Below are positions 1-64,000 of a stretch of DNA of 64,000 nt, piece by piece. Origin of the DNA: Anaerolineae bacterium. GTDB taxonomy: Bacteria; Chloroflexota; Anaerolineae; Aggregatilineales; J027. A program made the translations under genes and the position numbers. The stretch spans positions 1 through 64,000 of the forward strand of contig JAIOHL010000207.1 of the NCBI GenBank assembly GCA_019913005.1. Reading direction: 5' to 3'. Every line of letters starts with the position of its first letter. The first letter of the stretch is position 1. The notes under the pieces were generated by a model. That model searched no databases. It worked only from the letters and a program-made list of their open reading frames with translations, and had not been told where the DNA came from.

Positions 1-2
1 CG

Positions 3-1217
3 ATTGAGGTGTTTGGATTTACCACCACCCCAGCCCTGCATCGCGCCAATCGTGCACAAATCACACTGTTTGTGAATGGGCGGGCCATCAATGACCAACG
101 GCTCACCTTTGCGGTGGTGCAGGCCTATCATACCCTGCTGCCTGCCAGCCGCTATCCGGTCAGTGTACTGTTGATTCAGGTGCCGACGGAAGATGTGGAT
201 GTCAATGTTCACCCCACCAAAGCCGAAGTCCGGTTTCGTCATCCCGAAGCAGTCTTTACCGCAGTCCAGCGGGGAGTACGGCGGGCCGTCATTTCACAGG
301 CGGGAACAGCGGCGATTTACTACTCAGACGATTACGAAGACAGCCCATCGTATTCGGCGGATGAGGATGTGCCGCAAAATCGAGCCGCCAGCTTGCCCCC
401 GCCACGCCAATATCCAGCTCAGATGGATTTTGATTTTGATACACCTGCGCCGGGTCGGTATAGCCACCAGCGGCCTGCGGATGAAGTTGAATCAGAGTAT
501 GGGCCGGATTCAGACAGCGATGCGGACGCTTTCTATCCGCATTATGAAACCCCGATGCCGCCGACCATGCACCCTACCGCCCAGCCGGATGACCCAACCG
601 CAATTCCTGAGGGTACAGGTCGCCCCAAAAAACCGCGCACGCTGCCGATTTTGCGAGTGGTTGGTCAAATCAGCGCCAGCTACATCATAGCAGAAGGGCC
701 AGTCGGGATGTATTTGATTGACCAGCACGCCGCCCATGAGCGCATATTATTCGAGCAGTTTTTAGAGCAATATCAGGCGCGTGAATTGACCGTGCAGCAG
801 GTATTGGATGGCGGAAGTGTCAGCTTAAATCCCACCGAGGCACAATTGCTCGAAGAAATTCGGCCCGTCCTTGCCGAGATGGGGTTTGAAATCGAGGCGT
901 TTGGTGTCAATACCTATCGGGTGCGAAGTGTTCCCGCGATTTTGGCTGACCAAGACCCCCATCAGGTGCTGCAAATGCTACTGCAAGATTCAGAAAGTGG
1001 CAAAATCCCCGGCGTGCAGACGATTGAGGATAAAATATTGCGGCGGGTGTGCAAAGCGGCGGCGGTTAAGGCAGGCCAGATTCTCAGCCACACTGAAATG
1101 CAGGGATTGATTCATCAGTTGGAGCGCTGCGAAAATCCACACACCTGTCCACATGGTCGCCCGATTATGATTCATTTAAGCAATAAGCAGTTGGAAAAAG
1201 AATTCGGACGCACCTAG
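3..1217 (+). CDS. mutL: DNA mismatch repair protein MutL, 3' part (5' end outside window)
   Basis: The reading frame is open from the first bases of the window, so this is the C-terminal ~405 residues of a longer protein. The start shows the end of the MutL transducer domain, with FVNGRAINDQ and the conserved VDVNVHPTKAEVRF segment that lines the ATP pocket. A low-complexity acidic and proline-rich linker follows (about residues 105-215). The C-terminal dimerisation domain carries DQHAAHERILFE, the DQHA-x2-E-x4-E metal-binding motif of endonuclease-type MutL, and ends with CPHGRP, the second part of that metal site. The protein should therefore nick DNA during mismatch repair, as MutL does in bacteria that lack MutH. 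mutS normally lies nearby and may be upstream of the window. Family assignment is very secure. Confidence 0.97.
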   Translation: MEVFGFTTTPALHRANRAQITLFVNGRAINDQRLTFAVVQAYHTLLPASRYPVSVLLIQVPTEDVDVNVHPTKAEVRFRHPEAVFTAVQRGVRRAVISQAGTAAIYYSDDYEDSPSYSADEDVPQNRAASLPPPRQYPAQMDFDFDTPAPGRYSHQRPADEVESEYGPDSDSDADAFYPHYETPMPPTMHPTAQPDDPTAIPEGTGRPKKPRTLPILRVVGQISASYIIAEGPVGMYLIDQHAAHERILFEQFLEQYQARELTVQQVLDGGSVSLNPTEAQLLEEIRPVLAEMGFEIEAFGVNTYRVRSVPAILADQDPHQVLQMLLQDSESGKIPGVQTIEDKILRRVCKAAAVKAGQILSHTEMQGLIHQLERCENPHTCPHGRPIMIHLSNKQLEKEFGRT

Positions 1218-1264
1218 ACTCATTATCACACAGGGCTAAAGCCGCCGTGCTGAATCTAGCTTGA

Positions 1265-1292
1265 AAGGTGTACTGAATTATCAGCACACCTT
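1265..1292. terminator. Hairpin between convergent mutL and lectin-like gene
   Basis: AAGGTGT and ACACCTT pair, and an inner CTGA/TCAG continues the stem after one mismatch, with a four-base ATTA loop. The element lies in the 94-base gap between two convergent genes, so it can serve as a terminator in both directions. There is no long T run on either side, which keeps confidence moderate. Confidence 0.5.
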
Positions 1293-1311
1293 CCTAAAGC
1301 ATTGCGAAATC

Positions 1312-2652
1312 CTATCTGGCCTCGGCGACACTTAAACTTACCGCGACAATATCCATTGCCTTAGCCGTTGCCGGGTCGGATTGAAGCAGCAGTCCCGCCT
1401 CGCCTTCGGTTAAGGTCGAATCGGAGAATGACCCCAAAACGGTATCGTCATAATAAAGCCATGCGGTATCGCCTTTGACGTAGACACCCAATGAATGAGC
1501 ACCCGTGTCGGGAACGGGGGGTTGGCTTACCTCACCACTCACAAATGGCTCGCTTGGGCCATCAGGGGTTTCTAGCCATGCCCGATAGCTGCCATCACAC
1601 TGCATTCCGAAAGCGTAATAGGAACCAAATTCGCCCGCCGCACGCCAAATCACCCCGATGAGGGAGGCATCATCACAAGCGCGAGTCCCAAAGACGATCT
1701 CGGCATAATAGTCGCTGGCTTGTACCCCTTCAAAGGGTAGAATCGCTGAACTCTCGCGGTTATACATGCCCACTTGTCCCCCGGCCAAGTACAATGCAGC
1801 GACGGGTTGGCTTAATCCACTGGAAATTGAACCGGGTTGGTTCAAATCGGGATTATAAATTAAGTCCCCTACCCCCAATTCGCTCAACGGGCCTTCCGAT
1901 GCACCACCGGTAGTTGTACCCGTGTCGGTGCCCGGTTCAATGGTACCAACGACTGTCGTCGAATCCAGACTCCACACCCGCCAAGAAGTGGCAACATAAC
2001 CTAAACCGCGCTGTGCCCCAATCGCCAAAACGCCATCCACACGTAGCGGGGAAAGGACATCATAGGTGGCGAGTTCTGTACCATCGAGATACCACGTCAC
2101 AGAGTTATTGACCATCAAAACCCCCAAGACGTGCTGCGACCCTTCATCCAATGCTGCCGGAGCGCGTCCCTGCACATCAATATCACCGGGGTTGCCTGCC
2201 GTGATGCTGCGGGAACGATAATCCCCGGAGCATTGCAGCACATAGGCGTAGGTATCCAACTGTGCGGCGGTTTGGGCATTCGGTGTCAGGCGCGTTAAAA
2301 AGAGGAAGGCGCTTTCGGGTATTTGGCAGCTTTCGATGGTGAAACTGACCTCACTGTAAAAGTTATCTATGGAAAGGGCAATCGGCGGAGCAAGGCCAAT
2401 CCCGGCGTCAGCATTGATACTGGTGATCTGATAGCCACCCTCGGCAGCAGCAAGTTCCATGCCCGTAATCGTGCCTTCGGGCCATTGGTCGCCATCGGTG
2501 AAATCGGCCTCATAGACGACCTCAACCAGCGGCAAATCTGTGCCATCGGGAGGGGCTGTTGGGCCATCACCCCCTTGGGCAAAAGTCGGGGTTAGCTGCA
2601 ATAATCCCAAAATTAAGCAGGTACTCCACAAAAAAACGCCTATTTTTCGCAT
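1312..2652 (-). CDS. Secreted protein with two lectin-like (LamG/ConA-type) repeats
   Basis: The protein is 446 residues from the ATG at 2652, which has GGAGG seven bases upstream; a longer frame exists but lacks this site. Residues 1-26 form a signal peptide (MRKIGVFLWSTCLILG..., cleavage near TFAQG). Two similar halves follow, about residues 40-215 and 255-440. Each starts with a strand of the type 'YEADFTDGDQWPEG' or 'IYNPDLNQPG' and contains a 'YAYVLQCSGDYRS' or 'YYAFGMQCDGSYRAW' segment with one conserved Cys. This fits a jelly-roll fold of the laminin-G/concanavalin type. No catalytic residues are recognisable, so the role is probably carbohydrate or surface binding. It lies 38 bases after purB and may be co-transcribed with it. 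The exact ligand is unknown. Confidence 0.75.
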   Translation of the reverse strand: MRKIGVFLWSTCLILGLLQLTPTFAQGGDGPTAPPDGTDLPLVEVVYEADFTDGDQWPEGTITGMELAAAEGGYQITSINADAGIGLAPPIALSIDNFYSEVSFTIESCQIPESAFLFLTRLTPNAQTAAQLDTYAYVLQCSGDYRSRSITAGNPGDIDVQGRAPAALDEGSQHVLGVLMVNNSVTWYLDGTELATYDVLSPLRVDGVLAIGAQRGLGYVATSWRVWSLDSTTVVGTIEPGTDTGTTTGGASEGPLSELGVGDLIYNPDLNQPGSISSGLSQPVAALYLAGGQVGMYNRESSAILPFEGVQASDYYAEIVFGTRACDDASLIGVIWRAAGEFGSYYAFGMQCDGSYRAWLETPDGPSEPFVSGEVSQPPVPDTGAHSLGVYVKGDTAWLYYDDTVLGSFSDSTLTEGEAGLLLQSDPATAKAMDIVAVSLSVAEAR

Positions 2653-2690
2653 TTGATTTCCTCCGTTGCAGTGAATCACCGACAATGGTT

Positions 2691-4097
2691 CTACTCGACA
2701 AGCGCGTCCAAAGTTTGTTTTGCCATCCGTTTAGCGCGGATCGGGGCATCCCCCACATAGGTACTATAATCCATCAACTGGCGGATGGTATCAGGGGGCA
2801 GGTATTGTAACAGACGCTCATCACTCGCCAATTGGTCAACTAACGGATTCGCCGCGCCCTGCGAAATCGCTGACCATGCCGCCAATGAATGTTCACGCAA
2901 AACCTCGTGCATCTCTTGGCGATTTGCCCCGACCTTGCCCAAAGCCATCAATACCCGCTCCACTGCGCTGAATCGCCCATAGACGCCTAAATTACGCGCA
3001 ATGGTGGTCTCATCTACCCGCAGATTTTTGATAATCCGGGTGGCGACGGCGATCATTTCATCCACCGCCAAAAAGGATTCTGGCAGCATAGTGCGACGAT
3101 TAGCGGAATCATCCAATGTGCGCTCCAATATTGAGTGAGAGGCGTTTTCCCAAGCGACCTGCACCTGTGACTCAACCAATCGCCCCAAGCTGCAAATCTT
3201 CTCGGCATTGATCGGGTTGCGCTTAAAAGGCATGGCGGATGAGCCGACTTGTTTTGCGCCAAACGGTTCGGCCATTTCGCCAAATGGTGGGGACTGCAAA
3301 ATCCGCAAATCAAGGGCGAATTTATAGAGGCTTGAGGCGACCCCGGCCAGCGCCGTCAGTACCCGCCAATCTTGTTTACGAGGATAGGTTTGGGTCGAGA
3401 CGGCAAAGGCTTCGATTCCGGCGGATTGCATGACCCCCTGTTGAAAATGGCTCAGAATCAGAGGCGTGCCCGCCATCAATTCCCGATAGGATGCCGATGT
3501 GCCCACTGCCCCGGTAAACCCCTTGCCTCGAATATCAGCCCGAACACGTTGCAATTCGCCAAAATCTACTAACAAATCTTGGGCATATTGGGACAGTCGA
3601 TAGCCCACAGTGGTGATTTCGGCAGGTTGGATGTGGGTGTAAGCCATGCAGGGCGTGTCGGCATATATTTCGACTTGTGCCGAAAGCGTTGCAAGCAGTT
3701 TTCGCATCGCCTCGATTATCAAAGCCAGACTTTCCCGCAGGCGAAGAGCATCCGCATTGTCCTCAATATCCATGCTGGTCGCGCCAAGATGGATAATGCC
3801 ACCAGCGGTTGGACATTGGCTGGCAAATACCCGCACTTCCGCCATCAGGTCATGATGAATTTCGGCTTCAATGGCGTGCGCTTGGGTCATATCCACGTCG
3901 TCCACATGCGCTCGAAGTTCGGCGACTTGGGCCGGGGTCACAAAACCTGCCGGAATTTGTGCCTCGGCTAGGGCGACCCACAGCCGCCGCCAAAGCTGAC
4001 GTTTATACACCTCGCTCCAAATACGGCGCATTTCAGCCGAGCCATAGCGCCAACTAAACGGGGATTGGAATTGTTCAAAGGAGTCGTTCAAGAGCAT
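2691..4097 (-). CDS. purB: Adenylosuccinate lyase
   Basis: PurB catalyses two fumarate-releasing steps of purine synthesis: SAICAR to AICAR, and adenylosuccinate to AMP. The 468-residue protein has the fumarase/aspartase superfamily signature GSSAMPFKRNPINAEK around residues 286-301, whose flexible loop carries the catalytic Ser. TAGGIIHLGATSMD, holding the conserved T and S of the substrate site, is near residue 97, and the histidine-bearing TPCMAYTHIQPAEITT is near residue 155. Length is close to the usual 430-475. The ATG shares its A with the TAA stop of the upstream gene (TAATG), which indicates translational coupling. Its place in an operon with a glycosidase-like protein and an unknown 794-aa protein is unusual for purB. 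Confidence 0.95.
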   Translation of the reverse strand: MLLNDSFEQFQSPFSWRYGSAEMRRIWSEVYKRQLWRRLWVALAEAQIPAGFVTPAQVAELRAHVDDVDMTQAHAIEAEIHHDLMAEVRVFASQCPTAGGIIHLGATSMDIEDNADALRLRESLALIIEAMRKLLATLSAQVEIYADTPCMAYTHIQPAEITTVGYRLSQYAQDLLVDFGELQRVRADIRGKGFTGAVGTSASYRELMAGTPLILSHFQQGVMQSAGIEAFAVSTQTYPRKQDWRVLTALAGVASSLYKFALDLRILQSPPFGEMAEPFGAKQVGSSAMPFKRNPINAEKICSLGRLVESQVQVAWENASHSILERTLDDSANRRTMLPESFLAVDEMIAVATRIIKNLRVDETTIARNLGVYGRFSAVERVLMALGKVGANRQEMHEVLREHSLAAWSAISQGAANPLVDQLASDERLLQYLPPDTIRQLMDYSTYVGDAPIRAKRMAKQTLDALVE

Positions 4098-6481
4098 TAC
4101 CTTCTGACGCGGACGATTTCGATCAGTTCAAAAATATAGCGGCGCAGCCCATCGGCATAGCCATTTAGAAAATCTTGGGTAACAAGGCGGGCCACATCCC
4201 CTGCCCCGGCACGATGCAGCGCTTCGACTTGGGGACGGAAATCACGCAGGGAGATGACCATCATGCCGTCAGCGCGGGTCATGATCCCCCAACACAGCAC
4301 TTTCTTCTCGTTATCATCTTTAGCGGTCATAAAACGAGTCAAAGAGGAAGTTGAGGAGACCTGCCCTACGTTGCTAAACACCTCTGTCCCCTTCAGCATA
4401 TCGTTCAAAATATCAATGCGATCTGGGATGCTGCGGAGCATTGGCTGTAATTTCTTGGGGACACTTGCCAGAATTTTGAGCGTGACGGTGCTAAAGCTCT
4501 CCCCCATCAAAGCCACCTCTTTGTAGCGAGCTATCAGCGCCGAAAACATTTTGAGCATTTCAAGGTAATAGGTGCGTGCCTCGTTAAACTCTTTGGCAGC
4601 CCCCTTCTTGTTGCCATTATTGGGATCGTTGACCTGCAACATCCACGCATAGGTTTTTTCGTGCTGGGGGCCAATGTCTGTCCAAGGGGGCAAGGGGCGG
4701 AATGTGACCGGAAAAATGCGATCTTGGGGATTATGCACGCTGGCGTCAATTGGAATCAGAAAGGCCGGGACATCCAAATTAAGCTCACGTAGGGCATCCC
4801 GCATCCCCCCGACGGCCTTACGCTGATTGGTGCTGCCCAATTCCAAAGTCTCAAGGGCCTGCCGCAGATTTTGACTCGGCTCGTAATATTGGTTGTAGAG
4901 TGCTCGATAGAGTATTAGGAAATCGTTGACGGTCAGCTTAAGTTCTTGATTGCGCTTGAGCAGCAGACGGCGTAGTTCATTGATGTCGCGTACCAGCGGT
5001 AGGGTGACTTCCGCGTTCATCTCAAACGGCTCAACAGCCTCTTTGCGGAGCGGAGCCATAATCGCAGAAGGAGCAACCATTTCGACTTGCGCTGGACGCA
5101 AACTCGGCTTTTCAATCGCTGGTAAATGGTTCATCTTGCGGCGCGTGGTAACAGCCTGATTGGTCAAAATTTCCGCTACCGCCATGCCCCAGATAGCATC
5201 AAAAAATATGTGAGATTGGTCAAAGACCATGCTCTTGTTGGTGCGGAAAATGGTTAGCGCATGGTCGCCAATACCGCGCCGCCCTCGTCGAATTTCAGAG
5301 AGGGCTTGGGTAGAATCGGCTTCATCCCAATTAATCAGAATAGGGGCAAACCGCAGATGTTCTAATTGATCGGCAATGTCACGGGGCAGACGATTACGTA
5401 CCCCGCGCTGATGCTGACGGGGAATGACCACAAGGTATTGGTCAAGTGTGGCTTTGTCACGGCCTGTTTTGGCATTGAGGATAGATTGGGCAATGGCGCG
5501 AATGGTCTCCGTATCGAGGCGGTGTCCACGATGCTGTACAGGAATCAGGTAATAATCGCCGTGATACTGCACCGCGACTTGGGCCGATTCGAGGGAAATG
5601 GGGGTACGGGTGTCATTGAATTCACCGGGATCGAGCATCGCCAAAAGCGACATTTGCTCTTGATAGGCTCTGCGTCGTCCAACTTGCATGGTTTCGTCTT
5701 TTTCCCATGCCTGAATAATTTTGTCAATCTGCCCGCCCTTGAGTTTGCGCTCCAAGGATTCCTGTACAAAGATGCGAAATTGGGCTTGGCGATAGGTCAC
5801 ATAATCCTGCGATAAGGGTGCAGGAACACCATAGGGACGGCGCTTGACCCATTCAGAAATGAGGTTACTGCCCGCACCAATTTTTTCATCGAGCCGATGC
5901 AAATGGTTACGTTCATGCCATTCCTGCAACAGGAGGTCGTCATATAAAAGCATTAAATCAGACGCTGCAAGAATCCACGCGGCTAAATCGTCGGCCTCGT
6001 TGGGAGAAAACTGCTCTTGACGCGCCGCCTGCTGAAAGCCAATCGTTTCACAGGCATGACGGCCCGTATCTTCGCGCAGGCCAAATTCCAAATAAAACTG
6101 CCATGTGCCATTCGGGAAGGCTTCGCTAGGGTCACGACCTACGGCTTGGAGCATTTTGGAGTAGCCGCTGATTAAAATCGCAGGGGTGGTGTAAAACGTC
6201 AAATAGGCGGCACGATCCAAAAATGTCGCCATGCCTTGATTGAGCAGAGCCAGCATTTTGCGCGTCTCGTTTTCATTAACACGGCGGCCCTTGATATTGG
6301 CAAGTTGTGACCAGACCATTGTCACCACATTACCGGCTGGCAAAATACGCGAGACTTCCTCCGCCAGTTCGGTGACATCACGTAGATTGAGATGGGTAAA
6401 TTCCTCCGTCGTGTTGAGCACGCTCATGAGTTTACGCATCGTCAAGCGCTGGGCATTTTCTAGATCAGTTCCTGAATCCAC
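4097..6481 (-). CDS. Large conserved protein, possible divergent CoA-dependent acyltransferase
   Basis: This is a 794-residue protein with a GTG start at 6481, preceded by TAGGA at seven bases. I do not recognise a named family. It appears to have two parts. The N-terminal ~290 residues are helical and contain YLEFGLREDTGRHACETIGF near 130-149. The rest has features of the CoA-dependent acyltransferase/condensation superfamily: an H-x3-D motif at H424-D428 (SHIFFDAIWG), TVNDFLI near 517 (compare the 'TVND' of wax-ester synthases), and SNVGQVSSTSS near 703-713, which resembles the SNV or STS segment near the C terminus of that superfamily. No signal peptide or membrane segment is seen. It is coupled to purB by TAATG. 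The acyltransferase idea is an inference from short motifs; the protein being real is near certain. Confidence 0.6.
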   Translation of the reverse strand: MDSGTDLENAQRLTMRKLMSVLNTTEEFTHLNLRDVTELAEEVSRILPAGNVVTMVWSQLANIKGRRVNENETRKMLALLNQGMATFLDRAAYLTFYTTPAILISGYSKMLQAVGRDPSEAFPNGTWQFYLEFGLREDTGRHACETIGFQQAARQEQFSPNEADDLAAWILAASDLMLLYDDLLLQEWHERNHLHRLDEKIGAGSNLISEWVKRRPYGVPAPLSQDYVTYRQAQFRIFVQESLERKLKGGQIDKIIQAWEKDETMQVGRRRAYQEQMSLLAMLDPGEFNDTRTPISLESAQVAVQYHGDYYLIPVQHRGHRLDTETIRAIAQSILNAKTGRDKATLDQYLVVIPRQHQRGVRNRLPRDIADQLEHLRFAPILINWDEADSTQALSEIRRGRRGIGDHALTIFRTNKSMVFDQSHIFFDAIWGMAVAEILTNQAVTTRRKMNHLPAIEKPSLRPAQVEMVAPSAIMAPLRKEAVEPFEMNAEVTLPLVRDINELRRLLLKRNQELKLTVNDFLILYRALYNQYYEPSQNLRQALETLELGSTNQRKAVGGMRDALRELNLDVPAFLIPIDASVHNPQDRIFPVTFRPLPPWTDIGPQHEKTYAWMLQVNDPNNGNKKGAAKEFNEARTYYLEMLKMFSALIARYKEVALMGESFSTVTLKILASVPKKLQPMLRSIPDRIDILNDMLKGTEVFSNVGQVSSTSSLTRFMTAKDDNEKKVLCWGIMTRADGMMVISLRDFRPQVEALHRAGAGDVARLVTQDFLNGYADGLRRYIFELIEIVRVRR

Positions 6482-6493
6482 AAATTATTCCTA

Positions 6494-8428
6494 CTATTGT
6501 TCGATTTCTTCATGAGGCGAACGGAGCACCTTCGCAACATCCACCCCCAACATGATAGATGAGCCGACGACCTTGTTGGGAGGTTCACTGACGCCGGGGG
6601 TATAGACCCACGTTCCAGTTAATTCGTCTAGGTGAATCGTGACCCGCTGTGGCGTATCCTGATAATTCACCAAATGTAACTGGTGCGTCCCGTCTTTTTC
6701 TTCCCATAGGGTCAGCAAGATGGGGCCATCGCTTTCCACACGGGGATAGAAATCCCGCCCAATCGCATCCAATATAGCCGATTGCAGGGCTGGCGGTGGC
6801 AGGATATATAAAGGCGAATGATTCATCGCCTCCTGTAATTTTAGTCGGACTGCCAACCAGCGCGAAAGCCGATGTCGATGATAAGCCCGCCAACAGATCA
6901 TCGCGCCCTGATTGACCCGAATTCGTAATTGGCGGATGTGTGGAATGCGATGACGCAGGGGTCGCCAACCTTCCCAAATTGTTTTAGTGGCGGCTGGACG
7001 GGATTGACCCAACGCAATCACCCGCCCACCCTGTTCAACAAATTGGGCTAGATGCTGGTCGAGGCCATCTATCTGACCGGGGGGAACAATCAAAATCTTG
7101 ACACCTGACCAGTCATCATCGTCACTGACGATACGCAGGGGATAACCATTTTGAATAAGTGCCTCGCACGCGGCAAAAAAGATAGGCGCGATTCTTATCC
7201 AATCCCAACGCACCGCCTCATAGGGATGATAGATGGCAAGTGGGCTAATCGGCACACGCTCACTTAACCACACATGATGTTCTGTGAGCCAATGGTTCAT
7301 CGCGCCAATCACACGGCGCTGGGGTTCATAGCGGCTGTGCAGGAGCGAGGTGAATTCATTGCGATGCAGATAACCCGTGCCGTTGACCACCATTGGTGCA
7401 TTGAGGGCGGCAGATTCAGCCATTGCGCGGCTTAACTGCTTGGCGGTTGCCATGCGCTCAACTCCCACTCCATCACGTTGTGGCAGGGTGGCAACGGGTT
7501 TGTTACCCACACGCGACTGCACCGCACCAATCGTAATGGCGTTTGCCACTACTGAATTATCTTCTTGGAGGCGCGGCAGGGCAAAACTCGGCACGATCAT
7601 GACATCCTGCACGGAGGCCATGTTTTCAATATCCACACCCATCGCCACATAGCTGTTGCTGGCAATCACATCATAGTTGTTGGCAGTGATAACGACGGAA
7701 GGGTTGAGATCACGGGCAGTTTGCGACCAATCGCGGACAGCGGCCGCCGCAATATCGGCACGCCAGCGCAAATATTGGCGGGTAGCCGCATCGCGGGTAT
7801 CCAAGACCAATGGAATTTCCGCACCGTTAAACGCATTGGAATAGGCACGACGGCTGTGTTCGTCATACGCCCCAATCGGGCCAAGCGGCATTTCGGCAAC
7901 ATCTATACCCGTGCCGCCAACCCATGCGTTATCAAAAAAGATGCCGTCTACTCCCGCTTCGATAATTTTCCGTACCCGCTCACGCACTTCGGCTAACCAA
8001 GTGGCATTGGAGAGAGAGGTATAGTAACGGCCACGAAAATAGGGAATTTTGCGCCCATAAGGATCAAGCGCATACCAATCTTTTTCTATATAACTGCCTT
8101 GATAAACACAATTGGACGATTGGACATAACCAAAGATTTTCACCCCGGCTTTGTGATAATGGATCACAGCCGAGCGAAACGATTCCCAGTCTTGTTCTTC
8201 AATCTCTGGCGGAAAGCCCCAATTGAAGGCAAGAAAAGCCCAATTGAACCCCATTTGCGCGACCATCTCGGCCCCCTCAATCGAGTGAGCGAGATCGTAG
8301 ATTTTGTCGTCTACAGGTGCGTTCATAAATTTGATACGCAACATGCGCCGCGTACCCGGCCCGCCCCACAAATAAATGGGCCTAAATTGACCTAGATTGA
8401 GTGAGTCCATCCCAGAACGTTTTGGCAT
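6494..8428 (-). CDS. Glycosidase-like TIM-barrel protein with amidotransferase-like C domain
   Basis: The protein is 644 residues and has no signal peptide. Residues ~20-380 look like a (beta/alpha)8 barrel of the glycoside hydrolase type: FNWAFLAFNWGFPPE, KIFGYVQSSNCVYQ, a strand ending GVDGIFFDNAW with acidic residues, and VVITANNYDV. After residue ~430 there is a Rossmann-like segment, VKILIVPPGQ...FVEQGGRVIALG. This is the arrangement of a GH42-type trimerisation (glutamine amidotransferase-like) domain. A beta-rich tail follows. The likely role is glycoside hydrolysis inside the cell, but I cannot name the family or substrate. A second ATG six codons downstream is an alternative start; neither has a strong ribosome binding site. 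It is first in a minus-strand operon with the 794-aa protein (12-base gap) and purB. Confidence 0.65.
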   Translation of the reverse strand: MPKRSGMDSLNLGQFRPIYLWGGPGTRRMLRIKFMNAPVDDKIYDLAHSIEGAEMVAQMGFNWAFLAFNWGFPPEIEEQDWESFRSAVIHYHKAGVKIFGYVQSSNCVYQGSYIEKDWYALDPYGRKIPYFRGRYYTSLSNATWLAEVRERVRKIIEAGVDGIFFDNAWVGGTGIDVAEMPLGPIGAYDEHSRRAYSNAFNGAEIPLVLDTRDAATRQYLRWRADIAAAAVRDWSQTARDLNPSVVITANNYDVIASNSYVAMGVDIENMASVQDVMIVPSFALPRLQEDNSVVANAITIGAVQSRVGNKPVATLPQRDGVGVERMATAKQLSRAMAESAALNAPMVVNGTGYLHRNEFTSLLHSRYEPQRRVIGAMNHWLTEHHVWLSERVPISPLAIYHPYEAVRWDWIRIAPIFFAACEALIQNGYPLRIVSDDDDWSGVKILIVPPGQIDGLDQHLAQFVEQGGRVIALGQSRPAATKTIWEGWRPLRHRIPHIRQLRIRVNQGAMICWRAYHRHRLSRWLAVRLKLQEAMNHSPLYILPPPALQSAILDAIGRDFYPRVESDGPILLTLWEEKDGTHQLHLVNYQDTPQRVTIHLDELTGTWVYTPGVSEPPNKVVGSSIMLGVDVAKVLRSPHEEIEQ

Positions 8429-8461
8429 ATGATTGGCAAATCTCGCTAAAAGGCAAAATTT

Positions 8462-8494
8462 GCAGTTTGCTAACTGCGTCTCACCGATTACAAT
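8462..8494 (+). promoter_or_regulatory. Candidate promoter with inverted repeat over the -35 box
   Basis: TTTGCT (8466-8471) and TACAAT (8489-8494) are separated by 17 bases, giving a good -10 and a weak -35. GCAGTT-TGCT-AACTGC (8462-8477) forms a perfect 6-bp inverted repeat over the -35 region, which could be a regulator site. The next gene on this strand starts at 8587. Prediction by eye only. Confidence 0.3.
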
Positions 8495-8586
8495 ATTTTA
8501 TTGAGTCTAAAAGTGATTGCGTTTTTTCACAAGGAACTGCGAATTTTTGACGAAATTGCATCCAGCAAATTCGGGGATATAAAACT

Positions 8587-8919
8587 ATGGCAAAAGAGTC
8601 CACGATAGACAAACAGCGTATTAAAGCAATGAAAGAGGGCCGCGACAAAAAGTCACATGAGCATTTTGTGCAGTATGCCCCGGTTTGGTTGGTGACAGAA
8701 GAACCTGCGTTGAATATTGACACCCTCTATTTCAACATCGTATTCCAGCACCCGCAGTATGGCTGGGTCAACCGCCGTTATGCGTATGACGTGGTGACGG
8801 ATGTGCTGTATCACAAGGGTCAGCAACTAATAGACGAAGAAAAGGCACTTGAGATTCAAACTAAAGAGCCGTATATCAAGGCGTCAAGCATCAACTCGGT
8901 GCAAGCCTACGGTGGATAG
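8587..8919 (+). CDS. Small conserved protein of unknown function (110 aa)
   Basis: The protein starts with a lysine-rich stretch (MAKESTIDKQRIKAMKEGRDKK). A compact domain rich in aromatic residues follows: HFVQYAPVWLVTEEPALN, then FQHPQYGWVNRRYAYDVVTDVLYHKGQ. There is no signal peptide, membrane segment or recognised catalytic motif. GGGG lies ten bases before the ATG. It is transcribed away from the glycosidase-like operon and runs convergently into the glycosyltransferase gene, only eight bases away. The regular amino-acid composition and clear ribosome binding site support a real gene. The function cannot be told from sequence. Confidence 0.75.
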   Translation: MAKESTIDKQRIKAMKEGRDKKSHEHFVQYAPVWLVTEEPALNIDTLYFNIVFQHPQYGWVNRRYAYDVVTDVLYHKGQQLIDEEKALEIQTKEPYIKASSINSVQAYGG

Positions 8920-8927
8920 TAAAGGGC

Positions 8928-10268
8928 CTATTGCCCGCAGACACAGGTCGTACAGGGAATAGGCCGCATTTGCTCCAAGAGTTCGGAAAATACCACCAAC
9001 AGTTGATCTACAATCCGCCCCCAGCTATATTGCTCGGCAACCTCGGCGGCAGCCTCACTCATTTTGGCGCGATGCTCAGGGTTGGTCACAATTTTGCAGA
9101 TGGCCTCGGCTAAAGCGGCGGGTTCGCGCACCGGTACTAAATATCCTGTTTCGCTGTCGCGCACCAAAAACGCCAGCCCTCCAACTTGCGAAGCGATCAC
9201 GGGTGTGCCACAGGCCATCGCCTCCAATGCGACCATGCCAAAACTTTCATAATCGGATGGCATAATTAGGGCTTCGGCAGCGTTGTAATAGTAGGGCAAG
9301 GCATCCTGATCTTTAGCCCCAATAAAAACCATTGTCTCCTCGAGGTCTAAGTCACGACATTTTGCGCGAATGCGTTGCATTTCTTGATGGGTCGTATCCG
9401 TTGGGTCGCCGCCGATAATCACCATTTTTACGTCTCGCAATGTGTCTGGCGCGTTCAATTTTAGATGCGCCAATGCCTCACAGATGGTATCCACACCTTT
9501 GAGCGGCTCGATACGTCCGACAAACAGCAGCATTTTTTCATGCGGATTTAGGCCAACTTTTTGACGAGCCAATTCCTTATCCAGAGGATGAAAACGGACT
9601 AAATCTACCCCCGGCGACACGGTTTCGATCCGGCGGCGATTGGCCCGATAGAGCCACAGCATTTGCATCCGTTCGGCAGGGGTGGCCGCAATAAGCCGAT
9701 CCGCCTGATTGATAATCTCCGTCTCCATCATGACACGCCGATTGGCCTGCAAAGAGACTTGGGTTGTGCGTGCGGAGGGCTGACGCGGCGTGTCAATGCG
9801 GGTTTTCATATGACCCAGCGTGTGGAACATTTGGATAGAGGGCACTTTCCAAATCTGTTTCAGTTCGTATGCCACCACTCCACTCAACCAATAGTGGCTG
9901 TAGATCAAGTCATAGTGGAGGCCATTAGTACGGGCAAAATCAAGCAAGGCATCCCGAAAATCGGATAAATAGGGGTAGACGGCATCGGGATCGAGCACCT
10001 CGGTTGGGCCAGCGGGCAGATAAATCAGCCGTGCATTTTCGCCCATCGGCACAATTGCTCCGACGGTTTCGGGTGCATTTTCGCGGGTAAAGACATCTAC
10101 ATTAACGCCCCGTCGCCCCATTGCGCAGGCGATTTCGCGGACATAGACATTCATGCCGCCCGTTTTTTTGCCCCCCAATGAGGCCATCGGTGAGGTGTGG
10201 AGGCTTAACATGGCAACGCGACGTGGGAGGTAGCTGCATGTGGTTAATGGAATCAAAAGATCGTTCAC
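8928..10268 (-). CDS. GT4-family glycosyltransferase (MshA / sucrose-phosphate synthase-like)
   Basis: This 446-residue GT-B fold enzyme transfers a sugar from a nucleotide-sugar donor. The acceptor loop of this subfamily is present near residue 32 (GGKKTGGMNVYVREIACAMG). The C-terminal domain has LLFVGRIEPLKGVDTI and the donor-binding E-x7-E motif in SDYESFGMVALEAMACGTPVIASQVGG. The N-terminal pattern is that of MshA (GlcNAc-inositol-phosphate synthase) and sucrose-phosphate synthase relatives, but acceptor identity cannot be read from sequence. It ends in CTTCVCGQ, a small cysteine cluster unusual for the family. It follows the acetyltransferase-like gene by 16 bases, so the two are probably co-transcribed and could act on the same glycan or surface molecule. 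Confidence 0.88.
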   Translation of the reverse strand: MNDLLIPLTTCSYLPRRVAMLSLHTSPMASLGGKKTGGMNVYVREIACAMGRRGVNVDVFTRENAPETVGAIVPMGENARLIYLPAGPTEVLDPDAVYPYLSDFRDALLDFARTNGLHYDLIYSHYWLSGVVAYELKQIWKVPSIQMFHTLGHMKTRIDTPRQPSARTTQVSLQANRRVMMETEIINQADRLIAATPAERMQMLWLYRANRRRIETVSPGVDLVRFHPLDKELARQKVGLNPHEKMLLFVGRIEPLKGVDTICEALAHLKLNAPDTLRDVKMVIIGGDPTDTTHQEMQRIRAKCRDLDLEETMVFIGAKDQDALPYYYNAAEALIMPSDYESFGMVALEAMACGTPVIASQVGGLAFLVRDSETGYLVPVREPAALAEAICKIVTNPEHRAKMSEAAAEVAEQYSWGRIVDQLLVVFSELLEQMRPIPCTTCVCGQ

Positions 10269-10284
10269 AACTGACCCTCAATGA

Positions 10285-11316
10285 CTAATTAGAGGTGGCG
10301 GGCACTACCGCATAAGCCGCCATCAGCATAAAGACATGGGTATCCACCGCCCCCATGCGATATTTGTATTCCTCGTCACCACGAAGGAAATCAAAACGCT
10401 GATAACTGTGCTCAATGGCATATTGAATGAGCCGACCCAGTAACACAATCCCCGCGCTTATGCCATTGGCGGCTTCAACATCTAGGCCAGAATTGTAGAT
10501 TTGCACCTCGTTGTTATAGAGGAAATTCATGTAGGCAGCAGCATGGCGACCCTCAACCGTCAGGAAGGCAATCTGCAACCACCCCCGCTCCATCAACAGC
10601 GGAACCAACTGCTTAAAGAAAGTTACATTCTTAGGATTTGCCAGAAATTCCGCTTTTTCCGGGGAGGCACTCGCCATCAAGCGCAGGAAAATATCGATTT
10701 CTGCCGTCAGATCATGTGCTGGCCCGACAATATACCAATCGGCGGCACTTTCCTCACTGCGGCGGAGTTTGCGGCGGAGTTCATGACGTTGTTTCTTATC
10801 AAGACTTTCAAGGTAAGCATCCCACTCAGAGGGTAATTCGATGACCGGGCAGACTTCTTGGGGTTTGATCTCTACCGAAAGGCCACGTGCTTGAAGCAAT
10901 GCGGGGAAGTATTTCAAGACAGGCGAGCCTTCTGGGATATTACATAGGTCAATGAAGTCATAACACGATTGATTTTCATCCACATAAGCCGCTAATGCTT
11001 CAAAGACAGATGATGCATAATCTTGGTGTACAATCACTTCGAGATAGTCAGTCACGTCCACACAACCCACACTGCGGATTGTCCGACCTGTTTTGACGCG
11101 CTGTTCAATAAACCAAGGAGCAAGGCCGACCAATTGATCTTCATCATTGCGTATCGCCAGTACCCACAAATCGCCGGGGTGATAGGCCGTCCACCATGTA
11201 GACTGCCACTCCCATGTCAAAAAAATCCGGTTGTGATGAACATGGGTCAACAATTCAGACCATTCCGCACGTAAAATATCAAATGCCGCTGCGGTGGTAA
11301 AACATTCGATCTTCAA
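10285..11316 (-). CDS. BioF2/CelD-type GNAT acyltransferase
   Basis: The 343-residue protein has the Acetyltransf_6 (BioF2-like, CelD) architecture of a duplicated GNAT fold. Typical segments are IFLTWEWQSTWWTAYHP near 32, LVGLAPWFIEQRV near 63, and a helical middle with LDKKQRHELRRKLRRSEE near 173. The C-terminal half has AAYMNFLYNNEVQIYNSGLD followed by FDFLRGDEEYKYRMGA. In this family 'F-x-F-L-R-G-x-E-x-Y-K' marks the acceptor and CoA region. Members act in polysaccharide or peptidoglycan modification and related acyl transfers. The start is a TTG at 11316, supported by GAGAGGGG six bases before it; there is no nearer ATG with a site. It is coupled with the downstream glycosyltransferase. 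Confidence 0.8.
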   Translation of the reverse strand: MKIECFTTAAAFDILRAEWSELLTHVHHNRIFLTWEWQSTWWTAYHPGDLWVLAIRNDEDQLVGLAPWFIEQRVKTGRTIRSVGCVDVTDYLEVIVHQDYASSVFEALAAYVDENQSCYDFIDLCNIPEGSPVLKYFPALLQARGLSVEIKPQEVCPVIELPSEWDAYLESLDKKQRHELRRKLRRSEESAADWYIVGPAHDLTAEIDIFLRLMASASPEKAEFLANPKNVTFFKQLVPLLMERGWLQIAFLTVEGRHAAAYMNFLYNNEVQIYNSGLDVEAANGISAGIVLLGRLIQYAIEHSYQRFDFLRGDEEYKYRMGAVDTHVFMLMAAYAVVPATSN

Positions 11317-11484
11317 AATAAGCCCCTCTCATGGATTTAGTACAAGCCTCATTTATGGATTTACCCACAAGGTTGTCGTCTCGTTTGCAATTCTGCAAAA
11401 TTCTCAGCCATTCGACAATGGAGCAAATAACTAAAGTCGGCAAACCCAATTCACACGGACTGCTCCCAATGCAAGCCAAATGTG

Positions 11485-11513
11485 TTGCACGTTCCTAGTA
11501 ACCATGCTACACT
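11485..11513 (+). promoter_or_regulatory. Promoter for the CheY-ParA gene
   Basis: TTGCAC (11485-11490) and TACACT (11508-11513) are separated by exactly 17 bases, about 68 bases before the ATG at 11581. Both boxes match the sigma-70 consensus at four positions or more. Nothing else is seen in the rest of the 264-base gap between the divergent genes. Confidence 0.5.
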
Positions 11514-11580
11514 GCCCACAATAAGAATATAGTTAACAAGAGCAAAATTCAGCAAACTCTCATTTCAGAGAGGCGCATCT

Positions 11581-12735
11581 ATGGGCACCACAATTCTAGT
11601 CGTTGATGATGATGTAGATAGTCTGAAGTTGATTTCCTTGATGCTTCAACGTCAAGGACATGAAGTCATATCGGCTGATTCAGGGCTTAGAGCCATCGAA
11701 AAAGCTAGTGCGGAGCAACCCGACCTCATTATTCTGGATGTGATGATGCCAGATATGGATGGGTATCAAGTCTGTCGGCAGCTTCGCAGTGAGAGCCGCA
11801 CCCGGGATATTCCGATCATCATGTTTACAGCAAAAACATTGATTGATGACAAGGTAGCGGGTTTTGAAGCGGGTGCGGACGACTATTTGACCAAACCCAC
11901 CCACCCCGCTGAACTGGCCTCGCGGGTGAAAGCAGTGTTGGCTCGCAGCATCGCCCGCAAAAAAGAATCGGGCGGTGGAGAAGCACAAACCACCGTGATT
12001 GCCTTACTTGGGACAAAGGGCGGACTTGGTACTAGCACGCTGGCCGTAAATATTAGCGCACTGTTAGCAACCCGCGAAAGAACCATTGTGACCGATTTCC
12101 GACTAGGGCAGGGCACAATCGGCTTAGGTTTGGGTCAGGTCAAATCTACTGGGCTTGCCAATTTATTAAGCCTGCCCCCAAACGAAATCACTCCTCAAAA
12201 GGTTGAGTCGGAACTCGTCGGGCACAAATCAGGAATGCAGTTGTTGCTTTCGACCTCCCGTCCGCGTGAAAATCAGATAAATATGTCCCAAGATGCAGCC
12301 GCATTAATTTTGGGCCATCTCCGCAACCTCGCCACAAACGTCATTGCTGATCTGGGAGCAGGTTTAAATCGTCTAAGTGCCCGCTTGGTGCGTGAAGTGG
12401 ATCATGTGATTGTTACGGTTGAACCCAGCCGCATTGCGCTCATTATGGCACGTGGGATTTTGCAGGAACTTAAACAGATAGGCCTTAACCCTGCCAGCAT
12501 TAGCGTAGTGGTGATTCAACGCGCCCCGTCAAGCACACAAATCCCTTGGCAAGATGCCGAGCAAATTCTCGATCATGAGATTACCGCCATGATTTCCTCA
12601 AATCCTGATTTGGCGTTTGAAGCCACCGAAGCGGCAGAACCGATGGTGCTGTACTCTCCAGATTCCATTATGGCAAGCCAGCATGTTAAATTGGTGGAGG
12701 AACTCATCAAGCGGACAAGGGGGGAACTCGCCTAA
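11581..12735 (+). CDS. Response regulator receiver fused to ParA/CpaE-like ATPase
   Basis: Residues 1-125 are a CheY receiver domain: acidic pocket DDD near 9-11, phospho-acceptor Asp53 in LIILDVMMPDMDG, and the conserved Lys in YLTKP. Residues ~138-384 are a MinD/ParA-type P-loop ATPase with a deviant Walker A, LGTKGGLGTSTLAVNIS, and a long C-terminal domain. This receiver-plus-ATPase layout is that of CpaE/TadZ, which positions type IV/Tad pilus machinery at the cell pole. No other pilus gene is in the window, so it is an orphan here. The ATG has GAGAGG eight bases upstream. A role in polar localisation or secretion is likely by family; the actual partner is unknown. Confidence 0.88.
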   Translation: MGTTILVVDDDVDSLKLISLMLQRQGHEVISADSGLRAIEKASAEQPDLIILDVMMPDMDGYQVCRQLRSESRTRDIPIIMFTAKTLIDDKVAGFEAGADDYLTKPTHPAELASRVKAVLARSIARKKESGGGEAQTTVIALLGTKGGLGTSTLAVNISALLATRERTIVTDFRLGQGTIGLGLGQVKSTGLANLLSLPPNEITPQKVESELVGHKSGMQLLLSTSRPRENQINMSQDAAALILGHLRNLATNVIADLGAGLNRLSARLVREVDHVIVTVEPSRIALIMARGILQELKQIGLNPASISVVVIQRAPSSTQIPWQDAEQILDHEITAMISSNPDLAFEATEAAEPMVLYSPDSIMASQHVKLVEELIKRTRGELA

Positions 12736-12791
12736 GCACACAATTTTGAGCCAGCCCTAAATTGCGTGTCACGAATTGCAGTGTTCTTGGC

Positions 12792-12797
12792 TATAAT
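12792..12797 (+). promoter_or_regulatory. Perfect -10 box upstream of the sirtuin operon
   Basis: TATAAT lies 38 bases before the sirtuin ATG. No good -35 hexamer is found at the usual 16-18 base distance, so this may be an activator-dependent promoter. The prediction rests on the -10 box alone. Confidence 0.35.
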
Positions 12798-12835
12798 ACA
12801 CCACACTGCTAATTTGGTGAGACTGTTTTACGACA

Positions 12836-13606
12836 ATGTATGAAAAAGAAATTTTACAAATAGTTGAATTATTACATCATGCTGTGTATGCCGTTGCGCT
12901 GACAGGGGCTGGAATTAGCCGACCATCGGGAATACCTGATTATCGCAGTCCTGATTCGGGATTGTGGTCACGGCACAATCCTTATGAAGTAGGCAGTATT
13001 CAAGGGTTTCGTTATCAACCTGCCCGCTTCTATGATTGGATTCGCCCACTCGCAACCCTGATTCTTAACGCCCAACCCAATCCGGCCCACTTAGCATTGG
13101 CACGGTTAGAAACTATTGGCATTCTTAAAAGTGTGATTACCCAAAATATTGATCTTTTACATGGCAGGGCTGGCTCGAAAACGGTGTACGAAGTGCATGG
13201 TCATATCCGGGAAGTCACCTGTATTTCTTGTTTCACGATCTATCCGGCCCAAGATTTTTTGCCCCCATTTTTAAGTAATGATCAGGCCGATATTCCACGC
13301 TGTCCCAAGTGTGGTGGGGTGTTGAAACCAAATGTGATCCTGTTCGGGGAACAGCTTCCGGCTCAAATTTTGCTGCGGGCCGAACAAGATACACGACGGG
13401 CGGATGTGATGATCGTTGCAGGGTCGTCACTCGAAGTTTTTCCCGTGGCGGATTTACCCCGTCGTGTAAAGGAACATGGGGGCAGTCTGGTGTTGATTAA
13501 TCTTGAGCCGACAAGTTATGATAAAATGGCAGACGTGGTGATTCATGCCGATGTCGCAGACATCCTCCCGCGAATTGTCAACCAACTGGAAGGTGCGGCT
13601 TCATGA
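12836..13606 (+). CDS. SIR2-family NAD-dependent protein deacylase (sirtuin)
   Basis: This 256-residue sirtuin uses NAD+ to remove acyl groups from protein lysines, giving nicotinamide and O-acyl-ADP-ribose. The NAD motif GAGISRPSGIPDYR (24-37), TQNIDLLH (102-109) and catalytic His121 in EVHGHIRE are present. Four zinc-binding cysteines lie in two pairs (C129/C132 and C156/C159), followed by LKPNVILFGEQLP and VAGSSLEVFPVADLP. Length and motif order are those of CobB/Sir2 class enzymes. Its stop overlaps the start of the histidine kinase gene (ATGA), implying coupled translation and possibly a joint signalling role. Family assignment is secure; the acyl specificity is open. Confidence 0.95.
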   Translation: MYEKEILQIVELLHHAVYAVALTGAGISRPSGIPDYRSPDSGLWSRHNPYEVGSIQGFRYQPARFYDWIRPLATLILNAQPNPAHLALARLETIGILKSVITQNIDLLHGRAGSKTVYEVHGHIREVTCISCFTIYPAQDFLPPFLSNDQADIPRCPKCGGVLKPNVILFGEQLPAQILLRAEQDTRRADVMIVAGSSLEVFPVADLPRRVKEHGGSLVLINLEPTSYDKMADVVIHADVADILPRIVNQLEGAAS

Positions 13607-14850
13607 CCAGCGACCCGCAAATCGCATCCTATTCAAATGATGACCCGGTGCGTAAATATCTTCAATTGATGGCACGTTATGAACGTCTTATGGAAATTAG
13701 CCGTCAATTAAATTCAACGCTTGACGTTGGCACCCTATTGTCCCGCATTATTCGAGCCTCGACGGAATTAACGACTACTGAACAGGCTTCTATCTTGTTG
13801 GTTGACCCAAGCAGCGGTGAACTGCGTTTTGAGGCGTCCTCAAACTTGACAGCAGGGGCGATGGCGTCCATGCCTGTGCCGATGGAAGGCAGTCTAGCAG
13901 GTTGGGTGGCAACCAACGGCGAACCTGTGCTGGTGGAAGATACCCGCAGTGACAAGCGGTTCTTCAGCAAGGTTGACCAGATTTTGAGCTTTAACACACG
14001 CAGCCTGTTGGGTGTGCCAATGATTGTGCATGGCAAAACAATAGGCGTGTTGGAAGCCATCAATAAGGTAGACGATGCGCCTTGGACAGAAGACGACATC
14101 AACACACTCAGTACATTGGCCTCTCAAGCGGCGATTGCGATTGAAAACGCCCGCCTGTTCCAACAGAGTGACTTTATTGCCGAGATGGTGCATGAATTGC
14201 GCACCCCACTGGCGGCCCTCAAAGCCAGCACGGTTTTGCTGCTTAAGCCCAATATGCAGGATGACCGCCGCACCGAAATTATCCAGACCATGCAGCGCGA
14301 GACGGAACGCCTTAGCCGTCTGGCAACTGATTTCCTCGATTTGGCGCGTTTGGAATCGGGTCGCACTCGCCTTGAAACCGAAGCATTCGGTATTAAGGAA
14401 TTGATTGAAGAAAGCCTTGATGTAGTGCGCCACCAAGCCCAAGATCGGCATATCAATCTGTATGCACAGGGCGATGAGGTGGCGGTGTTGGCGGATCGTG
14501 GCAAGATTAAACAAGTGCTGCTGAATTTGTTAACCAACGGCATCAAATATAACCGTGAGGGTGGCGAAATTCACTGCCATATAAAGGCGTTGGTCGAAAT
14601 CAAATTCGTGCGCATTGCCGTGCAGGATACCGGATTGGGCATTTCCGAGGAAAATCAGAAGCGCATGTTTGATAAATTCTTCCGCGTGCCGGATACCGCC
14701 GGGTATACACAGGGCACAGGTCTCGGCCTAGCGATTGCCAAGCGCATTGTCGAAGCACATGAAGGCAATATGTGGCTGGAGAGTAAATTGGGGGCTGGCT
14801 CAACCTTCTTTTTCACCCTGCCCCGGACGGAAGTCAAGCCGCTGGAATGA
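13603..14850 (+). CDS. GAF-domain sensor histidine kinase, soluble
   Basis: The protein is 415 residues without membrane segments, so it should sense a cytoplasmic signal. A GAF domain spans about residues 40-180 (ILLVDPSSGELRFEASS, GVLEAINKVDDAPWTEDD). HisKA follows, with the phosphorylated His at about 196 in AEMVHELRTPLAALKAS. The HATPase_c domain has the N box LLNLLTNGIKYNREGG, the G1 box QDTGLGIS, the F box MFDKFFRV and the G2 box GTGLGLAI. All catalytic boxes look intact. No response regulator is adjacent; the CheY-ParA protein encoded 870 bases upstream is the nearest receiver and a possible partner. Its start overlaps the sirtuin stop by four bases (ATGA). Confidence 0.94.
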   Translation: MTSDPQIASYSNDDPVRKYLQLMARYERLMEISRQLNSTLDVGTLLSRIIRASTELTTTEQASILLVDPSSGELRFEASSNLTAGAMASMPVPMEGSLAGWVATNGEPVLVEDTRSDKRFFSKVDQILSFNTRSLLGVPMIVHGKTIGVLEAINKVDDAPWTEDDINTLSTLASQAAIAIENARLFQQSDFIAEMVHELRTPLAALKASTVLLLKPNMQDDRRTEIIQTMQRETERLSRLATDFLDLARLESGRTRLETEAFGIKELIEESLDVVRHQAQDRHINLYAQGDEVAVLADRGKIKQVLLNLLTNGIKYNREGGEIHCHIKALVEIKFVRIAVQDTGLGISEENQKRMFDKFFRVPDTAGYTQGTGLGLAIAKRIVEAHEGNMWLESKLGAGSTFFFTLPRTEVKPLE

Positions 14851-14864
14851 GGTCAGCAGAGCTA

Positions 14865-15164
14865 ATGACCAATCAAAACCCTGTCGCTACCATTGACCTA
14901 ACAGAGTTTATTGAAAGGCGGTTCTTTGGAGACCGTCCTCATATTCGAGATCGCCGTGTTCCCGTCGCCAGTATTGCGTATAATGCCTATGATGGTGAAC
15001 AGTGGAGCGTATCCGAGTTGGCCTTCCAATTTACCCTCACTGAAACCCAAGTTTTGGCAGCACTTCTATATTATCAGGAACATAAAGAGGAAATTGATCT
15101 CTTAGAGGTCGCTGAACAGGCCAAACTTGACGAAATGCACCGTCTGTATGGCAAACAAGATTAG
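14865..15164 (+). CDS. DUF433-family antitoxin
   Basis: About 99 residues from the ATG at 14865, which has GAGGT 11 bases upstream. An ATG at 14847 that overlaps the kinase stop (ATGA) would give 105 residues, and I cannot exclude it. The DUF433 core is clear: FGDRPHIRDRRVPVASIAYNAYDGEQWSVSELAFQFTLTETQVLAALLYY. In typical members this reads 'GKPVIRGTRIPV...I...L..G.s...ia..yp.Lt.e.i.aaL.Yy'. These proteins are small winged-helix antitoxins paired with PIN-like toxins. The gene overlaps the downstream DUF5615 gene by 17 bases, the usual order for this type of toxin-antitoxin pair. Confidence 0.85.
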   Translation: MTNQNPVATIDLTEFIERRFFGDRPHIRDRRVPVASIAYNAYDGEQWSVSELAFQFTLTETQVLAALLYYQEHKEEIDLLEVAEQAKLDEMHRLYGKQD

Positions 15165-15489
15165 CTTCTACTTTGATGAAATGATGCCTCGCAAAGTTGC
15201 CGAACAGCTACAGAAGCGTGGTTTTGAAGTCGTGATGGCAGTAGATGTTGAAATGGTGGACAAAGACGATCTACTCGAACATTTGCGATATGCTACGGAA
15301 CATAATCTCACCCTAATGACACAAGATAGACCCTTTGCAGGACGAGCTACTGAATTGTCCAATCATACTGGTGTTATTTGCTGGACAGGCAAACAAAATG
15401 ACATCGGTGGGATGGTAACCGCTTTGGGGCTTTTCGCGGAAAATCATGGCTCTGAAGAAACTGCCAATTCAGTATTCTGGCTGAAATAG
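15148..15489 (+). CDS. DUF5615 PIN-like toxin (ribonuclease-type)
   Basis: The protein has 113 residues from the ATG at 15148, located inside the end of the antitoxin gene. The PIN-like fold is shown by an early acidic residue in ISFYFDEMMPRKVAEQLQKRGFEV, then VDKDDLLEHLRYATEHNLTLMTQDRPF with the second Asp, and a C-terminal GVICWTGKQNDIG. This matches the DUF5615 family ('LLDENLP...L...GhDV...d.eil..A...gri.lT.D.DF'). Members are predicted nucleases held inactive by DUF433 partners. Canonical 'LLDEN' here reads 'FYFDEMM', so the first acidic pair is kept. A longer frame from TTG at 15127 has no ribosome binding site. Confidence 0.83.
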   Translation: MANKISFYFDEMMPRKVAEQLQKRGFEVVMAVDVEMVDKDDLLEHLRYATEHNLTLMTQDRPFAGRATELSNHTGVICWTGKQNDIGGMVTALGLFAENHGSEETANSVFWLK

Positions 15490-15507
15490 CTTATTGAGGG
15501 AAATAGC

Positions 15508-16344
15508 ATGTCAAAGCTAAATTGGCAAGAACGTGAGTCCGATTCCATTGTTGATTTTGGCTTCAGCAAAGTGGTGCTTCGGAAGCAGGTAAGCAAAAAA
15601 GGGCGTGTTCGATATTTAGCCCATATAGAAAATAGCGAGGGTAAAGAGTTCGCCTCTTTTGATTTTGGCTCTGAACTTGAAGGTCGTGAGATAGTCGAAG
15701 ATTGGGCTTCAGTGATGATAGGGGAACTTGATCAGGCTACTGATCCTCAAACAGCCCTTGAACGACAATTACAAACTTTGGATTACTGCAAGACGCTACT
15801 TCCTTCAGATACACCGCCGTTGTATTTCCAACGAATTGACAATGTTAAGGAATGGCTCAGACAAGGGCGTATGGAAAAACGTTCCCAAGATAATAAACTA
15901 GAACTCAAACTTTTCTTTTTTAACATCCTTGATGCACTCCCAACTCAAAGGTATTCCCTAAATTGGAGTCAATTTGCGGATGAAGATGGTATTTTCGCTG
16001 ATTCACCTCACGGTAAAATCATAATCCGATCAATTCCTGAGTCGCAACAAATCGCACCGCGTTCTCCATATGAGATAGTCGCTAAATTCCGTATTTACAT
16101 CTACCATCCTTCCGGTGCTGTATTTGAATGCTGGCATAAGCAACCAGTGGATATTGAATCTGCAAAAAAGAATGCTGAAGAAGTATTGCAGGAGATGGAT
16201 AATCCTACCCTAACCGAAGAATATGATCTGCACATCGAATACTTTTTCAAATTACTAAGCTATCTGTTACCCGACAACGCAAATCCAGTTCATCGCTCAA
16301 GACTTGAACGCATGTCAACGGAAATCATAAGTTTTCTGATTTAG
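15508..16344 (+). CDS. Unknown protein downstream of the toxin-antitoxin pair (278 aa)
   Basis: No family recognised. The protein is soluble, without signal peptide or membrane segments, and mixes charged and aromatic residues. A beta-rich start (SIVDFGFSKVVLRKQVSKKGRVRYLAHIEN) is followed by a helical middle (QTALERQLQTLDYCKTLLPS) and later IVAKFRIYIYHPSGAVFECWHKQP. GAGGG precedes the ATG by six bases. The gap to the toxin gene is 18 bases, so it may be the last gene of the sirtuin-kinase-TA run. Codon usage looks more AT-rich than the neighbours, which together with the TA pair suggests acquired DNA. The function is unknown. Confidence 0.7.
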   Translation: MSKLNWQERESDSIVDFGFSKVVLRKQVSKKGRVRYLAHIENSEGKEFASFDFGSELEGREIVEDWASVMIGELDQATDPQTALERQLQTLDYCKTLLPSDTPPLYFQRIDNVKEWLRQGRMEKRSQDNKLELKLFFFNILDALPTQRYSLNWSQFADEDGIFADSPHGKIIIRSIPESQQIAPRSPYEIVAKFRIYIYHPSGAVFECWHKQPVDIESAKKNAEEVLQEMDNPTLTEEYDLHIEYFFKLLSYLLPDNANPVHRSRLERMSTEIISFLI

Positions 16345-16532
16345 CTGCACTCGTAGGCAGTCTCGACTCTTGTATTTACCATCGACTAATCACCCCAACA
16401 AGATGTTCCGCTCTAGGGTGTATGATTTTTGCGCCATCTATCCATTCTTGGCGGATGAAATGTACTTTGGTCGAGACAAGCGATGCCCTATCCTCAGAGT
16501 ATTGAAAACGTAGTCTCACACTAGGCGATGCC

Positions 16533-16649
16533 ATGAACCAATCACATACTCGATACAATGTTTTAGCCATTGCCTGTCTTGTAGCTAACCTTGCTGCATT
16601 GATCTTCGCGGTAATTATCTCACTCGGAATCCTCTTGGGATTAGCCTAA
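16533..16649 (+). CDS. Possible 38-residue membrane peptide
   Basis: The frame encodes a short polar start (MNQSHTRYN) followed by about 29 hydrophobic residues, LAIACLVANLAALIFAVI and onward, forming one transmembrane segment to the end. AGGCG is five bases before the ATG. Such a composition is typical of small membrane peptides, including type I toxins, but a random frame can look like this too. It is weak evidence, listed because the region has no other gene. Confidence 0.25.
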   Translation: MNQSHTRYNVLAIACLVANLAALIFAVIISLGILLGLA

Positions 16650-16741
16650 ATTTAACTGTATTCCCCATAACCACTCCAGTCAGCCCATCATTTTCCAGCA
16701 CGTTTCCTGCTGAGAAATAAGTACCGCTTGGATTACTTTTG

Positions 16742-16770
16742 TTTACGATGTGACAATTTGGGTTTATCAT
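16742..16770 (+). promoter_or_regulatory. Candidate promoter of the OYE-GMC redox operon
   Basis: TTTACG (16742-16747) and TATCAT (16765-16770) are 17 bases apart; the -10 box matches consensus at five of six positions. This places transcription start near 16777, about 84 bases before the first gene at 16861. Prediction by eye only. Confidence 0.4.
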
Positions 16771-16860
16771 ACATTTATTGCTATTAGATCAATCCATCAT
16801 CCATAGGCGACTTCGGAGCATCAGTCGGTTCACGACATCAACGCAGCATCGGAGGACAAG

Positions 16861-17427
16861 ATGACCGCACTCGGACAGACATGGACCTATGAAACTCTCG
16901 CGCAAGCAAATCGTTCTACACTTGAGCAAATCCTTCGCACCGGAAAACCCCCAGACGTGGAACAAATGAATGGCTATATCTACTGCGGCTGGAATCATGA
17001 ATGGGTCGGGACGCTTTCCGGCAGAAAATTTAAGAAGGGCTTCTCCAAAAAAGATGACAAAGTGTATGGCTATAATGAACTGGTTGTCCAAGATGGCAAG
17101 GGCTATCGCGGCGAATGGCAATCTCGCATGAAAAACAATCGGCCCATCCAAGTCGGTTATTTTCGCACCTCGCTCGTTCAAGATGAGCCACCCCAAAAAC
17201 TGAGCCAACCCTATCAACATCTGGCGCATTACAACTACAACATCCCCATGAATAAGGGCTTCAATTTCATTTTTCGGGTCATCCGCGACTTTGTAGTGCT
17301 GCCCAATGAGGGCGACCACAGCCTTGTTCTCTGCAAGGCGTATCTCCAATTTTTGCCCCGGCTCAATGTTTTTTATTGCTATTTCCTGTTGGGTCATCGC
17401 CAACCAATTGAATACAAGCCGTGGTAG
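16861..17427 (+). CDS. Unknown 188-aa protein, first gene of redox operon
   Basis: The ATG at 16861 has GGAGG seven bases upstream, which settles this strand against a long antisense frame at the same place. The protein has no signal peptide. The middle is rich in Gly, Trp and Lys: MNGYIYCGWNHEWVGTLSGRKFKKGF, then VQDGKGYRGEWQSRM, which looks like a small beta-barrel. The C-terminal third (NKGFNFIFRVIRDFVVLP, FLPRLNVFYCYFLLGHRQP) is aromatic and moderately hydrophobic. I do not recognise a family. It precedes an Old Yellow Enzyme-type gene by 84 bases and a GMC oxidoreductase, so a role with the same lipid-like substrate, for example as a binding or lipocalin-like protein, is a guess. Confidence 0.7.
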   Translation: MTALGQTWTYETLAQANRSTLEQILRTGKPPDVEQMNGYIYCGWNHEWVGTLSGRKFKKGFSKKDDKVYGYNELVVQDGKGYRGEWQSRMKNNRPIQVGYFRTSLVQDEPPQKLSQPYQHLAHYNYNIPMNKGFNFIFRVIRDFVVLPNEGDHSLVLCKAYLQFLPRLNVFYCYFLLGHRQPIEYKPW

Positions 17428-17511
17428 TAGACATTCATTCTATTTACCCGTCAAACATGTTAGGGGGCAAAGATCGCATAAGGGCTAAACATCGCCATTG
17501 GAGAGCGCCGC

Positions 17512-18834
17512 ATGGAACCCGACATCATTTTTCAACCGCTGAATTTTCGTAACCTCACCGTCAAAAACCGTATTTTTCGCTCCAATATCTCAGGTCGCTT
17601 TGATAACTATGATGGTTCTGGCACCCAAACGCGTATTAATTGGGAAGAAAAGTTCGCGCGGGGCGGCGTCGGCGGCATTATCTCCTCATTTGTCCCTGTG
17701 TCCATCCGAGGGCGCATTGTGCCCAATTACGCCACCATTGACTGCGATGAACGCATCCCATTTTGGCGCGAACTGGGCGAAAAAGTGCATGAATACGACT
17801 GCAAGTTCATTATGCAGTTGAGCCATTCTGGACGGCAGCAAGACATCGCCGGGGTTGAAAATCTCAAACGCAAGCCATTGAGTTCAACAGGCAAAACCGA
17901 ATCTTTTCATGGTTTTCGTCCACAGGCCATGACCCACGCCGAAATTCAAGAGACCGTGCAGCATTTTGCCGACGGGGCCAGACGCGCCCGTCAAGCCGGA
18001 TTGGATGGCGTGGAATTGCATGGAGCAAACGGCTATCTGATTACGCAATTTCTCAGTTCGGGGGTCAATGACCGAACGGACGAATATGGTGGGGCGTTGG
18101 AGAATCGAGCGCGGTTTCTGTTGGATATTATTCGGGCCATTCGCCGCGAAGTGGGTAACGATTTCCATTTGCAGGTCAAAATCAGCGCAGTAGATTATAA
18201 CGCCGCTGTCATTCCGTGGGAAAGAAAGGGTAACACCCTCGAAGATACGCTCCAGATTTGCCGTTGGGTTGAGGAGGCTGGCGCGGATGCCATTCATGTT
18301 TCAACGGGCAGCTTATTCCCCCACCCTCGAAATCCGATTGGTGGCCTACCCGCCGAAATGATCGCCCAAACTTATGACAGCATGATTTCAAGTGGTGTGT
18401 TTACCTTCCGCAATTTCCTTCTAATGCGCTATCGGCTACTGCGTCCCATCTTCCGCTTGTTATGGAACCGGCAACGTGGCAAGGTGATTGAAGGGGTAAA
18501 TCTTGAAGACAGCCGAGCGATCAAAAAGCATGTTCAAATCCCAGTCCTCTGTACGGGTGGCTTCCAAACCGCCTCGTTTATCCGTCAGGCGATTAACACC
18601 GGGGCGTGTGATGGGGTCAGTATCGCCCGTGCGTTGGTCGCCAATAACGATCTCGTGAAGATTTTCGCGCAAGGCAAAGATCGTCCCGAAAAACCCTGTA
18701 CCCACTGCAACAAGTGTTTGGCAAACGTGATTGAAAACCCGCTTGGCTGCTATGAGGTGTCACGTTATGGCGGTGATTATGATGCCATGATCCGTCAAGT
18801 TATGTCGGTATTCAGCCCATCAGGATTTGAATAG
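17512..18834 (+). CDS. NADH:flavin oxidoreductase, Old Yellow Enzyme family with Cys cluster
   Basis: The 440-residue FMN enzyme has a TIM barrel like 2,4-dienoyl-CoA reductase and reduces activated C=C bonds with NAD(P)H. It starts with the FQPLNFRNLTVKNRIFRSN flavin-site segment. It has FIMQLSHSGRQ near 100, the signature GVELHGANGYLITQFLSSGVNDRTDEYGG near 166-194, and the phosphate site CTGGFQTASFIRQAI near 346. The C terminus has CTHCNKC followed by NPLGC, a four-Cys set suited to an iron-sulfur cluster as in dienoyl-CoA reductases, although the enzyme lacks their NADPH-binding domain. Electrons may therefore come from or go to the GMC partner encoded eight bases downstream. A barrel insert near 300-325 (FRNFLLMRYRLLRPIFRLLW) is hydrophobic and basic and could touch the membrane. 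Confidence 0.9.
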   Translation: MEPDIIFQPLNFRNLTVKNRIFRSNISGRFDNYDGSGTQTRINWEEKFARGGVGGIISSFVPVSIRGRIVPNYATIDCDERIPFWRELGEKVHEYDCKFIMQLSHSGRQQDIAGVENLKRKPLSSTGKTESFHGFRPQAMTHAEIQETVQHFADGARRARQAGLDGVELHGANGYLITQFLSSGVNDRTDEYGGALENRARFLLDIIRAIRREVGNDFHLQVKISAVDYNAAVIPWERKGNTLEDTLQICRWVEEAGADAIHVSTGSLFPHPRNPIGGLPAEMIAQTYDSMISSGVFTFRNFLLMRYRLLRPIFRLLWNRQRGKVIEGVNLEDSRAIKKHVQIPVLCTGGFQTASFIRQAINTGACDGVSIARALVANNDLVKIFAQGKDRPEKPCTHCNKCLANVIENPLGCYEVSRYGGDYDAMIRQVMSVFSPSGFE

Positions 18835-18842
18835 GAGGTCGT

Positions 18843-21707
18843 ATGCCAGATTCAATGGACACGTCGGCAAAATTTTATGAATTGACACCCCCCGAAAAAA
18901 CGTTCAAAAAATGGATTAATGCTTGGGGTACTTATATCGGCATTGTACTCATTGGGACACTGCTCATCGCGGCTCTGGGTTTAAAAAGCACCACCTATCT
19001 GGGTAATCCGATTTTTTTTGCGCTGACGATTGGTGGCCTGAGTGGGATGTTCTATGCCATCCAAACCCTGCGGGATGGGGTGCGGGAAAACGCCTATTTT
19101 GCAGACATCCTTATCGGAACAACGCTTTTGGCAGCGGTCATTATGGCGCTCTTTTTGCGTGTAACCGATGACACCCTGACCAAAACACTTCTGGGAATCG
19201 GGGTATTGGTCGGTTTAGGAAGCGCCGTCTTAACATTGATTTTAGCAGTACCCATTTATGATTACCGTATTGGAAGGGGATTTACTTCACACGAACCCAT
19301 TCCCTATAGACGTGAAAGCCAAGCCGCCCTAACCCCTGCCCAAAAACGGCTCGGTCAATGGGCGGGGTTGATTGCGGCCATTGGAGCAGTTGCTAGCAGC
19401 TTGATTATCGCCCTGCAATTGGGTTCATCCGAGGCATGGAGTCGGATTGGCAACCCCCTTTTCGTGGCAGGCAGTGCCATAGCGTTGGTGCTGGTCATGG
19501 CATCGGGGTTATTTGTGCGATGGCGACCTCAATGGCGTTTGATGATGGGGGATACGCTGGTAACGGTTCTTGTGACCAGCACGGCAACCCTGTTTATTGC
19601 GGCAGCCTTCGATTGGACAGGGGATTCTGCTAACACGGTGATGTGGCTCATGTTGGCGCTCACCGTCATCACGATTGGGGTGCGTCTCGCCGCCGAGCAG
19701 TCGGTCTATTCAGGGCTATATATTCCATTCTGGCTATTCAGAGAGCTAGAGGCGTTCGCGGAGGTCATCATTGAAGGGCCACTTTCGGCGGAAAAACAGC
19801 GGGATAGTGACGGCATCACTGAGGTTGTCACCCCACAAGCCGTTGCTATGAACGTTGACCGCTATCTTTCGCGTGTACATTCGCCGCGTAAATTGAGCGC
19901 CATGATTTCGCTACTCTTCGTGACCTTTCTGAGGCCACTGTGGGGTCTGCACCTCTCTATGTCGCGTATGGGCTATTTGGAACGGCGGCAGTTCATCGAA
20001 TACGTCTTTCGGCAAGGACGTGGCATTTATCGTCCAATGATACAGATTAAACAACTCATTGTATTGGGCTATTATTCCGACCCACGCACCTATCCCCAAG
20101 TCGGCTTTGAGCCATTTCCAAAGCGACCTCGTTACCAAAACCTAGTCACCGCCGACATTCCAATCACCCCCGCAACCCCACCCGAAAACGCCTTAAATGT
20201 CGTGCGAGAGCGAGAACACCACTGCAAAATATGCGTGATTGGAAGCGGGGCGGGTGGCGCGGTTGCCGCAGCACGTTTGGCACAGGCATTCCCCGGTGAA
20301 GTAACCATTTTGGAAGCGGGTTCTTATCTCAGGGCATCAGAGTTTACGCAATCTGAACCAGACATGATCGCGGCCCTGTACAAAGACGGCGGAATGCAAA
20401 TCAGCATGGAACTGAACATGCCCGTTTTGCAGGGAGCGTGTGTAGGAGGCAGCACGGTTCATAACAACGGCATTTGTTTCGACCTGCCAGACAAGGTGGT
20501 AGCAAATTGGAAATTGATGGGAGCAAGTCTTGATAACAGCAAGTTGAAGGAGTCTGCCCAGCGTGTTCGTCAGCGCCTCAACATCAAACCTATTCCGGAG
20601 ACCGTAATTGGGCCGGGGTCATTCAAATTTGCTGAGGGTGCAAATCTCTTGAAGCAAAATGGCCTAGATCAAGGTCGCATCAAGAGTGGACCAGCATGGT
20701 TTGAACTGAATTTTGATGGTTGTGTGGGTTGTGGATACTGCAATATCGGCTGTCGTTATGGAAAAAAACTATCCATGTTGGAGACCTATGTCCCCGATGC
20801 CGAAAAATACGGCGCCACGGTGATTGCCAATTGCAAGGCCCTGCGTTTCGACGTGGAAGATGGTCGAGCGGTGGGCTTGCGGTGTACATTGGATGACCAG
20901 CATGATTTTTATGTCCATGCCGATTATTTTGTGGTGGCGGGTGGCACGATTGCTTCATCTCTTCTGTTTCTCAACAGTGGACTAAAAGGCCCGGTTGGAA
21001 AAGGGCTATCCTTTAACATCGGCGCGGCGGTCAGTGCGGAATTCCCGCAACCCGTGCGTGGTTATGATGGGGTACAGATGTGTGGCTATCTTGAGGCCGA
21101 CGGGTATATGTTGGAAACGCTGTTTAATCCCCCTGCTCTATTTGCGATGGCAATGCCGGGGTGGTTTATGGAACACTTTCATAACATGCAGCGCTATGCC
21201 TATCTTGCCAACGGTGGCATCATGGTGCCGAGCGCCGCCATTGGAGAAGTCCGAACACCTCTGCCCGTTGTGGGTCGTTATCTCCCCGGATTCAGTTACT
21301 CACTGGAAAAGGATTCAACGACCTATCAGGCCTTGAAAGATGGTATCCGGCTGATGTCGGAGGTCTATTTGGCGGCAGGGGCGATTCGGGTGATGCCTTC
21401 GACCTATGTTGATTTGGAATTTCGGGCGGGAGATGACAGCGAAAAGATTGCCCAAATGATAGAGGAAAAGATTCATCGGGCGGAAGACCTCTATTTTGCG
21501 TCAGCGCACCCACAAGGCGGCAATGCTATCAATCGTGACCCCGATAAGGGCGTAATTAACGAAAGTCTGCGCTCCCATACTCTACAAAATGTGTGGGTCA
21601 GTGATGCCAGCGTTTTCCCAACATCGGTACAGGTCAACCCACAACTGTCTATTATGACGGTGGCAGACTACGCAGCGGGCATGATGCTTGCGGAAATCAA
21701 CAGTTGA
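18843..21707 (+). CDS. GMC-family FAD oxidoreductase fused to an N-terminal membrane domain
   Basis: This 954-residue protein starts at an ATG with GGAGGT three bases upstream. Residues ~25-275 contain about eight hydrophobic segments (e.g. YIGIVLIGTLLIAALGL, LMLALTVITIGVRLAAEQ). A linker follows, then a GMC oxidoreductase from ~455: FAD motif CVIGSGAGGAVAAARLA (~462-478), the substrate-loop segment QGACVGGSTVHNNGICF, and a cysteine-rich insert CVGCGYCNIGCRYGKK (~627-642) as in long-chain alcohol and sterol-type GMC enzymes. The C terminus has SAHPQGGNAIN with the catalytic His and VNPQLSIMTVADYAAGMM. The membrane domain suggests a hydrophobic substrate such as a fatty alcohol, sterol or hopanoid. 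It forms an operon with the OYE-type enzyme. The family is secure; the substrate is inferred. Confidence 0.88.
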   Translation: MPDSMDTSAKFYELTPPEKTFKKWINAWGTYIGIVLIGTLLIAALGLKSTTYLGNPIFFALTIGGLSGMFYAIQTLRDGVRENAYFADILIGTTLLAAVIMALFLRVTDDTLTKTLLGIGVLVGLGSAVLTLILAVPIYDYRIGRGFTSHEPIPYRRESQAALTPAQKRLGQWAGLIAAIGAVASSLIIALQLGSSEAWSRIGNPLFVAGSAIALVLVMASGLFVRWRPQWRLMMGDTLVTVLVTSTATLFIAAAFDWTGDSANTVMWLMLALTVITIGVRLAAEQSVYSGLYIPFWLFRELEAFAEVIIEGPLSAEKQRDSDGITEVVTPQAVAMNVDRYLSRVHSPRKLSAMISLLFVTFLRPLWGLHLSMSRMGYLERRQFIEYVFRQGRGIYRPMIQIKQLIVLGYYSDPRTYPQVGFEPFPKRPRYQNLVTADIPITPATPPENALNVVREREHHCKICVIGSGAGGAVAAARLAQAFPGEVTILEAGSYLRASEFTQSEPDMIAALYKDGGMQISMELNMPVLQGACVGGSTVHNNGICFDLPDKVVANWKLMGASLDNSKLKESAQRVRQRLNIKPIPETVIGPGSFKFAEGANLLKQNGLDQGRIKSGPAWFELNFDGCVGCGYCNIGCRYGKKLSMLETYVPDAEKYGATVIANCKALRFDVEDGRAVGLRCTLDDQHDFYVHADYFVVAGGTIASSLLFLNSGLKGPVGKGLSFNIGAAVSAEFPQPVRGYDGVQMCGYLEADGYMLETLFNPPALFAMAMPGWFMEHFHNMQRYAYLANGGIMVPSAAIGEVRTPLPVVGRYLPGFSYSLEKDSTTYQALKDGIRLMSEVYLAAGAIRVMPSTYVDLEFRAGDDSEKIAQMIEEKIHRAEDLYFASAHPQGGNAINRDPDKGVINESLRSHTLQNVWVSDASVFPTSVQVNPQLSIMTVADYAAGMMLAEINS

Positions 21708-21731
21708 GAGCAACCAATTCCTGTGGGTCAA

Positions 21732-21810
21732 AACTTAGCAAGTACAAGGTGGTCGTGGTGGGTGAAGGTAATCCGCGACCACCAATGCCACCAAGTGATT
21801 TTGCTAAGTT
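21732..21810. repeat. 79-base structured inverted repeat between convergent genes
   Basis: AACTTAGCAA (21732-21741) pairs perfectly with TTGCTAAGTT (21801-21810). Inside, GGTGGTCG (21748-21755) pairs perfectly with CGACCACC (21776-21783), leaving a 20-base loop. The element sits midway between the stops of the GMC gene and the LacI-type gene. It lacks a T run, so it is not a classic intrinsic terminator, although it may end transcription from both sides or protect mRNA ends. Confidence 0.5.
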
Positions 21811-21840
21811 AATGAGGCTGGTCATTTTTGCTCCTATGGC

Positions 21841-22983
21841 CTATCGGGTGCTTCTTCGAATGACAAGCTCCGGGTTGAAAATGATTTGTCGGTTGGGAAG
21901 TGGTTCTTGATTGATGTCCCCCAACAAGATTTCGAATAAGGCCTCGGCAAGCTCATCAATGGGCTGATGAACTGAGGTAATCCCAAGAAACTGGGCAGTG
22001 GGGTCATCATCGTAACCTGTTAGGGCCACGTCGTCGGGTATCCGTAAATTCACACTATCCAGATAGGATTTTGCACCGAACGCCATCAGATCATTGGCAC
22101 AGACGAGCGCCGTTGGTGGATATTTGGAATTCATAATTTGTTGTGCGGCCATCGCTGCCGAATCTAGGATATTATGTGTATACGCTATCCAGTCATTTTC
22201 GATACGGACACCTGCATCACGCATGGCCTCTCGATAACTGGCCTCGCGTGCATCACCAAAAGGCCAACCCGACGGCCAACCCAAGAGGCCGATACGTTCA
22301 TGTCCCTGTTCTAATAAATGATCCATCACTAATCGGATGCCTTTTTTGCCGTCTACATCTACATAGGCAAAATCAGCATTTTCTAGATACATCCCGCCGA
22401 AGGCTGCAAAGGGTGCTCTCATAGCAGTCAGGCGGGCAATGCGTGGGTCGTTATAGGTAACATCCGAGATGATAAATCCGTCCACCCGACTGGTCGAAAT
22501 TAACGACTCATAGACTCGATCCGCATTCTTCTGCGGCTGCACAAATGTCAAGAGATGAAAGCTGCGTTCCTCCGCTGCCATCGTGACGCGGTAAATAAAC
22601 CGATCCAGCAAATTATTCATACGGCTGGGGTCGTCCGCGACGTGCCATGAATAGCCCACTACCCCGGTACGGTTCATGCGCAAATTTCGCGCCGAAATAT
22701 TGAGATGGTACCCCAGCATTTGGGCCGCTTCCAAGACTTTTTGTCGCGTGGCAGGCTTAATCAATTCGCTATTGTTGAGGGCATAAGACACTGTACCTTT
22801 GGCGACGCCTGCCAAATCAGCAATATCTATCTGCGTGATTTTCAAAGTGTAATTGAGGTTATCAGCGGCCTCTTGCACACACCGGCGTGTTACCTCGTCT
22901 ACGGTGTCGTGTTGATTTAGGGCCTGAAACGCAGTCAGCATTGGCACGCCTGCTGAATCTGCTACCTCTTTTAATGTCGCCAT
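21841..22983 (-). CDS. LacI-family repressor with two tandem HTH domains
   Basis: The protein has 380 residues, about 45-50 more than a typical LacI regulator, and the extra length is a second DNA-binding domain. Residues 3-49 are one LacI HTH (TLKEVADSAGVPMLTAFQAL...), and 53-103 a second (IADLAGVAKGTVSYALNN...LGYHLNISARNLR). The periplasmic-binding-protein-like sensor follows (TGVVGYSWHV, VDGFIISDV, GHERIGLLGWPSG, ALVCANDLMAFGA, LTGYDDDP). The second HTH keeps the consensus 'TVSYALN'; the first has the divergent 'TAFQALN'. AGGAGA lies six bases before the ATG. It is divergent from the sugar ABC operon and almost certainly controls it through the palindrome at 23073-23092, in response to a sugar. 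Confidence 0.93.
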   Translation of the reverse strand: MATLKEVADSAGVPMLTAFQALNQHDTVDEVTRRCVQEAADNLNYTLKITQIDIADLAGVAKGTVSYALNNSELIKPATRQKVLEAAQMLGYHLNISARNLRMNRTGVVGYSWHVADDPSRMNNLLDRFIYRVTMAAEERSFHLLTFVQPQKNADRVYESLISTSRVDGFIISDVTYNDPRIARLTAMRAPFAAFGGMYLENADFAYVDVDGKKGIRLVMDHLLEQGHERIGLLGWPSGWPFGDAREASYREAMRDAGVRIENDWIAYTHNILDSAAMAAQQIMNSKYPPTALVCANDLMAFGAKSYLDSVNLRIPDDVALTGYDDDPTAQFLGITSVHQPIDELAEALFEILLGDINQEPLPNRQIIFNPELVIRRSTR

Positions 22984-23042
22984 AGAAATTCTCCTGCCGT
23001 TAGTGGGTGCCTAATATACCAAAAATCTTCGGGGCGAGTTGC

Positions 23043-23071
23043 TTGACAAACCTATAGTCTGAGTATACACT
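23043..23071 (+). promoter_or_regulatory. Promoter of the sugar-utilisation operon
   Basis: TTGACA (23043-23048), a perfect -35 box, and TACACT (23066-23071) are separated by 17 bases. The predicted start of transcription, near 23078, falls inside the operator palindrome that begins two bases after the -10 box. Confidence 0.7.
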
Positions 23072-23072
23072 A

Positions 23073-23092
23073 TTTTTGAGACGTCTCAAAAA
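23073..23092. promoter_or_regulatory. Operator: perfect 20-bp palindrome for the LacI-type repressor
   Basis: TTTTTGAGAC followed directly by GTCTCAAAAA is a perfect palindrome with a central CG, the usual design of LacI-family operators. It covers the predicted transcription start of the sugar operon, so binding would block initiation. It lies 90 bases from the divergent repressor gene and could also control that gene. Confidence 0.8.
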
Positions 23093-23182
23093 AAGATCGT
23101 GTGCCGATAATTTCCGTGAAAAACTATCGGCATCAGTCTAACAACCTAACACTATCATAATCAGTTTAGGAGAAATAAGATT

Positions 23183-24586
23183 ATGAAATTGAAGTTTTCA
23201 CTACTCTTGGTCGTAGTTGTGGCGCTCGCCAGCCTCCATATAGCCCCTACTCGTGGGCAAGATGGCCCGTCAGTCCCTGCCGTTCTCACCATGCCAGACC
23301 AAATCGCGGAAGGCCGCGACGTTCAGATCGCCGTGAGCAACAAACCCCCGGCTGACCTTGCGGAAGAACTAGCCGTCTATGAAGCACAGGTCGCCAAATT
23401 CCAAGCGATGTATCCCAATGTGACTATCGAAGGCTTGGAACTAGAATATGATCCGATTGCCTATCTTGCTTTAGTGGCAGGCGGTCAACTCCCTACGCTC
23501 TTTAAGACTTACTTCACCGAACCCGAAAAATTCATTGGTCAAAATGCGGTAGCAGATTTAACCACCTATTACGAAGCAACTGGTCTCAATAGCGTATTTA
23601 ATCCTAATGTCCTAGCGATTGCCAGTCAAGATGGCAAAGTCTATGGAATTCCCGATTTTGCCTATTCACTGGGCTTGGCCTATAACATCCAGATGCTGGC
23701 CGATGCGGGTTTTGACGCTCCCCCTGCGACATGGGAAGAACTGGCCGAAATGGCAGTTGCTTTGACCGATCATGACAATGGCGTGGCGGGTTTTGCCTTT
23801 ATCAATGACGGCTCCGGCGCGACGGGCTGGCATTATACCAATATCGCCTACGGCTTTGGTGCGACCCCCGAAGGCATCATCAAGCCCGAAGGTGATGGCG
23901 AGTATAGTGCTCAATTTGGCGAAGGCTCAACGGTTGATGCGCTCAATTTCGTTCATGACCTGCGCTGGGAATATGATGTGCTGCCCGGCGCAACCCTTGA
24001 TTGGGGCACGATCACTGAAGCATTGGCTTCTGAGCGCGTGGCAATGGTGATTTATGCAGGCGATCAATTCGGCTTCATGAACAACCAATTCCCAGATGCC
24101 GATCTGAGCAAGTTCGGTTATGCTGCGATGCCTGCCGGCCCGAATGGTCGCGTGGCGCTGACGGGTGGTAATTTGTGGATGGTCAATGGCAGTGCTTCCG
24201 TCGATGAACAAGAAGCTGCTTTCTACTTCCAAGCATGGCGTCAATTCGACCCTGTTGAATATGAAACCTCGACGATCACCCTTTCAGAACAAGGCCGCGC
24301 CATTGGTCAGCCCGTTCTGCCGCTGTACGTGGGTGACTATCAGGCCGCGCGTGAGACGTTTGAAGCACAATACAATGTGCTGCCCGTTGAGAACTATACC
24401 GCGTTCAATGACGCAGTTAAGGCTGGCGAAGTGACCTTGCAAGCCGAACCGCCCGCCGCAGCGCAGGATTACTACGCGGAGTTGGGTGTGCTGGTCAGCG
24501 AGATCTTGAGCGATGAAAACAGCGACCCTGAAAGCCGCCTCGCTGAGGTTGCCGAAGAATTCCAAGCCTTCGTGCTTGATCGCTAA
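23183..24586 (+). CDS. Sugar ABC transporter substrate-binding protein
   Basis: The 467-residue extracytoplasmic binding protein is of the SBP_bac_1 type used for oligosaccharides. The signal peptide (MKLKFSLLLVVVVALASLHI, cleavage near TRGQ) lacks a lipobox Cys. The mature part has VAKFQAMYPNVTIEGLELEYD near 75, FKTYFTEPEKFIGQNAVADLTTYY, VYGIPDFAYSLGLAYNIQML near 155, ATWEELAEMAVALT near 180 and GNLWMVNGSA near 330. The ATG has AGGAGA eight bases before it. It is the first gene of the operon and is followed by a strong terminator, as expected for a binding protein needed in excess over the permeases. The ligand is probably an alpha-glucan or similar oligosaccharide given the glycosidases downstream. 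Confidence 0.92.
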   Translation: MKLKFSLLLVVVVALASLHIAPTRGQDGPSVPAVLTMPDQIAEGRDVQIAVSNKPPADLAEELAVYEAQVAKFQAMYPNVTIEGLELEYDPIAYLALVAGGQLPTLFKTYFTEPEKFIGQNAVADLTTYYEATGLNSVFNPNVLAIASQDGKVYGIPDFAYSLGLAYNIQMLADAGFDAPPATWEELAEMAVALTDHDNGVAGFAFINDGSGATGWHYTNIAYGFGATPEGIIKPEGDGEYSAQFGEGSTVDALNFVHDLRWEYDVLPGATLDWGTITEALASERVAMVIYAGDQFGFMNNQFPDADLSKFGYAAMPAGPNGRVALTGGNLWMVNGSASVDEQEAAFYFQAWRQFDPVEYETSTITLSEQGRAIGQPVLPLYVGDYQAARETFEAQYNVLPVENYTAFNDAVKAGEVTLQAEPPAAAQDYYAELGVLVSEILSDENSDPESRLAEVAEEFQAFVLDR

Positions 24587-24598
24587 GAGATGTCCGAG

Positions 24599-24632
24599 GT
24601 CGGGTAGGAAGGGGTCCTGCCCGACTTTTTTT
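24599..24632 (+). terminator. Intrinsic terminator inside the sugar operon
   Basis: GTCGGGTAGGA pairs with TCCTGCCCGAC over 11 positions (one G-T wobble), with a five-base AGGGG loop and a run of seven T. It stands between the binding-protein and first permease genes, 12 bases after the stop codon. It would let most transcripts end here and a fraction read through to the permeases. Confidence 0.88.
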
Positions 24633-24646
24633 AAGGAGTACCACTT

Positions 24647-25588
24647 ATGAAACTTACTTACGCTCTGCAAACTACGCGCACAATTACACGACCTTTTTCG
24701 GTGCTGCCCTATCGTCTCACTCGACATCTCAATGGATACTTGTTCCTACTACCTGCCATTATCGTATTTGCGCTGGTGGCGTGGTATCCCATTGTGCGTG
24801 CCTTCCAGATGAGTTTTCAAGAAGTCAGCCTGATCGGTGAATCTAAGAATGTCGGGTTTGAAAACTATGAACTCATGAAAAAAGACCCTGCACGCAAAAT
24901 TATTTTTGAAAATAGCATCGAATTCGCCTCGTGGAGTATTTTGTTGGGGTATGCGGTGCCAGTCGTTGTAGCGATTCTGGTGCGAGAAATGCGCTTTGGC
25001 AAAGGGTTCTTTCGCATTGTTTATTTCTTGCCCAGCGTTGTGCCCGTTTCCATTGCGGTAATTGTGTGGCGCTTTATTTATGACCCTGATGCAGGCGTAC
25101 TGAATGAATTTTTGGAGCTATTTGGCATCAAAGGTCAACTGTGGTTGTACGACCCTAAATTGGCAAAGCCATCTATCGTGGCGGTCATGACATGGGGAAC
25201 GTTCGGTACGACCACCCTGATTTATTTGTCTAGTCTGCTTGATATTCCTACTGAATTGTATGAGGCAGCAGAATTGGATGGGGCATCGCCGTTGATGCGG
25301 ATTCGACATATCACCCTACCCCATCTTTTCCCCATCATGTCGCTGCTATTCGTACTGCAAATTTTGGCAGTCGTTCAGGTATTCACCGAACCCTTCTTGT
25401 TTACCAAAGGAGGGCCGGGCCGACGTGAGACATTAACGCCAGTGCTCCACATTTATAACCGTGCCTTTGGCCGCGCCGACATGGGGTATGCAGCGGCATG
25501 GAGCGTGGTGCTAGTCATTGTCTTGGTAGCCTTCTCCGCCTTCTATCAAATCGTCAATCGCCGTATCGCCGCTCGGCAAGAAAATTAG
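24647..25588 (+). CDS. Sugar ABC transporter permease (MalF/UgpA type)
   Basis: The 313-residue membrane protein has six predicted segments, beginning with LNGYLFLLPAIIVFALVAWYPIV. The EAA loop that contacts the ATPase is present: YEAAELDGASPLMRIRHITLPHL near 205-227. AAGGAG lies eight bases before the ATG, directly after the terminator. It pairs with the next permease to form the channel. No ATPase gene is in this operon, so a shared MsmK/UgpC-type ATPase encoded elsewhere probably drives transport, as is common for this family. Confidence 0.93.
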   Translation: MKLTYALQTTRTITRPFSVLPYRLTRHLNGYLFLLPAIIVFALVAWYPIVRAFQMSFQEVSLIGESKNVGFENYELMKKDPARKIIFENSIEFASWSILLGYAVPVVVAILVREMRFGKGFFRIVYFLPSVVPVSIAVIVWRFIYDPDAGVLNEFLELFGIKGQLWLYDPKLAKPSIVAVMTWGTFGTTTLIYLSSLLDIPTELYEAAELDGASPLMRIRHITLPHLFPIMSLLFVLQILAVVQVFTEPFLFTKGGPGRRETLTPVLHIYNRAFGRADMGYAAAWSVVLVIVLVAFSAFYQIVNRRIAARQEN

Positions 25589-25600
25589 GGGAGGCCACAT

Positions 25601-26470
25601 ATGGATCGCGGATTCTTATCCAGTATCGAGTTAAAGACCCCCAAAGGCAGAATTTATTATGGGGTCACAGTTGTCATCCTCACTATCTTAGCCCTGATTG
25701 TGCTATTTCCCTTCGTCTATGCGTTCACATCTGGTCTGAAAGGGAGTCTTGAGGTCTTCAACTCCGGTCTCAACCTTATCCCCCGGAAAGCCCAGTGGCA
25801 CAATTACCGGGACGCATGGGAAGACTTCAAAATGCTGAAGTTGTTCCGCAACTCGTTTATCATTGTCACGGTGAGCGTCTTGCTGCGGTTGACGGTCTCC
25901 GTCATGGCCGCCTATTCGTTGTCACAACTCAAGCCATTTGGTCGTCAACTGGTGATGCTGGCATTTCTGCTGACCTTAATGATTCCCAGCATTGCCTATC
26001 TTGTGCCCCTATTTGTGACATTGGGCAACCTACCCATTGTGCATAAAAGTATTTTGGACAGTTATTGGGGACTGTGGATACCCTATGCGGCGGATGCCTT
26101 TGGGATTTTTGTCCTCAAGAGCTTTTTTGACCGGATTCCACCAGACATTACCGACAGCGCCAAGATTGACGGAGCATCTTCATTTCAAACGCTGGTTTAC
26201 ATCGTCCTGCCCCTGTCCCGCTCCATCATCATCATTTTGGGTATTCTGTCGTTCATGAATATTTGGAAAGATTATCTTCTGCCACTGCTGGTCATAAGTG
26301 ACCCCGAACGCCAGCCCATCACCGTGCGCCTATTTTATGTCGCCAAAGATTATGGTGTGAATCTGCAAATGGCGGCTGCGTTTATGGCCCTGCTCCCGCC
26401 ACTGCTCATTGCCATTTTAATGCAGCGTTATCTTAAAGCAGGCCTGACAATGGGCAGTATCAAGGGGTAA
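25601..26470 (+). CDS. Sugar ABC transporter permease (MalG/UgpE type)
   Basis: The 289-residue partner permease has six membrane segments. The first is VVILTILALIVLFPFVYAFTSGL, and later ones include LVMLAFLLTLMIPSIAYLVPL. The EAA loop is ITDSAKIDGASSFQTLVYIVLPLSR near 188-212. The N terminus and 'NYRDAWEDFKMLKLFRNSFII' are typical of the MalG branch. GGGGAGG precedes the ATG. The gap to the previous gene is 12 bases, so both are translated from the same message in equal amounts. Confidence 0.93.
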   Translation: MDRGFLSSIELKTPKGRIYYGVTVVILTILALIVLFPFVYAFTSGLKGSLEVFNSGLNLIPRKAQWHNYRDAWEDFKMLKLFRNSFIIVTVSVLLRLTVSVMAAYSLSQLKPFGRQLVMLAFLLTLMIPSIAYLVPLFVTLGNLPIVHKSILDSYWGLWIPYAADAFGIFVLKSFFDRIPPDITDSAKIDGASSFQTLVYIVLPLSRSIIIILGILSFMNIWKDYLLPLLVISDPERQPITVRLFYVAKDYGVNLQMAAAFMALLPPLLIAILMQRYLKAGLTMGSIKG

Positions 26471-26519
26471 CTCGGTTGTGATTATTCAGCAGCGACCCAC
26501 TTTCTCGGAGAATAGCGTT

Positions 26520-29198
26520 ATGTCGGTTTTACCCGAACATTTTCATGTCCATCTCAGTCCCATCGCTAATGATGAGGTCGTCATCCAATTTGGCACAGCG
26601 CGATTTTCTGTGCTGACGGATCGTCTGATTCGACTTGAGTATCACCCAGACGGAATTTTTGAAGACCGGGCAAGCCAAGCATTTTGGTATCGAGATCAAC
26701 CTGTACCCGGATTTACATCCCGCTTCACAGCCAACGCCGTCGAAATCGAAACGGCCCATCTGCGGCTCGAATACTGCGAGGCCGGCGAATCATTCAGCAC
26801 GAATAATCTCACAATCACCCTCAAAGAAACAGGTGTGGTATGGCATCCCGGTGAGAGTCCACAAGGAAATCTGGGTGGCACTACCCGTACCCTCGATTTC
26901 ATCAATGGCTATACACCGCTGACACAGGGTTTAATGTCCCGGCAGGGCTGGTCGGTGCTTGACGATTCGACCACCTTTGTCTTTAATGACGATTTTTGGA
27001 TTGAGCCACGTGCTGCCGGGGGAACAGATTGGTATTTTTTCGGCTATGGGCACGATTACAAAACCTGCCTGCGCGATTACTGTCGTATCAGCGGGCAAAT
27101 GCCCATGATTCCACGCTGGATTTTGGGAAATTGGTGGAGTCGTTATTGGAATTACAGCCAAGCCGAGCTTGTGCAGTTGATTGAAAATTTTGAGGATTAC
27201 CAATTGCCTTTCTCGGTGTGCATCGTGGACATGGATTGGCATCTCACTGTAACCAACAATGGCAGTACTGGCTGGACAGGCTATACATGGAATCGGGAGT
27301 TATTCCCCGACCCCAACGGCCTGATTGAATTTTTCCATCGTAAGGGCCTAAAAACAGCCCTGAATCTTCATCCTGCGGAAGGCATCCATAACCACGAAGC
27401 CCAATATCCCGAAATGGCACGGCGTATGGGCATTGACCCTACCACCAAGCAACCAGTCGCTTTTGATATTGCCAACCCGGAATTTGCCAAAGCCTATTTT
27501 GAAGTTCTGCATCACCCGTATGAGAAGATGGGCATTGATTTCTGGTGGGTAGATTGGCAGCAAGGGCAAAAATGCTCGCTACCCGGTCTTGACCCACTAT
27601 GGCTAATTAATCATCTCCATTTTTATGATTTAGGTCGTGATGGTTCCCGTCGCCCGTTTATCTTTTCACGCTGGGGCAACGAAGGCCACCAACGTTATCC
27701 GATTGGCTTTTCCGGCGACACTTACCGCACATGGGACTCGCTACGTTTCCAAACCTATATGACCCCCACCGCAACCAATATCGCTTACGGTTGGTGGAGT
27801 CACGATATTGGCGGGCATACGGGCGGCGTGCAGGACAGCGAGCTATTTGTACGATGGGTGCAGTTTGGCGTCTTTAGCCCCATTATGCGCTTGCATGTCG
27901 GCAAAGGTGAATATTATGACCAGCGGCCCTGGGCTTTTGAAGATGCCGAAGTCTTAAAGGTGTTGCGCGAAGCCCTGCAATTACGCCATGCCTTTATCCC
28001 TTATCTCTATACAATGGCCCGCCGCGCCCACCAAGACAGCCTGCCCCTGACGCAACCGATGTATTATGAGTATCCCGAAAATGAGGAGGCCTATCACTGT
28101 CCACACCAATATCTGTTTGGCACAGAATTGATTGCGGCTCCGTATGTGCATCCCGCCGACCCCGATACCCAACTGAGTCGCCAAGTGGTATGGTTGCCCG
28201 AAGGCGATTGGGTTCACTTCTTTAGCGGAGAACACTTTGCTGGAAACCGTTGGCACGCGATCTACGGTAGATTAGGTGACATCCCATTATTTGCCAAAGC
28301 AGGAGCGATTATCCCCCTTGCGAATGGACTCAATGGAGTCGGTAATCCAAATGAACTGCATATCCACATCTTCGCAGGTGCGGATAACACCTTTACCCTA
28401 TACGAGGATGATGGTGAAACCAGCAGATTCGCTGAGGGGCATTTTTGCGAGACCCGTTTTACCCAGCGTTGGCTCGGTCATAAGCTGGAATTGGTCATGG
28501 ACGCGCCCTCTGGTGATACTACACTCATTCCAGAACAGCGACTTTTCCATATTTACATTCATGGGGTCGCTGAAAGGGTCAAGGTCACTGCCAATGGGCA
28601 TTCCATTGACCAGAGCTATGATGTAGACACCGAGACCCTCCACCTAACAGCGATTCAGCTAGACCGACAAACGGGCCTACAATTGATGTTGGCAAGCTCA
28701 TCGGATTCCCTACTCTCTCGTCGCTCTCGCAAACGCGAAACTTTGCTCCATCACCTGCGGTTCTTTAAGCTGCATACGGGCGTGCGCAACCGCATAGCTG
28801 ATGAGATAGATGCTATCATGGCCGACCCTGCTCAATTAGCCCCCTATATCATCACGCTGTCGGATTTACAGAGTCGGGTGTTTTTTGAAGTGCTTTGCGA
28901 GGCCGGGTTATATACCGTCGCCGACACCGACAAACCCGTACAGGTAGTGATGTGGAACAATACCGAGAATCCCTTTATTACCTATCGCTATCGGGATGCC
29001 TATCTCCATTTTGGATTTTTACGCGCAGCCAATCACACCAACGGAGTATTACCACGTTTCACAACCTTTACTCCTCCGGTCAACGTATGGCGGCATGGAG
29101 CATATGAAGAGCAGGTACACCACACGCAATGGCACACCCAAGTTGACTATCTCAATTTGTGGACGGCATCCGAAGGCTATCGAGAATCTACCCCGTAA
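26520..29198 (+). CDS. GH31 alpha-glycosidase, cytoplasmic
   Basis: The 892-residue enzyme starts at ATG 26520 with GGAGAA seven bases before it; an upstream GTG at 26478 lacks a site. There is no signal peptide, so it should act on imported oligosaccharides. The order is an N-terminal beta domain, a TIM barrel with PRWILGNWWSRYW near 210 and DFWWVDWQQG (nucleophile Asp near 345), then QRYPIGFSGDTYRTWDSL with the acid/base Asp near 400, and YGWWSHDIGGH. C-terminal beta domains follow (TFTLYEDDGETSRF), then an extra ~150 residues. The family includes alpha-glucosidases, alpha-xylosidases and sulfoquinovosidases; 'WWVDWQQG' points to the alpha-glucosidase branch. It fits the transporter genes just upstream. 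Confidence 0.92.
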   Translation: MSVLPEHFHVHLSPIANDEVVIQFGTARFSVLTDRLIRLEYHPDGIFEDRASQAFWYRDQPVPGFTSRFTANAVEIETAHLRLEYCEAGESFSTNNLTITLKETGVVWHPGESPQGNLGGTTRTLDFINGYTPLTQGLMSRQGWSVLDDSTTFVFNDDFWIEPRAAGGTDWYFFGYGHDYKTCLRDYCRISGQMPMIPRWILGNWWSRYWNYSQAELVQLIENFEDYQLPFSVCIVDMDWHLTVTNNGSTGWTGYTWNRELFPDPNGLIEFFHRKGLKTALNLHPAEGIHNHEAQYPEMARRMGIDPTTKQPVAFDIANPEFAKAYFEVLHHPYEKMGIDFWWVDWQQGQKCSLPGLDPLWLINHLHFYDLGRDGSRRPFIFSRWGNEGHQRYPIGFSGDTYRTWDSLRFQTYMTPTATNIAYGWWSHDIGGHTGGVQDSELFVRWVQFGVFSPIMRLHVGKGEYYDQRPWAFEDAEVLKVLREALQLRHAFIPYLYTMARRAHQDSLPLTQPMYYEYPENEEAYHCPHQYLFGTELIAAPYVHPADPDTQLSRQVVWLPEGDWVHFFSGEHFAGNRWHAIYGRLGDIPLFAKAGAIIPLANGLNGVGNPNELHIHIFAGADNTFTLYEDDGETSRFAEGHFCETRFTQRWLGHKLELVMDAPSGDTTLIPEQRLFHIYIHGVAERVKVTANGHSIDQSYDVDTETLHLTAIQLDRQTGLQLMLASSSDSLLSRRSRKRETLLHHLRFFKLHTGVRNRIADEIDAIMADPAQLAPYIITLSDLQSRVFFEVLCEAGLYTVADTDKPVQVVMWNNTENPFITYRYRDAYLHFGFLRAANHTNGVLPRFTTFTPPVNVWRHGAYEEQVHHTQWHTQVDYLNLWTASEGYRESTP

Positions 29199-29246
29199 CC
29201 CGGTGGGTGCGTATTTTCATATAATCGTGAACGAAGGAAAATCACT

Positions 29247-30512
29247 ATGCCTATTTCACGGCGAACGTTTTTTAAAGGGGCTGGAGCACTGCTCGTTGGA
29301 CAAGCCCTGCATTACAATACGGGCTATGCGTTCTCGACACCCGAACCAAAGGCTGCCCGAAACATACGTCAAACAGCAGGTCGTCCACTTTTGATGGCTC
29401 ATTACATGCCATGGTACCAAACGCCAGAAATCAGTTTCCGTTGGGGTTGGCATTGGACGATGGAGCATTTTAATCCGCGCATCACCGATGAAAATGGCCG
29501 CCCAGAGATCGCTTCCCATTATATGCCCTTGACTGGCCCGTATGATTCCAGCGACCCTGATTTGTTGGAATATCAAGTGCTGCTGATGAAACTCAGTGGT
29601 ATTGATGGGGTCATTGTAGATTGGTATGGGGTCGAAAATTTCCGTGACTATGCAGACCTTAACGATGCCACTGTTAAGTTATTTGAATATATCGAGAAGG
29701 CAGGGCTGCTGTTTTCCCTTTGTTACGAAGACCAGACAGTCATGCACATGGTTGAAGGCGGTCATATTGAGGAAAGCGAACGGCTCACCTATGGGCAAGC
29801 TGATATGGTCTTTGCCCAGGAACAGTGGTTCACAAAAGAAACCTATATCAAAGCCAGTGGTCAACCGTTATTGTTTACCTTTGGCCCGCAGTATTTCAAA
29901 AGTGCCGACGATTGGGAAACCCTGTTTACAGGACTCGAACCTCAACCCGCACTCATCACACTTGATAAACATAATGTCACCAACGCGCTATGCAGCTATC
30001 CTTGGCCCCCCATGCAAGGCGGTGTTACCTATAACCGTGCTGCCATTGAAGCCTATCTCGGTGATTTTTATCGCAAGGCTGCCCGTAAGGATTATGTCGT
30101 GGGTGGGGCATTCCCCGGCTTCCATGATATTTATGCCGAAGCTAGTGTGCGTGACAGCTATGGATATTTGGATGCTGAGGGCGGCGAGACGTTTCGTTAT
30201 ACGCTGCAAATGGCCCTCGATCAGAACCCCGACATCATCCAACTCATCACGTGGAATGATTATGGGGAGGGAACGATAATCGAACCTACTGAGGAGTTTG
30301 GTTATCAATATTTGGCAATGCTGCAAGAAACTCGCCGCACATTCGATGGGGCTGATTTCGCCTTTACCACTCAACAGTTGGAACTCCCCTTGCGTTTGTT
30401 CAATTTGAGAAAAGCGCATTCGCAAGATAGCCAGCTAGACGAGGTATTTTCAAAACTCATTGCGGGTGACATCGAAAGTGCTGCCACCATTCTTGATAGC
30501 TATTCCGAGTAG
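29247..30512 (+). CDS. Tat-exported GH71/GH99-like glycosidase
   Basis: The 421-residue protein has a twin-arginine signal, SRRTFFKGAGALLVG, at residues 4-18, so it is exported folded. The mature part has PLLMAHYMPWYQTPE near 47, WGWHWTMEHFNP near 67, LLMKLSGIDGVIVDWYG near 111-127 and IIQLITWNDYGEGTIIEPT near 333. 'ITWNDYGE' recalls GH71 alpha-1,3-glucanase and 'EGTxIEP' GH99 endo-alpha-mannosidase; both have related TIM barrels. It would cut a polymer outside the cell and supply the ABC transporter and the GH31 enzyme. AAGGA is eight bases before the ATG. The family level is fairly safe; the linkage cut is not known. Confidence 0.8.
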   Translation: MPISRRTFFKGAGALLVGQALHYNTGYAFSTPEPKAARNIRQTAGRPLLMAHYMPWYQTPEISFRWGWHWTMEHFNPRITDENGRPEIASHYMPLTGPYDSSDPDLLEYQVLLMKLSGIDGVIVDWYGVENFRDYADLNDATVKLFEYIEKAGLLFSLCYEDQTVMHMVEGGHIEESERLTYGQADMVFAQEQWFTKETYIKASGQPLLFTFGPQYFKSADDWETLFTGLEPQPALITLDKHNVTNALCSYPWPPMQGGVTYNRAAIEAYLGDFYRKAARKDYVVGGAFPGFHDIYAEASVRDSYGYLDAEGGETFRYTLQMALDQNPDIIQLITWNDYGEGTIIEPTEEFGYQYLAMLQETRRTFDGADFAFTTQQLELPLRLFNLRKAHSQDSQLDEVFSKLIAGDIESAATILDSYSE

Positions 30513-30549
30513 TCACCGAACGTTTACATTGGATACTTTTCCAAAAGAC

Positions 30550-30586
30550 CAACCCCGGCTTATTCCCTCAACAATATCCGGGGTTG
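30550..30586. terminator. Hairpin between convergent glycosidase and DUF2254 genes
   Basis: CAACCCCGG (30550-30558) pairs perfectly with CCGGGGTTG (30578-30586) across a 19-base loop. It fills the 75-base gap between converging genes and ends one base before the DUF2254 stop codon. There is no T run, so termination strength is uncertain. Confidence 0.45.
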
Positions 30587-30587
30587 A

Positions 30588-31955
30588 TTATGCTTCTGTG
30601 GAGCCAACGAGAGTTTTCCGGTGTTCAAGAGTATCAATAACAGCCTGATACGCCGACTCAATGTCTTCACGGTCAGTTGCTTCAAGCGGCGTTACGGTTG
30701 ACCCATGCAGCGTCATGGAAGCATGGCGTTTGACGACCTCAAAATCCTCCACTCGATACAGCCGTTCTGCGATCATTTGTAAGGTTTCGAGCAATCGAAT
30801 GGTTACAGCCACACTGGATTGTCCGTATTGGCGCAGTTGATTAAAAGCGTCATCCATTAGGCCTTTGAAGCTAGGCGCGTAACAGATTAAGCGTAGTATG
30901 CCATTTTCATCATAATGATATGGGGATGGCAGTTGACGTTCAGCAATTTGACATAACGCCGCTCCTAGCCAGTCCAAACAACTCATCGCAGTAAAGGGGT
31001 CATTAATGGCAGGTGAGATTGCCCGCAAACCGACCTCCACCAATTCATTAAATAAAAACTCCATATCGTAATCTGGTGAACGATGGGTATCCGTCACAAA
31101 GGCAATTTCAAGGTCAGTCTTAGTTGTTGGGTCAATGGGCTTCTCCGACCAGATTTTTGCCAATGTACCCCCTGCCGAAACAAAGTCCCCGGGGTGATGG
31201 CGTACCCATATCACGTAATTGCGGGAGATGGCAATTTCTGCCAACATCCCAAAGTCAATCAGTCGTAGATAACCACTGCGCGGACTCTTGATCAATTCAG
31301 TAAGTGGATATGACAGGTCGGCAATGGTTTGCTCAATGGTTGGGTATGGTGAATTCAATTGCGACGCAGCAGATTGCGGGAAGTTAGCATGGACGGCTTC
31401 ATGTAAATCGCTCCCTACCCGGGCAATGAGGTTGGGGATTTGAATAGCTTCAGCAGTGTGATGGATGAAGTAAATCAGGACACCAAAACTTAGGACGGCC
31501 AATAGAATGCCCACAGTGACTGACAGATGTGGCAGATTGCCATTTTCAGAGTCAGCCACACGGATGGTACGTAAGACTAGAAGGCTATAGATGAACGTTG
31601 CGGTAAAGACGCCAAGTACAATCTGCGTACCGCGATCTCGCATAAAGTTGATAAGCAAGCGAGGGCCAGATTGCGTCGAGGTAAATGACAACGCGACCAT
31701 GACTATCGAAAATACGACTCCGGCTACGGTAATCATTGACCCGGCAATCGTCGCCAGCAGGAGGCGCTCACCATCAATATCGCCGTCATAAAACAGGCCC
31801 AATGCTTCAAGAGTTTTGGTGCTGACCCGCCGATCCAGTTCCAACATGATCGAGGCTAATAACATTGCTCCCACCATCATCAACAGTGGGACAAACCAAT
31901 AGTTGTGGCGTAGATTCAGGAGATTGACACGTAGGGTATAGCGAATGGATTTCAT
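30588..31955 (-). CDS. DUF2254 membrane protein
   Basis: The 455-residue protein has four clear membrane segments in its first 155 residues (YWFVPLLMMVGAMLLASIML, AGSMITVAGVVFSIVMVALSF, LGVFTATFIYSLLVL, SVTVGILLAVLSFGVLIYFI). The motif SFTSTQSGPRLLINFMRDRGTQIVLG matches DUF2254. The soluble C-terminal half has RLIDFGMLAEIA, HPGDFVSAGGTLAKIW and VEVGLRAISPAINDPFTAMSCLDWLG, which is also diagnostic. The function is unknown; the 'GDFV..G..L' segment resembles a biotinyl/barrel-type fold. It follows hutU by five bases and may be the last gene of that operon, although a link to histidine breakdown is not obvious. Confidence 0.88.
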   Translation of the reverse strand: MKSIRYTLRVNLLNLRHNYWFVPLLMMVGAMLLASIMLELDRRVSTKTLEALGLFYDGDIDGERLLLATIAGSMITVAGVVFSIVMVALSFTSTQSGPRLLINFMRDRGTQIVLGVFTATFIYSLLVLRTIRVADSENGNLPHLSVTVGILLAVLSFGVLIYFIHHTAEAIQIPNLIARVGSDLHEAVHANFPQSAASQLNSPYPTIEQTIADLSYPLTELIKSPRSGYLRLIDFGMLAEIAISRNYVIWVRHHPGDFVSAGGTLAKIWSEKPIDPTTKTDLEIAFVTDTHRSPDYDMEFLFNELVEVGLRAISPAINDPFTAMSCLDWLGAALCQIAERQLPSPYHYDENGILRLICYAPSFKGLMDDAFNQLRQYGQSSVAVTIRLLETLQMIAERLYRVEDFEVVKRHASMTLHGSTVTPLEATDREDIESAYQAVIDTLEHRKTLVGSTEA

Positions 31956-31960
31956 AATAG

Positions 31961-33607
31961 TTATTGTCGCACTGGTATTACAAGGCCATTCTTGCCCGCA
32001 GTCTCAATCGCAAGTTCATAGCCCGCGTCAGCATGGCGCAAAACCCCCATCGCCGGGTCATTGGTCAAAACGCGCTGCAAACGGGCGGCAGCTTGTGGCG
32101 TGCCATCGGCGACAATCACCTGTCCAGCATGTTGACTAAAGCCAATCCCGACACCCCCGCCATGATGAAAACTAACCCATGTCGCACCGCTGGCAACATT
32201 GACCATTAAGTTGAGCAAGGGCCAATCACTGACGGCATCTGTGCCATCCAACATAGACTCCGTTTCGCGGTTGGGGCTGGCAACACTGCCCGTATCCAGA
32301 TGATCGCGGCCAATCACAATTGGGGCGCTGACCTCACCTTTTGCGACCAGTTCATTAAAGGCCAGACCTGCTTTGGCGCGTGCCCCCTGCCCTAACCAAC
32401 AAATGCGTGCAGGCAGTCCTTGAAAAGCTACCCTCTCCTGCGCCTTTTTAATCCAGCGATGCAGGGCTACGTCTTTGGGAAATAAATCAAGGATGGCTTG
32501 ATCGGTACGATAAATGTCCTGCGGGTCGCCGGAAAGGGCCACCCAGCGAAATGGGCCTTTGCCTTCACAAAAGAGGGGACGGACATACGCAGGTACAAAA
32601 CCGGGAAACGCAAATGCCTCCTCAAATCCGGCATCATAGGCCCGCTGACGGATATTGTTGCCATAATCGAAGACCACTGAGCCGCGTTTTTGCAAGGCGA
32701 CCATCGCCTCTACCGAACGCCGCATGGTCATTAAACTGGCATCATGATAGGCAGCAGGGTCGGAGGTACGTAATTCGACGGCAGCTTCATAAGGCATATG
32801 GGTAGGGACGTACATCATGACGTCGTGGGCAGGCGTCTGATCGGTGACAACTTCGGGGATGATGTTGCTATTGAGCAGGGTCTCATATAGATCGGAGGCG
32901 TTCGCCAATACGCCAATACTGATAGCTTCACCGCGATTTTTGGCTTCCAGTGCCCGTTGAATCCCCTGCTCCAAATCGGTTGTCCATTCATCCAGATAAC
33001 GGGTTTCGATGCGGCGCTGGATACGATGTTCGTCTACTTCGGCAATCAAACACACCCCTTCATTCATCGTCACCGCTAGGGGTTGTGCGCCACCCATGCC
33101 ACCGAGACCCGCCGTAACCGTGAGTGTGCCACGTAATGTGCCGTTAAAATGACGCCGGGCCGCCTCCGCCAATGTTTCATATGTGCCCTGCAAAATGCCC
33201 TGTGTACCGATATAAATCCAACTGCCTGCCGTCATTTGCCCGTACATGATAAGCCCCTTAGCGGCAAGGGCATCAAAATGTTCTTGGGTAGCCCAATGCG
33301 GCACAAGGTTGCTGTTGGCGATGAGGACACGCGGCGCGTCGGGGGTGGTTTTCAATACACCAACTGGTTTGCCACTTTGCACCAATAGGGTTTCATCATT
33401 TTCTAGCGATTGCAGGGTACGAATAATCGCGTCAAAGGCTTCCCAACTGCGGGCAGCCTGTCCACGCCCCCCATAAACAATCAGATTCGCGGGGTCTTCA
33501 GCCACTTCAGGATCAAGATTATTCATCAACATACGCAGGGCGGCCTCTTGCAACCACCCCTTGCATTGCAGTTGTGAACCACGCGGCGCACGGATTACAC
33601 GGGTCAT
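31961..33607 (-). CDS. hutU: Urocanate hydratase
   Basis: HutU converts urocanate to 4-imidazolone-5-propionate, step two of histidine degradation, using tightly bound NAD+. The protein is 548 residues from the ATG at 33607, close to the usual 550-557. An ATG 15 codons upstream lies inside hutH and is less likely. It has [20 protein letters not shown] at the NAD site, the signature [20 protein letters not shown] near 393-412, and [20 protein letters not shown]. The start is one base after the hutH stop, with AGGGAG inside hutH, so translation is coupled. hutI and the later steps are not in this window. Confidence 0.96.
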
Positions 33608-33608
33608 A

Positions 33609-35126
33609 TTAATCAAAAACTCCCTGTCGAATGAGTTGCACAATTTTTTCAATGTCGGGGTTGGGCGGACGGTCTTCGGTCAACCGAGGCACTTGTTGGC
33701 GAATGTGGGCATGGGCACGTTCGACTCCGACCCCGCTTTTTAGAGGTCGCTGATATTCCAACGCCTCTGCCGAACACAACAATTCGATAGCGATGACATG
33801 GGTCGCCAATTTGACCGCCTGCCATGCTTGATGGGCCGCCGTCGCTCCCATGCTGTTGTAATCTTCCATGCCTGCGCTGGTCGGGATGTTATGCACACTC
33901 GCCGGAGCAGCAAGGGTCTGGATTTCGTTACAGGCGGCGGCGGCAGTATATTGCGCGATCATCAAGCCGCTGTGTAACCCCGGTTGCGGGCTAAGATGGG
34001 GATTGAGCGGATTTTCGCTGTCGGAAGCGCTTAACAAAAAGTAAACACGTCGTTCGCTAATGCCTGCGATATGCGACACTGCTATTTTGAGAGCATCCAG
34101 AGCTAGCGCAATTGGCGTCCCATGAAAATTGCCCGCGCTGATGATGTCGCCATTGTCGGGGAACACCAGCGGGTTATCAGTCACGGCGCTCAGTTCGCGG
34201 TTGATGATGGTCGTCACGTACTCCAACATATCCCATGCCGCGCCAAGCACCTGCGGCGTACAGCGCAGCGAATAGGGGTCTTGGACACGTGGATCATCGG
34301 TTTTATGGCTAGGCAGAATGGTGCTGCCTTCTAGCAAAGTACGCAAGCGATCCGCCACGCGCATCTGCCCCTGCTGTTGGCGAATCATATGCACTCGACC
34401 ATCCAAAAAAGCATCGGTGGCACGGCAAGCATCAATCGAAAGCGCGGCGGCAGTGATGGCTGATGCTAAAAGATGCTCGGTATCCGCAATCAGCAAGGCC
34501 GCCATCGCACACATCAGATGCGTGCCATTAATGAGGGCTAATCCTTCTTTGGCATCCAAAACAAGTGGGGCTACACCTGCTTGTTCCAGCGCCTCTCCCC
34601 CGCTCATTATTTGGCCTTGAAACCATGCCTCCCCTTCCCCAATCAACACGAGGCTGATATGCGAAAGGGGTGCAAGATCGCCACTCGCCCCAACCGACCC
34701 ACGCGAGGGCACAACAGGAGTAATGCCCGCATTCAGGACATTTACAAGAGTCTCAACCACAACGGGTCGGACACCCGAATACCCCCTGCACAAACTGGCC
34801 GCCATCACAATCATGACAGCGCGTACTACCTCTTCGGGCAAGACATCGCCAATACCCGCTGCGTGACTGCGAATCAGGTTGCGCTGTACCTGTCGGATTT
34901 GTTCGGGAGCAATTCGCACACGATTGAGGCTGCCGAAACCCGTATTGACGCCGTAGGCCACTTTGCCTTGCGCCACTGTGTTTTTGACCACCTCATGCCC
35001 AGCTTCGATTTTTTCACGGGCAGAACGATGCAGCACAACCGTCTGCCCTCGCCGTGCCACACCTATAATGTCTCCAATATGCAGTGACCCGCCATCCAAA
35101 ATGGTGAAATGTGCTGTGCTGCCCAT
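33609..35126 (-). CDS. hutH: Histidine ammonia-lyase
   Basis: HutH removes ammonia from histidine to give urocanate. The 505-residue protein has the Ala147-Ser148-Gly149 triad in [16 protein letters not shown], which cyclises into the MIO electrophile. The catalytic Tyr58 is in [10 protein letters not shown], and [15 protein letters not shown] and [20 protein letters not shown] are also typical. Length is normal. AGGGT lies ten bases before the ATG. It follows malQ by 12 bases and precedes hutU by one base, so histidine breakdown genes share an operon with maltodextrin metabolism here, an uncommon pairing. Confidence 0.96.
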
Positions 35127-35138
35127 TTTGAATTTACC

Positions 35139-36665
35139 CTAATCGCGTGAATACATATGCGTTAATTCAGCAAGACGTTCGGCGTGTTCAACCTTGAGTT
35201 GATCCGGGGTATAGCGCCACTGCCAATTGCCACTTTCGCTGCTGGGATAGTTCATACGGGCTTCGTTGCCCAGTCCCAAAATATCCTGCATTGGCACCAG
35301 CGCCAAATCTGCCACCGACATCCATGCCAGTCGGATAAAATCCCAATGGGCATCGGCGGGGTCTTTGATATTGGCATAGCGCGTCGCAAACAATCGTTCC
35401 CGTTTGACCGTTTCGGGGTCATCGGTTGTACCTGTCGTATCTTTGCGCAGATACCAGCCCATAACCGTTTCGTTATCGTGCGTGCCTGTGTAAACGACAG
35501 TATTGTTATCGTAATTGTGGGGCAGGAAATTGTTAGTAGGGCCGGAGCCAAAACCAAATTGCACAATCCGCATCCCCGGCATATCAAACTGTTTGCGCAG
35601 ATTCTCGACGCCCGGTGTGATAACCCCCAAATTTTCCGCCATCACGGGCACTTGCCCACCCAACGCATTTTTGACTGCTTCAAAGAAATGGGCTTTGGGG
35701 CCATCAATCCAGCGACCTTTGACAGCAGTGGGTTCGGTGGCGGGAATTTCCCAATAGGCCTCAAATCCCCGGAAGTGGTCAATGCGGATAATATCTACCA
35801 GATTCAAGGTGGCCTTCATGCGGCGAATCCACCATTCATAGCCGTCTTGGGCCATAATATCCCAACGATAGAGCGGATTGCCCCAACGCTGACCAGTGGC
35901 GCTAAAATAATCCGGGGGGACACCCGCTACCACTGTTGGCTGTCCATCTTCATCCAGATAAAACAGATGGGGATTGGCCCACGCATCCGCGCTGTCATGG
36001 GCAACAAAAATCGGCACATCCCCGACAATCTGGATACCTTTTGAATTGGCGGTATGTTTGACATCACGCCACTGTTCAAAAAATAACCATTGAATGAATT
36101 TCTGATACCCAATGGCGTCGGCAAGACGTTTTTGGGCAGTGTCAAGTGCGTCGGGTTCACGGCGGACGAGTTCCGTCGGCCATTCGACCCACGAGCCACC
36201 GCCATAATCCAGCTTGAGCGCCATAAATAAAGCATAGTCGTTTAGCCAACTGGCTTCCCGTTGGATAAATTCATCATACATGCGGCGGACACGATGCCCA
36301 TCCGCTTTGAATTTTTCATAGGCTCGTTTTAGGCGTTCGGTCTTATAGGCAATCACCGGGCCAAAGTTAACCCGTTCATGGCTAAAAGCAGGGTCGGGCA
36401 CAACATCGTTAGCCGTTAAGAGACCCTCGTCAACCAAACGATCCAGATTAATTAACATCGGGTTGCCAGCAAACGCTGAAAAACATTGATAGGGTGAATC
36501 CCCATACCCAGTGGGGCCGAGCGGTAAAACTTGCCAGATAGCTTGTTTACTTGCGACGAGGAAATCAATAAAAATGTAGGCGGCCTCCCCCAAATCACCA
36601 ATACCATGTCGTCCGGGGAGCGAGGTGGGATGCAGCAAGACACCGCTTGCTCGCTTAAATGCCAT
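35139..36665 (-). CDS. malQ: 4-alpha-glucanotransferase (amylomaltase, GH77)
   Basis: MalQ moves glucan segments between maltodextrins, releasing glucose. From the ATG at 36665 (AGGAGA 12 bases before) the protein has 508 residues, normal for the family; a longer frame from 36701 has no support. It begins MAFKRASGVLLHPTSLPGRHGIGDLG, the amylomaltase N terminus. GDVPIFVAHDSADAWANP, IIRIDHFRGFEAYWEIPA (nucleophile Asp), MAENLGVITPGV (acid/base Glu) and YTGTHDNETVMGWY are present. It is cytoplasmic and fits with the alpha-glucan import locus 12 kb away. It is the first gene of the malQ-hutH-hutU-DUF2254 series. Confidence 0.95.
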   Translation of the reverse strand: MAFKRASGVLLHPTSLPGRHGIGDLGEAAYIFIDFLVASKQAIWQVLPLGPTGYGDSPYQCFSAFAGNPMLINLDRLVDEGLLTANDVVPDPAFSHERVNFGPVIAYKTERLKRAYEKFKADGHRVRRMYDEFIQREASWLNDYALFMALKLDYGGGSWVEWPTELVRREPDALDTAQKRLADAIGYQKFIQWLFFEQWRDVKHTANSKGIQIVGDVPIFVAHDSADAWANPHLFYLDEDGQPTVVAGVPPDYFSATGQRWGNPLYRWDIMAQDGYEWWIRRMKATLNLVDIIRIDHFRGFEAYWEIPATEPTAVKGRWIDGPKAHFFEAVKNALGGQVPVMAENLGVITPGVENLRKQFDMPGMRIVQFGFGSGPTNNFLPHNYDNNTVVYTGTHDNETVMGWYLRKDTTGTTDDPETVKRERLFATRYANIKDPADAHWDFIRLAWMSVADLALVPMQDILGLGNEARMNYPSSESGNWQWRYTPDQLKVEHAERLAELTHMYSRD

Positions 36666-36704
36666 GTTTTTGAATATTCTCCTGCTACCTAAATCTCTCA
36701 AACT

Positions 36705-36761
36705 GGAAAAACGCCTCTAGCGTATATCAGGTAGTCAAAAATTTCCACAATACGTTTTTCC
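36705..36761. repeat. Inverted repeat between malQ and the nuclease gene
   Basis: GGAAAAACG (36705-36713) and CGTTTTTCC (36753-36761) are perfect inverted copies separated by 39 bases, in the 160-base divergent intergenic region. It may be a pair of half-sites for a shared regulator, or chance given the A/T runs. Confidence 0.3.
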
Positions 36762-36825
36762 GCGCCCAACCTGTTAAAATAGATGCGCTTATTGATACAT
36801 GCTGGGAGGAGATAATTTCTATCCA

Positions 36826-38841
36826 ATGAAACACTCTTTACGTCATCTTGTCGTATTCTTGTTGTGTTTTGCCATCTTGATTACCCCGGTTGTAATGACC
36901 AGCCCACGAGCGTTTTCACAAGACATTCCCCTGCTTAAGATCGGCGAGGTACAGGGAGCGGTAGCCGAAGATCAGGCCGAACCCCAAACCTTTAAATCGC
37001 CCTATAAAGATGACCGTGTACGGGTACAGGGTGTTGTCACCAATCTGATGATGATTGACACCAGTGGACGCCAGTTAAACCTATTTTTCTTGCAAGAGAC
37101 ACCCGAAAACAGTGACGGCGACCCGGATACCTCGGATGCCATTCAGGTCTTGATTGGCGCGAAAACTGCTTTTGATGATTACACGCCTGTGCTAGGCGAC
37201 ACCATCACAGTGGAGGGCAAAGTTGAAGAATTTTATGAGATGACCCGCCTGCGTGAAATTGCCCTCGTGAGTGTGGATGGCGCAGTCGAAGATTTGAATA
37301 CCGCCGTTCCCGCCATCGAATATAATCCAACAGGCGATGCACTGACAGTTGCCCAAATGAGCGAACGACTTGAATCTATGCGGGTATTTGTGCCGGAAAT
37401 GAGCTACACCATATCGGGCACGCATCTATATAGTTCCAGCAACGACAGCGAAGTGTATGTGATGCGTGGGGATGCGCCAGTGGCCCAACGTGAAAATCTT
37501 TACGAACGGCGTGTCTTCCGTGACACCGAAGCCTTAGACGATGGTTTAGATAATGATAACCCCTATCGTATCTCGGTAGAGGCCAACATCCTCAAGGGGT
37601 TGGCCTATGATTACAACGTCAATCTACCCCCCTACACCACTTATGAGGTTTTCACCAGTCCGCTCACTGGAAATTTGGTGTATGCCTTCGCTCGATACAC
37701 GCTACAAATTGATACCCTGCCAGAAGTGCAAGCCGGAGTCGCGCCCGACCAAAATACGCCTATTTTCCCCGCTGACCCTGCGACTCAATTTACCGTAGCG
37801 ACGTTTAATGTCGAAAATCTCTACGATTTTTATAATGATCCTTTTGACATCAACGACAATCCCGAAAATTTGGCGTTTAACTATGTGCCACGCACCCTTG
37901 ACGCCTATCAGACCCATATCACCAAATTGGCACGTCAAATTGTGGAAGCGATGCACTCGCCCGACACCATCGCCTTGCAAGAGGTCGAAGATCAGGATGT
38001 GTGTGTCAGCGGGTTGATCTATGGCACATGCAGCGGGGATGCCGATAATGCCAATGGTCTGCCCGATGTACTCGAAGATTTGAGTATCGAGATCGCGCGG
38101 CTGACCAACAGCGCCGTCATCTATACACCTGCGATTGACCGGGACAGCGCCGATACGCGTGGCATTACACAGGCATTCCTCTATCGCACTGACCGTGTAA
38201 CAATGCCGATTGCGCCAGAAGACCCCATTCTTGGCCCACGCCCAGACGACCCCAACGCCGATAAATTTCCGATGAATCAAGAGATCAGCAATCCAAAGTC
38301 CTTGAGCCGGATGTTTGCGATTGGCACGCCGCAATATGACCGTGCGCCGCTGGTAGGGCTGTTCTATATTTTCCCCGAAGGCATGACCTCACCAGAATCG
38401 CCCTATATCGAAGTCTACGTGTCGGCAAACCATTTCATTAGCAATCCCGATGCCAGCAATGTCCTGCGTGAAGGGCAAGCGGCCTATAACATCGAATTGG
38501 CACAAAGTGTGTTAGCGGTCAACCCTGATGCCTATTTTGTCATAGCAGGCGACCTCAACAACTACCCCTATTCGTCAGAAGTCAGCCTGTTTGATGCGGT
38601 GTTTAATAATCTATGGGATGAAATTCCCGCCGTATCACGCTACACCTATATCTATCAAGGTCAAACCCAAACCCTCGACCAGATTTTGGTGACACCCGCG
38701 CTGGCAAATTTATTGGCCTCCGTCGGTGTGGCGCACGTCAATTCAGACTATCCGTATCACTTTAGCGAAGATGCAACAAGCCTTTATGCGGTAACTGATC
38801 ACGACCCCGTTGTGGCAACCTTCAATTTCCCAACTGAGTAA
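36826..38841 (+). CDS. Secreted endonuclease/exonuclease/phosphatase-family protein
   Basis: The 671-residue protein starts at ATG 36826 with signal peptide MKHSLRHLVVFLLCFAILIT (cleavage near AFSQD). AGGAG is 14 bases upstream, longer than usual; an earlier ATG at 36799 would spoil the signal. Residues ~40-300 contain an OB-like domain as in extracellular nucleases of the ExeM/YhcR type (SPYKDDRVRVQGVVTNLMM, LGDTITVEGKVEEFYEMTRLRE). The EEP nuclease domain has FTVATFNVENLYDF near 322, the metal Glu in TIALQEVEDQD near 385, GDLNNYPYSSE near 573 and the catalytic VTDHDPVVATFN at the end. It probably degrades extracellular DNA or organic phosphates for phosphate gain. Confidence 0.87.
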   Translation: MKHSLRHLVVFLLCFAILITPVVMTSPRAFSQDIPLLKIGEVQGAVAEDQAEPQTFKSPYKDDRVRVQGVVTNLMMIDTSGRQLNLFFLQETPENSDGDPDTSDAIQVLIGAKTAFDDYTPVLGDTITVEGKVEEFYEMTRLREIALVSVDGAVEDLNTAVPAIEYNPTGDALTVAQMSERLESMRVFVPEMSYTISGTHLYSSSNDSEVYVMRGDAPVAQRENLYERRVFRDTEALDDGLDNDNPYRISVEANILKGLAYDYNVNLPPYTTYEVFTSPLTGNLVYAFARYTLQIDTLPEVQAGVAPDQNTPIFPADPATQFTVATFNVENLYDFYNDPFDINDNPENLAFNYVPRTLDAYQTHITKLARQIVEAMHSPDTIALQEVEDQDVCVSGLIYGTCSGDADNANGLPDVLEDLSIEIARLTNSAVIYTPAIDRDSADTRGITQAFLYRTDRVTMPIAPEDPILGPRPDDPNADKFPMNQEISNPKSLSRMFAIGTPQYDRAPLVGLFYIFPEGMTSPESPYIEVYVSANHFISNPDASNVLREGQAAYNIELAQSVLAVNPDAYFVIAGDLNNYPYSSEVSLFDAVFNNLWDEIPAVSRYTYIYQGQTQTLDQILVTPALANLLASVGVAHVNSDYPYHFSEDATSLYAVTDHDPVVATFNFPTE

Positions 38842-38856
38842 TCCGCTCTAAATGAA

Positions 38857-38884
38857 AAGGGCAGGAGATTGACCCCCTGCCCTT
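38857..38884. terminator. Bidirectional terminator
   Basis: AAGGGCAGG (38857-38865) pairs perfectly with CCTGCCCTT (38876-38884) across a ten-base loop. On the minus strand the stem is followed by four T, so it ends the amino-acid transporter operon; it also lies 15 bases after the stop of the nuclease gene on the plus strand. Confidence 0.75.
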
Positions 38885-38889
38885 CTGCT

Positions 38890-40446
38890 CTATTCATCAA
38901 GATCGGCCTGTAGCTCAAATTGGATTACAGACACTTCATTTACATCCTCGAAAAGTGGAATTCCAAGCGTATCCGACAGTAGATGCACGGGAAATTCAAA
39001 ACTGGTTGAAAGCTCTACCCTCCGTAGCGAATAGTCGTCGAGTGAAATATAGCGCCGCACCTGCAAGGCTTCATCGCTTGGAAACTCTGCCAATGTTGTC
39101 GCCAAAAAATCTACGACTTCACCGCTGGTCAACCCGTATGCTGCAAAATCTATTTCATTGAACAAGAGATAAACCAGAAATTCCGCCAATAGCCGACCAA
39201 CGAAGTCGTTGCTAAAAAGTGATTGGAGGGCAATCTCACTCGGAAAAACCGCACATGAATCAGTAGATTTTGTGTTGGCGATACGCGACAGGTTGCTATC
39301 GGCAGCAAGGAGACTTAGCCACAAGTCAGTAATCGCGTTTTCATCGTAATCAATAATCATCATCGCTATGCTACCGCCGGAGATGCTCAGGTTACTGGAG
39401 AAAATCCCAAGCAGCAGATTAGTCTCGGTTCTTGAATCCGAGGTGCAACAGACAAATGGGTTAAGGTTCAGACTGAGCATTTGTAAGTTTGGGAAAATGC
39501 TTCCAGCTTCCGTAGTATTCAAGAGGACTTTGAGGGGTAGCACATCTTTATCACGTAGTTGTTCCGCTAAAGAGTTCGCCTGTGTCTCACTGAAATCTCC
39601 GGAGATTTGCCCCTGCTCCCCAGTGATAGCGTTTTGAATGGTAGGAGCGGAAATAACCACTCCATCAAGCACAATTGCCAGCCGATCCCCAATGTGCTGT
39701 GCAGTGTAATCGGCGAAAATCTGTTGGCCTGTGGGAGTCAAAGTAAATGAAATCACCCAATTCCCGAAACTCGTTGCCTCAGCCCAAGTATCCGCAAGCT
39801 CATCCCCGGTCATAATACTATGAAACGGCGGGCCATCCGGTTGACCATTACTGCCGATTCCGGGATTTTCAGGAGGGCATAAGCCATTTAGATAACCGAG
39901 TGCAATTTGCACATCCGTCAAAATGCACGCCCCATCGGTCACATCCATCGGGGTCTCCGAAAAATCCACAAATTCCAGCAGAATGCCACCCCGCGCTGTC
40001 AAATCTGAGACGAACGATTCCGGCAAAGGTGATAGGGGAACCTCGACGGCAAGTTGATTTCCAATAATTTGTACCGACGCATTAGCGAATCCCAGAGTCG
40101 CTAAACGCCGCAATAAAATTTCGCGGGTCTCCTGTTTGGTTGTTTCCTCAACCCCCTCACCTAAGATGTCAAATAGCAACCGGGTCCCCTGCTTAACCTC
40201 AAAATGAGTGATGCCGTCGCCCTGTGCTGAGAATTCAATAGGATCAGGCAAATCAATCAAGCCACTGAAGGCGAAATCTTCAATAGCCAGCGTTGTCGTA
40301 TCCAACATTTTCGCGGCGTGGGCTTCGAGAATGGCGCAATCTTCGGGTGAGAGATCACAATCGCCGCCTTGTGCTTGGGCTGGTAAAAACCAATGGCTAC
40401 CCGCGATGATGCCAATTATCAGCAGGGGTATCACAAGCTTTTTCAT
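38890..40446 (-). CDS. Secreted SecD P1-domain-like protein without SecD membrane segments
   Basis: The protein has 518 residues from the ATG at 40446 (GGGAG nine bases before). A signal peptide (1-26, LPAQAQGG) leads to a soluble secreted protein. Residues ~80-310 follow the SecD periplasmic domain: GTRLLFDILGEG, TREILLRRLATLGFANASVQIIGNQLAVEVP, GGILLEFVDFSETP, then FTLTPTGQQIFADYT, GDRLAIVLDGVVISAPTIQ and QISGDFSETQANSLAEQLRDKDVLPLKV. All these appear in the same order in true SecD, but the five following membrane helices and the DxD-type segment are absent. The last ~200 residues are unrelated and unknown. It follows the ABC ATPase by 27 bases, last in the amino-acid transporter operon. 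Its role is unknown; a chaperone or anchoring job outside the cell is a guess. Confidence 0.8.
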   Translation of the reverse strand: MKKLVIPLLIIGIIAGSHWFLPAQAQGGDCDLSPEDCAILEAHAAKMLDTTTLAIEDFAFSGLIDLPDPIEFSAQGDGITHFEVKQGTRLLFDILGEGVEETTKQETREILLRRLATLGFANASVQIIGNQLAVEVPLSPLPESFVSDLTARGGILLEFVDFSETPMDVTDGACILTDVQIALGYLNGLCPPENPGIGSNGQPDGPPFHSIMTGDELADTWAEATSFGNWVISFTLTPTGQQIFADYTAQHIGDRLAIVLDGVVISAPTIQNAITGEQGQISGDFSETQANSLAEQLRDKDVLPLKVLLNTTEAGSIFPNLQMLSLNLNPFVCCTSDSRTETNLLLGIFSSNLSISGGSIAMMIIDYDENAITDLWLSLLAADSNLSRIANTKSTDSCAVFPSEIALQSLFSNDFVGRLLAEFLVYLLFNEIDFAAYGLTSGEVVDFLATTLAEFPSDEALQVRRYISLDDYSLRRVELSTSFEFPVHLLSDTLGIPLFEDVNEVSVIQFELQADLDE

Positions 40447-40473
40447 GATGATTGCTCCCACCCTTAAAAGGAA

Positions 40474-41247
40474 CTAGAGAATCTTGCTCAAGAACAATTT
40501 CGTCCGATCATGCTGGGGGTTATCAAACAGATTGTCAGGCGTGTTTTGCTCGACAATCATCCCGCTGTCCATAAAGATGGTGCGGTCAGAGGCGGCCCGC
40601 GCAAAGCCCATTTCGTGCGAGACAACCACCATCGTCATACCGCCGAATGCAAGGGCCATCATGACATCTAACACCTCGTTAATCATTTCAGGGTCAAGCG
40701 CTGATGTCGGTTCATCAAACAACATGATTTTGGGATCCATCGCCAACGCCCGTGCAATCGCCACACGCTGCTGCTGACCACCCGAAAGCTGACTGGGGTG
40801 GACATCGGCCTTGTCGGGAATCCCCACCCGCCCTAATAACTCCATCGCTTTTTCTTTGGAGGCAGTGTTGGCACGTTTTCGCACCACTCGTTGGGCCAGC
40901 ATGATATTTTCCAGTACGGTGAGATGGGGAAACAGATTAAAACTCTGGAACACCATGCCGACCTCGGCCCGGATGCGGTTGATATTTTTCGCGCCGTGCA
41001 GTGGGATGCCATCTACCACAATATCGCCTCGATCAAAAGTCTCAAGGCGATTAATGCAGCGCAGCAGGGTACTTTTACCCGAACCGCTTGGCCCGATAAC
41101 CGTCACCACCTCGCCCGTGCGAATATCTAGTGAGACATCACGCAGGGCATGAACTACTCCGCGTGGGGTGCGAAATTGCTTATGTATATTCCGAATCTGG
41201 ATAATTACATCGCCAATTTGTTTATCTTTTTTGGTTGGTGAAGTCAT
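40474..41247 (-). CDS. Polar amino-acid ABC transporter ATPase (GlnQ/ArtP type)
   Basis: The 257-residue ATPase powers amino-acid import. Walker A is GPSGSGKST (~53-61), Q-loop [17 protein letters not shown], signature [19 protein letters not shown], Walker [15 protein letters not shown], and the switch His is in [13 protein letters not shown]. The sequence matches the PAAT subfamily (GlnQ, HisP, ArtP) closely. It follows the permease gene by 12 bases and precedes the SecD-like gene, all on one transcript. The specific amino acid cannot be read from the ATPase. Confidence 0.94.
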
Positions 41248-41259
41248 GGCTAACCTTCC

Positions 41260-43293
41260 TCAGGGCAATCGGGAACGGCGTTCAACCGCACGCACCATCA
41301 GCGAGAGGCTTAACGTCATCACAATGTAAAAAATGGCGACGGCATTATAGGCCGGAATCGCTTGAAATGTGCGTGTACTATAGAGACGGCCCTGCTGCAA
41401 CAATTCGGGTAGGGCCAAAATTGCAATCAGCGAAGAATCTTTAAGCATCGCAATAAAATCATTGCCCAGTGGGGGTAACACAGTGCGAATCGCTTGGGGC
41501 AAAATGACATGCCGCATGGATTGGAAATAGGACATGCCCAAACTGCGGGCCGCCTCAGTTTGCCCTCTGGACACCGATTGAATCCCAGCGCGAAACACTT
41601 CGGCCAGAAACGCCCCATAACCCACCGCCAGACCGATTACGGCCTCGGCAAGGAAGGACTCGTTCCCCAAAACCTGTACTTCAATCTTGGTCAAGGTATC
41701 ATATATCGGATGGGTAATATCCCCAATAATGCCATCCGCATCACGCATTTGCGGGCTAACCACAAACGCAAAGTAGAGCAAAATTACCAACAATGGTACA
41801 CCACGCACCAATTCGACATAAAACGTCGAGAGATGATAGAAAATGGGATTGGAAGAAACACGAAATAGGCCCATCAACAAACCAATCAATAAGGCCAAAC
41901 TAAACGCCGACAGCGTGACGATAATGGTTAACCAAATCCCCGCATTACAACCGCGTGGGTTATTGAGAGCGCAGGTTTTATAGGTACGGGCAGTGGTCGA
42001 ATAAATATCACTTTTACGCAGCGTAACAATCTTTTCCGGCACGGTTTCAATCGTGACCCCACTGTCGTTATCCGCGATAATGCGTCCCGCCACCGTACTG
42101 TCATTCATCGTGATGGTGATTTCACACCCATCTGCGTCGGTTGACGTACAGTCGTCGGGGTTGCGTATTTCTTCTTGGATGTCGCGGCGCTCAAATTCGG
42201 TGGCCTCGGCATCGCCCTCCAAAATGATGTCATATTGGCTGGCAGATTCCGTGCTAAGTCGGCCTGAAAAAGTTTCACCGCTGACGGAGACAATTGTCCC
42301 TTCATAATCTTGGCAGCGCGGGTCTTCGGAGCGGTCACATGTCACTGTGCCAACTTCCATATTGATGATCCGACTGCGCGAAATCTGTACCGTCTGCTGC
42401 TCAACCGTTCGCACCTGAACTTCTTTGTCATCGTCCCCACGCAGTTCCGTCCCAATAATCTTTTCAGGATAGACTACATAAGTAACCGGGGTGGGTACAC
42501 AATCGGGTGTAGCATTGGGAGAGCACTCCAAAGTCCCTTCGCGGCGTGACAAGATACGATTGGGACGTATGGTGATCTCATAACCATCCTCTAAATGCCG
42601 AATCCGTGCATCGGCCCGTACCCGAATCCCCTGACGTAGGCTATATGGGCGATTAAACGTGACAATTTGGCCGCTGAGTGATGCACAGTCCGGCACAGCA
42701 ATAGCATCACAAGCCAACACCCCCTCTTCCTCGCTCAAAATGTCATTCGGCGCGACAACGGTCTGTACGCCATCCGCCAAAGTCACCCGAACGAGCGGCC
42801 CAACCACCCCCGTGCGTAACCCTTTCGTTTCCACCGTCCCATTCGGTGATTCACGGTTGGCGTTTTCAAAATCTTGATAAGTGACGACTACTCCGCGCTG
42901 GCTGAGGCATCCTTCTGGTGCGTCTTCAGGGCAGTTGATAACCCCGTCTTCTTGTGAAACGACCTGTTGAATTGGAACGGTCACGCTAGTGTCATCTAAC
43001 CCGCGTACCCGCACCGTTTCGCTGACCAGTAGAACTTCCGTCTTGACCTCGTAAACAACATCATAGAGTTCATCGGTGTTGACTTCAGGGCGATCTGCTA
43101 ACCAGTCCAGAATATCCCGATCATTTTGGTCATTCAACATATCAATGCCGACCCAAAAAATGAGCAGGAACAGCAACACAGCCCACCAAGGAACTCGGCG
43201 AGCCATACCGAGCAGCAAGTCGGGAACAGTCGGAGGTTCTTGAATTAACTCAGGGACGGGTGGCGGTACATTTGCCTTAGTGGATTGACCCAT
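41260..43293 (-). CDS. Amino-acid ABC permease with a large six-repeat C-x7-C insert
   Basis: The protein has 677 residues from the ATG at 43293 (AGGAAA five bases before); typical permeases of this type have 220-400. Residues 36-52 form one membrane helix. Residues ~53-450 form an extracytoplasmic region with six units, each carrying one C-x7-C pair: C121/129, C195/203, C257/265, C319/327, C382/390 and C441/449. Spacing between units is 74, 62, 62, 63 and 59 residues. Several units share a lead-in like 'I-L-S-x-x-E-G-x-L-x-C' and 'P-D-C' or 'P-x-C' at the close. After ~452 a normal permease begins: IWLTIIVTLSAFSLALLIGL, FYVELVRGVPLLVILLYFAF, and the EAA loop EAARSLGMSYFQSMRHVILPQ. Six disulfide-closed loops are likely. 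I know no such insert in GlnP or HisM. Confidence 0.9.
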   Translation of the reverse strand: MGQSTKANVPPPVPELIQEPPTVPDLLLGMARRVPWWAVLLFLLIFWVGIDMLNDQNDRDILDWLADRPEVNTDELYDVVYEVKTEVLLVSETVRVRGLDDTSVTVPIQQVVSQEDGVINCPEDAPEGCLSQRGVVVTYQDFENANRESPNGTVETKGLRTGVVGPLVRVTLADGVQTVVAPNDILSEEEGVLACDAIAVPDCASLSGQIVTFNRPYSLRQGIRVRADARIRHLEDGYEITIRPNRILSRREGTLECSPNATPDCVPTPVTYVVYPEKIIGTELRGDDDKEVQVRTVEQQTVQISRSRIINMEVGTVTCDRSEDPRCQDYEGTIVSVSGETFSGRLSTESASQYDIILEGDAEATEFERRDIQEEIRNPDDCTSTDADGCEITITMNDSTVAGRIIADNDSGVTIETVPEKIVTLRKSDIYSTTARTYKTCALNNPRGCNAGIWLTIIVTLSAFSLALLIGLLMGLFRVSSNPIFYHLSTFYVELVRGVPLLVILLYFAFVVSPQMRDADGIIGDITHPIYDTLTKIEVQVLGNESFLAEAVIGLAVGYGAFLAEVFRAGIQSVSRGQTEAARSLGMSYFQSMRHVILPQAIRTVLPPLGNDFIAMLKDSSLIAILALPELLQQGRLYSTRTFQAIPAYNAVAIFYIVMTLSLSLMVRAVERRSRLP

Positions 43294-43329
43294 CTTTCTT
43301 TCCTTCAGAAATTTATTAAGTAAACAATA

Positions 43330-43348
43330 GGCGGGTTGTTCACCCGCC
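43330..43348 (-). promoter_or_regulatory. GC-rich hairpin between binding-protein and permease genes
   Basis: GGCGGGT and ACCCGCC pair over seven positions around a five-base loop, 37 bases before the permease ATG. There is no T run after it, so it is more likely an mRNA processing or stabilising element than a terminator. Confidence 0.45.
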
Positions 43349-43374
43349 CGGTAAATCTGTTTATTGAAACTCCA

Positions 43375-43398
43375 CCAACTAGCGGAAAAACTAGTTGG
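43375..43398 (-). promoter_or_regulatory. Hairpin overlapping the stop codon of the binding-protein gene
   Basis: CCAACTAG and CTAGTTGG pair perfectly over eight positions with an eight-base loop. The stop codon TAG lies in the stem. With the second hairpin at 43330 it makes a double stem after the first gene, a layout that often protects the upstream message and gives more binding protein than permease. Confidence 0.45.
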
Positions 43399-44578
43399 CT
43401 TCGGCTGTCGCTTCGGGAGCAACTTCAGAAGCAGTTTCGCAAAAGAGCCAGTCTTCACCTTCCAGCACAAAATGAGCGGGTTCGGGGAAGATGTCACTAG
43501 CCGCGATTTCAGTACCTTCGACTAGGAGTGAGCCACCAACAGCCACTTCAGCGGCTTCGCCATCAATTGTGACCGTATATTCAAGGTCAGACAGGTCAAT
43601 CGTCAGACCAGTATATTGAGCCAAATCCTCGGCGCTTGGCACTTGACCATCAGCGCAGGAAACTTCCGCAATGGCTTCGGCATCACCCGCGAAGGTAGCC
43701 GTCAAAACGTAGTTGAGCACGGAGGCTGGGTCAGAGGTATCGAGCAGCACTACCCCCGTACCACCTTCTTGGAAGTCTTCGCTCGGCAGGGTGCCAAAAT
43801 AGCTTTCAAAAATGGTGGCATAGGTGCCATCCGCGATAACATTCACCAAAGAAGCATTGACCGCATCCAACAATTCTGGGAAATCGGGTCGAATGGCAAT
43901 GCCGTAGAATTCATCCGTCAGAGTTTCGCCAACCGTCGTTAGGTTTAGATCGGGGTTATTGGCAATGATGTCGGCGGAGGTGGGAGCATCTACAATCACC
44001 GCGTCAATTTCTTCATTGCCCAACGCTTGGAAGGCGAGGGTCGCTTCGTCAAAACGCACGACTTCAACGCCGGGGATTTCGGTAGCAAAGGTATCACCCG
44101 TTGTTCCGGTTTGCACGCCAACGCGCAGACCCGCCAGATCATCGGGGGTGGCAACGTTTTCGGCATCAGCAGCACGCACGGAAATGATTTGACCCGCGAG
44201 GAAATACGGATTGGAAAAGTCTACCTCTTCTTCACGTTCGGGGGTAATGGTCGCAGCCGAGATGACCGCATCAAATTCGCCGCTGGCAAGTGCCGTGAAA
44301 ATGCCGTCCCACTTGGTATTGACCCATTCAATTTCAAAACCAGCATCGGCGGCGATGGCGTCCATCAATTCAACATCGAAGCCGATAATATTGTCTTCTG
44401 CATCTACCGATTCAAAAGGCGGATATTCGGCATTTGTCCCGACTTTAATGGTTTGGCCTTCCACCTGTGAACGGGTGGCACGTTCCGCCGTCGGTTGGGA
44501 AGTGGCAGCGACTGGCAGAGCCATCACCAGCAGCAAGGCAACCGTTAGCAAGATCAAAAAATTCTTTCCGTAACGCAT
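43391..44578 (-). CDS. Amino-acid ABC transporter binding protein with C-terminal extension
   Basis: The protein has 395 residues from the ATG at 44578 (AGGAG nine bases before; a TTG two codons earlier is not needed). A signal peptide covers 1-25 (LLLVMALPVAA) without a lipobox Cys. Residues ~42-265 are SBP_bac_3: VGTNAEYPPFESVD, IIGFDVELMDAIAADAG, WDGIFTALASGEFDAVISAATITPEREEEVDFS and IDAVIVDAPTSADII. Residues ~275-395 form an extra domain with two Cys (C308, C380) and a short Ala/Glu-rich end. Typical members stop near 265-280. It is the first gene of the operon whose permease carries the cysteine repeats, so the added domain may contact that insert. Confidence 0.93.
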   Translation of the reverse strand: MRYGKNFLILLTVALLLVMALPVAATSQPTAERATRSQVEGQTIKVGTNAEYPPFESVDAEDNIIGFDVELMDAIAADAGFEIEWVNTKWDGIFTALASGEFDAVISAATITPEREEEVDFSNPYFLAGQIISVRAADAENVATPDDLAGLRVGVQTGTTGDTFATEIPGVEVVRFDEATLAFQALGNEEIDAVIVDAPTSADIIANNPDLNLTTVGETLTDEFYGIAIRPDFPELLDAVNASLVNVIADGTYATIFESYFGTLPSEDFQEGGTGVVLLDTSDPASVLNYVLTATFAGDAEAIAEVSCADGQVPSAEDLAQYTGLTIDLSDLEYTVTIDGEAAEVAVGGSLLVEGTEIAASDIFPEPAHFVLEGEDWLFCETASEVAPEATAEAN

Positions 44579-44593
44579 TTTCAAATTCTCCTC

Positions 44594-44610
44594 AGTTTCA
44601 GTTTGAAACT
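44594..44610. promoter_or_regulatory. Perfect inverted repeat in the leader of the amino-acid operon
   Basis: AGTTTCA-GTT-TGAAACT is a perfect 7-bp inverted repeat that lies between the predicted transcription start and the ribosome binding site of the binding-protein gene. It may be a repressor site or a short hairpin that limits translation. Confidence 0.4.
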
Positions 44611-44630
44611 CATGGTTCTAAGCATGGATG

Positions 44631-44659
44631 AGTTTAAGCAGGACTGCCCCTCATGTCAA
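44631..44659 (-). promoter_or_regulatory. Promoter of the amino-acid ABC operon
   Basis: On the minus strand TTGACA (44659-44654) and TAAACT (44636-44631) are separated by 17 bases, with the predicted start near 44624. The -35 box is perfect; the -10 matches at four positions. Confidence 0.6.
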
Positions 44660-44694
44660 ATTCATTCGTTATGGCAGTTGACACAACTTACCCC

Positions 44695-44725
44695 TTGAAA
44701 AGCGCTACCCTGTTTGAGCTATACT
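44695..44725 (+). promoter_or_regulatory. Candidate promoter of the peptide ABC operon
   Basis: TTGAAA (44695-44700) and TATACT (44720-44725) are 19 bases apart, slightly long. It faces the gene starting at 44812. A second -35-like TTGACA at 44678 has no matching -10 box. Prediction by eye only. Confidence 0.35.
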
Positions 44726-44811
44726 TCAGCGGCGCATTTTAACAACTTTTGAGCCATGTCCCCCATTGGTATGTTCCAACACAGCAACAGAAAGGGATAT
44801 TAAGTTAGGAA

Positions 44812-46482
44812 ATGAGTGTCTTGGAAGTACGACGTAAGCGTAGAATTCGTTGGGGGGTCTGGCTGCCCGTTTTGGCGGTGTTGACCTTAGCCCTTATCGC
44901 ATGTTTGCTGGCCGTCGTCAGCACGTTAATCTCGGAAGAAGAAAAAACCACCAGCGGCGGCAATACCCTTATCTATGGGTTAACCCTAAACCCAAGTGGC
45001 ATTGATCCGCATTACAACCGCTCGGCGGAATTGGGTATTCCACTCTACAGCGTCTATGACACCCTCGTCTATCGCCACCCCCAAACCCGTGAATTTGTGG
45101 AAGGCTTGGCGGAACGTTGGGAAATCAGCCCCGATGCACTGACCTATACCTTTTATTTGCGGCAGAACGTCACATTTCACGATGGCACAGTCTTTGATGC
45201 CAATGCGGTAGGTGTCACCTTTGACCGCATTGTTAATCAGCAGTATCCCGATTGGCGACCCGGCAAAGCGCTGGATTTGATTGGGCCGTTTTACAATGGC
45301 TATAAAATTGTGGATGACTTTACCTTTCAGATATTTTTGACCGCACCCTATGCCCCCCTGCTGGATGCCCTGAGTCAGCCCTATTGGGGTATCGCCAGTC
45401 CAACTGCACTCGCCAACTGGTCAGCGGATACCTATCAATGGCATCAGGTGGGGACAGGGCCATACAAATTGGTTGAGGTTATTCCGGGGGATCGTATTAT
45501 AATCGAACGGAATGAGGATTATGCGTGGGGGCCGATTTTCTACGCGCCCCAATCAGACCGTTCGATTGATCGAATCGAATTCCGATTTTTTGACAAAGAC
45601 CCTGCCAGTCGCCGTATCGCGCTCGAAGCCGGGGACGTAGATATTGTCGGCGAACTACCCCCCACTGACGCCGAAGCCCTACTAAGCGACCAAGAAATCC
45701 AAATCTTTGAACAGGCCATCCCGGGTCAACCCCTCCAATTCTATTTCAATACCTCCCGCCCTCTCATTAATGACCAACGCTTTCGACAGGCTCTGCTCCA
45801 TGCCACCAACCGCGCCGCCATTGTAGATACCGTGTTCTTCCGTGACCTTTCACCCGTTGCCTATGGCCCATTAGCCGCTGCTTCGCCTTATTACAATCCG
45901 GCAGTTGCGGAAATGTATCCCAACAACTTGCAGCGCACCCGTGAATTATTTGGGCAAATCGGCCTTGTGGATTCCGACGACGACGGCATTCTTGAATTCA
46001 ATACACAGCCCGTGAAGTTAAAAATCGCCATCGGCAATTGGGGCTTTTTGCCAGAGGTGGCTGCCTTAATTCAGAGTCAATGGCGTGAAATCGGTATCGA
46101 GGTGGAAATAAATCAGGTCGCAGGGTTCACAGCCCTGCAAGAAGTCGCAACCAGCGGCGACTATGACCTCTTGAGTTTTGAAGATTTCGGCCTTGACCCC
46201 AATATCCTCAACCCGGCCTATCTCTCAACCAGCCCAACCAATTATACGCATTACGCGGATGAGGAATTGGATGGATGGCTAACGCAGGCCCTATCGGTAG
46301 ATGAAACCACGCGCGTGACGCTCTATAACCAGATTCAACAGCGCATTATGGATCAAGCTCTTGTCCTGCCCATCCGCGATTATGTCAATTTGATTGGCTG
46401 GTCGGCGCGATTGGAGGGGTTGATTTTTACAGGACAGGGGTGGTGGCCTTTGCTGACCAATGTACAAACAAAGGCTGAGTAA
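44812..46482 (+). CDS. Peptide/nickel-type ABC transporter binding protein (SBP family 5)
   Basis: The 556-residue protein has a basic start (RRKRRIRW) and one hydrophobic segment, LPVLAVLTLALIACLLAVVS. This contains LIAC, which could act as a lipobox, or the segment may stay as a membrane anchor. The mature domain is SBP_bac_5: LIYGLTLNPSGIDPHYN, ERWEISPDALTYTFYLRQNVTFHDG, VGTGPYKLVEVIPGDRIIIERNEDY and NDQRFRQALLHATNRAAIVD. It binds oligopeptides or similar ligands. It is the first of a three-gene operon with two permeases. The ribosome binding site is weak (AGGA immediately before the ATG), so the start could be further inside. Confidence 0.9.
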   Translation: MSVLEVRRKRRIRWGVWLPVLAVLTLALIACLLAVVSTLISEEEKTTSGGNTLIYGLTLNPSGIDPHYNRSAELGIPLYSVYDTLVYRHPQTREFVEGLAERWEISPDALTYTFYLRQNVTFHDGTVFDANAVGVTFDRIVNQQYPDWRPGKALDLIGPFYNGYKIVDDFTFQIFLTAPYAPLLDALSQPYWGIASPTALANWSADTYQWHQVGTGPYKLVEVIPGDRIIIERNEDYAWGPIFYAPQSDRSIDRIEFRFFDKDPASRRIALEAGDVDIVGELPPTDAEALLSDQEIQIFEQAIPGQPLQFYFNTSRPLINDQRFRQALLHATNRAAIVDTVFFRDLSPVAYGPLAAASPYYNPAVAEMYPNNLQRTRELFGQIGLVDSDDDGILEFNTQPVKLKIAIGNWGFLPEVAALIQSQWREIGIEVEINQVAGFTALQEVATSGDYDLLSFEDFGLDPNILNPAYLSTSPTNYTHYADEELDGWLTQALSVDETTRVTLYNQIQQRIMDQALVLPIRDYVNLIGWSARLEGLIFTGQGWWPLLTNVQTKAE

Positions 46483-46488
46483 TTGGTC

Positions 46489-47448
46489 ATGACCCAAAGC
46501 CGTCTGCTGGCGATTACCCAACTCTCCGCACTAGGCTTGCTGCGAGGGGTGCTGGTCGTGTGGACGGCGGTGACGCTCGTTTTTGTGGCGGTGCGGGTGC
46601 TGCCGGGGGATGCAATTTCGGCTGAGTTGTTACCTGCCGGGGCATCCGAGACCCAAATTGAGGCCGAAAAAGACAAACAAGGCTTGAATGACCCCCTACC
46701 CCAACAATATCTCGGCTTTATCGCGGATATGTTGCACGGCGACTTGGGTCAATCCCTGCGGTATCGGGATGCTGTGACAACTATTATCCAAGACCGCATC
46801 GGCCCGACCTTCGCGCTTGGCATGGCAGCGTTTGCGGTGATGCTGCTGACGGGAGGCGTGTTGGGGATCGCCAGTATGGAAACCAGCCCGCCCCCTCTGC
46901 GTTTTTTAAGTCGAGGTATGATCGCCTTTTCCCAATCCGTGCCGATTTACATCACGGCGATTGTGGGGGTGTTTATTTTCAGCCTTGAACTAGACCTCCT
47001 GCCATCAGTAGGGTCGGATACACCGCGCCATTTGATTTTGCCCGCGCTGGTGTTGGGGTTTCATACATCCGGGGCAGTAGCACGGGTACTGAGTGCCAGC
47101 CTGACCGATGCGTTTCAGCAACCGTTTATGCTGACCGCCCGCGCCAAAGGGCTGCCGCCGATTGATTTACTCGATCATGCACTGCGGGTTGCTCTACTGC
47201 CCGTCTTGCGTGTGGGGGCCTTACAAATGGGGTTTTTATTGGGAGGGACGGTTATCGTTGAAGGCTTGTTTGTGCGGCGCGGTTTGGGCAGTCTACTGTT
47301 TCAATCGGTACTTGACCGCGATTACCCAATGGTGCAGGCGTTAGCTTTGTTGGCGGTTATTGTTTATCTGCTGGCGAATGGACTGGCGCGATTAGGTCAG
47401 CGGTTGATTGACCCCCGTCTGACGGCCCACCTCGCCGATTTTGCCTAA
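46489..47448 (+). CDS. Peptide-type ABC permease (DppB/OppB type)
   Basis: From the ATG at 46489 the protein has 319 residues and about six membrane segments. The first, GVLVVWTAVTLVFVAVRVLPGD, is followed by the classic DppB region LNDPLPQQYLGFIADMLHGDLGQSLRYRD. The EAA loop TARAKGLPPIDLLDHALRVALLPVL is near 213, and the C terminus has VEGLFVRRGLGSLLFQSVLDRDYPMVQALALL. Six bases separate it from the binding-protein gene, so they are co-expressed. It forms the channel with the next gene. Confidence 0.93.
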   Translation: MTQSRLLAITQLSALGLLRGVLVVWTAVTLVFVAVRVLPGDAISAELLPAGASETQIEAEKDKQGLNDPLPQQYLGFIADMLHGDLGQSLRYRDAVTTIIQDRIGPTFALGMAAFAVMLLTGGVLGIASMETSPPPLRFLSRGMIAFSQSVPIYITAIVGVFIFSLELDLLPSVGSDTPRHLILPALVLGFHTSGAVARVLSASLTDAFQQPFMLTARAKGLPPIDLLDHALRVALLPVLRVGALQMGFLLGGTVIVEGLFVRRGLGSLLFQSVLDRDYPMVQALALLAVIVYLLANGLARLGQRLIDPRLTAHLADFA

Positions 47449-47455
47449 TTCCCTC

Positions 47456-48259
47456 ATGCCCCCCCTTCCCCATCGCATCAAATTTGGCTTGTGGCTGCCG
47501 CTTATTCTCCTAGCCGGATTCGTAGTGATTACCCCTCAACTCGCTAATCACGACCCCCTAAAACCGAACTCCGGAGATGAGCTTGCCTCCTCATCTGATG
47601 AATATTGGCTTGGCACGGATTATCTGGGGCGCGATGTATTTAGCCGATTGATGGTCGGAGGTCAGCGCACCCTTAGCGCGGCCTTTATCGCCACAGGGAT
47701 TGCCATCACAGGGGGACTGCTGTTAGGTGGGTTATTGATTATCGCCCCTGCGCCGCTACGTTGGTTGCTCTCGATTTTTCTGGATGCTCTACTCGCTTTC
47801 CCTTCCATTTTGACCGCATTGGTGATCTTGACGGCTCTAGAACCGAGCCTATGGACATTGGCCCTTGCGTTGGGAATCGCAGCCATCCCGCTTTATGCCC
47901 AAGTCGCGGCGGATGCCCTACGTGGCACCTTAAGCGAGCCATTTATCGAAGGCGCACGCAGCATCGGGGCATCACCGTTCTACATTTTACGTCGGCACAT
48001 CATCCCAACAGCCCTGCCTACCCTCGCTGCATTCGGGTCAGTCATTTTTAGCTGGTCGCTGATTTATCAGGCCGCGCTGACTTTTTTAGGGCTGGGGGGA
48101 GATATTTCACAGCCGGATTGGGGCACAATGTTAGCACAGGGGTATCGTACCATCCGTGAAACCCCGCTGTTGGTCATTGCGCCGGGGGGTATGCTTATGA
48201 TTTGTGTGTTGCTGGCAAATTGGTTCGCGGATACGATTGGCAGATCACCCTCACGGTGA
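47456..48259 (+). CDS. Peptide-type ABC permease (DppC/OppC type)
   Basis: From the ATG at 47456 the protein has 267 residues; a TTG 15 bases earlier is an alternative. The N-terminal helix LWLPLILLAGFVVITPQL is followed by YWLGTDYLGRDVFSRLMVGGQRTL, the hallmark of DppC proteins. The EAA loop IEGARSIGASPFYILRRHIIPTALP is near 170, and LTFLGLGGDISQPDWGTMLAQGY is also typical. It is shorter than the usual 280-300. No ATPase genes (DppD/DppF) follow; the gene instead ends convergently, its last nine bases overlapping the next gene on the other strand. The ATPases must be encoded elsewhere. Confidence 0.93.
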   Translation: MPPLPHRIKFGLWLPLILLAGFVVITPQLANHDPLKPNSGDELASSSDEYWLGTDYLGRDVFSRLMVGGQRTLSAAFIATGIAITGGLLLGGLLIIAPAPLRWLLSIFLDALLAFPSILTALVILTALEPSLWTLALALGIAAIPLYAQVAADALRGTLSEPFIEGARSIGASPFYILRRHIIPTALPTLAAFGSVIFSWSLIYQAALTFLGLGGDISQPDWGTMLAQGYRTIRETPLLVIAPGGMLMICVLLANWFADTIGRSPSR

Positions 48260-49069
48260 GGCGATTTCGAAGCGTACCTCTTTACTTTGTATACGTCCTG
48301 TCCACACCCCCTGATCTGCACGACCATTGGTTAAAAACATAGGGGTAGCAGACGCCTCACTTAATTCTTCTTGACCCACAAAACCCACATTTTGGTTACG
48401 ATAATAGGCTTTAATGCCATATTGTCCCGGCCCAATAATTCCCATCCGCGCAAGGCGCTGTGGAGAAAAGATAATTCGCATGACACACCGACGGCGCGAC
48501 TGTAATACATGAAGCTCTCGTTCTTTATTAAACGTTTCGACAACGGGAAGGCCTTGAACGCTTTGAGGATCGGTCAATGCTTGCGTGCTGCCGAATGGGA
48601 TGATTTCTAGGTATAGGCCCGTAATGTTGGTCGCTTCAAGACTAGAGGCGGGCCCAATCGCTTCAAAACCATCCCGTAAATATAAAGTGACTGCTCCGAT
48701 ATCTTCATTTTTGAAAACAACATCCACCACAAGGCTGTCATTTAATCCTATTTTGGGATCACCATCACCGTTAGACTCTGGCGCGTCGATGTCTACTTCG
48801 AGTGCCAAATCTTGCTGATTGTCATTCTCGGCCAGCATCGAACGCTGATTTCCACCGGGCGGTGACATCAAACTGGTACAATCTGGGCCGCTGCGCTTGA
48901 GTTCAGGAAATACGTTAGGAATGGCAAGTGATAATGTGACGCCGAGAACCACCAAAGCCAGAACTATCTTGGTGTTTTCGGTATCAATAAAAAATCCTCG
49001 GGAGCGACGATAAGCTCCTCCTGCCGCATCCGATGCTCGACCCCGTGCGCCTCTGATTACATTCATCAT
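48251..49069 (-). CDS. Membrane-anchored protein of unknown function (272 aa)
   Basis: A basic Gly/Arg-rich start (RGARGRASDAAGGAYRRSRG) is followed by one membrane helix at about 34-52 (IVLALVVLGVTLSLAIPNV). An extracytoplasmic domain follows that is beta-rich: LALEVDIDAPESNGDGDP, LNDSLVVDVVFKNEDIGAVTLYLRDG, RCVMRIIFSPQRLARMGI. It resembles Ig-like or cupredoxin-type sandwich folds, but I recognise no family. It starts at ATG 49069 within ATGA at the miaA stop, with AAAAGGG just before, so translation is coupled to miaA. It ends nine bases inside the DppC-type gene on the other strand. Confidence 0.75.
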   Translation of the reverse strand: MMNVIRGARGRASDAAGGAYRRSRGFFIDTENTKIVLALVVLGVTLSLAIPNVFPELKRSGPDCTSLMSPPGGNQRSMLAENDNQQDLALEVDIDAPESNGDGDPKIGLNDSLVVDVVFKNEDIGAVTLYLRDGFEAIGPASSLEATNITGLYLEIIPFGSTQALTDPQSVQGLPVVETFNKERELHVLQSRRRCVMRIIFSPQRLARMGIIGPGQYGIKAYYRNQNVGFVGQEELSEASATPMFLTNGRADQGVWTGRIQSKEVRFEIASP

Positions 49070-50028
49070 TTACCCTTTTCAGCCAGTGCAGCAAGCCATT
49101 GCTGAACCTGTGTGCTTATCTGATCAACGGCCTCAGTATTGCTTTCTAACCATTGGGCAGCCGCGTTATATTTGCGAAACCAAGTGTACTGTCGTCGAAT
49201 AAAGGCGTGGGTTTGGTGGCATAAATCGGTCAGGGCCTCATCCAAAGACATCTCGCCGCGTAAATAATACCCAATTTGCAGATACCCTAACCCACTCATC
49301 GCCGACAAATTCCAAGTATAGCCCGCTTCGACCAAAGCGCGAACCTCATCTACCAAGCCCGCTTCAACCATATGGCCCACTCGCCGATCCGCCCGTTCAT
49401 ATAAGACAGTCCGATCCAATGTTAGGCCAAATTGCAGCACGTCATAAGCAGGCGGATGTTTTTGTTGAAATTCCGAAAAAGGCCGCCCTGATTCTAGCGA
49501 CACCTCTAAGGCTCGCACCACCCGCCGGATATTTTTGCCATCAATGCGTTCGGCGGTCACAGGGTCAACGGTGCGTAATCGTGCTAATAGGGCCTCCCAT
49601 CCCTGTGATTCGGCATAGGCTTCCAATTCCGAGCGGAGTTCGTAATTGGCCCGCACTTCGGGGAATTGCCACCCTTCTACCAAAGCCGAAATATATTGGC
49701 CCGTTCCGCCCACAACCAATGGGAGTTTGCCGCGTCTGTGAATATCATCAATCGCGGCGGCGGCTTGGGTTTGGAAATCTACGGCAGTATAAAATTGGTC
49801 GGGGGTCACTACGTCAATCAGATAATGTGGGATAGAAGCGCGTTGTTCAGGGGTCGGTTTAGCTGTTCCAATGTCCATAAATTGATAGACTTGACGGCTG
49901 TCGGCGCTGATAATCTCGCCATCAAGGGCTTGAGCCACCTGAATCGCCGTATCGGTCTTACCCACCGCCGTCGGGCCGATGATGACCACCACCGGACGAC
50001 GGGCCAGAATTTCACCAGCTAAGGGCAT
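49066..50028 (-). CDS. miaA: tRNA dimethylallyltransferase
   Basis: MiaA adds a dimethylallyl group to A37 of tRNAs reading codons that start with U. The 320-residue protein has the P-loop IIGPTAVGKTDTAIQVAQAL (15-34), DGEIISADSRQVYQFMDIGTAKPT with the catalytic Asp, HYLIDVVTPDQFYTAVDFQ, LVVGGTGQYISALVEGW, and the DGKNIRRVVRALEV segment near 165. The C-terminal RRQYTWFRKYNAAAQWLE is typical. Length is normal (300-320). Its start overlaps the end of yraN by 17 bases, and the two probably share a promoter in the 50390-50503 gap. Confidence 0.96.
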   Translation of the reverse strand: MPLAGEILARRPVVVIIGPTAVGKTDTAIQVAQALDGEIISADSRQVYQFMDIGTAKPTPEQRASIPHYLIDVVTPDQFYTAVDFQTQAAAAIDDIHRRGKLPLVVGGTGQYISALVEGWQFPEVRANYELRSELEAYAESQGWEALLARLRTVDPVTAERIDGKNIRRVVRALEVSLESGRPFSEFQQKHPPAYDVLQFGLTLDRTVLYERADRRVGHMVEAGLVDEVRALVEAGYTWNLSAMSGLGYLQIGYYLRGEMSLDEALTDLCHQTHAFIRRQYTWFRKYNAAAQWLESNTEAVDQISTQVQQWLAALAEKGK

Positions 50029-50389
50029 CTTGAATCACCTTTATTGCGAATGTGCCATCAGTGGCAAGGGCAACCCCAACCACATCTACGCGGATAGGTG
50101 TGGCATCGTCTATATTTTTCTCGAAACGGTAGGTCGCCGCTAATTCCATCAATTTTGCCTGTTTACGAGCATTCACACTTGCCAGTGCGTTTTCCATCGC
50201 CACCTTGCCGCGCCGGGTACGCACTTCCACAATCACCAGCGTCTTGTCATCCTGCATAATCAAATCTATTTCACCCGTTCGACAACGCCAATTTCGTTCA
50301 ACTAACTGCCAGCCCAAATCAAGCAAGTGCCGAGTTACAACGGCTTCACCTTGCTGACCGAGAAGTCTTCGAGTGGTATTGGTTGGCAT
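50012..50389 (-). CDS. yraN: YraN / UPF0102 nuclease-fold protein
   Basis: The 125-residue protein has the UPF0102 motif order: GEAVVTRHLLDLGWQLVERNWRCRTGEIDLIMQDDKTLVIVEVRTRRG, then a helical region with VNARKQAKLMELAATY, then IRVDVVGVAL. The E-ID-EVR set (GEIDLI...IVEVRTR) is the PD-(D/E)xK nuclease-type core. The family is linked to DNA processing or uptake but not firmly assigned. GGAG lies eight bases before the ATG. It overlaps miaA by 17 bases. Length is as usual for the family (115-130). Confidence 0.93.
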   Translation of the reverse strand: MPTNTTRRLLGQQGEAVVTRHLLDLGWQLVERNWRCRTGEIDLIMQDDKTLVIVEVRTRRGKVAMENALASVNARKQAKLMELAATYRFEKNIDDATPIRVDVVGVALATDGTFAIKVIQDALSW

Positions 50390-50416
50390 CCGATAATCTC
50401 CAAATCCATCTTCACC

Positions 50417-50444
50417 ATTATAACAATGGCCTGCAATTGACCAA
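50417..50444 (-). promoter_or_regulatory. Candidate promoter of yraN-miaA
   Basis: On the minus strand TTGGTC and a perfect TATAAT (plus-strand 50422-50417) are separated by 16 bases, about 28 bases before the yraN ATG. It partly faces a second TATAAT on the plus strand. Confidence 0.45.
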
Positions 50445-50454
50445 AAGGGCGTGT

Positions 50455-50460
50455 TATAAT
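50455..50460 (+). promoter_or_regulatory. Perfect -10 box upstream of the cNMP-binding gene
   Basis: TATAAT at 50455-50460 with a weak -35 (CTGCAA, 18 bases before) would start transcription near 50467. Because this lies inside the longest open frame, it supports the downstream ATG at 50504 as the true start. Confidence 0.45.
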
Positions 50461-50503
50461 GACACCAGTCTCACCATTAGCTGGTTTTGTGGAGTGCATA
50501 CCC

Positions 50504-51004
50504 ATGTCCATCACCCCGATTCTCAAAGAGGCCGATATTTTTTACGATTTAACCCCAACCCAATTAGAATTAATCGGCTCCATTTGCCAAACACAGACGT
50601 ACAACGATGGGGACGTGATTTTTACCGAAAACTCGGCCAGTGCCGAACTCTATGTTGTTGCCGAAGGCGAAGTTGCTATTCAGGTAGACGCTGCCATTTT
50701 TGGCAAGGGCAACACGGGCAGATTGACCGGCCCGCGTACTGTTGCGACCTTTCGCATCGGGCAATCCTTTGGTGAAGTTGCTTTGTTAGATGAAGGGCTG
50801 CGTTCAGCGACAGCCCGCTGTGTCAAAAATGGGACAACATTGATCATCATCCCACGTCAGCGCCTGATTAATCTGTGCGATATGTACCCCCAGTTGGGTT
50901 ATCGGCTGATGTTTAATTTGGCAACTGATCTTGCCACCAAAATTCGCGGCGCGGACATGCAAATCCGTGAACAAATTATGTATTCTCAACAATCCGAGGA
51001 GTAG
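50504..51004 (+). CDS. Single-domain cyclic-nucleotide-binding (CRP-type) protein without HTH
   Basis: The 166-residue protein starts at ATG 50504 with GGAG nine bases before. Residues ~5-130 are a cNMP-binding domain (CAP_ED): ILKEADIFYDLTPTQLELIGSICQTQTYNDGDVIFTENSAS and the phosphate-binding cassette GQSFGEVALLDEGLRSATARC. The Arg that binds the cyclic phosphate is kept (LRSAT). The rest is a helix without the winged HTH of CRP/FNR proteins. It is therefore likely a sensor acting on another protein. cinA begins nine bases later. Confidence 0.88.
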   Translation: MSITPILKEADIFYDLTPTQLELIGSICQTQTYNDGDVIFTENSASAELYVVAEGEVAIQVDAAIFGKGNTGRLTGPRTVATFRIGQSFGEVALLDEGLRSATARCVKNGTTLIIIPRQRLINLCDMYPQLGYRLMFNLATDLATKIRGADMQIREQIMYSQQSEE

Positions 51005-51012
51005 CCCTCTGC

Positions 51013-52224
51013 ATGAACGCCGAAATCATTGCCATCGGCACGGAACTTTTGTTAGGTGAAATCACCGACACTAATTCAACACACATTGCCCGAACCCTGC
51101 GCGATATTGGGGTGAATTTATTTTATGTGACCAGTGTGGGGGATAATCTGCCGCGCATTACCCAATCTATCAAACTGGGCCTCTCCCGCAGTGACTTGGT
51201 TATTACAACCGGTGGACTTGGCCCAACGGTTGATGATATGACCCGCCAAGCGGTTGCCGATGCGACAGGCCGCCCGCTGGAATTTCGTCAAGATTTGCTT
51301 GACCAGATTGCCGAGCGTTTCCGCCGTTTCGGGTCTCGCATGAGTGAAAATAATCGCCAACAGGCGCATATCCCCGCCGGAGCGATTCCAATTGAAAATC
51401 CGGTCGGCACAGCGCCATGTTACATCGTTGAGGATGAGCAGGGTATCATTATCAGTCTGCCCGGTGTGCCCAGCGAAATGAAATTCCTGCTTAGTCAACG
51501 TGTCATCCCTTATCTGCAAGAAAAGATGGGGCAAAAAGGCATTATCAAAGCACTGGTTTTAAAAACGGCAGGCATTGGGGAGAGCCTAATTGATGAAAAA
51601 ATTGCCGATTTGATGACCTATGCCAATCCGACTGTTGGGTTGGCAGCGCATACCGGGCAAACCGATATTCGTATCACAGCGCGTGCCGACACCGAAGCGG
51701 AAGCCAATGAAATGATTGCCAAGATTGAACATATCGTGCGCCAGCGACTCGGTGATTTTATTTATGGCACAGGCAAAGACCCTCTCGAAGGAGCAGTAGT
51801 CTCCATACTGCAAAAAATTGGCGGCAAGGTCGCGCTTTGGGAAACAGGCACAGGTGGCACGCTACGGGATCGGGTTAAACAGACGTCTGGCGGGGAAGCC
51901 GTCATTGAATCGGCTTCGGTTTATGATGGACTTACCGGATTACACAGTGCCTTGCCCGAACTTGACCCCGACGCCGAACATGCCGATTTGAAAGGGCATG
52001 TGGAAAATATCGCACGCCATACCCTCAAAAACAGCCAAGCCGCAGCAGCAATCGCAATCGCCACCAGCGATCATGGAACAGCCATCGCAGTTGCCAGCGA
52101 ACATGAAACCCGTGCCCGTTCGTATGGCTATGGTGGGGAAGCCACTCAAGCCCCGACATGGGCTGCGACATGGGGACTTAGTATGGCGTGGAAGATTCTG
52201 CACGATTTGCACCCCTCTGGTTGA
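51013..52224 (+). CDS. cinA: CinA-family protein with degenerate PncC-like C-terminal domain
   Basis: The N-terminal ~170 residues are the MoCF/COG1058 domain: AEIIAIGTELLLGEITDTNSTHIAR, SDLVITTGGLGPTVDDMTRQAVA, ISLPGVPSEMKFLL. This is the ADP-ribose pyrophosphatase-type half. A central domain follows, then a C-terminal domain with the nicotinamide-mononucleotide amidase fold. There the usual A-E-S-x-T-G-G motif reads L-W-E-T-G-T-G-G (about residues 278-285), so the conserved Ser is lost, and the next conserved block is also unusual (ASVYDGLTGLH). The family length of ~410-420 is kept. GAGGAG lies 11 bases before the ATG. The deamidase activity may be absent. The PRTase-like gene follows by ten bases. 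Confidence 0.93.
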   Translation: MNAEIIAIGTELLLGEITDTNSTHIARTLRDIGVNLFYVTSVGDNLPRITQSIKLGLSRSDLVITTGGLGPTVDDMTRQAVADATGRPLEFRQDLLDQIAERFRRFGSRMSENNRQQAHIPAGAIPIENPVGTAPCYIVEDEQGIIISLPGVPSEMKFLLSQRVIPYLQEKMGQKGIIKALVLKTAGIGESLIDEKIADLMTYANPTVGLAAHTGQTDIRITARADTEAEANEMIAKIEHIVRQRLGDFIYGTGKDPLEGAVVSILQKIGGKVALWETGTGGTLRDRVKQTSGGEAVIESASVYDGLTGLHSALPELDPDAEHADLKGHVENIARHTLKNSQAAAAIAIATSDHGTAIAVASEHETRARSYGYGGEATQAPTWAATWGLSMAWKILHDLHPSG

Positions 52225-52234
52225 TTTTTAGGTC

Positions 52235-52861
52235 ATGTTGGACAATTCACTTAATCAAATTGGGGCACGGCGTAGCTTATTTGTGGAGTATGCCCGTGCC
52301 GGATTGATCCTTTTTGGCCGATTTCAAGCCGAAAATGCCGAATTTTGGCCCTTATCGTTCCATTTGACCCTTCTGCCGTCGTTTCCACGTCTGATGAAAT
52401 TGACGGCGGAGTTATTGGCAACTCTCTATTCCCCAATGAGCGAACGCGATAGGCTGCTGACTACACGTAACACCACTGCGTTAGGCGGAGTATTGGCAAC
52501 CCTAACCGATGTTCCCATGCTCTACCCCTATGGTGAAATCAAATCCTATACCGCCGCGTTTGCTATTGAAGGTGCAGCCGATGTCGGCCACCCCACCACC
52601 CTACTCACCGACGTGCTGATAGATGGCGCCGTCGAATTTCAAATCGCAGATCGGGCAGCGCGGGTCGGTATTCCGGTCAAGCGCATCTTTAGCTTGGTAG
52701 ATGCACGGCAAGGCCACTACGAAGCCTTCCATCAGCATGGCATTGAAGATATTCGAGCCTTGTTCCCCCTCACTCAAAGTTTGGAATGGGTGGTTGAAGA
52801 AGGATTGATTACCACACATCTCGCCCAGTGTATCGCCGACTGGCAAACCACCCTGACATAA
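52235..52861 (+). CDS. Phosphoribosyltransferase-fold protein, PyrE-like but divergent
   Basis: The 208-residue protein has a PRTase-type core. LLTTRNTTALGGVLATLTDVPMLYPYGEIKSYTAAFAIEGAADVG contains a hood-like region, and HPTTLLTDVLIDGAVEFQIADRAARVGIPVKRIFSLVDARQG is equivalent to the PRPP-binding 'vlvvDDvitTGgs...a...l...G..V....vlvdR..g'. In the PRPP loop the paired acidic residues are reduced to 'TDVLIDG', so binding may be weaker. It resembles orotate phosphoribosyltransferase, but is not clearly PyrE. It follows cinA by ten bases and precedes an MFS gene by 16, suggesting a link to nucleotide or pyridine salvage. Confidence 0.7.
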   Translation: MLDNSLNQIGARRSLFVEYARAGLILFGRFQAENAEFWPLSFHLTLLPSFPRLMKLTAELLATLYSPMSERDRLLTTRNTTALGGVLATLTDVPMLYPYGEIKSYTAAFAIEGAADVGHPTTLLTDVLIDGAVEFQIADRAARVGIPVKRIFSLVDARQGHYEAFHQHGIEDIRALFPLTQSLEWVVEEGLITTHLAQCIADWQTTLT

Positions 52862-52877
52862 TTGAATTGAATCCCTC

Positions 52878-54224
52878 ATGACTACACGACTATCCTCGCT
52901 CCCACAGGGGATGCGAACCTTTTTACGAATCTGGTTCGGTCAAACCGTCTCCCAAATTGGCAGTCGTATGACCCATTTTGGATTGACACTGTGGCTGTGG
53001 GGACAATCAGGCCAAGCCACTTCAGTTGCCTTGATGATCTTTTTTAGCATTCTACCCACTATTTTCGTTGCACCGATTGCGGGGATGTTGGTTGATCGCT
53101 GGAATCGTAAGCTCTTGATTATCGGCAGTGACCTAGTTGCAGGGCTTTCGACAATTGCGCTGTTGATTCTCTACCTCATGGGCCATCTGGCAATATGGCA
53201 TCTGTATATCACCAGCGCAGTGAACACCGTCTTTAGCCAATTGCAGGGCATCGCGTTTTCGGCCTCCATCACGCTGCTCGTTCCCCGCGACCAATATGCC
53301 CGTGCTAGCGGCCTGCGTTTTGTGACGAATTACGGGGCTTCCATTATTGGGCCAGCCTTTGCCGGGGTTCTATATTACAGCGTCAAACTGCCGGGGATTA
53401 TGATGGTTGACCTGATCACCCTCTCAATAGCGCTGACCACTCTCGCACTGGCCCATATTCCACGCGCCGCCGAAACAGAAGCGGGGCGAGAAAGTCGCCA
53501 AAACTGGTGGATGGAAATCAGTTATGGGTTTCGCTATCTCCGTGCCCGTCCAAACCTTTTTGCCCTCTCGTTGATTGCGGTGAGTTTCTGGTTGGTGCAT
53601 GATCTCGGCGGCGCTCTCTATGCACCGATGGTCTTGGCGCGAAGTGGCGATAGTGCCCGTGCCTTAGCCGCTGTCAGCACTGCATCCGGGATAGGTGGCA
53701 TTACCGGGGCGATTTTCATGAGCGCGTGGGGCGGCGGCAAATTTCGACGTATCCACCCATTTTTGTTGGGCACGATTGGCGCAGGCATCGCCAAGACGAT
53801 TTTTGGGGTGGGGCAAAGTTTACTCATATGGTTTCCGGCCCAAGTTTTTTCGTCATTCAATTTCCCAGTGCGGGGTGGCGCGATTGACAGCATTTGGATG
53901 TCGAAAGTCGAACCAGATATTCAGGGGCGCGTGTTCGCCTTTAACTATCTGCTCGAAGGCATATTGACAGCAGCGGCCACTTTGATAGCAGGGCCATTAG
54001 CCGACCAAGTATTTGAACCCGCTATGCGTCCTGAAGGCAGTTTAGCCGGGATTTTCGGTTGGCTGGTTGGAGCAGAAAAAGGCTCAGGCATGGCGATTAT
54101 TTATATCGGCTCGTCACTTATGATGATTGTCATCGGGTTGGTCGGGTATCTGCTGCCAGCAGTGCGGAGTGTGGAGAAAGTGGTACCCAGCTATGTACCA
54201 TTAACTTTCGAACTTACTACGTAG
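52878..54224 (+). CDS. MFS exporter (MFS_3 / EntS type)
   Basis: The 448-residue transporter has about 12 membrane segments. The N-terminal half shows RIWFGQTVSQIGSRMTHFGLTLWLW, MIFFSILPTIFVAPIAGMLVDRWNRKLLIIGSDLVAG (the motif A equivalent), VPRDQYARASGLRFVTNYGASIIGPAFAGVL, and in the second half VSTASGIGGITGAIFMSAWGG. This is the pattern of the MFS_3 family, which exports siderophores, macrolides and other compounds. The substrate cannot be told. It follows the PRTase-like gene by 16 bases. No efflux regulator lies beside it. Confidence 0.88.
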   Translation: MTTRLSSLPQGMRTFLRIWFGQTVSQIGSRMTHFGLTLWLWGQSGQATSVALMIFFSILPTIFVAPIAGMLVDRWNRKLLIIGSDLVAGLSTIALLILYLMGHLAIWHLYITSAVNTVFSQLQGIAFSASITLLVPRDQYARASGLRFVTNYGASIIGPAFAGVLYYSVKLPGIMMVDLITLSIALTTLALAHIPRAAETEAGRESRQNWWMEISYGFRYLRARPNLFALSLIAVSFWLVHDLGGALYAPMVLARSGDSARALAAVSTASGIGGITGAIFMSAWGGGKFRRIHPFLLGTIGAGIAKTIFGVGQSLLIWFPAQVFSSFNFPVRGGAIDSIWMSKVEPDIQGRVFAFNYLLEGILTAAATLIAGPLADQVFEPAMRPEGSLAGIFGWLVGAEKGSGMAIIYIGSSLMMIVIGLVGYLLPAVRSVEKVVPSYVPLTFELTT

Positions 54225-54399
54225 CCAATATCAAAATCAGAACCCAATATGGAGATAACAGTCTCTTCATCGTAAAATTTCCGAGATTTTTCACACAAAT
54301 CTGAAGGTCACTCTGCTAAAATACTTATTATAGATCACTATATAAGGGACTATTAAACGTTCCAGACGGGTTGATTACAATACCTAAAAGGAAATTCAA

Positions 54400-55371
54400 A
54401 TGCGCGTTTGTTGCAATCGATGTAACAAATATTTTGGCCCAATCGACAGTCTATTCAATTTCAATAAGTCTACATGGCGATGTAATGCCTGTGAGCAAGA
54501 AGTATCCAAAGGCTTGGAAATCTTTCGCAAGGCATTCCTCAAATATTCAAGCCAAGGCAACCTGCCACCAGAATACCAAACAAAGCTTAGGGCAGGGGCC
54601 GAAAAACTAAGAATTCAATGGAATGAAGCCTTACAATATATTTCAGCTGATTCAATAGCATTTTTGATAAGGAAATCAAGCAATCTCCTTAATCAAGACC
54701 TTATTTCTAATGAGGACATCAATGGATTTAGAGATATTAGTGATTTTTTGTGTATAAATATTGCCACTCAACAAAATTTCATCCACCAGCTTGTAGCCAA
54801 AAAACTGGTTTTGGAAGCACAACACGGCAAGTTAACGCCAATTTTGGCATCCATAGAGCTAGAATCAGATGAGACATGCTACTTGGAAGTGCAAGCAGCA
54901 TATAAAACACTCAAAAGTAATGACAACTACGCGATTCAGGGACAACTTATTGCTACAAGCAAAAAGCTTTACTTTGTTTCTCCACAAAATCCTGTGGCTA
55001 TTTTATGGAAAAACATTTTACGTGTTGAGGCTAATGCAAGTGAAGTTTCCATCGAGACATCTTTTAAAAAGGGGAATGGAACTTATCGGGTAACTAACCC
55101 TGAGTTAGTTCAGGCTATTGTATTGACTCTTACTCGAAACTCAAAGAGGCGTAGAGTTAGCCCAATTGATGAAAAAGATAGTCGTTACATACCCCAAGAA
55201 GTACGGAAGGTTGTTTGGGAAAGAGACCAAGGGAAATGTGTACAATGTGGTTCAACCTCGCCCCTTGAGTACGACCATATTATCCCATTCAGTAAAGGTG
55301 GTGCGAATACTGCCAATAATATCCAACTCCTTTGCTTAAAATGTAATAGGGAAAAATCTGCAAGGATTTAA
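54400..55371 (+). CDS. HNH endonuclease with N-terminal zinc ribbon
   Basis: The 323-residue protein has AAGGA seven bases before the ATG. Residues 1-35 form a zinc ribbon (C5-x2-C8, C28-x2-C31). A helical region is followed at ~150-240 by a small beta domain ([56 protein letters not shown]), which may be a GRAM/PH-type fold as in some DNA-binding or membrane proteins. The HNH nuclease is at 258-323: [53 protein letters not shown], with all metal and catalytic residues. Codons are more AT-rich than in the flanking genes, as is the 175-base upstream gap, pointing to horizontal acquisition. It converges with an Mrr-like nuclease. Confidence 0.87.
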
Positions 55372-56402
55372 TCTCCAACCTCCTCAATCACCAAACTATC
55401 GCTATCAAAGCTGACGACAGCCACCTGCTCCACCCGCACCCCGATGCGATGCTCAATCAGCAGATCGGTCAGTTTGTCGCCATCAATCAAAATAATCGGC
55501 GCGGTGTTGGGTAATCGGGCCACCTCCATCGCTCCTTTGGTAAACGCGGCAGTGGTCATCACCAACCCTTGATCTATATCCCCCATCGCCAACATATCGC
55601 CGCGAAATTGACTGACCACAGGCCGCCCCACATTGCCGCTAGTACGTTTTACTTGAATCGCGGTACGGGCCTGCAAAATCCCGACTCGTACCTCCGCCAC
55701 AATATCAATTCCGCCATCCGACGAACGATCTGTCACGATGATGTTGTTATAGCCCATCTTGCCAAGCAACCGCCCTATCAGATGCTCAAACGCATAGGGG
55801 TCAACATTCGATAGCACATTTTTCAATTGACGCTTGACCTCATGCCGCTGTTTTTCCGCCATGCGCGAAATGGTATCCACCTCACTTTCCCATTCCGCCA
55901 AACCAAACATGCCCGGCCCCTCACGTCGAAACGCCGAGGACAGGCCATTTTCTTGAATATCGGTATAGAGTTGCGCTGAAAGTGAGGCTTCGGGGGTCAT
56001 GCCCTGCGGATTAATAAGGCCCAATTCCAGCGCGATTTGTGTAATTTCGGCATACGACATAGCCCGCCCTTCGGATTTTAGGACTTCATAGGCTGCATCC
56101 TTATAGCTCAAAAACTCCCCGTGCTGCCGAAAAATGGCATTATCTATCACATTTTCAGGAATGGGGTCATCTTCCATGCGAAGCGTATAACGGCCCCGTT
56201 CGACACGCTTAAACGGTGAGATTTCAATGCCATCCCGTTCGCGGTGCAAACTAGCAATAATGACCGATGCCATCGTTTGGCGCGGCGTTTGGCCCATCGT
56301 GTCAATCAATCCTGCCTCCAATGCCGTGCGAGTAATTTCCGCGACAGATAACGGGCGGTCAGCTTGGCGGAGGACTTCAATTGCGGCTTGTAAAAACGTC
56401 AT
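55368..56402 (-). CDS. Mrr-like restriction endonuclease with two HARE-type HTH domains
   Basis: The protein has 344 residues from the ATG at 56402; a GTG at 56414 overlapping the previous gene is an alternative. Two HB1/HARE-like winged-helix repeats come first: [32 protein letters not shown] near 1-35 and [32 protein letters not shown] near 95-130, each followed by a 'SL...' helix and strand. The C-terminal Mrr catalytic domain (~205-325) has [33 protein letters not shown] and AIQVKR, the D-x-Q-x-K set of the PD-(D/E)xK nucleases. Mrr enzymes cut methylated DNA; the HARE domain is linked to modified-DNA sensing. Its stop codon shares TTAA with the stop of the HNH gene. Confidence 0.88.
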
Positions 56403-56406
56403 GGCA

Positions 56407-56751
56407 TTAGACACTTTCCAGCAGCAGGCGAAGTTTTAATTTTAGCGCCACAAGGGTTGCCTGTCTGTCCGATTCAGCGGCAGTGATTCCCTCCAACGCT
56501 TGCAAAAGCACTTCAATTTCATCACGCGAAAACAGACTCGGCGGCAAAACAGTGCGTCGAGCCAACCGATAGCCGCCCCCCTGTCCCATATCGGATTCCA
56601 CCTGTACCCCCAAATCGCGCAGCAGCATCACATAGCGCCGTACCGTGCGGGTATCCACCTCTAATCGTTCAGCGAGTTCGTTGGCATTCAGGCCGGGGTT
56701 GGCGTGCAAAATATGTAGCAGCGTCAGCAGGCGTGTCGCCGGAGTATACAT
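56407..56751 (-). CDS. Short DeoR/YafY-type HTH regulator without WYL domain
   Basis: The 114-residue protein has an N-terminal winged helix (RLLTLLHILHANPGLNANELAERLEVDTRTVRRYVMLLRDLGVQVESDMGQGGGYRLAR) as in the YafY/WYL regulators. A short helical end follows (PPSLFSRDEIEVLLQALEGI) that corresponds to the start of the normal linker. The ligand-binding WYL domain (~200 residues) is missing, so this is either truncated or a minimal regulator. GGGGG lies before the ATG. It is divergent from the SRPBCC gene (91-base gap), its likely target. Its stop is four bases before the ATG of the Mrr-like gene, so those two may be co-transcribed. Confidence 0.85.
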   Translation of the reverse strand: MYTPATRLLTLLHILHANPGLNANELAERLEVDTRTVRRYVMLLRDLGVQVESDMGQGGGYRLARRTVLPPSLFSRDEIEVLLQALEGITAAESDRQATLVALKLKLRLLLESV

Positions 56752-56842
56752 AAATCCCCCACCCTTTCTAGGAACGATGTTGTCCTACTTTGCGGTGAAA
56801 ATGGAAATGGTAGGCAGTCATGAACGGAAAGGATGACCCAAC

Positions 56843-57319
56843 ATGTTTACCGCACAGCGCATTTCCCATTCGCACATGTTAGAGTTTACCGCATTTATTG
56901 AACAAGTGTTCCCCTTATTTACCCCGGTCAAGGAGAAATTGTGGTTGGCCCAATGGCAATTTACCCCGATTTATCACACCACTGCATCACTAGAAGAAGT
57001 CGGGGCGGTATTCAAAACCCAACATGGCGACCAATCGGAGGAATTTTGGGTGATGGCTGATTATGACCCGCAGCAGCATCGGGTTCAATATGTGCGCTTT
57101 TGGCCCGATTTGCTATTGACCACCATTGATATTCAGTGTCTAGCGGTAGACAACATAACGAGGGTCAGCATCACCTACACCCGCACGGGATTGAGCGAGG
57201 CGGGGAATGCCAAATTAGCTTCCACCACGGCTGAGGCATATCGTGAACAGATGGCATTCTGGCAGCACGCCATTGAGCATTATCTGGGCACAGGGACGGC
57301 GTTAGTCGGGGCACATTAA
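56843..57319 (+). CDS. SRPBCC-family protein (START/Bet v1-like)
   Basis: The 158-residue protein fits the polyketide cyclase/START fold: FTAQRISHSHMLEFTAFIEQVFPLFTPVKEKLWLAQWQFTPIYHT, a beta-rich middle with FWVMADYDPQQHRVQYVRFWPD and a C-terminal helix EAYREQMAFWQHAIEHYLGTG. 'VFPLFTPVKEKLW' and 'VQYVRFWPD' recur in SRPBCC proteins. They bind hydrophobic small molecules. AAGGA is nine bases before the ATG. The gene is divergent from a short HTH gene, which probably controls it. The ligand is unknown. Confidence 0.78.
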   Translation: MFTAQRISHSHMLEFTAFIEQVFPLFTPVKEKLWLAQWQFTPIYHTTASLEEVGAVFKTQHGDQSEEFWVMADYDPQQHRVQYVRFWPDLLLTTIDIQCLAVDNITRVSITYTRTGLSEAGNAKLASTTAEAYREQMAFWQHAIEHYLGTGTALVGAH

Positions 57320-57327
57320 AAAACAAC

Positions 57328-57345
57328 GGGCAGAATCATCTGCCC
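57328..57345. terminator. Bidirectional intrinsic terminator (lepA and SRPBCC gene)
   Basis: GGGCAGA (57328-57334) pairs with TCTGCCC (57339-57345) around a four-base loop. Minus-strand transcripts then run into a GTTGTTTTTT stretch, which suits lepA; on the plus strand a TTTT follows nine bases later. It lies in the 33-base gap between converging genes. Confidence 0.75.
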
Positions 57346-57352
57346 AATAGTT

Positions 57353-59158
57353 TTAATCTTCGTCGAGGCTGAGAACCGCCATAAATGCTTCTTGTGGGAC
57401 TTCCACGCTGCCAATCATCTTCATGCGCTTCTTGCCTTTTTTCTGCTTTTCCAGCAGTTTACGCTTACGGGTGATGTCTCCGCCATAACACTTCGCCAAA
57501 ACATCTTTGCGGAGGGCTTTCACGTTGGCACGGCTGATAATGCGATTTTCGGCGGCGGCCTGAATCGGCACCGCAAACTGCTGCTGGGGAATCAATTCCT
57601 TGAGCTTGGAAACCAGCTTTTGACCCTTATGGAAGGCGTGGTCTTTATGCACAATCATCGCCAGCGCATCCACTGGTTCGTTATTCACCAGAATTTCCAA
57701 TTTGACCAGTTTATCGGGGCGGTATTCTTTAAATTGATAGTCGAGACTGGCATAGCCTTTGGTGGCACTTTTCAGCTTGTCATAAAAGTCCACAATCAAT
57801 TCCGCTAAGGGCAAATAATACGACAGCATGACACGCTTGGGATCAAGGTATTCCATCGTGATGTATTCCCCACGCTTGGAAGTTACCAATTCCATAATTG
57901 CGCCGATATAGGTATCGGGCGTGAAAATCTGAATACTCATCCAAGGTTCCCGAATTTCTTGAATCGTAGATTCATCCGGCAAGGCAGCGGGACTATCAAT
58001 GCGAATTATCTCGCCTGTATTCCGCAGCACGACCTCATATTCTACGCTCGGCGCGGTTGCCAGCACATCAAGGTCATATTCGCGTTCAAGCCGTTCCTGC
58101 ACAATCGTCATATGGAACAGACCCAAAAAACCCACGCGGAAGCCAAAATTCAGCGCCTGCGACGTTTCTGGCACATAACTGAGCGAGGCGTCATTGAGCT
58201 GCAATTTTTCCAGTGCCTCTTTAAGTTCAGCATAGTCGTCGTTTTCTACTGGATAGAAACCCGCAAACACCATCGGTTTCGCTGGCGCATACCCCGGCAG
58301 CGGCTCACTTGCCCCATTGATCTTGAGAGTGACCGTATCCCCCACACGGCATTCCCGCAATGTCTTTAAACCGGTGGCGATATAGCCCACGCTACCCGTC
58401 GTTAATTCGTCAATCGGGGTGAGGCCGGGGGTAAAAATGCCAATTTCGATTGGCTCTACCGTCACATTAGTGCTCATTGCGAGCAGTTTATCGCGCTTGG
58501 TGACTCTGCCCTCAATCACACGGATATATACAATCACGCCGCGATAACTGTCATAGTGGCTGTCAAAAATTAGGGCACGCAGCGGTTTGTGAGGATGACT
58601 TTCAGGATGCGGCACGCGATCTACCACCGCCTGCAACACCTCCTCGACCCCGACGCCTGTTTTGGCGCTCACCCGCAGCATTTTTTCTTTTTCGATGCCC
58701 AGCAAATCTTCCAGTTCTTGCGCCACCCGGTCAGGGTCAGCGGCGGGCAGGTCAATTTTGTTAATGATGGGAATGATTTCAAGGTCGGCGTCCAATGCCA
58801 AATAGAGATTCGCCAGCGTTTGCGCCTCAATCCCTTGTGAGGCATCCACCACCAGAAGTGCCCCTTCACATGCCTGCAATGCACGGCTGACTTCGTAAGT
58901 GAAATCCACATGACCGGGGGTGTCAATCAAGTTCATTTCATATTCTTCGCCATCCGCCGCCGTCCATTTCATGCGTACCGCCGACGCCTTGATGGTAACA
59001 CCCCGTTCTTTTTCCAGTTCCATACTGTCCAACAGCTGGGCTTCCATGTCGCGGTCACTAATGGTTCCAGTGACCTGTAATAGGCGATCTGCTAATGTGC
59101 TTTTGCCATGATCAATATGGGCAATAATGCAAAAATTCCGAATCCGCGAAGTATCCAT
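57353..59158 (-). CDS. lepA: Translation elongation factor 4 (LepA/EF4)
   Basis: LepA is a ribosome-bound GTPase that remodels ribosomes during translation or assembly under stress. The 601-residue protein has the G1 motif [15 protein letters not shown] near 14-28, G3 [16 protein letters not shown], and G4 NKIDLPAAD. The domain order then follows EF-G up to the LepA-specific C-terminal domain: [49 protein letters not shown] and the end [36 protein letters not shown], characteristic of EF4. Length is standard (595-605). AGGGACGG is about seven bases before the ATG. Confidence 0.98.
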
Positions 59159-59201
59159 CCAACCGTCCCTGCCAAGCTGAAAGTATGGGCGTAATTCCCT
59201 C

Positions 59202-59229
59202 AGTATAGCGGATTACCCCGGTGTGATAA
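59202..59229 (-). promoter_or_regulatory. Candidate promoter of lepA
   Basis: On the minus strand TTATCA (59229-59224) and TATACT (59207-59202) are separated by 16 bases, about 44 bases before the lepA ATG. Both boxes are close to the sigma-70 consensus. Confidence 0.45.
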
Positions 59230-59268
59230 AGATAAATATTTAGATAGCATAGTTGCACAATCGCGCAA

Positions 59269-59297
59269 TTGCTCATTTTTTGAACCAACAATAAAAT
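59269..59297 (+). promoter_or_regulatory. Candidate promoter of the alpha/beta hydrolase gene
   Basis: TTGCTC (59269-59274) and TAAAAT (59292-59297) are separated by 17 bases, about 52 bases before the ATG at 59349. The -10 box matches consensus at five positions. Confidence 0.45.
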
Positions 59298-59348
59298 GAA
59301 TGGGTAGATTTTGAGAAGACAGCTTTTTCCATCTCAAGGAGATTCAAA

Positions 59349-60299
59349 ATGACGGCTCGACCATTTGATCAATTTCGTGACGAGATTTTAGGGTTCTACA
59401 ATCAAGGTAAATATCAGGACGCCCTCACCAGTATCTCTGATGCGCTTGTGCAGCATCCTCAACGTGCCGATTTGCTGGTCTATTGGAATATGTGCATGTA
59501 TGGAAGGCTCAAAAATGTAGACGCTACCATCAACGAGTTTCAAAAAGCGATAGAAGCAGGGTATTGGTATGGTGCGGGCCAGTTAGCCGACGATGACATA
59601 GATTTGCTACCCGCTACCAGTCACTCCGAATTTATCCGCCTGCGCGAAATCTCAGTAGCGCGACAGCAGGCAGCACAGGCCAATTCCCAGCCCGAACTAC
59701 TGGTGCTGCCTCTGCACCCCAATGCCAAAGCCCCCTACCCGGTTTTGTTGGCCCTGCACGGCAACAACAGCAATACGGAAATCACCGCACCTTATTGGCA
59801 ATCATTGGCTGAGGTAGGGTGGTTGGTCGCAGTAGCCCAATCTTCGCAAATCACAAGTGCAACAACCTACATCTGGAATGACCATGCCGTCGCCGTACCC
59901 GAAATTCAGACACACCTCGCCAATCTGAAAGATAACTACGCCATTGACGAAAATCAGGTCATCGTCGGTGGCTTTTCAGCCGGGGCAGGTCTCGCGTGTC
60001 GGGTCGTTCTAAAGCAAGAGATCAAAGCCAAAGGGTTCATCGGTCTTGGAACATATATCGCTAGTCCAGAGGAGCTTTTGGCTGAGGTGGATTATGAAGC
60101 GATTAAGCACGTGCGTGGGGTGCAAATCATCGGCGATCAGGACGAACCCTGTTTGCCCGGCACACTCAAGTTAACCGGAATGCTCAAAGAACATTCTATT
60201 GCCTGTAACATAAGCATCATTGAAGGCATGGCACACGCCTATCCACCCGATTTTGCCGAGCGTCTGTGTAAGGCCGTCGGGTTTATCGCCCAAAGTTAG
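59349..60299 (+). CDS. TPR-like plus alpha/beta hydrolase (esterase) protein
   Basis: The 316-residue protein lacks a signal peptide. Residues ~5-110 form helical TPR-like units (FYNQGKYQDALTSISDALVQHPQRADLLVYWNMCMYGRL). The C-terminal ~200 residues are an alpha/beta hydrolase: PVLLALHGNNSNTEI (oxyanion HG), VIVGGFSAGAGLACRVVL with the nucleophile Ser in GFSAG near 209, GVQIIGDQDEPCLPG carrying the acid, and EGMAHAYPPDF with the catalytic His. This suits an esterase of the PHB-depolymerase/esterase-D type. AAGGAG lies nine bases before the ATG. The substrate is unknown. Confidence 0.82.
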   Translation: MTARPFDQFRDEILGFYNQGKYQDALTSISDALVQHPQRADLLVYWNMCMYGRLKNVDATINEFQKAIEAGYWYGAGQLADDDIDLLPATSHSEFIRLREISVARQQAAQANSQPELLVLPLHPNAKAPYPVLLALHGNNSNTEITAPYWQSLAEVGWLVAVAQSSQITSATTYIWNDHAVAVPEIQTHLANLKDNYAIDENQVIVGGFSAGAGLACRVVLKQEIKAKGFIGLGTYIASPEELLAEVDYEAIKHVRGVQIIGDQDEPCLPGTLKLTGMLKEHSIACNISIIEGMAHAYPPDFAERLCKAVGFIAQS

Positions 60300-60904
60300 T
60301 AGTTGTTATCGTCCACCCATTCGAGGTTTTCGTTCTGCACTTTCGGTTGAGCACGACTGGGTGGGCGAGGTTCATATTCCCCGACATCATAGGGTGATTG
60401 GGCACGACTGGGAGCGGGGGTGCTGCTACGACGCTTGCTACTACCTGCCGTAATCGCCTCCGCCTCCCCTGCTGCCAATTGGGGCGTCGCACAGTATGGA
60501 CACAAATTCCACGAAAGCTCTAACATTTGATGGCACGCCACACACGATTTTTTTAACTTGGTGTGGCAAAACGGGCAGACCTGCCATTCATGTTTGGTTG
60601 GGCGACCACAACCGGGACAGGCGGGTTTGTCCTCAATCTCCTGCAATAATGCCTCTTCTTCTAACGAGCGTTCGTAGGCATCTGCCAACGTTTCTCGCGG
60701 GCGCAGCATAATATAGATAATCAGACCAAACATATTGAGCAGGCCGACCAAAATGGCGGCAGCAATCTGCGCGAGGGGGTCACGCGAACGAGCTTTCATG
60801 TCGTTATATGTCCAAATGACAAACGCCACCGAAAAGGCCGTAAAAACTGCACCGAAAATTGTGACGCTGGCAAGGACAAGACTGTTCAGGGTATCCGTAC
60901 TCAT
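60296..60904 (-). CDS. Membrane protein with two zinc ribbons
   Basis: The 202-residue protein has two membrane helices in the first 70 residues (LASVTIFGAVFTAFSVAFVIWTY and IAAAILVGLLNMFGLIIYIML). Two double-CxxC zinc ribbons follow: CPGCGRPTKHEWQVCPFC (~95-112) and CVACHQMLELSWNLCPYC (~120-137). A Ser/Pro/Arg-rich tail and an acidic end (NLEWVDDNNY) complete it. The layout is that of DZR-type membrane proteins common in Chloroflexi; function unknown. Its last four bases overlap the convergent esterase gene. Confidence 0.82.
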   Translation of the reverse strand: MSTDTLNSLVLASVTIFGAVFTAFSVAFVIWTYNDMKARSRDPLAQIAAAILVGLLNMFGLIIYIMLRPRETLADAYERSLEEEALLQEIEDKPACPGCGRPTKHEWQVCPFCHTKLKKSCVACHQMLELSWNLCPYCATPQLAAGEAEAITAGSSKRRSSTPAPSRAQSPYDVGEYEPRPPSRAQPKVQNENLEWVDDNNY

Positions 60905-60996
60905 GAATCGTGACTCCCGTTGTTAGGTCGGTACCGGTTATCTGCATTCGACCACATGGGCTAAAATCAAGTCAAATCAATGGGGCAAAGTATAGC

Positions 60997-61695
60997 ATGG
61001 TGCGTATGATGGGGCAATTTCGGCCACCTAAGAAGACAATTGAAAGCCTGCGCGTCCAAGCGAACCGTGAGGGCATTGGGTCACTGCAAAACATCGAACT
61101 ACTGGCGCTCATTCTACACAATGGCAATGCCGGCGAGGATGTGATGGCGTTGGCCGAATATGTGGTACAGCACTTTGGTGATTTGGAGGGAGTAGCTCAA
61201 GCCAGTTTAGATGAATTAACCCAAATCCCCGGTATTGGGACGGGGCTTGCCACCCGATTGCAGGCCGCCTTGATGTTGGGTCAGCGCATCTCACTGTTTC
61301 AGGCCGAAGATCACCCCGTAATTCGCCGACCCTCCGATGCGGTGCGTCTGATTGAACGGCATCTTATCACCCTGCCCCAAGAGCAGCTAATCGTCGTGTT
61401 GTTGGACACCCAAAATCGTGTAACCAGTTTGGAGACGGTCTATATTGGCAGTCTCAATACCACTGTCGTGCGCGTAGCAGAGATTTTTCGCCCTGCTATT
61501 TTACAGAATAGTGCGGGCCTGATTCTAGCCCACAATCACCCGTCTGGTGATGCAACTCCATCTGATGACGATGTAAAACTGACCCAAGATGCTGTCGCTG
61601 CTGGCAAATTATTGGACATCGCCATCCTCGATCATCTGGTGATTGGGCGGGGTGAATGGGTCTCGATGCGAGAACGCGGGTTAGGGTTCGACTGA
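60997..61695 (+). CDS. radC: RadC-family JAB/MPN protein
   Basis: From the ATG at 60997 the protein has 232 residues, near the standard 220-230. An upstream frame to 60910 exists but lacks the family sequence. A helix-hairpin-helix region (ASLDELTQIPGIGTGLATRLQAALMLGQRI, ~68-97) is followed by the MPN/JAMM domain: EQLIVVLLDTQNRVTSLETVYIGSLNTT, AEIFRPAILQNSAGLILAHNHPSGDATPSDDDVKLT (the H-x-H-P-S-G-x4-S-x2-D metal motif), and [20 protein letters not shown]. The family is named for DNA repair but its cellular role is unsettled. Its stop overlaps the end of the convergent FecR-like gene by 15 bases. Confidence 0.95.
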   Translation: MVRMMGQFRPPKKTIESLRVQANREGIGSLQNIELLALILHNGNAGEDVMALAEYVVQHFGDLEGVAQASLDELTQIPGIGTGLATRLQAALMLGQRISLFQAEDHPVIRRPSDAVRLIERHLITLPQEQLIVVLLDTQNRVTSLETVYIGSLNTTVVRVAEIFRPAILQNSAGLILAHNHPSGDATPSDDDVKLTQDAVAAGKLLDIAILDHLVIGRGEWVSMRERGLGFD

Positions 61696-63048
61696 TTGCG
61701 CAGTCGCAGCATCATTATCCACGCCAATTAAAGCCAATTCGCTGATATATGCCTCGTAAATGTGCCCTGAACTGTAGACATCCACCTCCCATAATTCCAC
61801 CATCCGCAGACTATCACGCTGGTCAAGTGGAATATCTAACACAAAATCGGCGGATTCAAAGGTGTACCACGACTCGGCATTGATGTGTTCATGGTTGCTC
61901 GAACAATTATCACAGCGAATACGTCCGCCAATTTGGTCGTTGTAGTTTACATAAAACCCTTGAATCCACTGACTCTGACGACCCTCGGCCTTATTTTGGG
62001 GATTTTTGAATGACACTACCATCATAACAGGGCATTCTGTCCCCGCCGCCCCACACCCGTTCACCGAATGATTGATGAGGTAAATGGTAGCCCGAATATA
62101 GAGGCTGTCATATTGCGAAACATCAAGGCCGACATCTACCCCCTCGGCATTTTTTGTAGTATATGAGCGAAAACAGCCTGTGCTACGGGGTTTATTTGCT
62201 TCCGTCTGGCTGCGCTTGATATGTAGGGCATAGCGGTCTTGAAAAAATACCCGCTCAAAAATACCCACTGGTGAGGCTTTATCTTCATCGCCCTTAGAAT
62301 CATAACAGCCCCACCAATCCACTGATCTTTCGTCACTGCCTGCCGCCCCAAACAGGGGATTTTGTACCAAATCCACCAATTCAGTTTCGACACGGGGGGA
62401 CACACCTTTGCGGAAAAAGCCAGTGGAGTTGTCATCTATGAGTTTTGCTTCACCCGTATCCCCAATGACTACGGCTACTCCTTCGCGCACATTAACTTCC
62501 AACGTATCCATACCGAAATTCAGACGATAATAGCCCTCGTGGTCAAGTCGGACTTGATAAGTATCACTGCGAATTTCTAGCCGCAGTTCCCGTTCTAGTT
62601 GTGGACTTACGACTACATCAATACTGCCCTCAGCATCGGTAATAAGAACGGTATAGGGCTTGTCACCTAATCCAAAACGGGGGCGGGCCGCCTGCTCCAA
62701 CGAAAACGCACTTCCCCCTAATAACTGCACAGTCGCCAATACTTGGTCATTGTTCAGTGGGTCAGCAATCGTTAGATGGCCCTGCGAAAGCTCATCCGTC
62801 CGCAAGGTATCACCCGTCTGGACAGGGTAGCGATCCCGCACCACCCGCTCGGTATCATTGGGGGCGGTATAACCAATCGTGCCTCGACTGACTTTGACAG
62901 TAGTGCGTAAATCAATGGTCGAATCAAATAAGACCCAATTGATGGCCCATGCGATGCCCGTCATGAGCAAACAAAAGGTGACAAAAGCCGTGAGCAAAGT
63001 AGCCCATGCGACTCGTTGGGGATAACGTGCGGTGATAGATGTTGTCAT
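61681..63048 (-). CDS. Membrane-anchored FecR-like protein (455 aa)
   Basis: One membrane helix near residues 16-38 ([25 protein letters not shown]) is followed by an extracytoplasmic domain. Residues ~50-230 have FecR-type repeats: [70 protein letters not shown]. FecR-like domains often link outer signals to regulators or anchor polymers. The ~200 C-terminal residues are a jelly-roll-like domain with paired Cys ([18 protein letters not shown]). It lacks a partner sigma factor. It overlaps the acylphosphatase gene by four bases (ATGA) and shares its transcript. Confidence 0.75.
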
Positions 63049-63344
63049 TCGCCAAAATACTTGATTCTAAATCGGGTAAATTCGCCAGTGGCGGGAGAAT
63101 AGCTCTTTTCGACAGACTCAACGCGGGCAGCAGTTGGGCCAAGATTTAGAAACTCCTCAAAATGACGCAGTGGTTCGGGGCTGCCCTCGGCCATCACTTC
63201 CACCGAGCCATCGCCACGATTACGCACCCACCCCACCAAGCCCAATTCGTTAGCCCGCTGTTCGGTATAGTAGCGGAAACTGACGCCTTGCACTCGTCCA
63301 TGTACAATCGCGTGGAGTTGTTTGTGTTCACCTGATTCCGACAT
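63045..63344 (-). CDS. acyP: Acylphosphatase
   Basis: The 99-residue protein hydrolyses carboxyl-phosphate bonds. The signature [42 protein letters not shown] has the phosphate-binding Arg in VSFRYYT and the catalytic Asn in VRNRGDG. A longer frame reaches 63395 but would run through the terminator stem at 63366-63406, so the start is set at the ATG 63344 (weak GGAT nearby). It precedes the FecR-like gene with an ATGA overlap. Confidence 0.92.
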
Positions 63345-63363
63345 GGTTTTATCCGGCCCTCGC

Positions 63364-63406
63364 AAAAAATCGGCAGATGAGTTCAGTGGACCCACCTGCC
63401 GATTTT
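63364..63406 (-). terminator. Intrinsic terminator after the HEAT-repeat gene
   Basis: AAAATCGGCAG (63366-63376) pairs perfectly with CTGCCGATTTT (63396-63406) over 11 positions with a 19-base loop. On the minus strand the stem ends in six T, as expected for a rho-independent terminator of the HEAT gene ending at 63436. Confidence 0.8.
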
Positions 63407-63435
63407 ATCACCAGATTGTGAGAATTAAAGTGGAC

Positions 63436-64000
63436 TTAGTTCAAAGAAGCCCAATCATTCCCATCCGCTTCATCGTCGTCTTCATCATAATCGTCGAAGT
63501 CATCGTAGTCTTCATCAAGGACGTAATCGAAGTCGTCCACGTCGTCGAGGTCATCCTCCAAATTGAACATTGGGAAGAAGTGCTCACCGACCAATGAGGC
63601 CATGCCAAGTGCTTCCTCCGCAGCTTCGGCAAGTTCATCGTCTTCGTTCTGGTCAGCGAGTTCCATGATCCCGGCAAGGGCTTCGCGGGCTTCTTTGCTG
63701 CCAATCTCACCCATTGCCCAGACCGACATCAGCCGAATTTCGTAATCATCATCATAGGCCAATTCAATCAGACGGCGCACGGCGGCACTGAGTTCCAATT
63801 CTCCGGCAGCCCGCACCGCTTCAAAGCGAATTTCCGGTTCGCGGTTATTCAATTCTTTCAACACGATGTCTTTCCACCGTGCATCACACGAATTGCCCAT
63901 CGCAAACAACGCACTGACCTTCGTGGGCAAATCGTCGCTGTAGTAGGCCTCATAGATCATGTCGGGGACACGCGGATGGCTGCAAAACGAAATCGCCTCC
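63436..64000 (-). CDS. HEAT-repeat protein with acidic tail, 3' part (5' end outside window)
   Basis: The frame is open to the edge of the window, so the N-terminal part is missing. The visible ~187 residues contain HEAT/PBS-lyase-type helical repeats: SDDLPTKVSALFAMGNSCDARWKDIVLKELNNREPEIRFEAVRAAGELEL, then DDDYEIRLMSVWAMGEIGSKEAREALAGIM. A very acidic end follows (LDDVDDFDYVLDEDYDDFDD and more, about 60% Asp/Glu). HEAT repeats mediate protein-protein contacts. The acidic tail could bind basic partners or metal ions. Family level is secure; the role is unknown. Confidence 0.85.
   Translation of the reverse strand, partial: EAISFCSHPRVPDMIYEAYYSDDLPTKVSALFAMGNSCDARWKDIVLKELNNREPEIRFEAVRAAGELELSAAVRRLIELAYDDDYEIRLMSVWAMGEIGSKEAREALAGIMELADQNEDDELAEAAEEALGMASLVGEHFFPMFNLEDDLDDVDDFDYVLDEDYDDFDDYDEDDDEADGNDWASLN

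Follow-up and report, generated by a model that had tools for sequence, protein, structure and literature searches.

The window analysed here, a stretch of 64,000 nucleotides, encodes a LacI-family repressor in which two consecutive helix-turn-helix (HTH) headpieces precede a single sensor domain. We consider it somewhat probable that the second headpiece (HTH2) and its hinge read the operator, and that the first (HTH1) has been exapted as an accessory module and probably forms a protein interface. The two domains, their occurrence in one clade, the operator, the promoters, the synteny, and the divergence of HTH1 together with the constraint acting on it were all obtained by computation; the dimer, its repressing action, a sugar as inducer and the interface role of HTH1 are inferred. 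Coordinates of the features are collected in Table 1.

Table 1. Features of the repressor gene, the intergenic region and the presumed target operon (window coordinates)
Feature	Position	Strand	Basis
Single effector-binding domain, residues 106-380	21844..22668	-	Peripla_BP_3, 107.2 bits
Tandem-HTH LacI-family repressor	21841..22983	-	ORF, 380 aa; Pfam LacI x2 + Peripla_BP_3
Hinge region, residues 94-105; hinge helix predicted at about 96-104	22669..22704	-	AlphaFold2 secondary structure, low pLDDT
HTH2, residues 48-93, canonical LacI headpiece, likely operator reader	22705..22842	-	PF00356, conservation
HTH1, residues 1-47, divergent LacI headpiece lacking a hinge	22843..22983	-	PF00356, structural match, Y/F at position 21
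Shine-Dalgarno AGGAGA ahead of repressor ATG	22990..22995	-	Sequence reading
Predicted transporter-operon promoter, TTGACA-17-TACACT	23043..23071	+	Consensus match; operator immediately follows it and covers the expected start
Predicted repressor-gene promoter, TTGAGA-16-TATACT	23062..23089	-	Consensus match; -35 inside operator
Operator (predicted), 20-bp perfect palindrome TTTTTGAGAC/GTCTCAAAAA	23073..23092		Conserved upstream of repressor
Operator invariant 14-bp core TTGAGACGTCTCAA	23076-23089		16/16 upstream regions
ABC sugar-binding protein (SBP_bac_1), first gene of presumed target operon	23183..24586	+	Pfam, synteny
Two ABC permeases (24647-25588 and 25601-26470)	24647..26470	+	Pfam BPD_transp_1, synteny
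GH31 glycosidase	26478..29198	+	Pfam Glyco_hydro_31, synteny

The initial annotation proposed two complete LacI HTH units, at residues 3-49 and 53-103, joined to a single sensor domain, and suggested a Pfam scan for two PF00356 matches. In that scan the full-length protein matched PF00356 twice and Peripla_BP_3 once; the best PDB sequence match for the latter domain was 3bbl. When the headpieces were scanned singly, HTH1 (residues 1-54) scored 39.1 bits (E 6.4e-10) and HTH2 53.9 bits (E 1.5e-14), both above the gathering score of 27 bits. In an AlphaFold2 prediction of the N-terminal 105 residues, made like all our structure predictions for the monomer, two three-helix units were formed (helices 4-11, 15-22 and 30-42 in HTH1; 51-58, 62-69 and 77-89 in HTH2; pLDDT 87.8, pTM 0.76), and the hinge helix that follows HTH2 was predicted weakly (residues 96-103, or 98-104 in a further prediction). 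In structure, residues 1-48 match solved headpieces of the LacI family, that of CelR best (5ysz; Z 9.7, 0.9 Å over 48 residues), so that in the predicted model HTH1 retains the LacI-headpiece fold. Pfam, AlphaFold2 and superposition thus agree on two complete units. Foldseek and VIA-align gave matches to each headpiece separately, and no chain among the matches listed spans both HTHs.

With its PF00356 headpiece, PBP-like effector domain and hinge helix, the last a low-confidence prediction, the protein is a member of the LacI/GalR family. One HTH and one effector domain are, according to PMC4052901, the usual layout of that family, and the second HTH makes the present protein a variant of that layout without excluding it from the family. 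Only HTH2 has a hinge after it, since HTH1 joins HTH2 almost directly; hinge residues R99 and L101 are invariant in 28/28 aligned sequences. The Shine-Dalgarno sequence in front of the repressor ATG indicates that HTH1 is probably translated.

We give practically no credence to the idea that a frameshift or an assembly error has fused two genes, one of the outcomes that the initial annotation named as fatal to its proposal. The ORF is single and uninterrupted, and orthologues with the same layout occur in independent assemblies of many species, on which ground this explanation was rejected. Of the 19 places in the window's own genome that match the repressor, only this one covers HTH1 in an intact frame; at another (L011) the match begins at residue 17 and runs across stop codons. 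A search of genome contigs yielded 13 related loci, ten of which match over the full length (residues 1 to about 380), and the other three start at contig edges.

Within the window's order, the N-terminal 108 residues matched 36 places in 32 of 154 genomes: 28 complete tandems (25 genomes), four pieces cut by contig ends (three genomes) and four single-HTH matches. A full-length search added one genome (G437), bringing the genomes with a tandem-type relative to 29/154. In this last case (L112) a run of N between HTH1 and HTH2 breaks the frame; it was considered as a loss to a single HTH and rejected when the frames were read. A true single-HTH relative is present in genome G432 (L119/L144). 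By profile, tandem proteins occur in four of 400 genomes sampled from the phylum, the window's genome counted, and in 6/158 genomes of a second class, that of G078. Among plasmids, 15 records aligned with at least 80% of the N-terminus. Two of these were read (H3 and H1) and showed no tandem protein: the match starts upstream of the annotated regulator start and runs into non-coding DNA. None of 15 phage records covered 80% of the N-terminus.

In a maximum-likelihood tree of hinge and sensor, all 26 tandem rows lay beyond one branch from 35 single-HTH rows (SH-aLRT 92), in a 'quick' search in which the single-HTH branches are long. Near-copies or partial sequences (L063, L064, L077, L079 and L089) and second copies in G538, G539 and G542 were left out. 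The extra headpiece was probably gained once in this Chloroflexota subfamily. A search of open-licence works found no description of a LacI protein with two HTHs.

A second protein with two PF00356 stretches and one sensor in a single chain was met in genome G376 (L059, 137-1582, minus strand). Unlike the window repressor, it has two canonical HTHs, each reading TVS, and a longer linker. As it is only about 30% identical to the window protein, it is probably an independent fusion, judging from the sequences.

The initial annotation had also described the recognition helix of HTH1 as divergent, and both helices, VPMLTAFQALN in HTH1 and VAKGTVSYALN in HTH2, were confirmed in the translation. At LacI position 21, a Tyr or Phe stands in 24/24 non-redundant HTH1s, where Ser is found in 24/24 HTH2s and 44/44 single HTHs. 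Ala replaces Val at position 20 in 23 of the 24 HTH1s, position 16 is Pro in 18/24, and Asn25 is kept in 4/24 only; positions 16, 20, 21 and 25 are those we take to be DNA contacts in LacI. Position 17 is hydrophobic in all 24, as it also is in 18/44 single HTHs, and position 18 in 21. Aromatic residues at the place of position 21 occur in other DNA-binding HTHs, for example those of the resolvase type, so this position alone does not exclude DNA binding. HTH1 had a mean net charge of -1.18 and HTH2 of +1.00 (n=28 each), and the 44 single HTHs averaged +1.32. The single HTHs came from a control set gathered with an HMM, from which L059 (tandem) and L018 (no HTH match) were left out. The difference between HTH1 and the single HTHs gave p 1.5e-7, with near-copies included and the single rows uncorrected for relatedness, and for some HTH1s the net charge is zero or weakly positive, +2 at most.

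HTH1 is the fastest-evolving region of the repressor and HTH2 the most conserved: among 12 close-clade proteins the mean pairwise identity was 0.553 for HTH1, 0.808 for HTH2 and 0.693 for the core. This rapid change and the deviation of HTH1 from the family profile would fit a functionless remnant of a partial duplication. We regard such a remnant as very improbable, because dN/dS in HTH1 was 0.06-0.38 in every computable pair, so that the domain is not free to drift and, on these codon comparisons, is still under purifying selection. HTH1 is moreover found in every clade member with an assembled N-terminus, across two classes, has residues conserved specifically in the clade, and has a confidently predicted fold.

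The core of the predicted operator, TTGAGACGTCTCAA, was identical in all 16 upstream regions read, and the window's genome contains one copy only without mismatch. Across the order, the exact site was present in 17 of 154 genomes, all carrying a close-clade tandem regulator, and in none of the other 137. An eighteenth close-clade genome (G480) has the regulator, and there the contig stops before the upstream region. A reversed-pattern control of the core gave no match in the genomes listed. One unlinked perfect copy of TTGAGACGTCTCAA was noted in genome G465 (L174, contig C62, about 7139-7152), near an ORF that appears alpha/beta-hydrolase-like; as about three exact 14-mers are expected by chance in some 0.75 Gb (hand arithmetic), this site may be a chance occurrence.

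Two headpieces per chain had led the initial annotation to suggest four HTHs per dimer on a longer or double operator, with HTH1 as a second sequence reader. The operator regions lend this no support. Conserved columns were sought to +/-70 bp in 13 non-redundant lineages (the 16 upstream regions minus three near-copies, L063-L065), and none was found past the core except A/T richness and promoter elements; no extra conserved half-site lies beyond +/-7. Nor is the operator unusual in its length or form, since most LacI-family motifs are, according to PMC4052901, palindromes of even length (16-22 nt) with CG at the centre. TTGAGACGTCTCAA has this even, CG-centred palindromic form, and the repressor presumably binds it.

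Distant tandem relatives have short canonical palindromes, such as TGAAACGTTTCA and TTAAACGTTTAA, whose flanks, read by eye, contain G/C and are unconserved. A well-folded LacI headpiece and the A/T-rich flanks on both sides of close-clade operators could nevertheless be expected of a second reader, as could an imperfect second operator copy (GAGACGTCTC core) seen in 3/16 upstream regions. This copy lies on the transporter-promoter side, 55-56 bp away and behind the -35 of that promoter (L070, L071 and L076; hand-counted). Given the loss of the canonical positions and the average acidity of HTH1, we think a second reader unlikely. The initial annotation had left it open whether HTH1 reads a different sequence or only helps in assembly; of these the assembly role seems to fit better.

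HTH1 might instead act as a sequence-nonspecific clamp on the A/T flank or backbone beyond the half-site, where it would strengthen binding or cover the -10 element. Only a few residues link HTH1 to the N-terminus of HTH2, and in LacI-type complexes the N-terminus of the HTH is near the DNA backbone. In the close clade, the A/T content at positions +/-8 to 13 is 83% on the downstream side and 87% on the upstream side, compared with 58% at +/-31-50, and in 16/16 regions the -10 of the operon promoter ends 11-13 bp away from the centre of the operator. The A/T-rich flanks could reflect contacts by HTH1, though on the upstream side they overlap promoters and the -10 elements there partly account for the richness. 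The A/T flank is, by eye, not kept in the distant tandem clade (for example L080, L084 and L086), and HTH1 is net acidic on average. We accord a clamp a minor share of the probability. The conserved hydrophobic face suggests that HTH1 is an interface, and an accessory module remains the reading we prefer.

The arrangement of promoters around the operator is conserved. Face-to-face predicted promoters share the operator in 16/16 regions. In every one, 11-13 bp separate the operator centre from the end of the -10 of a TTGACA-type transporter promoter. For the promoter directed toward the repressor gene, the predicted -35 is the TTGAGA of the operator, and a TATAAT-like box follows after 16 or 17 bases. 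Because the operator lies within these overlapping divergent promoters, a single bound dimer could silence the operon together with the repressor gene itself. An inverted repeat, GCCGATA...TATCGGC, lies at window 23103-23131, in what is presumably the 5' leader of the transporter operon, and a matching one stands at the same leader place in L063-L066.

The repressor is syntenic with a solute-binding protein, two permeases and, mostly, a GH31 enzyme, an association that reaches relatives at 46-53% identity. It extends to G078 and G309 in another class, whose GH31 proteins are only 25-26% identical; in the f96 family the tandem repressor is kept and the neighbours are different. The gene context suggests that the small-molecule effector is a sugar. 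In the GH31 protein of the window about 200 C-terminal residues are without a Pfam match, and these are kept in L175 and L176. On the other side of the repressor gene, a GMC oxidoreductase is encoded at 18843-21707 (plus strand); its FAD domain starts near residue 460-510, and the long N-terminal stretch looks membrane-spanning and has no Pfam match.

Taken as a local sugar repressor of the LacI type, the protein would read its operator through HTH2 and the hinge. A dimer would sit on the single palindrome in the region separating the repressor gene from the ABC-transporter/GH31 operon and block both divergent promoters, and would be released when a sugar handled by the transporter and the GH31 enzyme binds the sensor. 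HTH1 has kept its fold, lost canonical DNA-contact residues and gained a hydrophobic recognition-helix face; this loss and gain make an accessory module, with a protein-protein or packing interface, its most likely role rather than that of a second reader. More tentatively, and short of what we would call probable, we propose that the additional headpiece arose by duplication or capture of a DNA-reading one and was exapted, and that the face formed by M/I/L/V17, L18 and Y/F21 binds protein and controls assembly or partner recruitment, a function that would have been retained in two or more classes of Chloroflexota.

In the textbook view, a LacI-family repressor has a single reading head in each chain. 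The window repressor resembles PurR, RbsR, CcpA and CelR in its HTH2-type headpiece, hinge and PBP-like sensor, in the even, CG-centred palindromic operator, in its place beside a local sugar operon and in its likely autoregulation. It differs from them in the additional N-terminal headpiece, which is hingeless and has a changed recognition helix. Regulators of the AraC/XylS type also carry two HTH units per chain, and in these both HTHs can contact neighbouring major grooves; in the window repressor only one HTH has the hallmarks of a reader, and the sensor fold is different.

For annotation, the repressor is a warning that the number of HTH domains does not equal the number of reading heads. 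The arrangement of a single operator and a single operon with overlapping divergent promoters recurs in many species and offers a natural test system. If the proposed role of HTH1 is true, this stable subfamily would be an example of a DNA-binding domain recruited for a new function.

Follow-up and report, generated by a model that had tools for sequence, protein, structure and literature searches.

A Tandem Array of Predicted Sm-Like Barrels in the Permease of an Anaerolineae Amino-Acid ABC Importer

RESULTS AND DISCUSSION

A permease with a large insert in an amino-acid importer operon

The stretch of DNA analyzed here (the window) comprises the first 64,000 nucleotides of contig JAIOHL010000207.1 from the genome of an Anaerolineae bacterium. 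An open reading frame of 677 amino acids at 41260 to 43293 on the minus strand is, as judged from family models, the sole permease of an amino-acid ABC importer operon whose order is binding protein, permease, ATPase. The substrate-binding protein (43391 to 44584, minus strand; SBP_bac_3, E value 4e-40) and the GlnQ-type ATPase (40474 to 41247, minus strand; Pfam and NCBIfam matches) both adjoin the permease gene, which is the arrangement of a HEQRo-type importer operon. The permease scores 51.9 bits against a curated cutoff of 42.2 bits for TIGR01726 (HEQRo_perm_3TM) and 98.5 bits against 26.4 bits for PF00528 (BPD_transp_1), and these models place the type I importer permease core at residues 451 to 677 (41263 to 41943, minus strand). 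A first membrane helix was recognized in the sequence at residues 36 to 52 (43138 to 43188, minus strand) and appears as a helix at residues 36 to 54 in a poor full-length AlphaFold2 model, built from seven sequences, that was otherwise set aside (pLDDT of 37.5).

Residues 53 to 450, between this helix and the core, had no significant match in Pfam or NCBIfam. The sequence-only reading had proposed that an uncatalogued domain was inserted between the first membrane helix and a GlnP/HisM-type core, and both parts of that proposal held, the core from residue 451 being of the HEQRo type. A search of the insert for an SBP_bac_3 domain, as in a GlnPQ-type fusion, gave no match. The insert is acidic, with 72 aspartate and glutamate residues versus 39 lysine and arginine residues. 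An Arg-Arg pair precedes helix 1, which is thus predicted to have its N terminus inside, and the topology of the HEQRo-type core is known; the insert is therefore predicted to be extracytoplasmic.

The operon is adjoined by a gene (38890 to 40461, minus strand) for a secreted protein of 523 aa that contains a SecDF P1-head domain (E value, 8e-27). A SecD-like protein had been suggested as a partner of the transporter, and such a gene does lie beside the operon in the window and in L041, from the same genus. None was found at this place in G322, G318, and G330, relatives from the same family, and the SecD-like protein was dropped as a partner. The window also encodes, at 36799 to 38841 on the plus strand, a probable secreted 680-aa protein of the endonuclease/exonuclease/phosphatase family.

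The insert consists of tandem units of about 60 residues

Units were defined by cutting the insert after every cysteine pair, which yields segments of 59 to 74 residues. Profiles of these units were built from nine members of the window's family and compared with one another, with 40 column shuffles in which the cysteines were held fixed as controls. Units 1 to 4 matched among themselves with E values of 1e-6 to 6e-9 and unit 5 matched unit 6 with an E value of 2e-4, levels that none of the 40 shuffles reached; the match of unit 4 to unit 6 was not secure, as one shuffle in 40 did better. The units are true tandem repeats, and the repeated element is a folded domain of about 60 residues lying between the cysteine pairs, with the C-x7-C segments forming loops at the domain junctions. 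Matches to the unit profile place unit 1 at 42901 to 43062 (E value of 1.5e-11, unit 1 itself being in the profile), unit 2 at 42679 to 42894, unit 3 at 42496 to 42672, unit 4 at 42307 to 42486, and unit 5 at 42118 to 42303, all on the minus strand. The membrane-proximal unit 6 (41938 to 42126, minus strand), placed by model, structure comparison, and unit profile, was the one modeled as an Sm-like barrel.

The unit 6 model was obtained from a stacked alignment of 27 units drawn from the window and from the loci of the genome scan. It has five strands, the last two separated by a short turn, and a pLDDT of about 80 over the barrel, and the cysteine loop is of low confidence. The closest PDB matches found with Foldseek and VIA-align were Hfq, the DUF903 lipoproteins, and the nose domain, itself Hfq-like, of the cytochrome Kustd1711; Hfq superposed on the model with a TM score of 0.67 to 0.69 and, for the closest matches, a root mean square deviation of 1.0 to 1.3 Å. 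Foldseek E values were weak (0.025 at best), a common outcome with folds this small, and the VIA Z scores were below 8, so we claim a fold class and not homology. The features that define the class (five strands, a 3-10 turn before strand 5, and superposition on Hfq) were found together in the unit 6 model only. The better of the subthreshold Pfam signals from the units are likewise Sm/SH3 barrels, namely Hfq_1, the Myosin_N SH3 domain, BPL_C, and RNase P p29. Searches with the Hfq and LSM models did not establish homology by sequence, the best Hfq_1 hit having an E value of 0.0045 and occurring in 2 of 27 units, and comparison of the unit profile with PDB sequences returned noise, with no significant match. 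That the unit is a five-strand Sm/SH3-like small barrel is nevertheless well supported by the model.

The sequence-only reading had pictured the insert as a chain of disulfide-closed loops. The unit model and the structure matches point instead to a chain of Sm/Hfq-like small barrels in which the C-x7-C loops lie at the junctions, and it is very probable that the architecture is one of six tandem barrels of this kind, joined by short cysteine loops, outside the membrane.

Cysteine pairs at the domain junctions

The cysteines lie at residues 121/129 (42907 to 42933), 195/203 (42685 to 42711), 257/265 (42499 to 42525), 319/327 (42313 to 42339), 382/390 (42124 to 42150), and 441/449 (41947 to 41973), all on the minus strand. 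Every pair is C-x7-C, as originally reported, and the 677 residues contain no other cysteine. When 12 cysteines were shuffled over the 398-residue insert, none of 200,000 trials gave five or more C-x7-C pairs, versus the six observed. Absence of these cysteines from homologs had been named beforehand as grounds for abandoning the proposal; the pairs are kept in all eight family relatives examined. All 12 cysteines are present in nine of nine sequences of the window's family, with a single change of spacing, to x8 in L021. The best-conserved pair, C441-ALNNPRG-C449, stands directly before the core, and alignments of relatives show its pattern, CA(L/I)(N/D)N-x-x-(G/A)C, in every insert-bearing permease examined.

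In other families cysteines have been gained or lost pairwise; L023 and L044, for example, each lack one pair that is present in close kin, and the adjoining barrel units are intact. The host genome encodes VKOR (2 matches) and DsbA-like proteins (Thioredoxin_4, 11 matches). Because of this pairwise behavior and the presence of VKOR and DsbA-like proteins in the host, the C-x7-C pairs are likely to be disulfides.

Distribution, unit number, and selection

The insert gene was found in 38 of 154 genomes of the window's order within the Anaerolineae, once per genome and as an open frame. A draw of 396 genomes from the class gave seven with a match, all from the same order, and a draw of 400 genomes from the phylum gave no match to the unit profile except in the window's own genome, where the profile detected no second gene. 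In the genome scan, relatives of the insert occurred in no records other than those named Chloroflexi, Anaerolineae, and kin, the remaining matches being to the core only; viral contigs contained no relative of the insert. We found no paper on this barrel array. The extracytoplasmic barrel array is absent from the family libraries searched (Pfam and NCBIfam), and the transporter itself is of a known kind.

Counts made with the unit profile gave six units in the window's family, four in family f4, about three in f5, one in G300 (f6), and about ten in G298 (f60); an insert-free permease tested in the same way had zero. Insert-bearing permeases all fall on one side of a tree branch with support of 100/99, and within them the one-unit form groups with the ten-unit form as its sister (support, 96/83). 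The varying counts on this single branch indicate that unit number changes fast within one permease lineage. Unit 6 was found in every insert-bearing relative examined, and it and the CA-NN--GC motif are the only elements always retained. Between genera of the window's family, identity is 38 to 46% in the insert versus 67 to 70% in the core, and within the genus omega is about 0.06 in the insert versus 0.02 to 0.045 in the core. The insert is under strong purifying selection.

The three-unit permeases (L008, L159, L160, L175, and L177) have an extra hydrophobic insertion in the core that is absent from the window's protein.

Binding proteins of the insert-bearing systems

The binding protein of the window has no lipobox and carries a C-terminal extension of about 110 residues with two cysteines; the extension is similar in G322 and G330 and absent in G318. 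Binding proteins of the six-unit family lack a lipobox, those beside one-, three-, and four-unit permeases have one, and some insert-free systems also have a binding protein without one. As the presence of a lipobox does not track the insert, a general rule by which the array substitutes for the lipid anchor of the binding protein was ruled out.

Several binding proteins are elaborated. In G315 (L173, 69 to 3749) the operon binding protein is a lipoprotein of 1,226 aa in which SBP_bac_3 is combined with acidic linkers and two Bmp (PnrA-like) stretches. The operon binding protein of G298 has SBP_bac_3 in tandem, and tandem SBP_bac_3 domains in one polypeptide lie beside insert permeases in L161 (2 to 886) and L045 (1 to 2061). 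A fasciclin domain is N-terminal to the binding protein domain in L043 (by Pfam) and in L045 (by similarity). The insert of the four-unit lineage contains a segment resembling lobe 2 of its own family 3 binding protein (E value of 7.5e-6, versus 5e-3 for the best of 100 shuffles). This segment occurs in the permeases of L042 to L046, L155, and L153, before the last unit, and the junction that follows is shortened to C-x3-C.

Proposed function of the barrel array

We hypothesize, with a probability of roughly one-half, that the barrel array is an extracytoplasmic docking and reach module for the substrate-binding protein, similar in role to MalF P2 and of unrelated fold. The location of the insert, the constancy of its membrane-proximal unit, the parallel elaboration of binding proteins, and the precedents of MalF P2 and GlnPQ all point to docking or retention. 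The barrel nearest the membrane, which bears the near-invariant CA-NN--GC motif, would lie over the entrance of the permease and receive the binding protein. A stalk is a less natural shape than an arch or ring, because the array starts and finishes at the membrane; the outer barrels may form such an arch, which would enlarge the capture surface and keep the binding protein close to the permease. The range of unit number, from one to about ten between sister branches, speaks against docking and implies that a fixed docking geometry is unnecessary.

The main rival, which we consider doubtful though deserving of weight, is that the array tethers the transporter to the cell wall, the S-layer, or a surface glycan, or sits over the pore as a filter or spacer, leaving the binding protein untouched. 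Wide variation in copy number inside one permease clade is typical of surface spacer repeats, the variation is mostly in the outer units with unit 6 constant, and the acidic composition of the insert would suit such a role. However, a straight stalk is impossible with both ends of the array at the membrane, the insert is under strong purifying selection, and Pfam gave no match to a wall-binding domain.

In another reading, the six covalently linked barrels pair through their edge strands 4 and 5, as those of Hfq do, and together form an arch or ring over the permease. One chain would then make up a pseudo-Hfq ring outside the cytoplasm, serving the binding protein as a collar. We regard this arrangement as unlikely, and a unit number that varies argues against any fixed ring.

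A regulatory or redox-sensing array, in which disulfides would open under reducing conditions and alter transport, is slightly less likely still. It would fit the invariance of the cysteine pairs in the window's family and the VKOR and DsbA-like proteins of the genome, but six near-equivalent pairs look structural, and the pairs missing from L023 and L044 left the neighboring barrels intact. Binding of a metal by the cysteines, which the sequence-only reading had also raised, has their regular spacing in its favor and is very improbable: no conserved histidine or further cysteine lies near the pairs, the spacing is C-x3-C at one junction in one lineage, and an extracytoplasmic setting with oxidative folding favors disulfides. 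A neutral, decaying expansion without function would accommodate the instability of unit number between sister branches, but the omega of the insert, the invariance of the cysteines across genera, and the single open-frame copy in each of 38 genomes make it the least probable reading of all.

Comparison with known systems

The window's permease shares with HEQRo-type permeases (GlnP and HisM/HisQ; TIGR01726 and PF00528) the core at residues 451 to 677 and an operon with SBP_bac_3 and a GlnQ-type ATPase; a 400-residue array of domains between the first membrane helix and the core is absent from the known models. With the insert, one of the best-studied classes of transporter would gain a domain array not described before.

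The likeness to Hfq and Sm proteins is in the fold of the unit, as given by the unit 6 model. The window's units differ in that they have no significant sequence match and are acidic, covalently linked, and outside the membrane. Hfq carries a Y/F-K-H motif, at the place of which the window's units have LRKSDI, FERRDI, and ISRSRI. The nose domain of Kustd1711 is an Hfq-like insertion in another domain, with negative surface charge (PMC11791136). It and the DUF903/YgdR lipoproteins are, like the array, Hfq-like barrels outside the cytoplasm, but they are single domains with no cysteine-pair junctions and no transporter. In the array, the Sm-like fold would be seen in tandem use outside the cell, punctuated by disulfides and with a copy number that shifts between close lineages. 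Permeases with 0, 1, 3, 4, 6, and about 10 units on one core would form a natural series, ready for experiments on the part that extracytoplasmic elements play in substrate capture and delivery.

The MalF P2 domain has an Ig-like fold, and the binding domains of GlnPQ are N-terminal. MalF P2, which makes up a large portion of a type I permease outside the cytoplasm, is known to contact the binding protein, as described in papers cited in PMC3150292; it differs from the array in chain position and fold and in being a single domain with no repeats. In GlnPQ of Lactococcus lactis, the binding domains are fused to the permease and occupy the same place in the chain as the barrel insert (PMC8025302), but the domains inserted in the window's permease are small barrels and not binding domains, and its binding protein is encoded by a separate gene.
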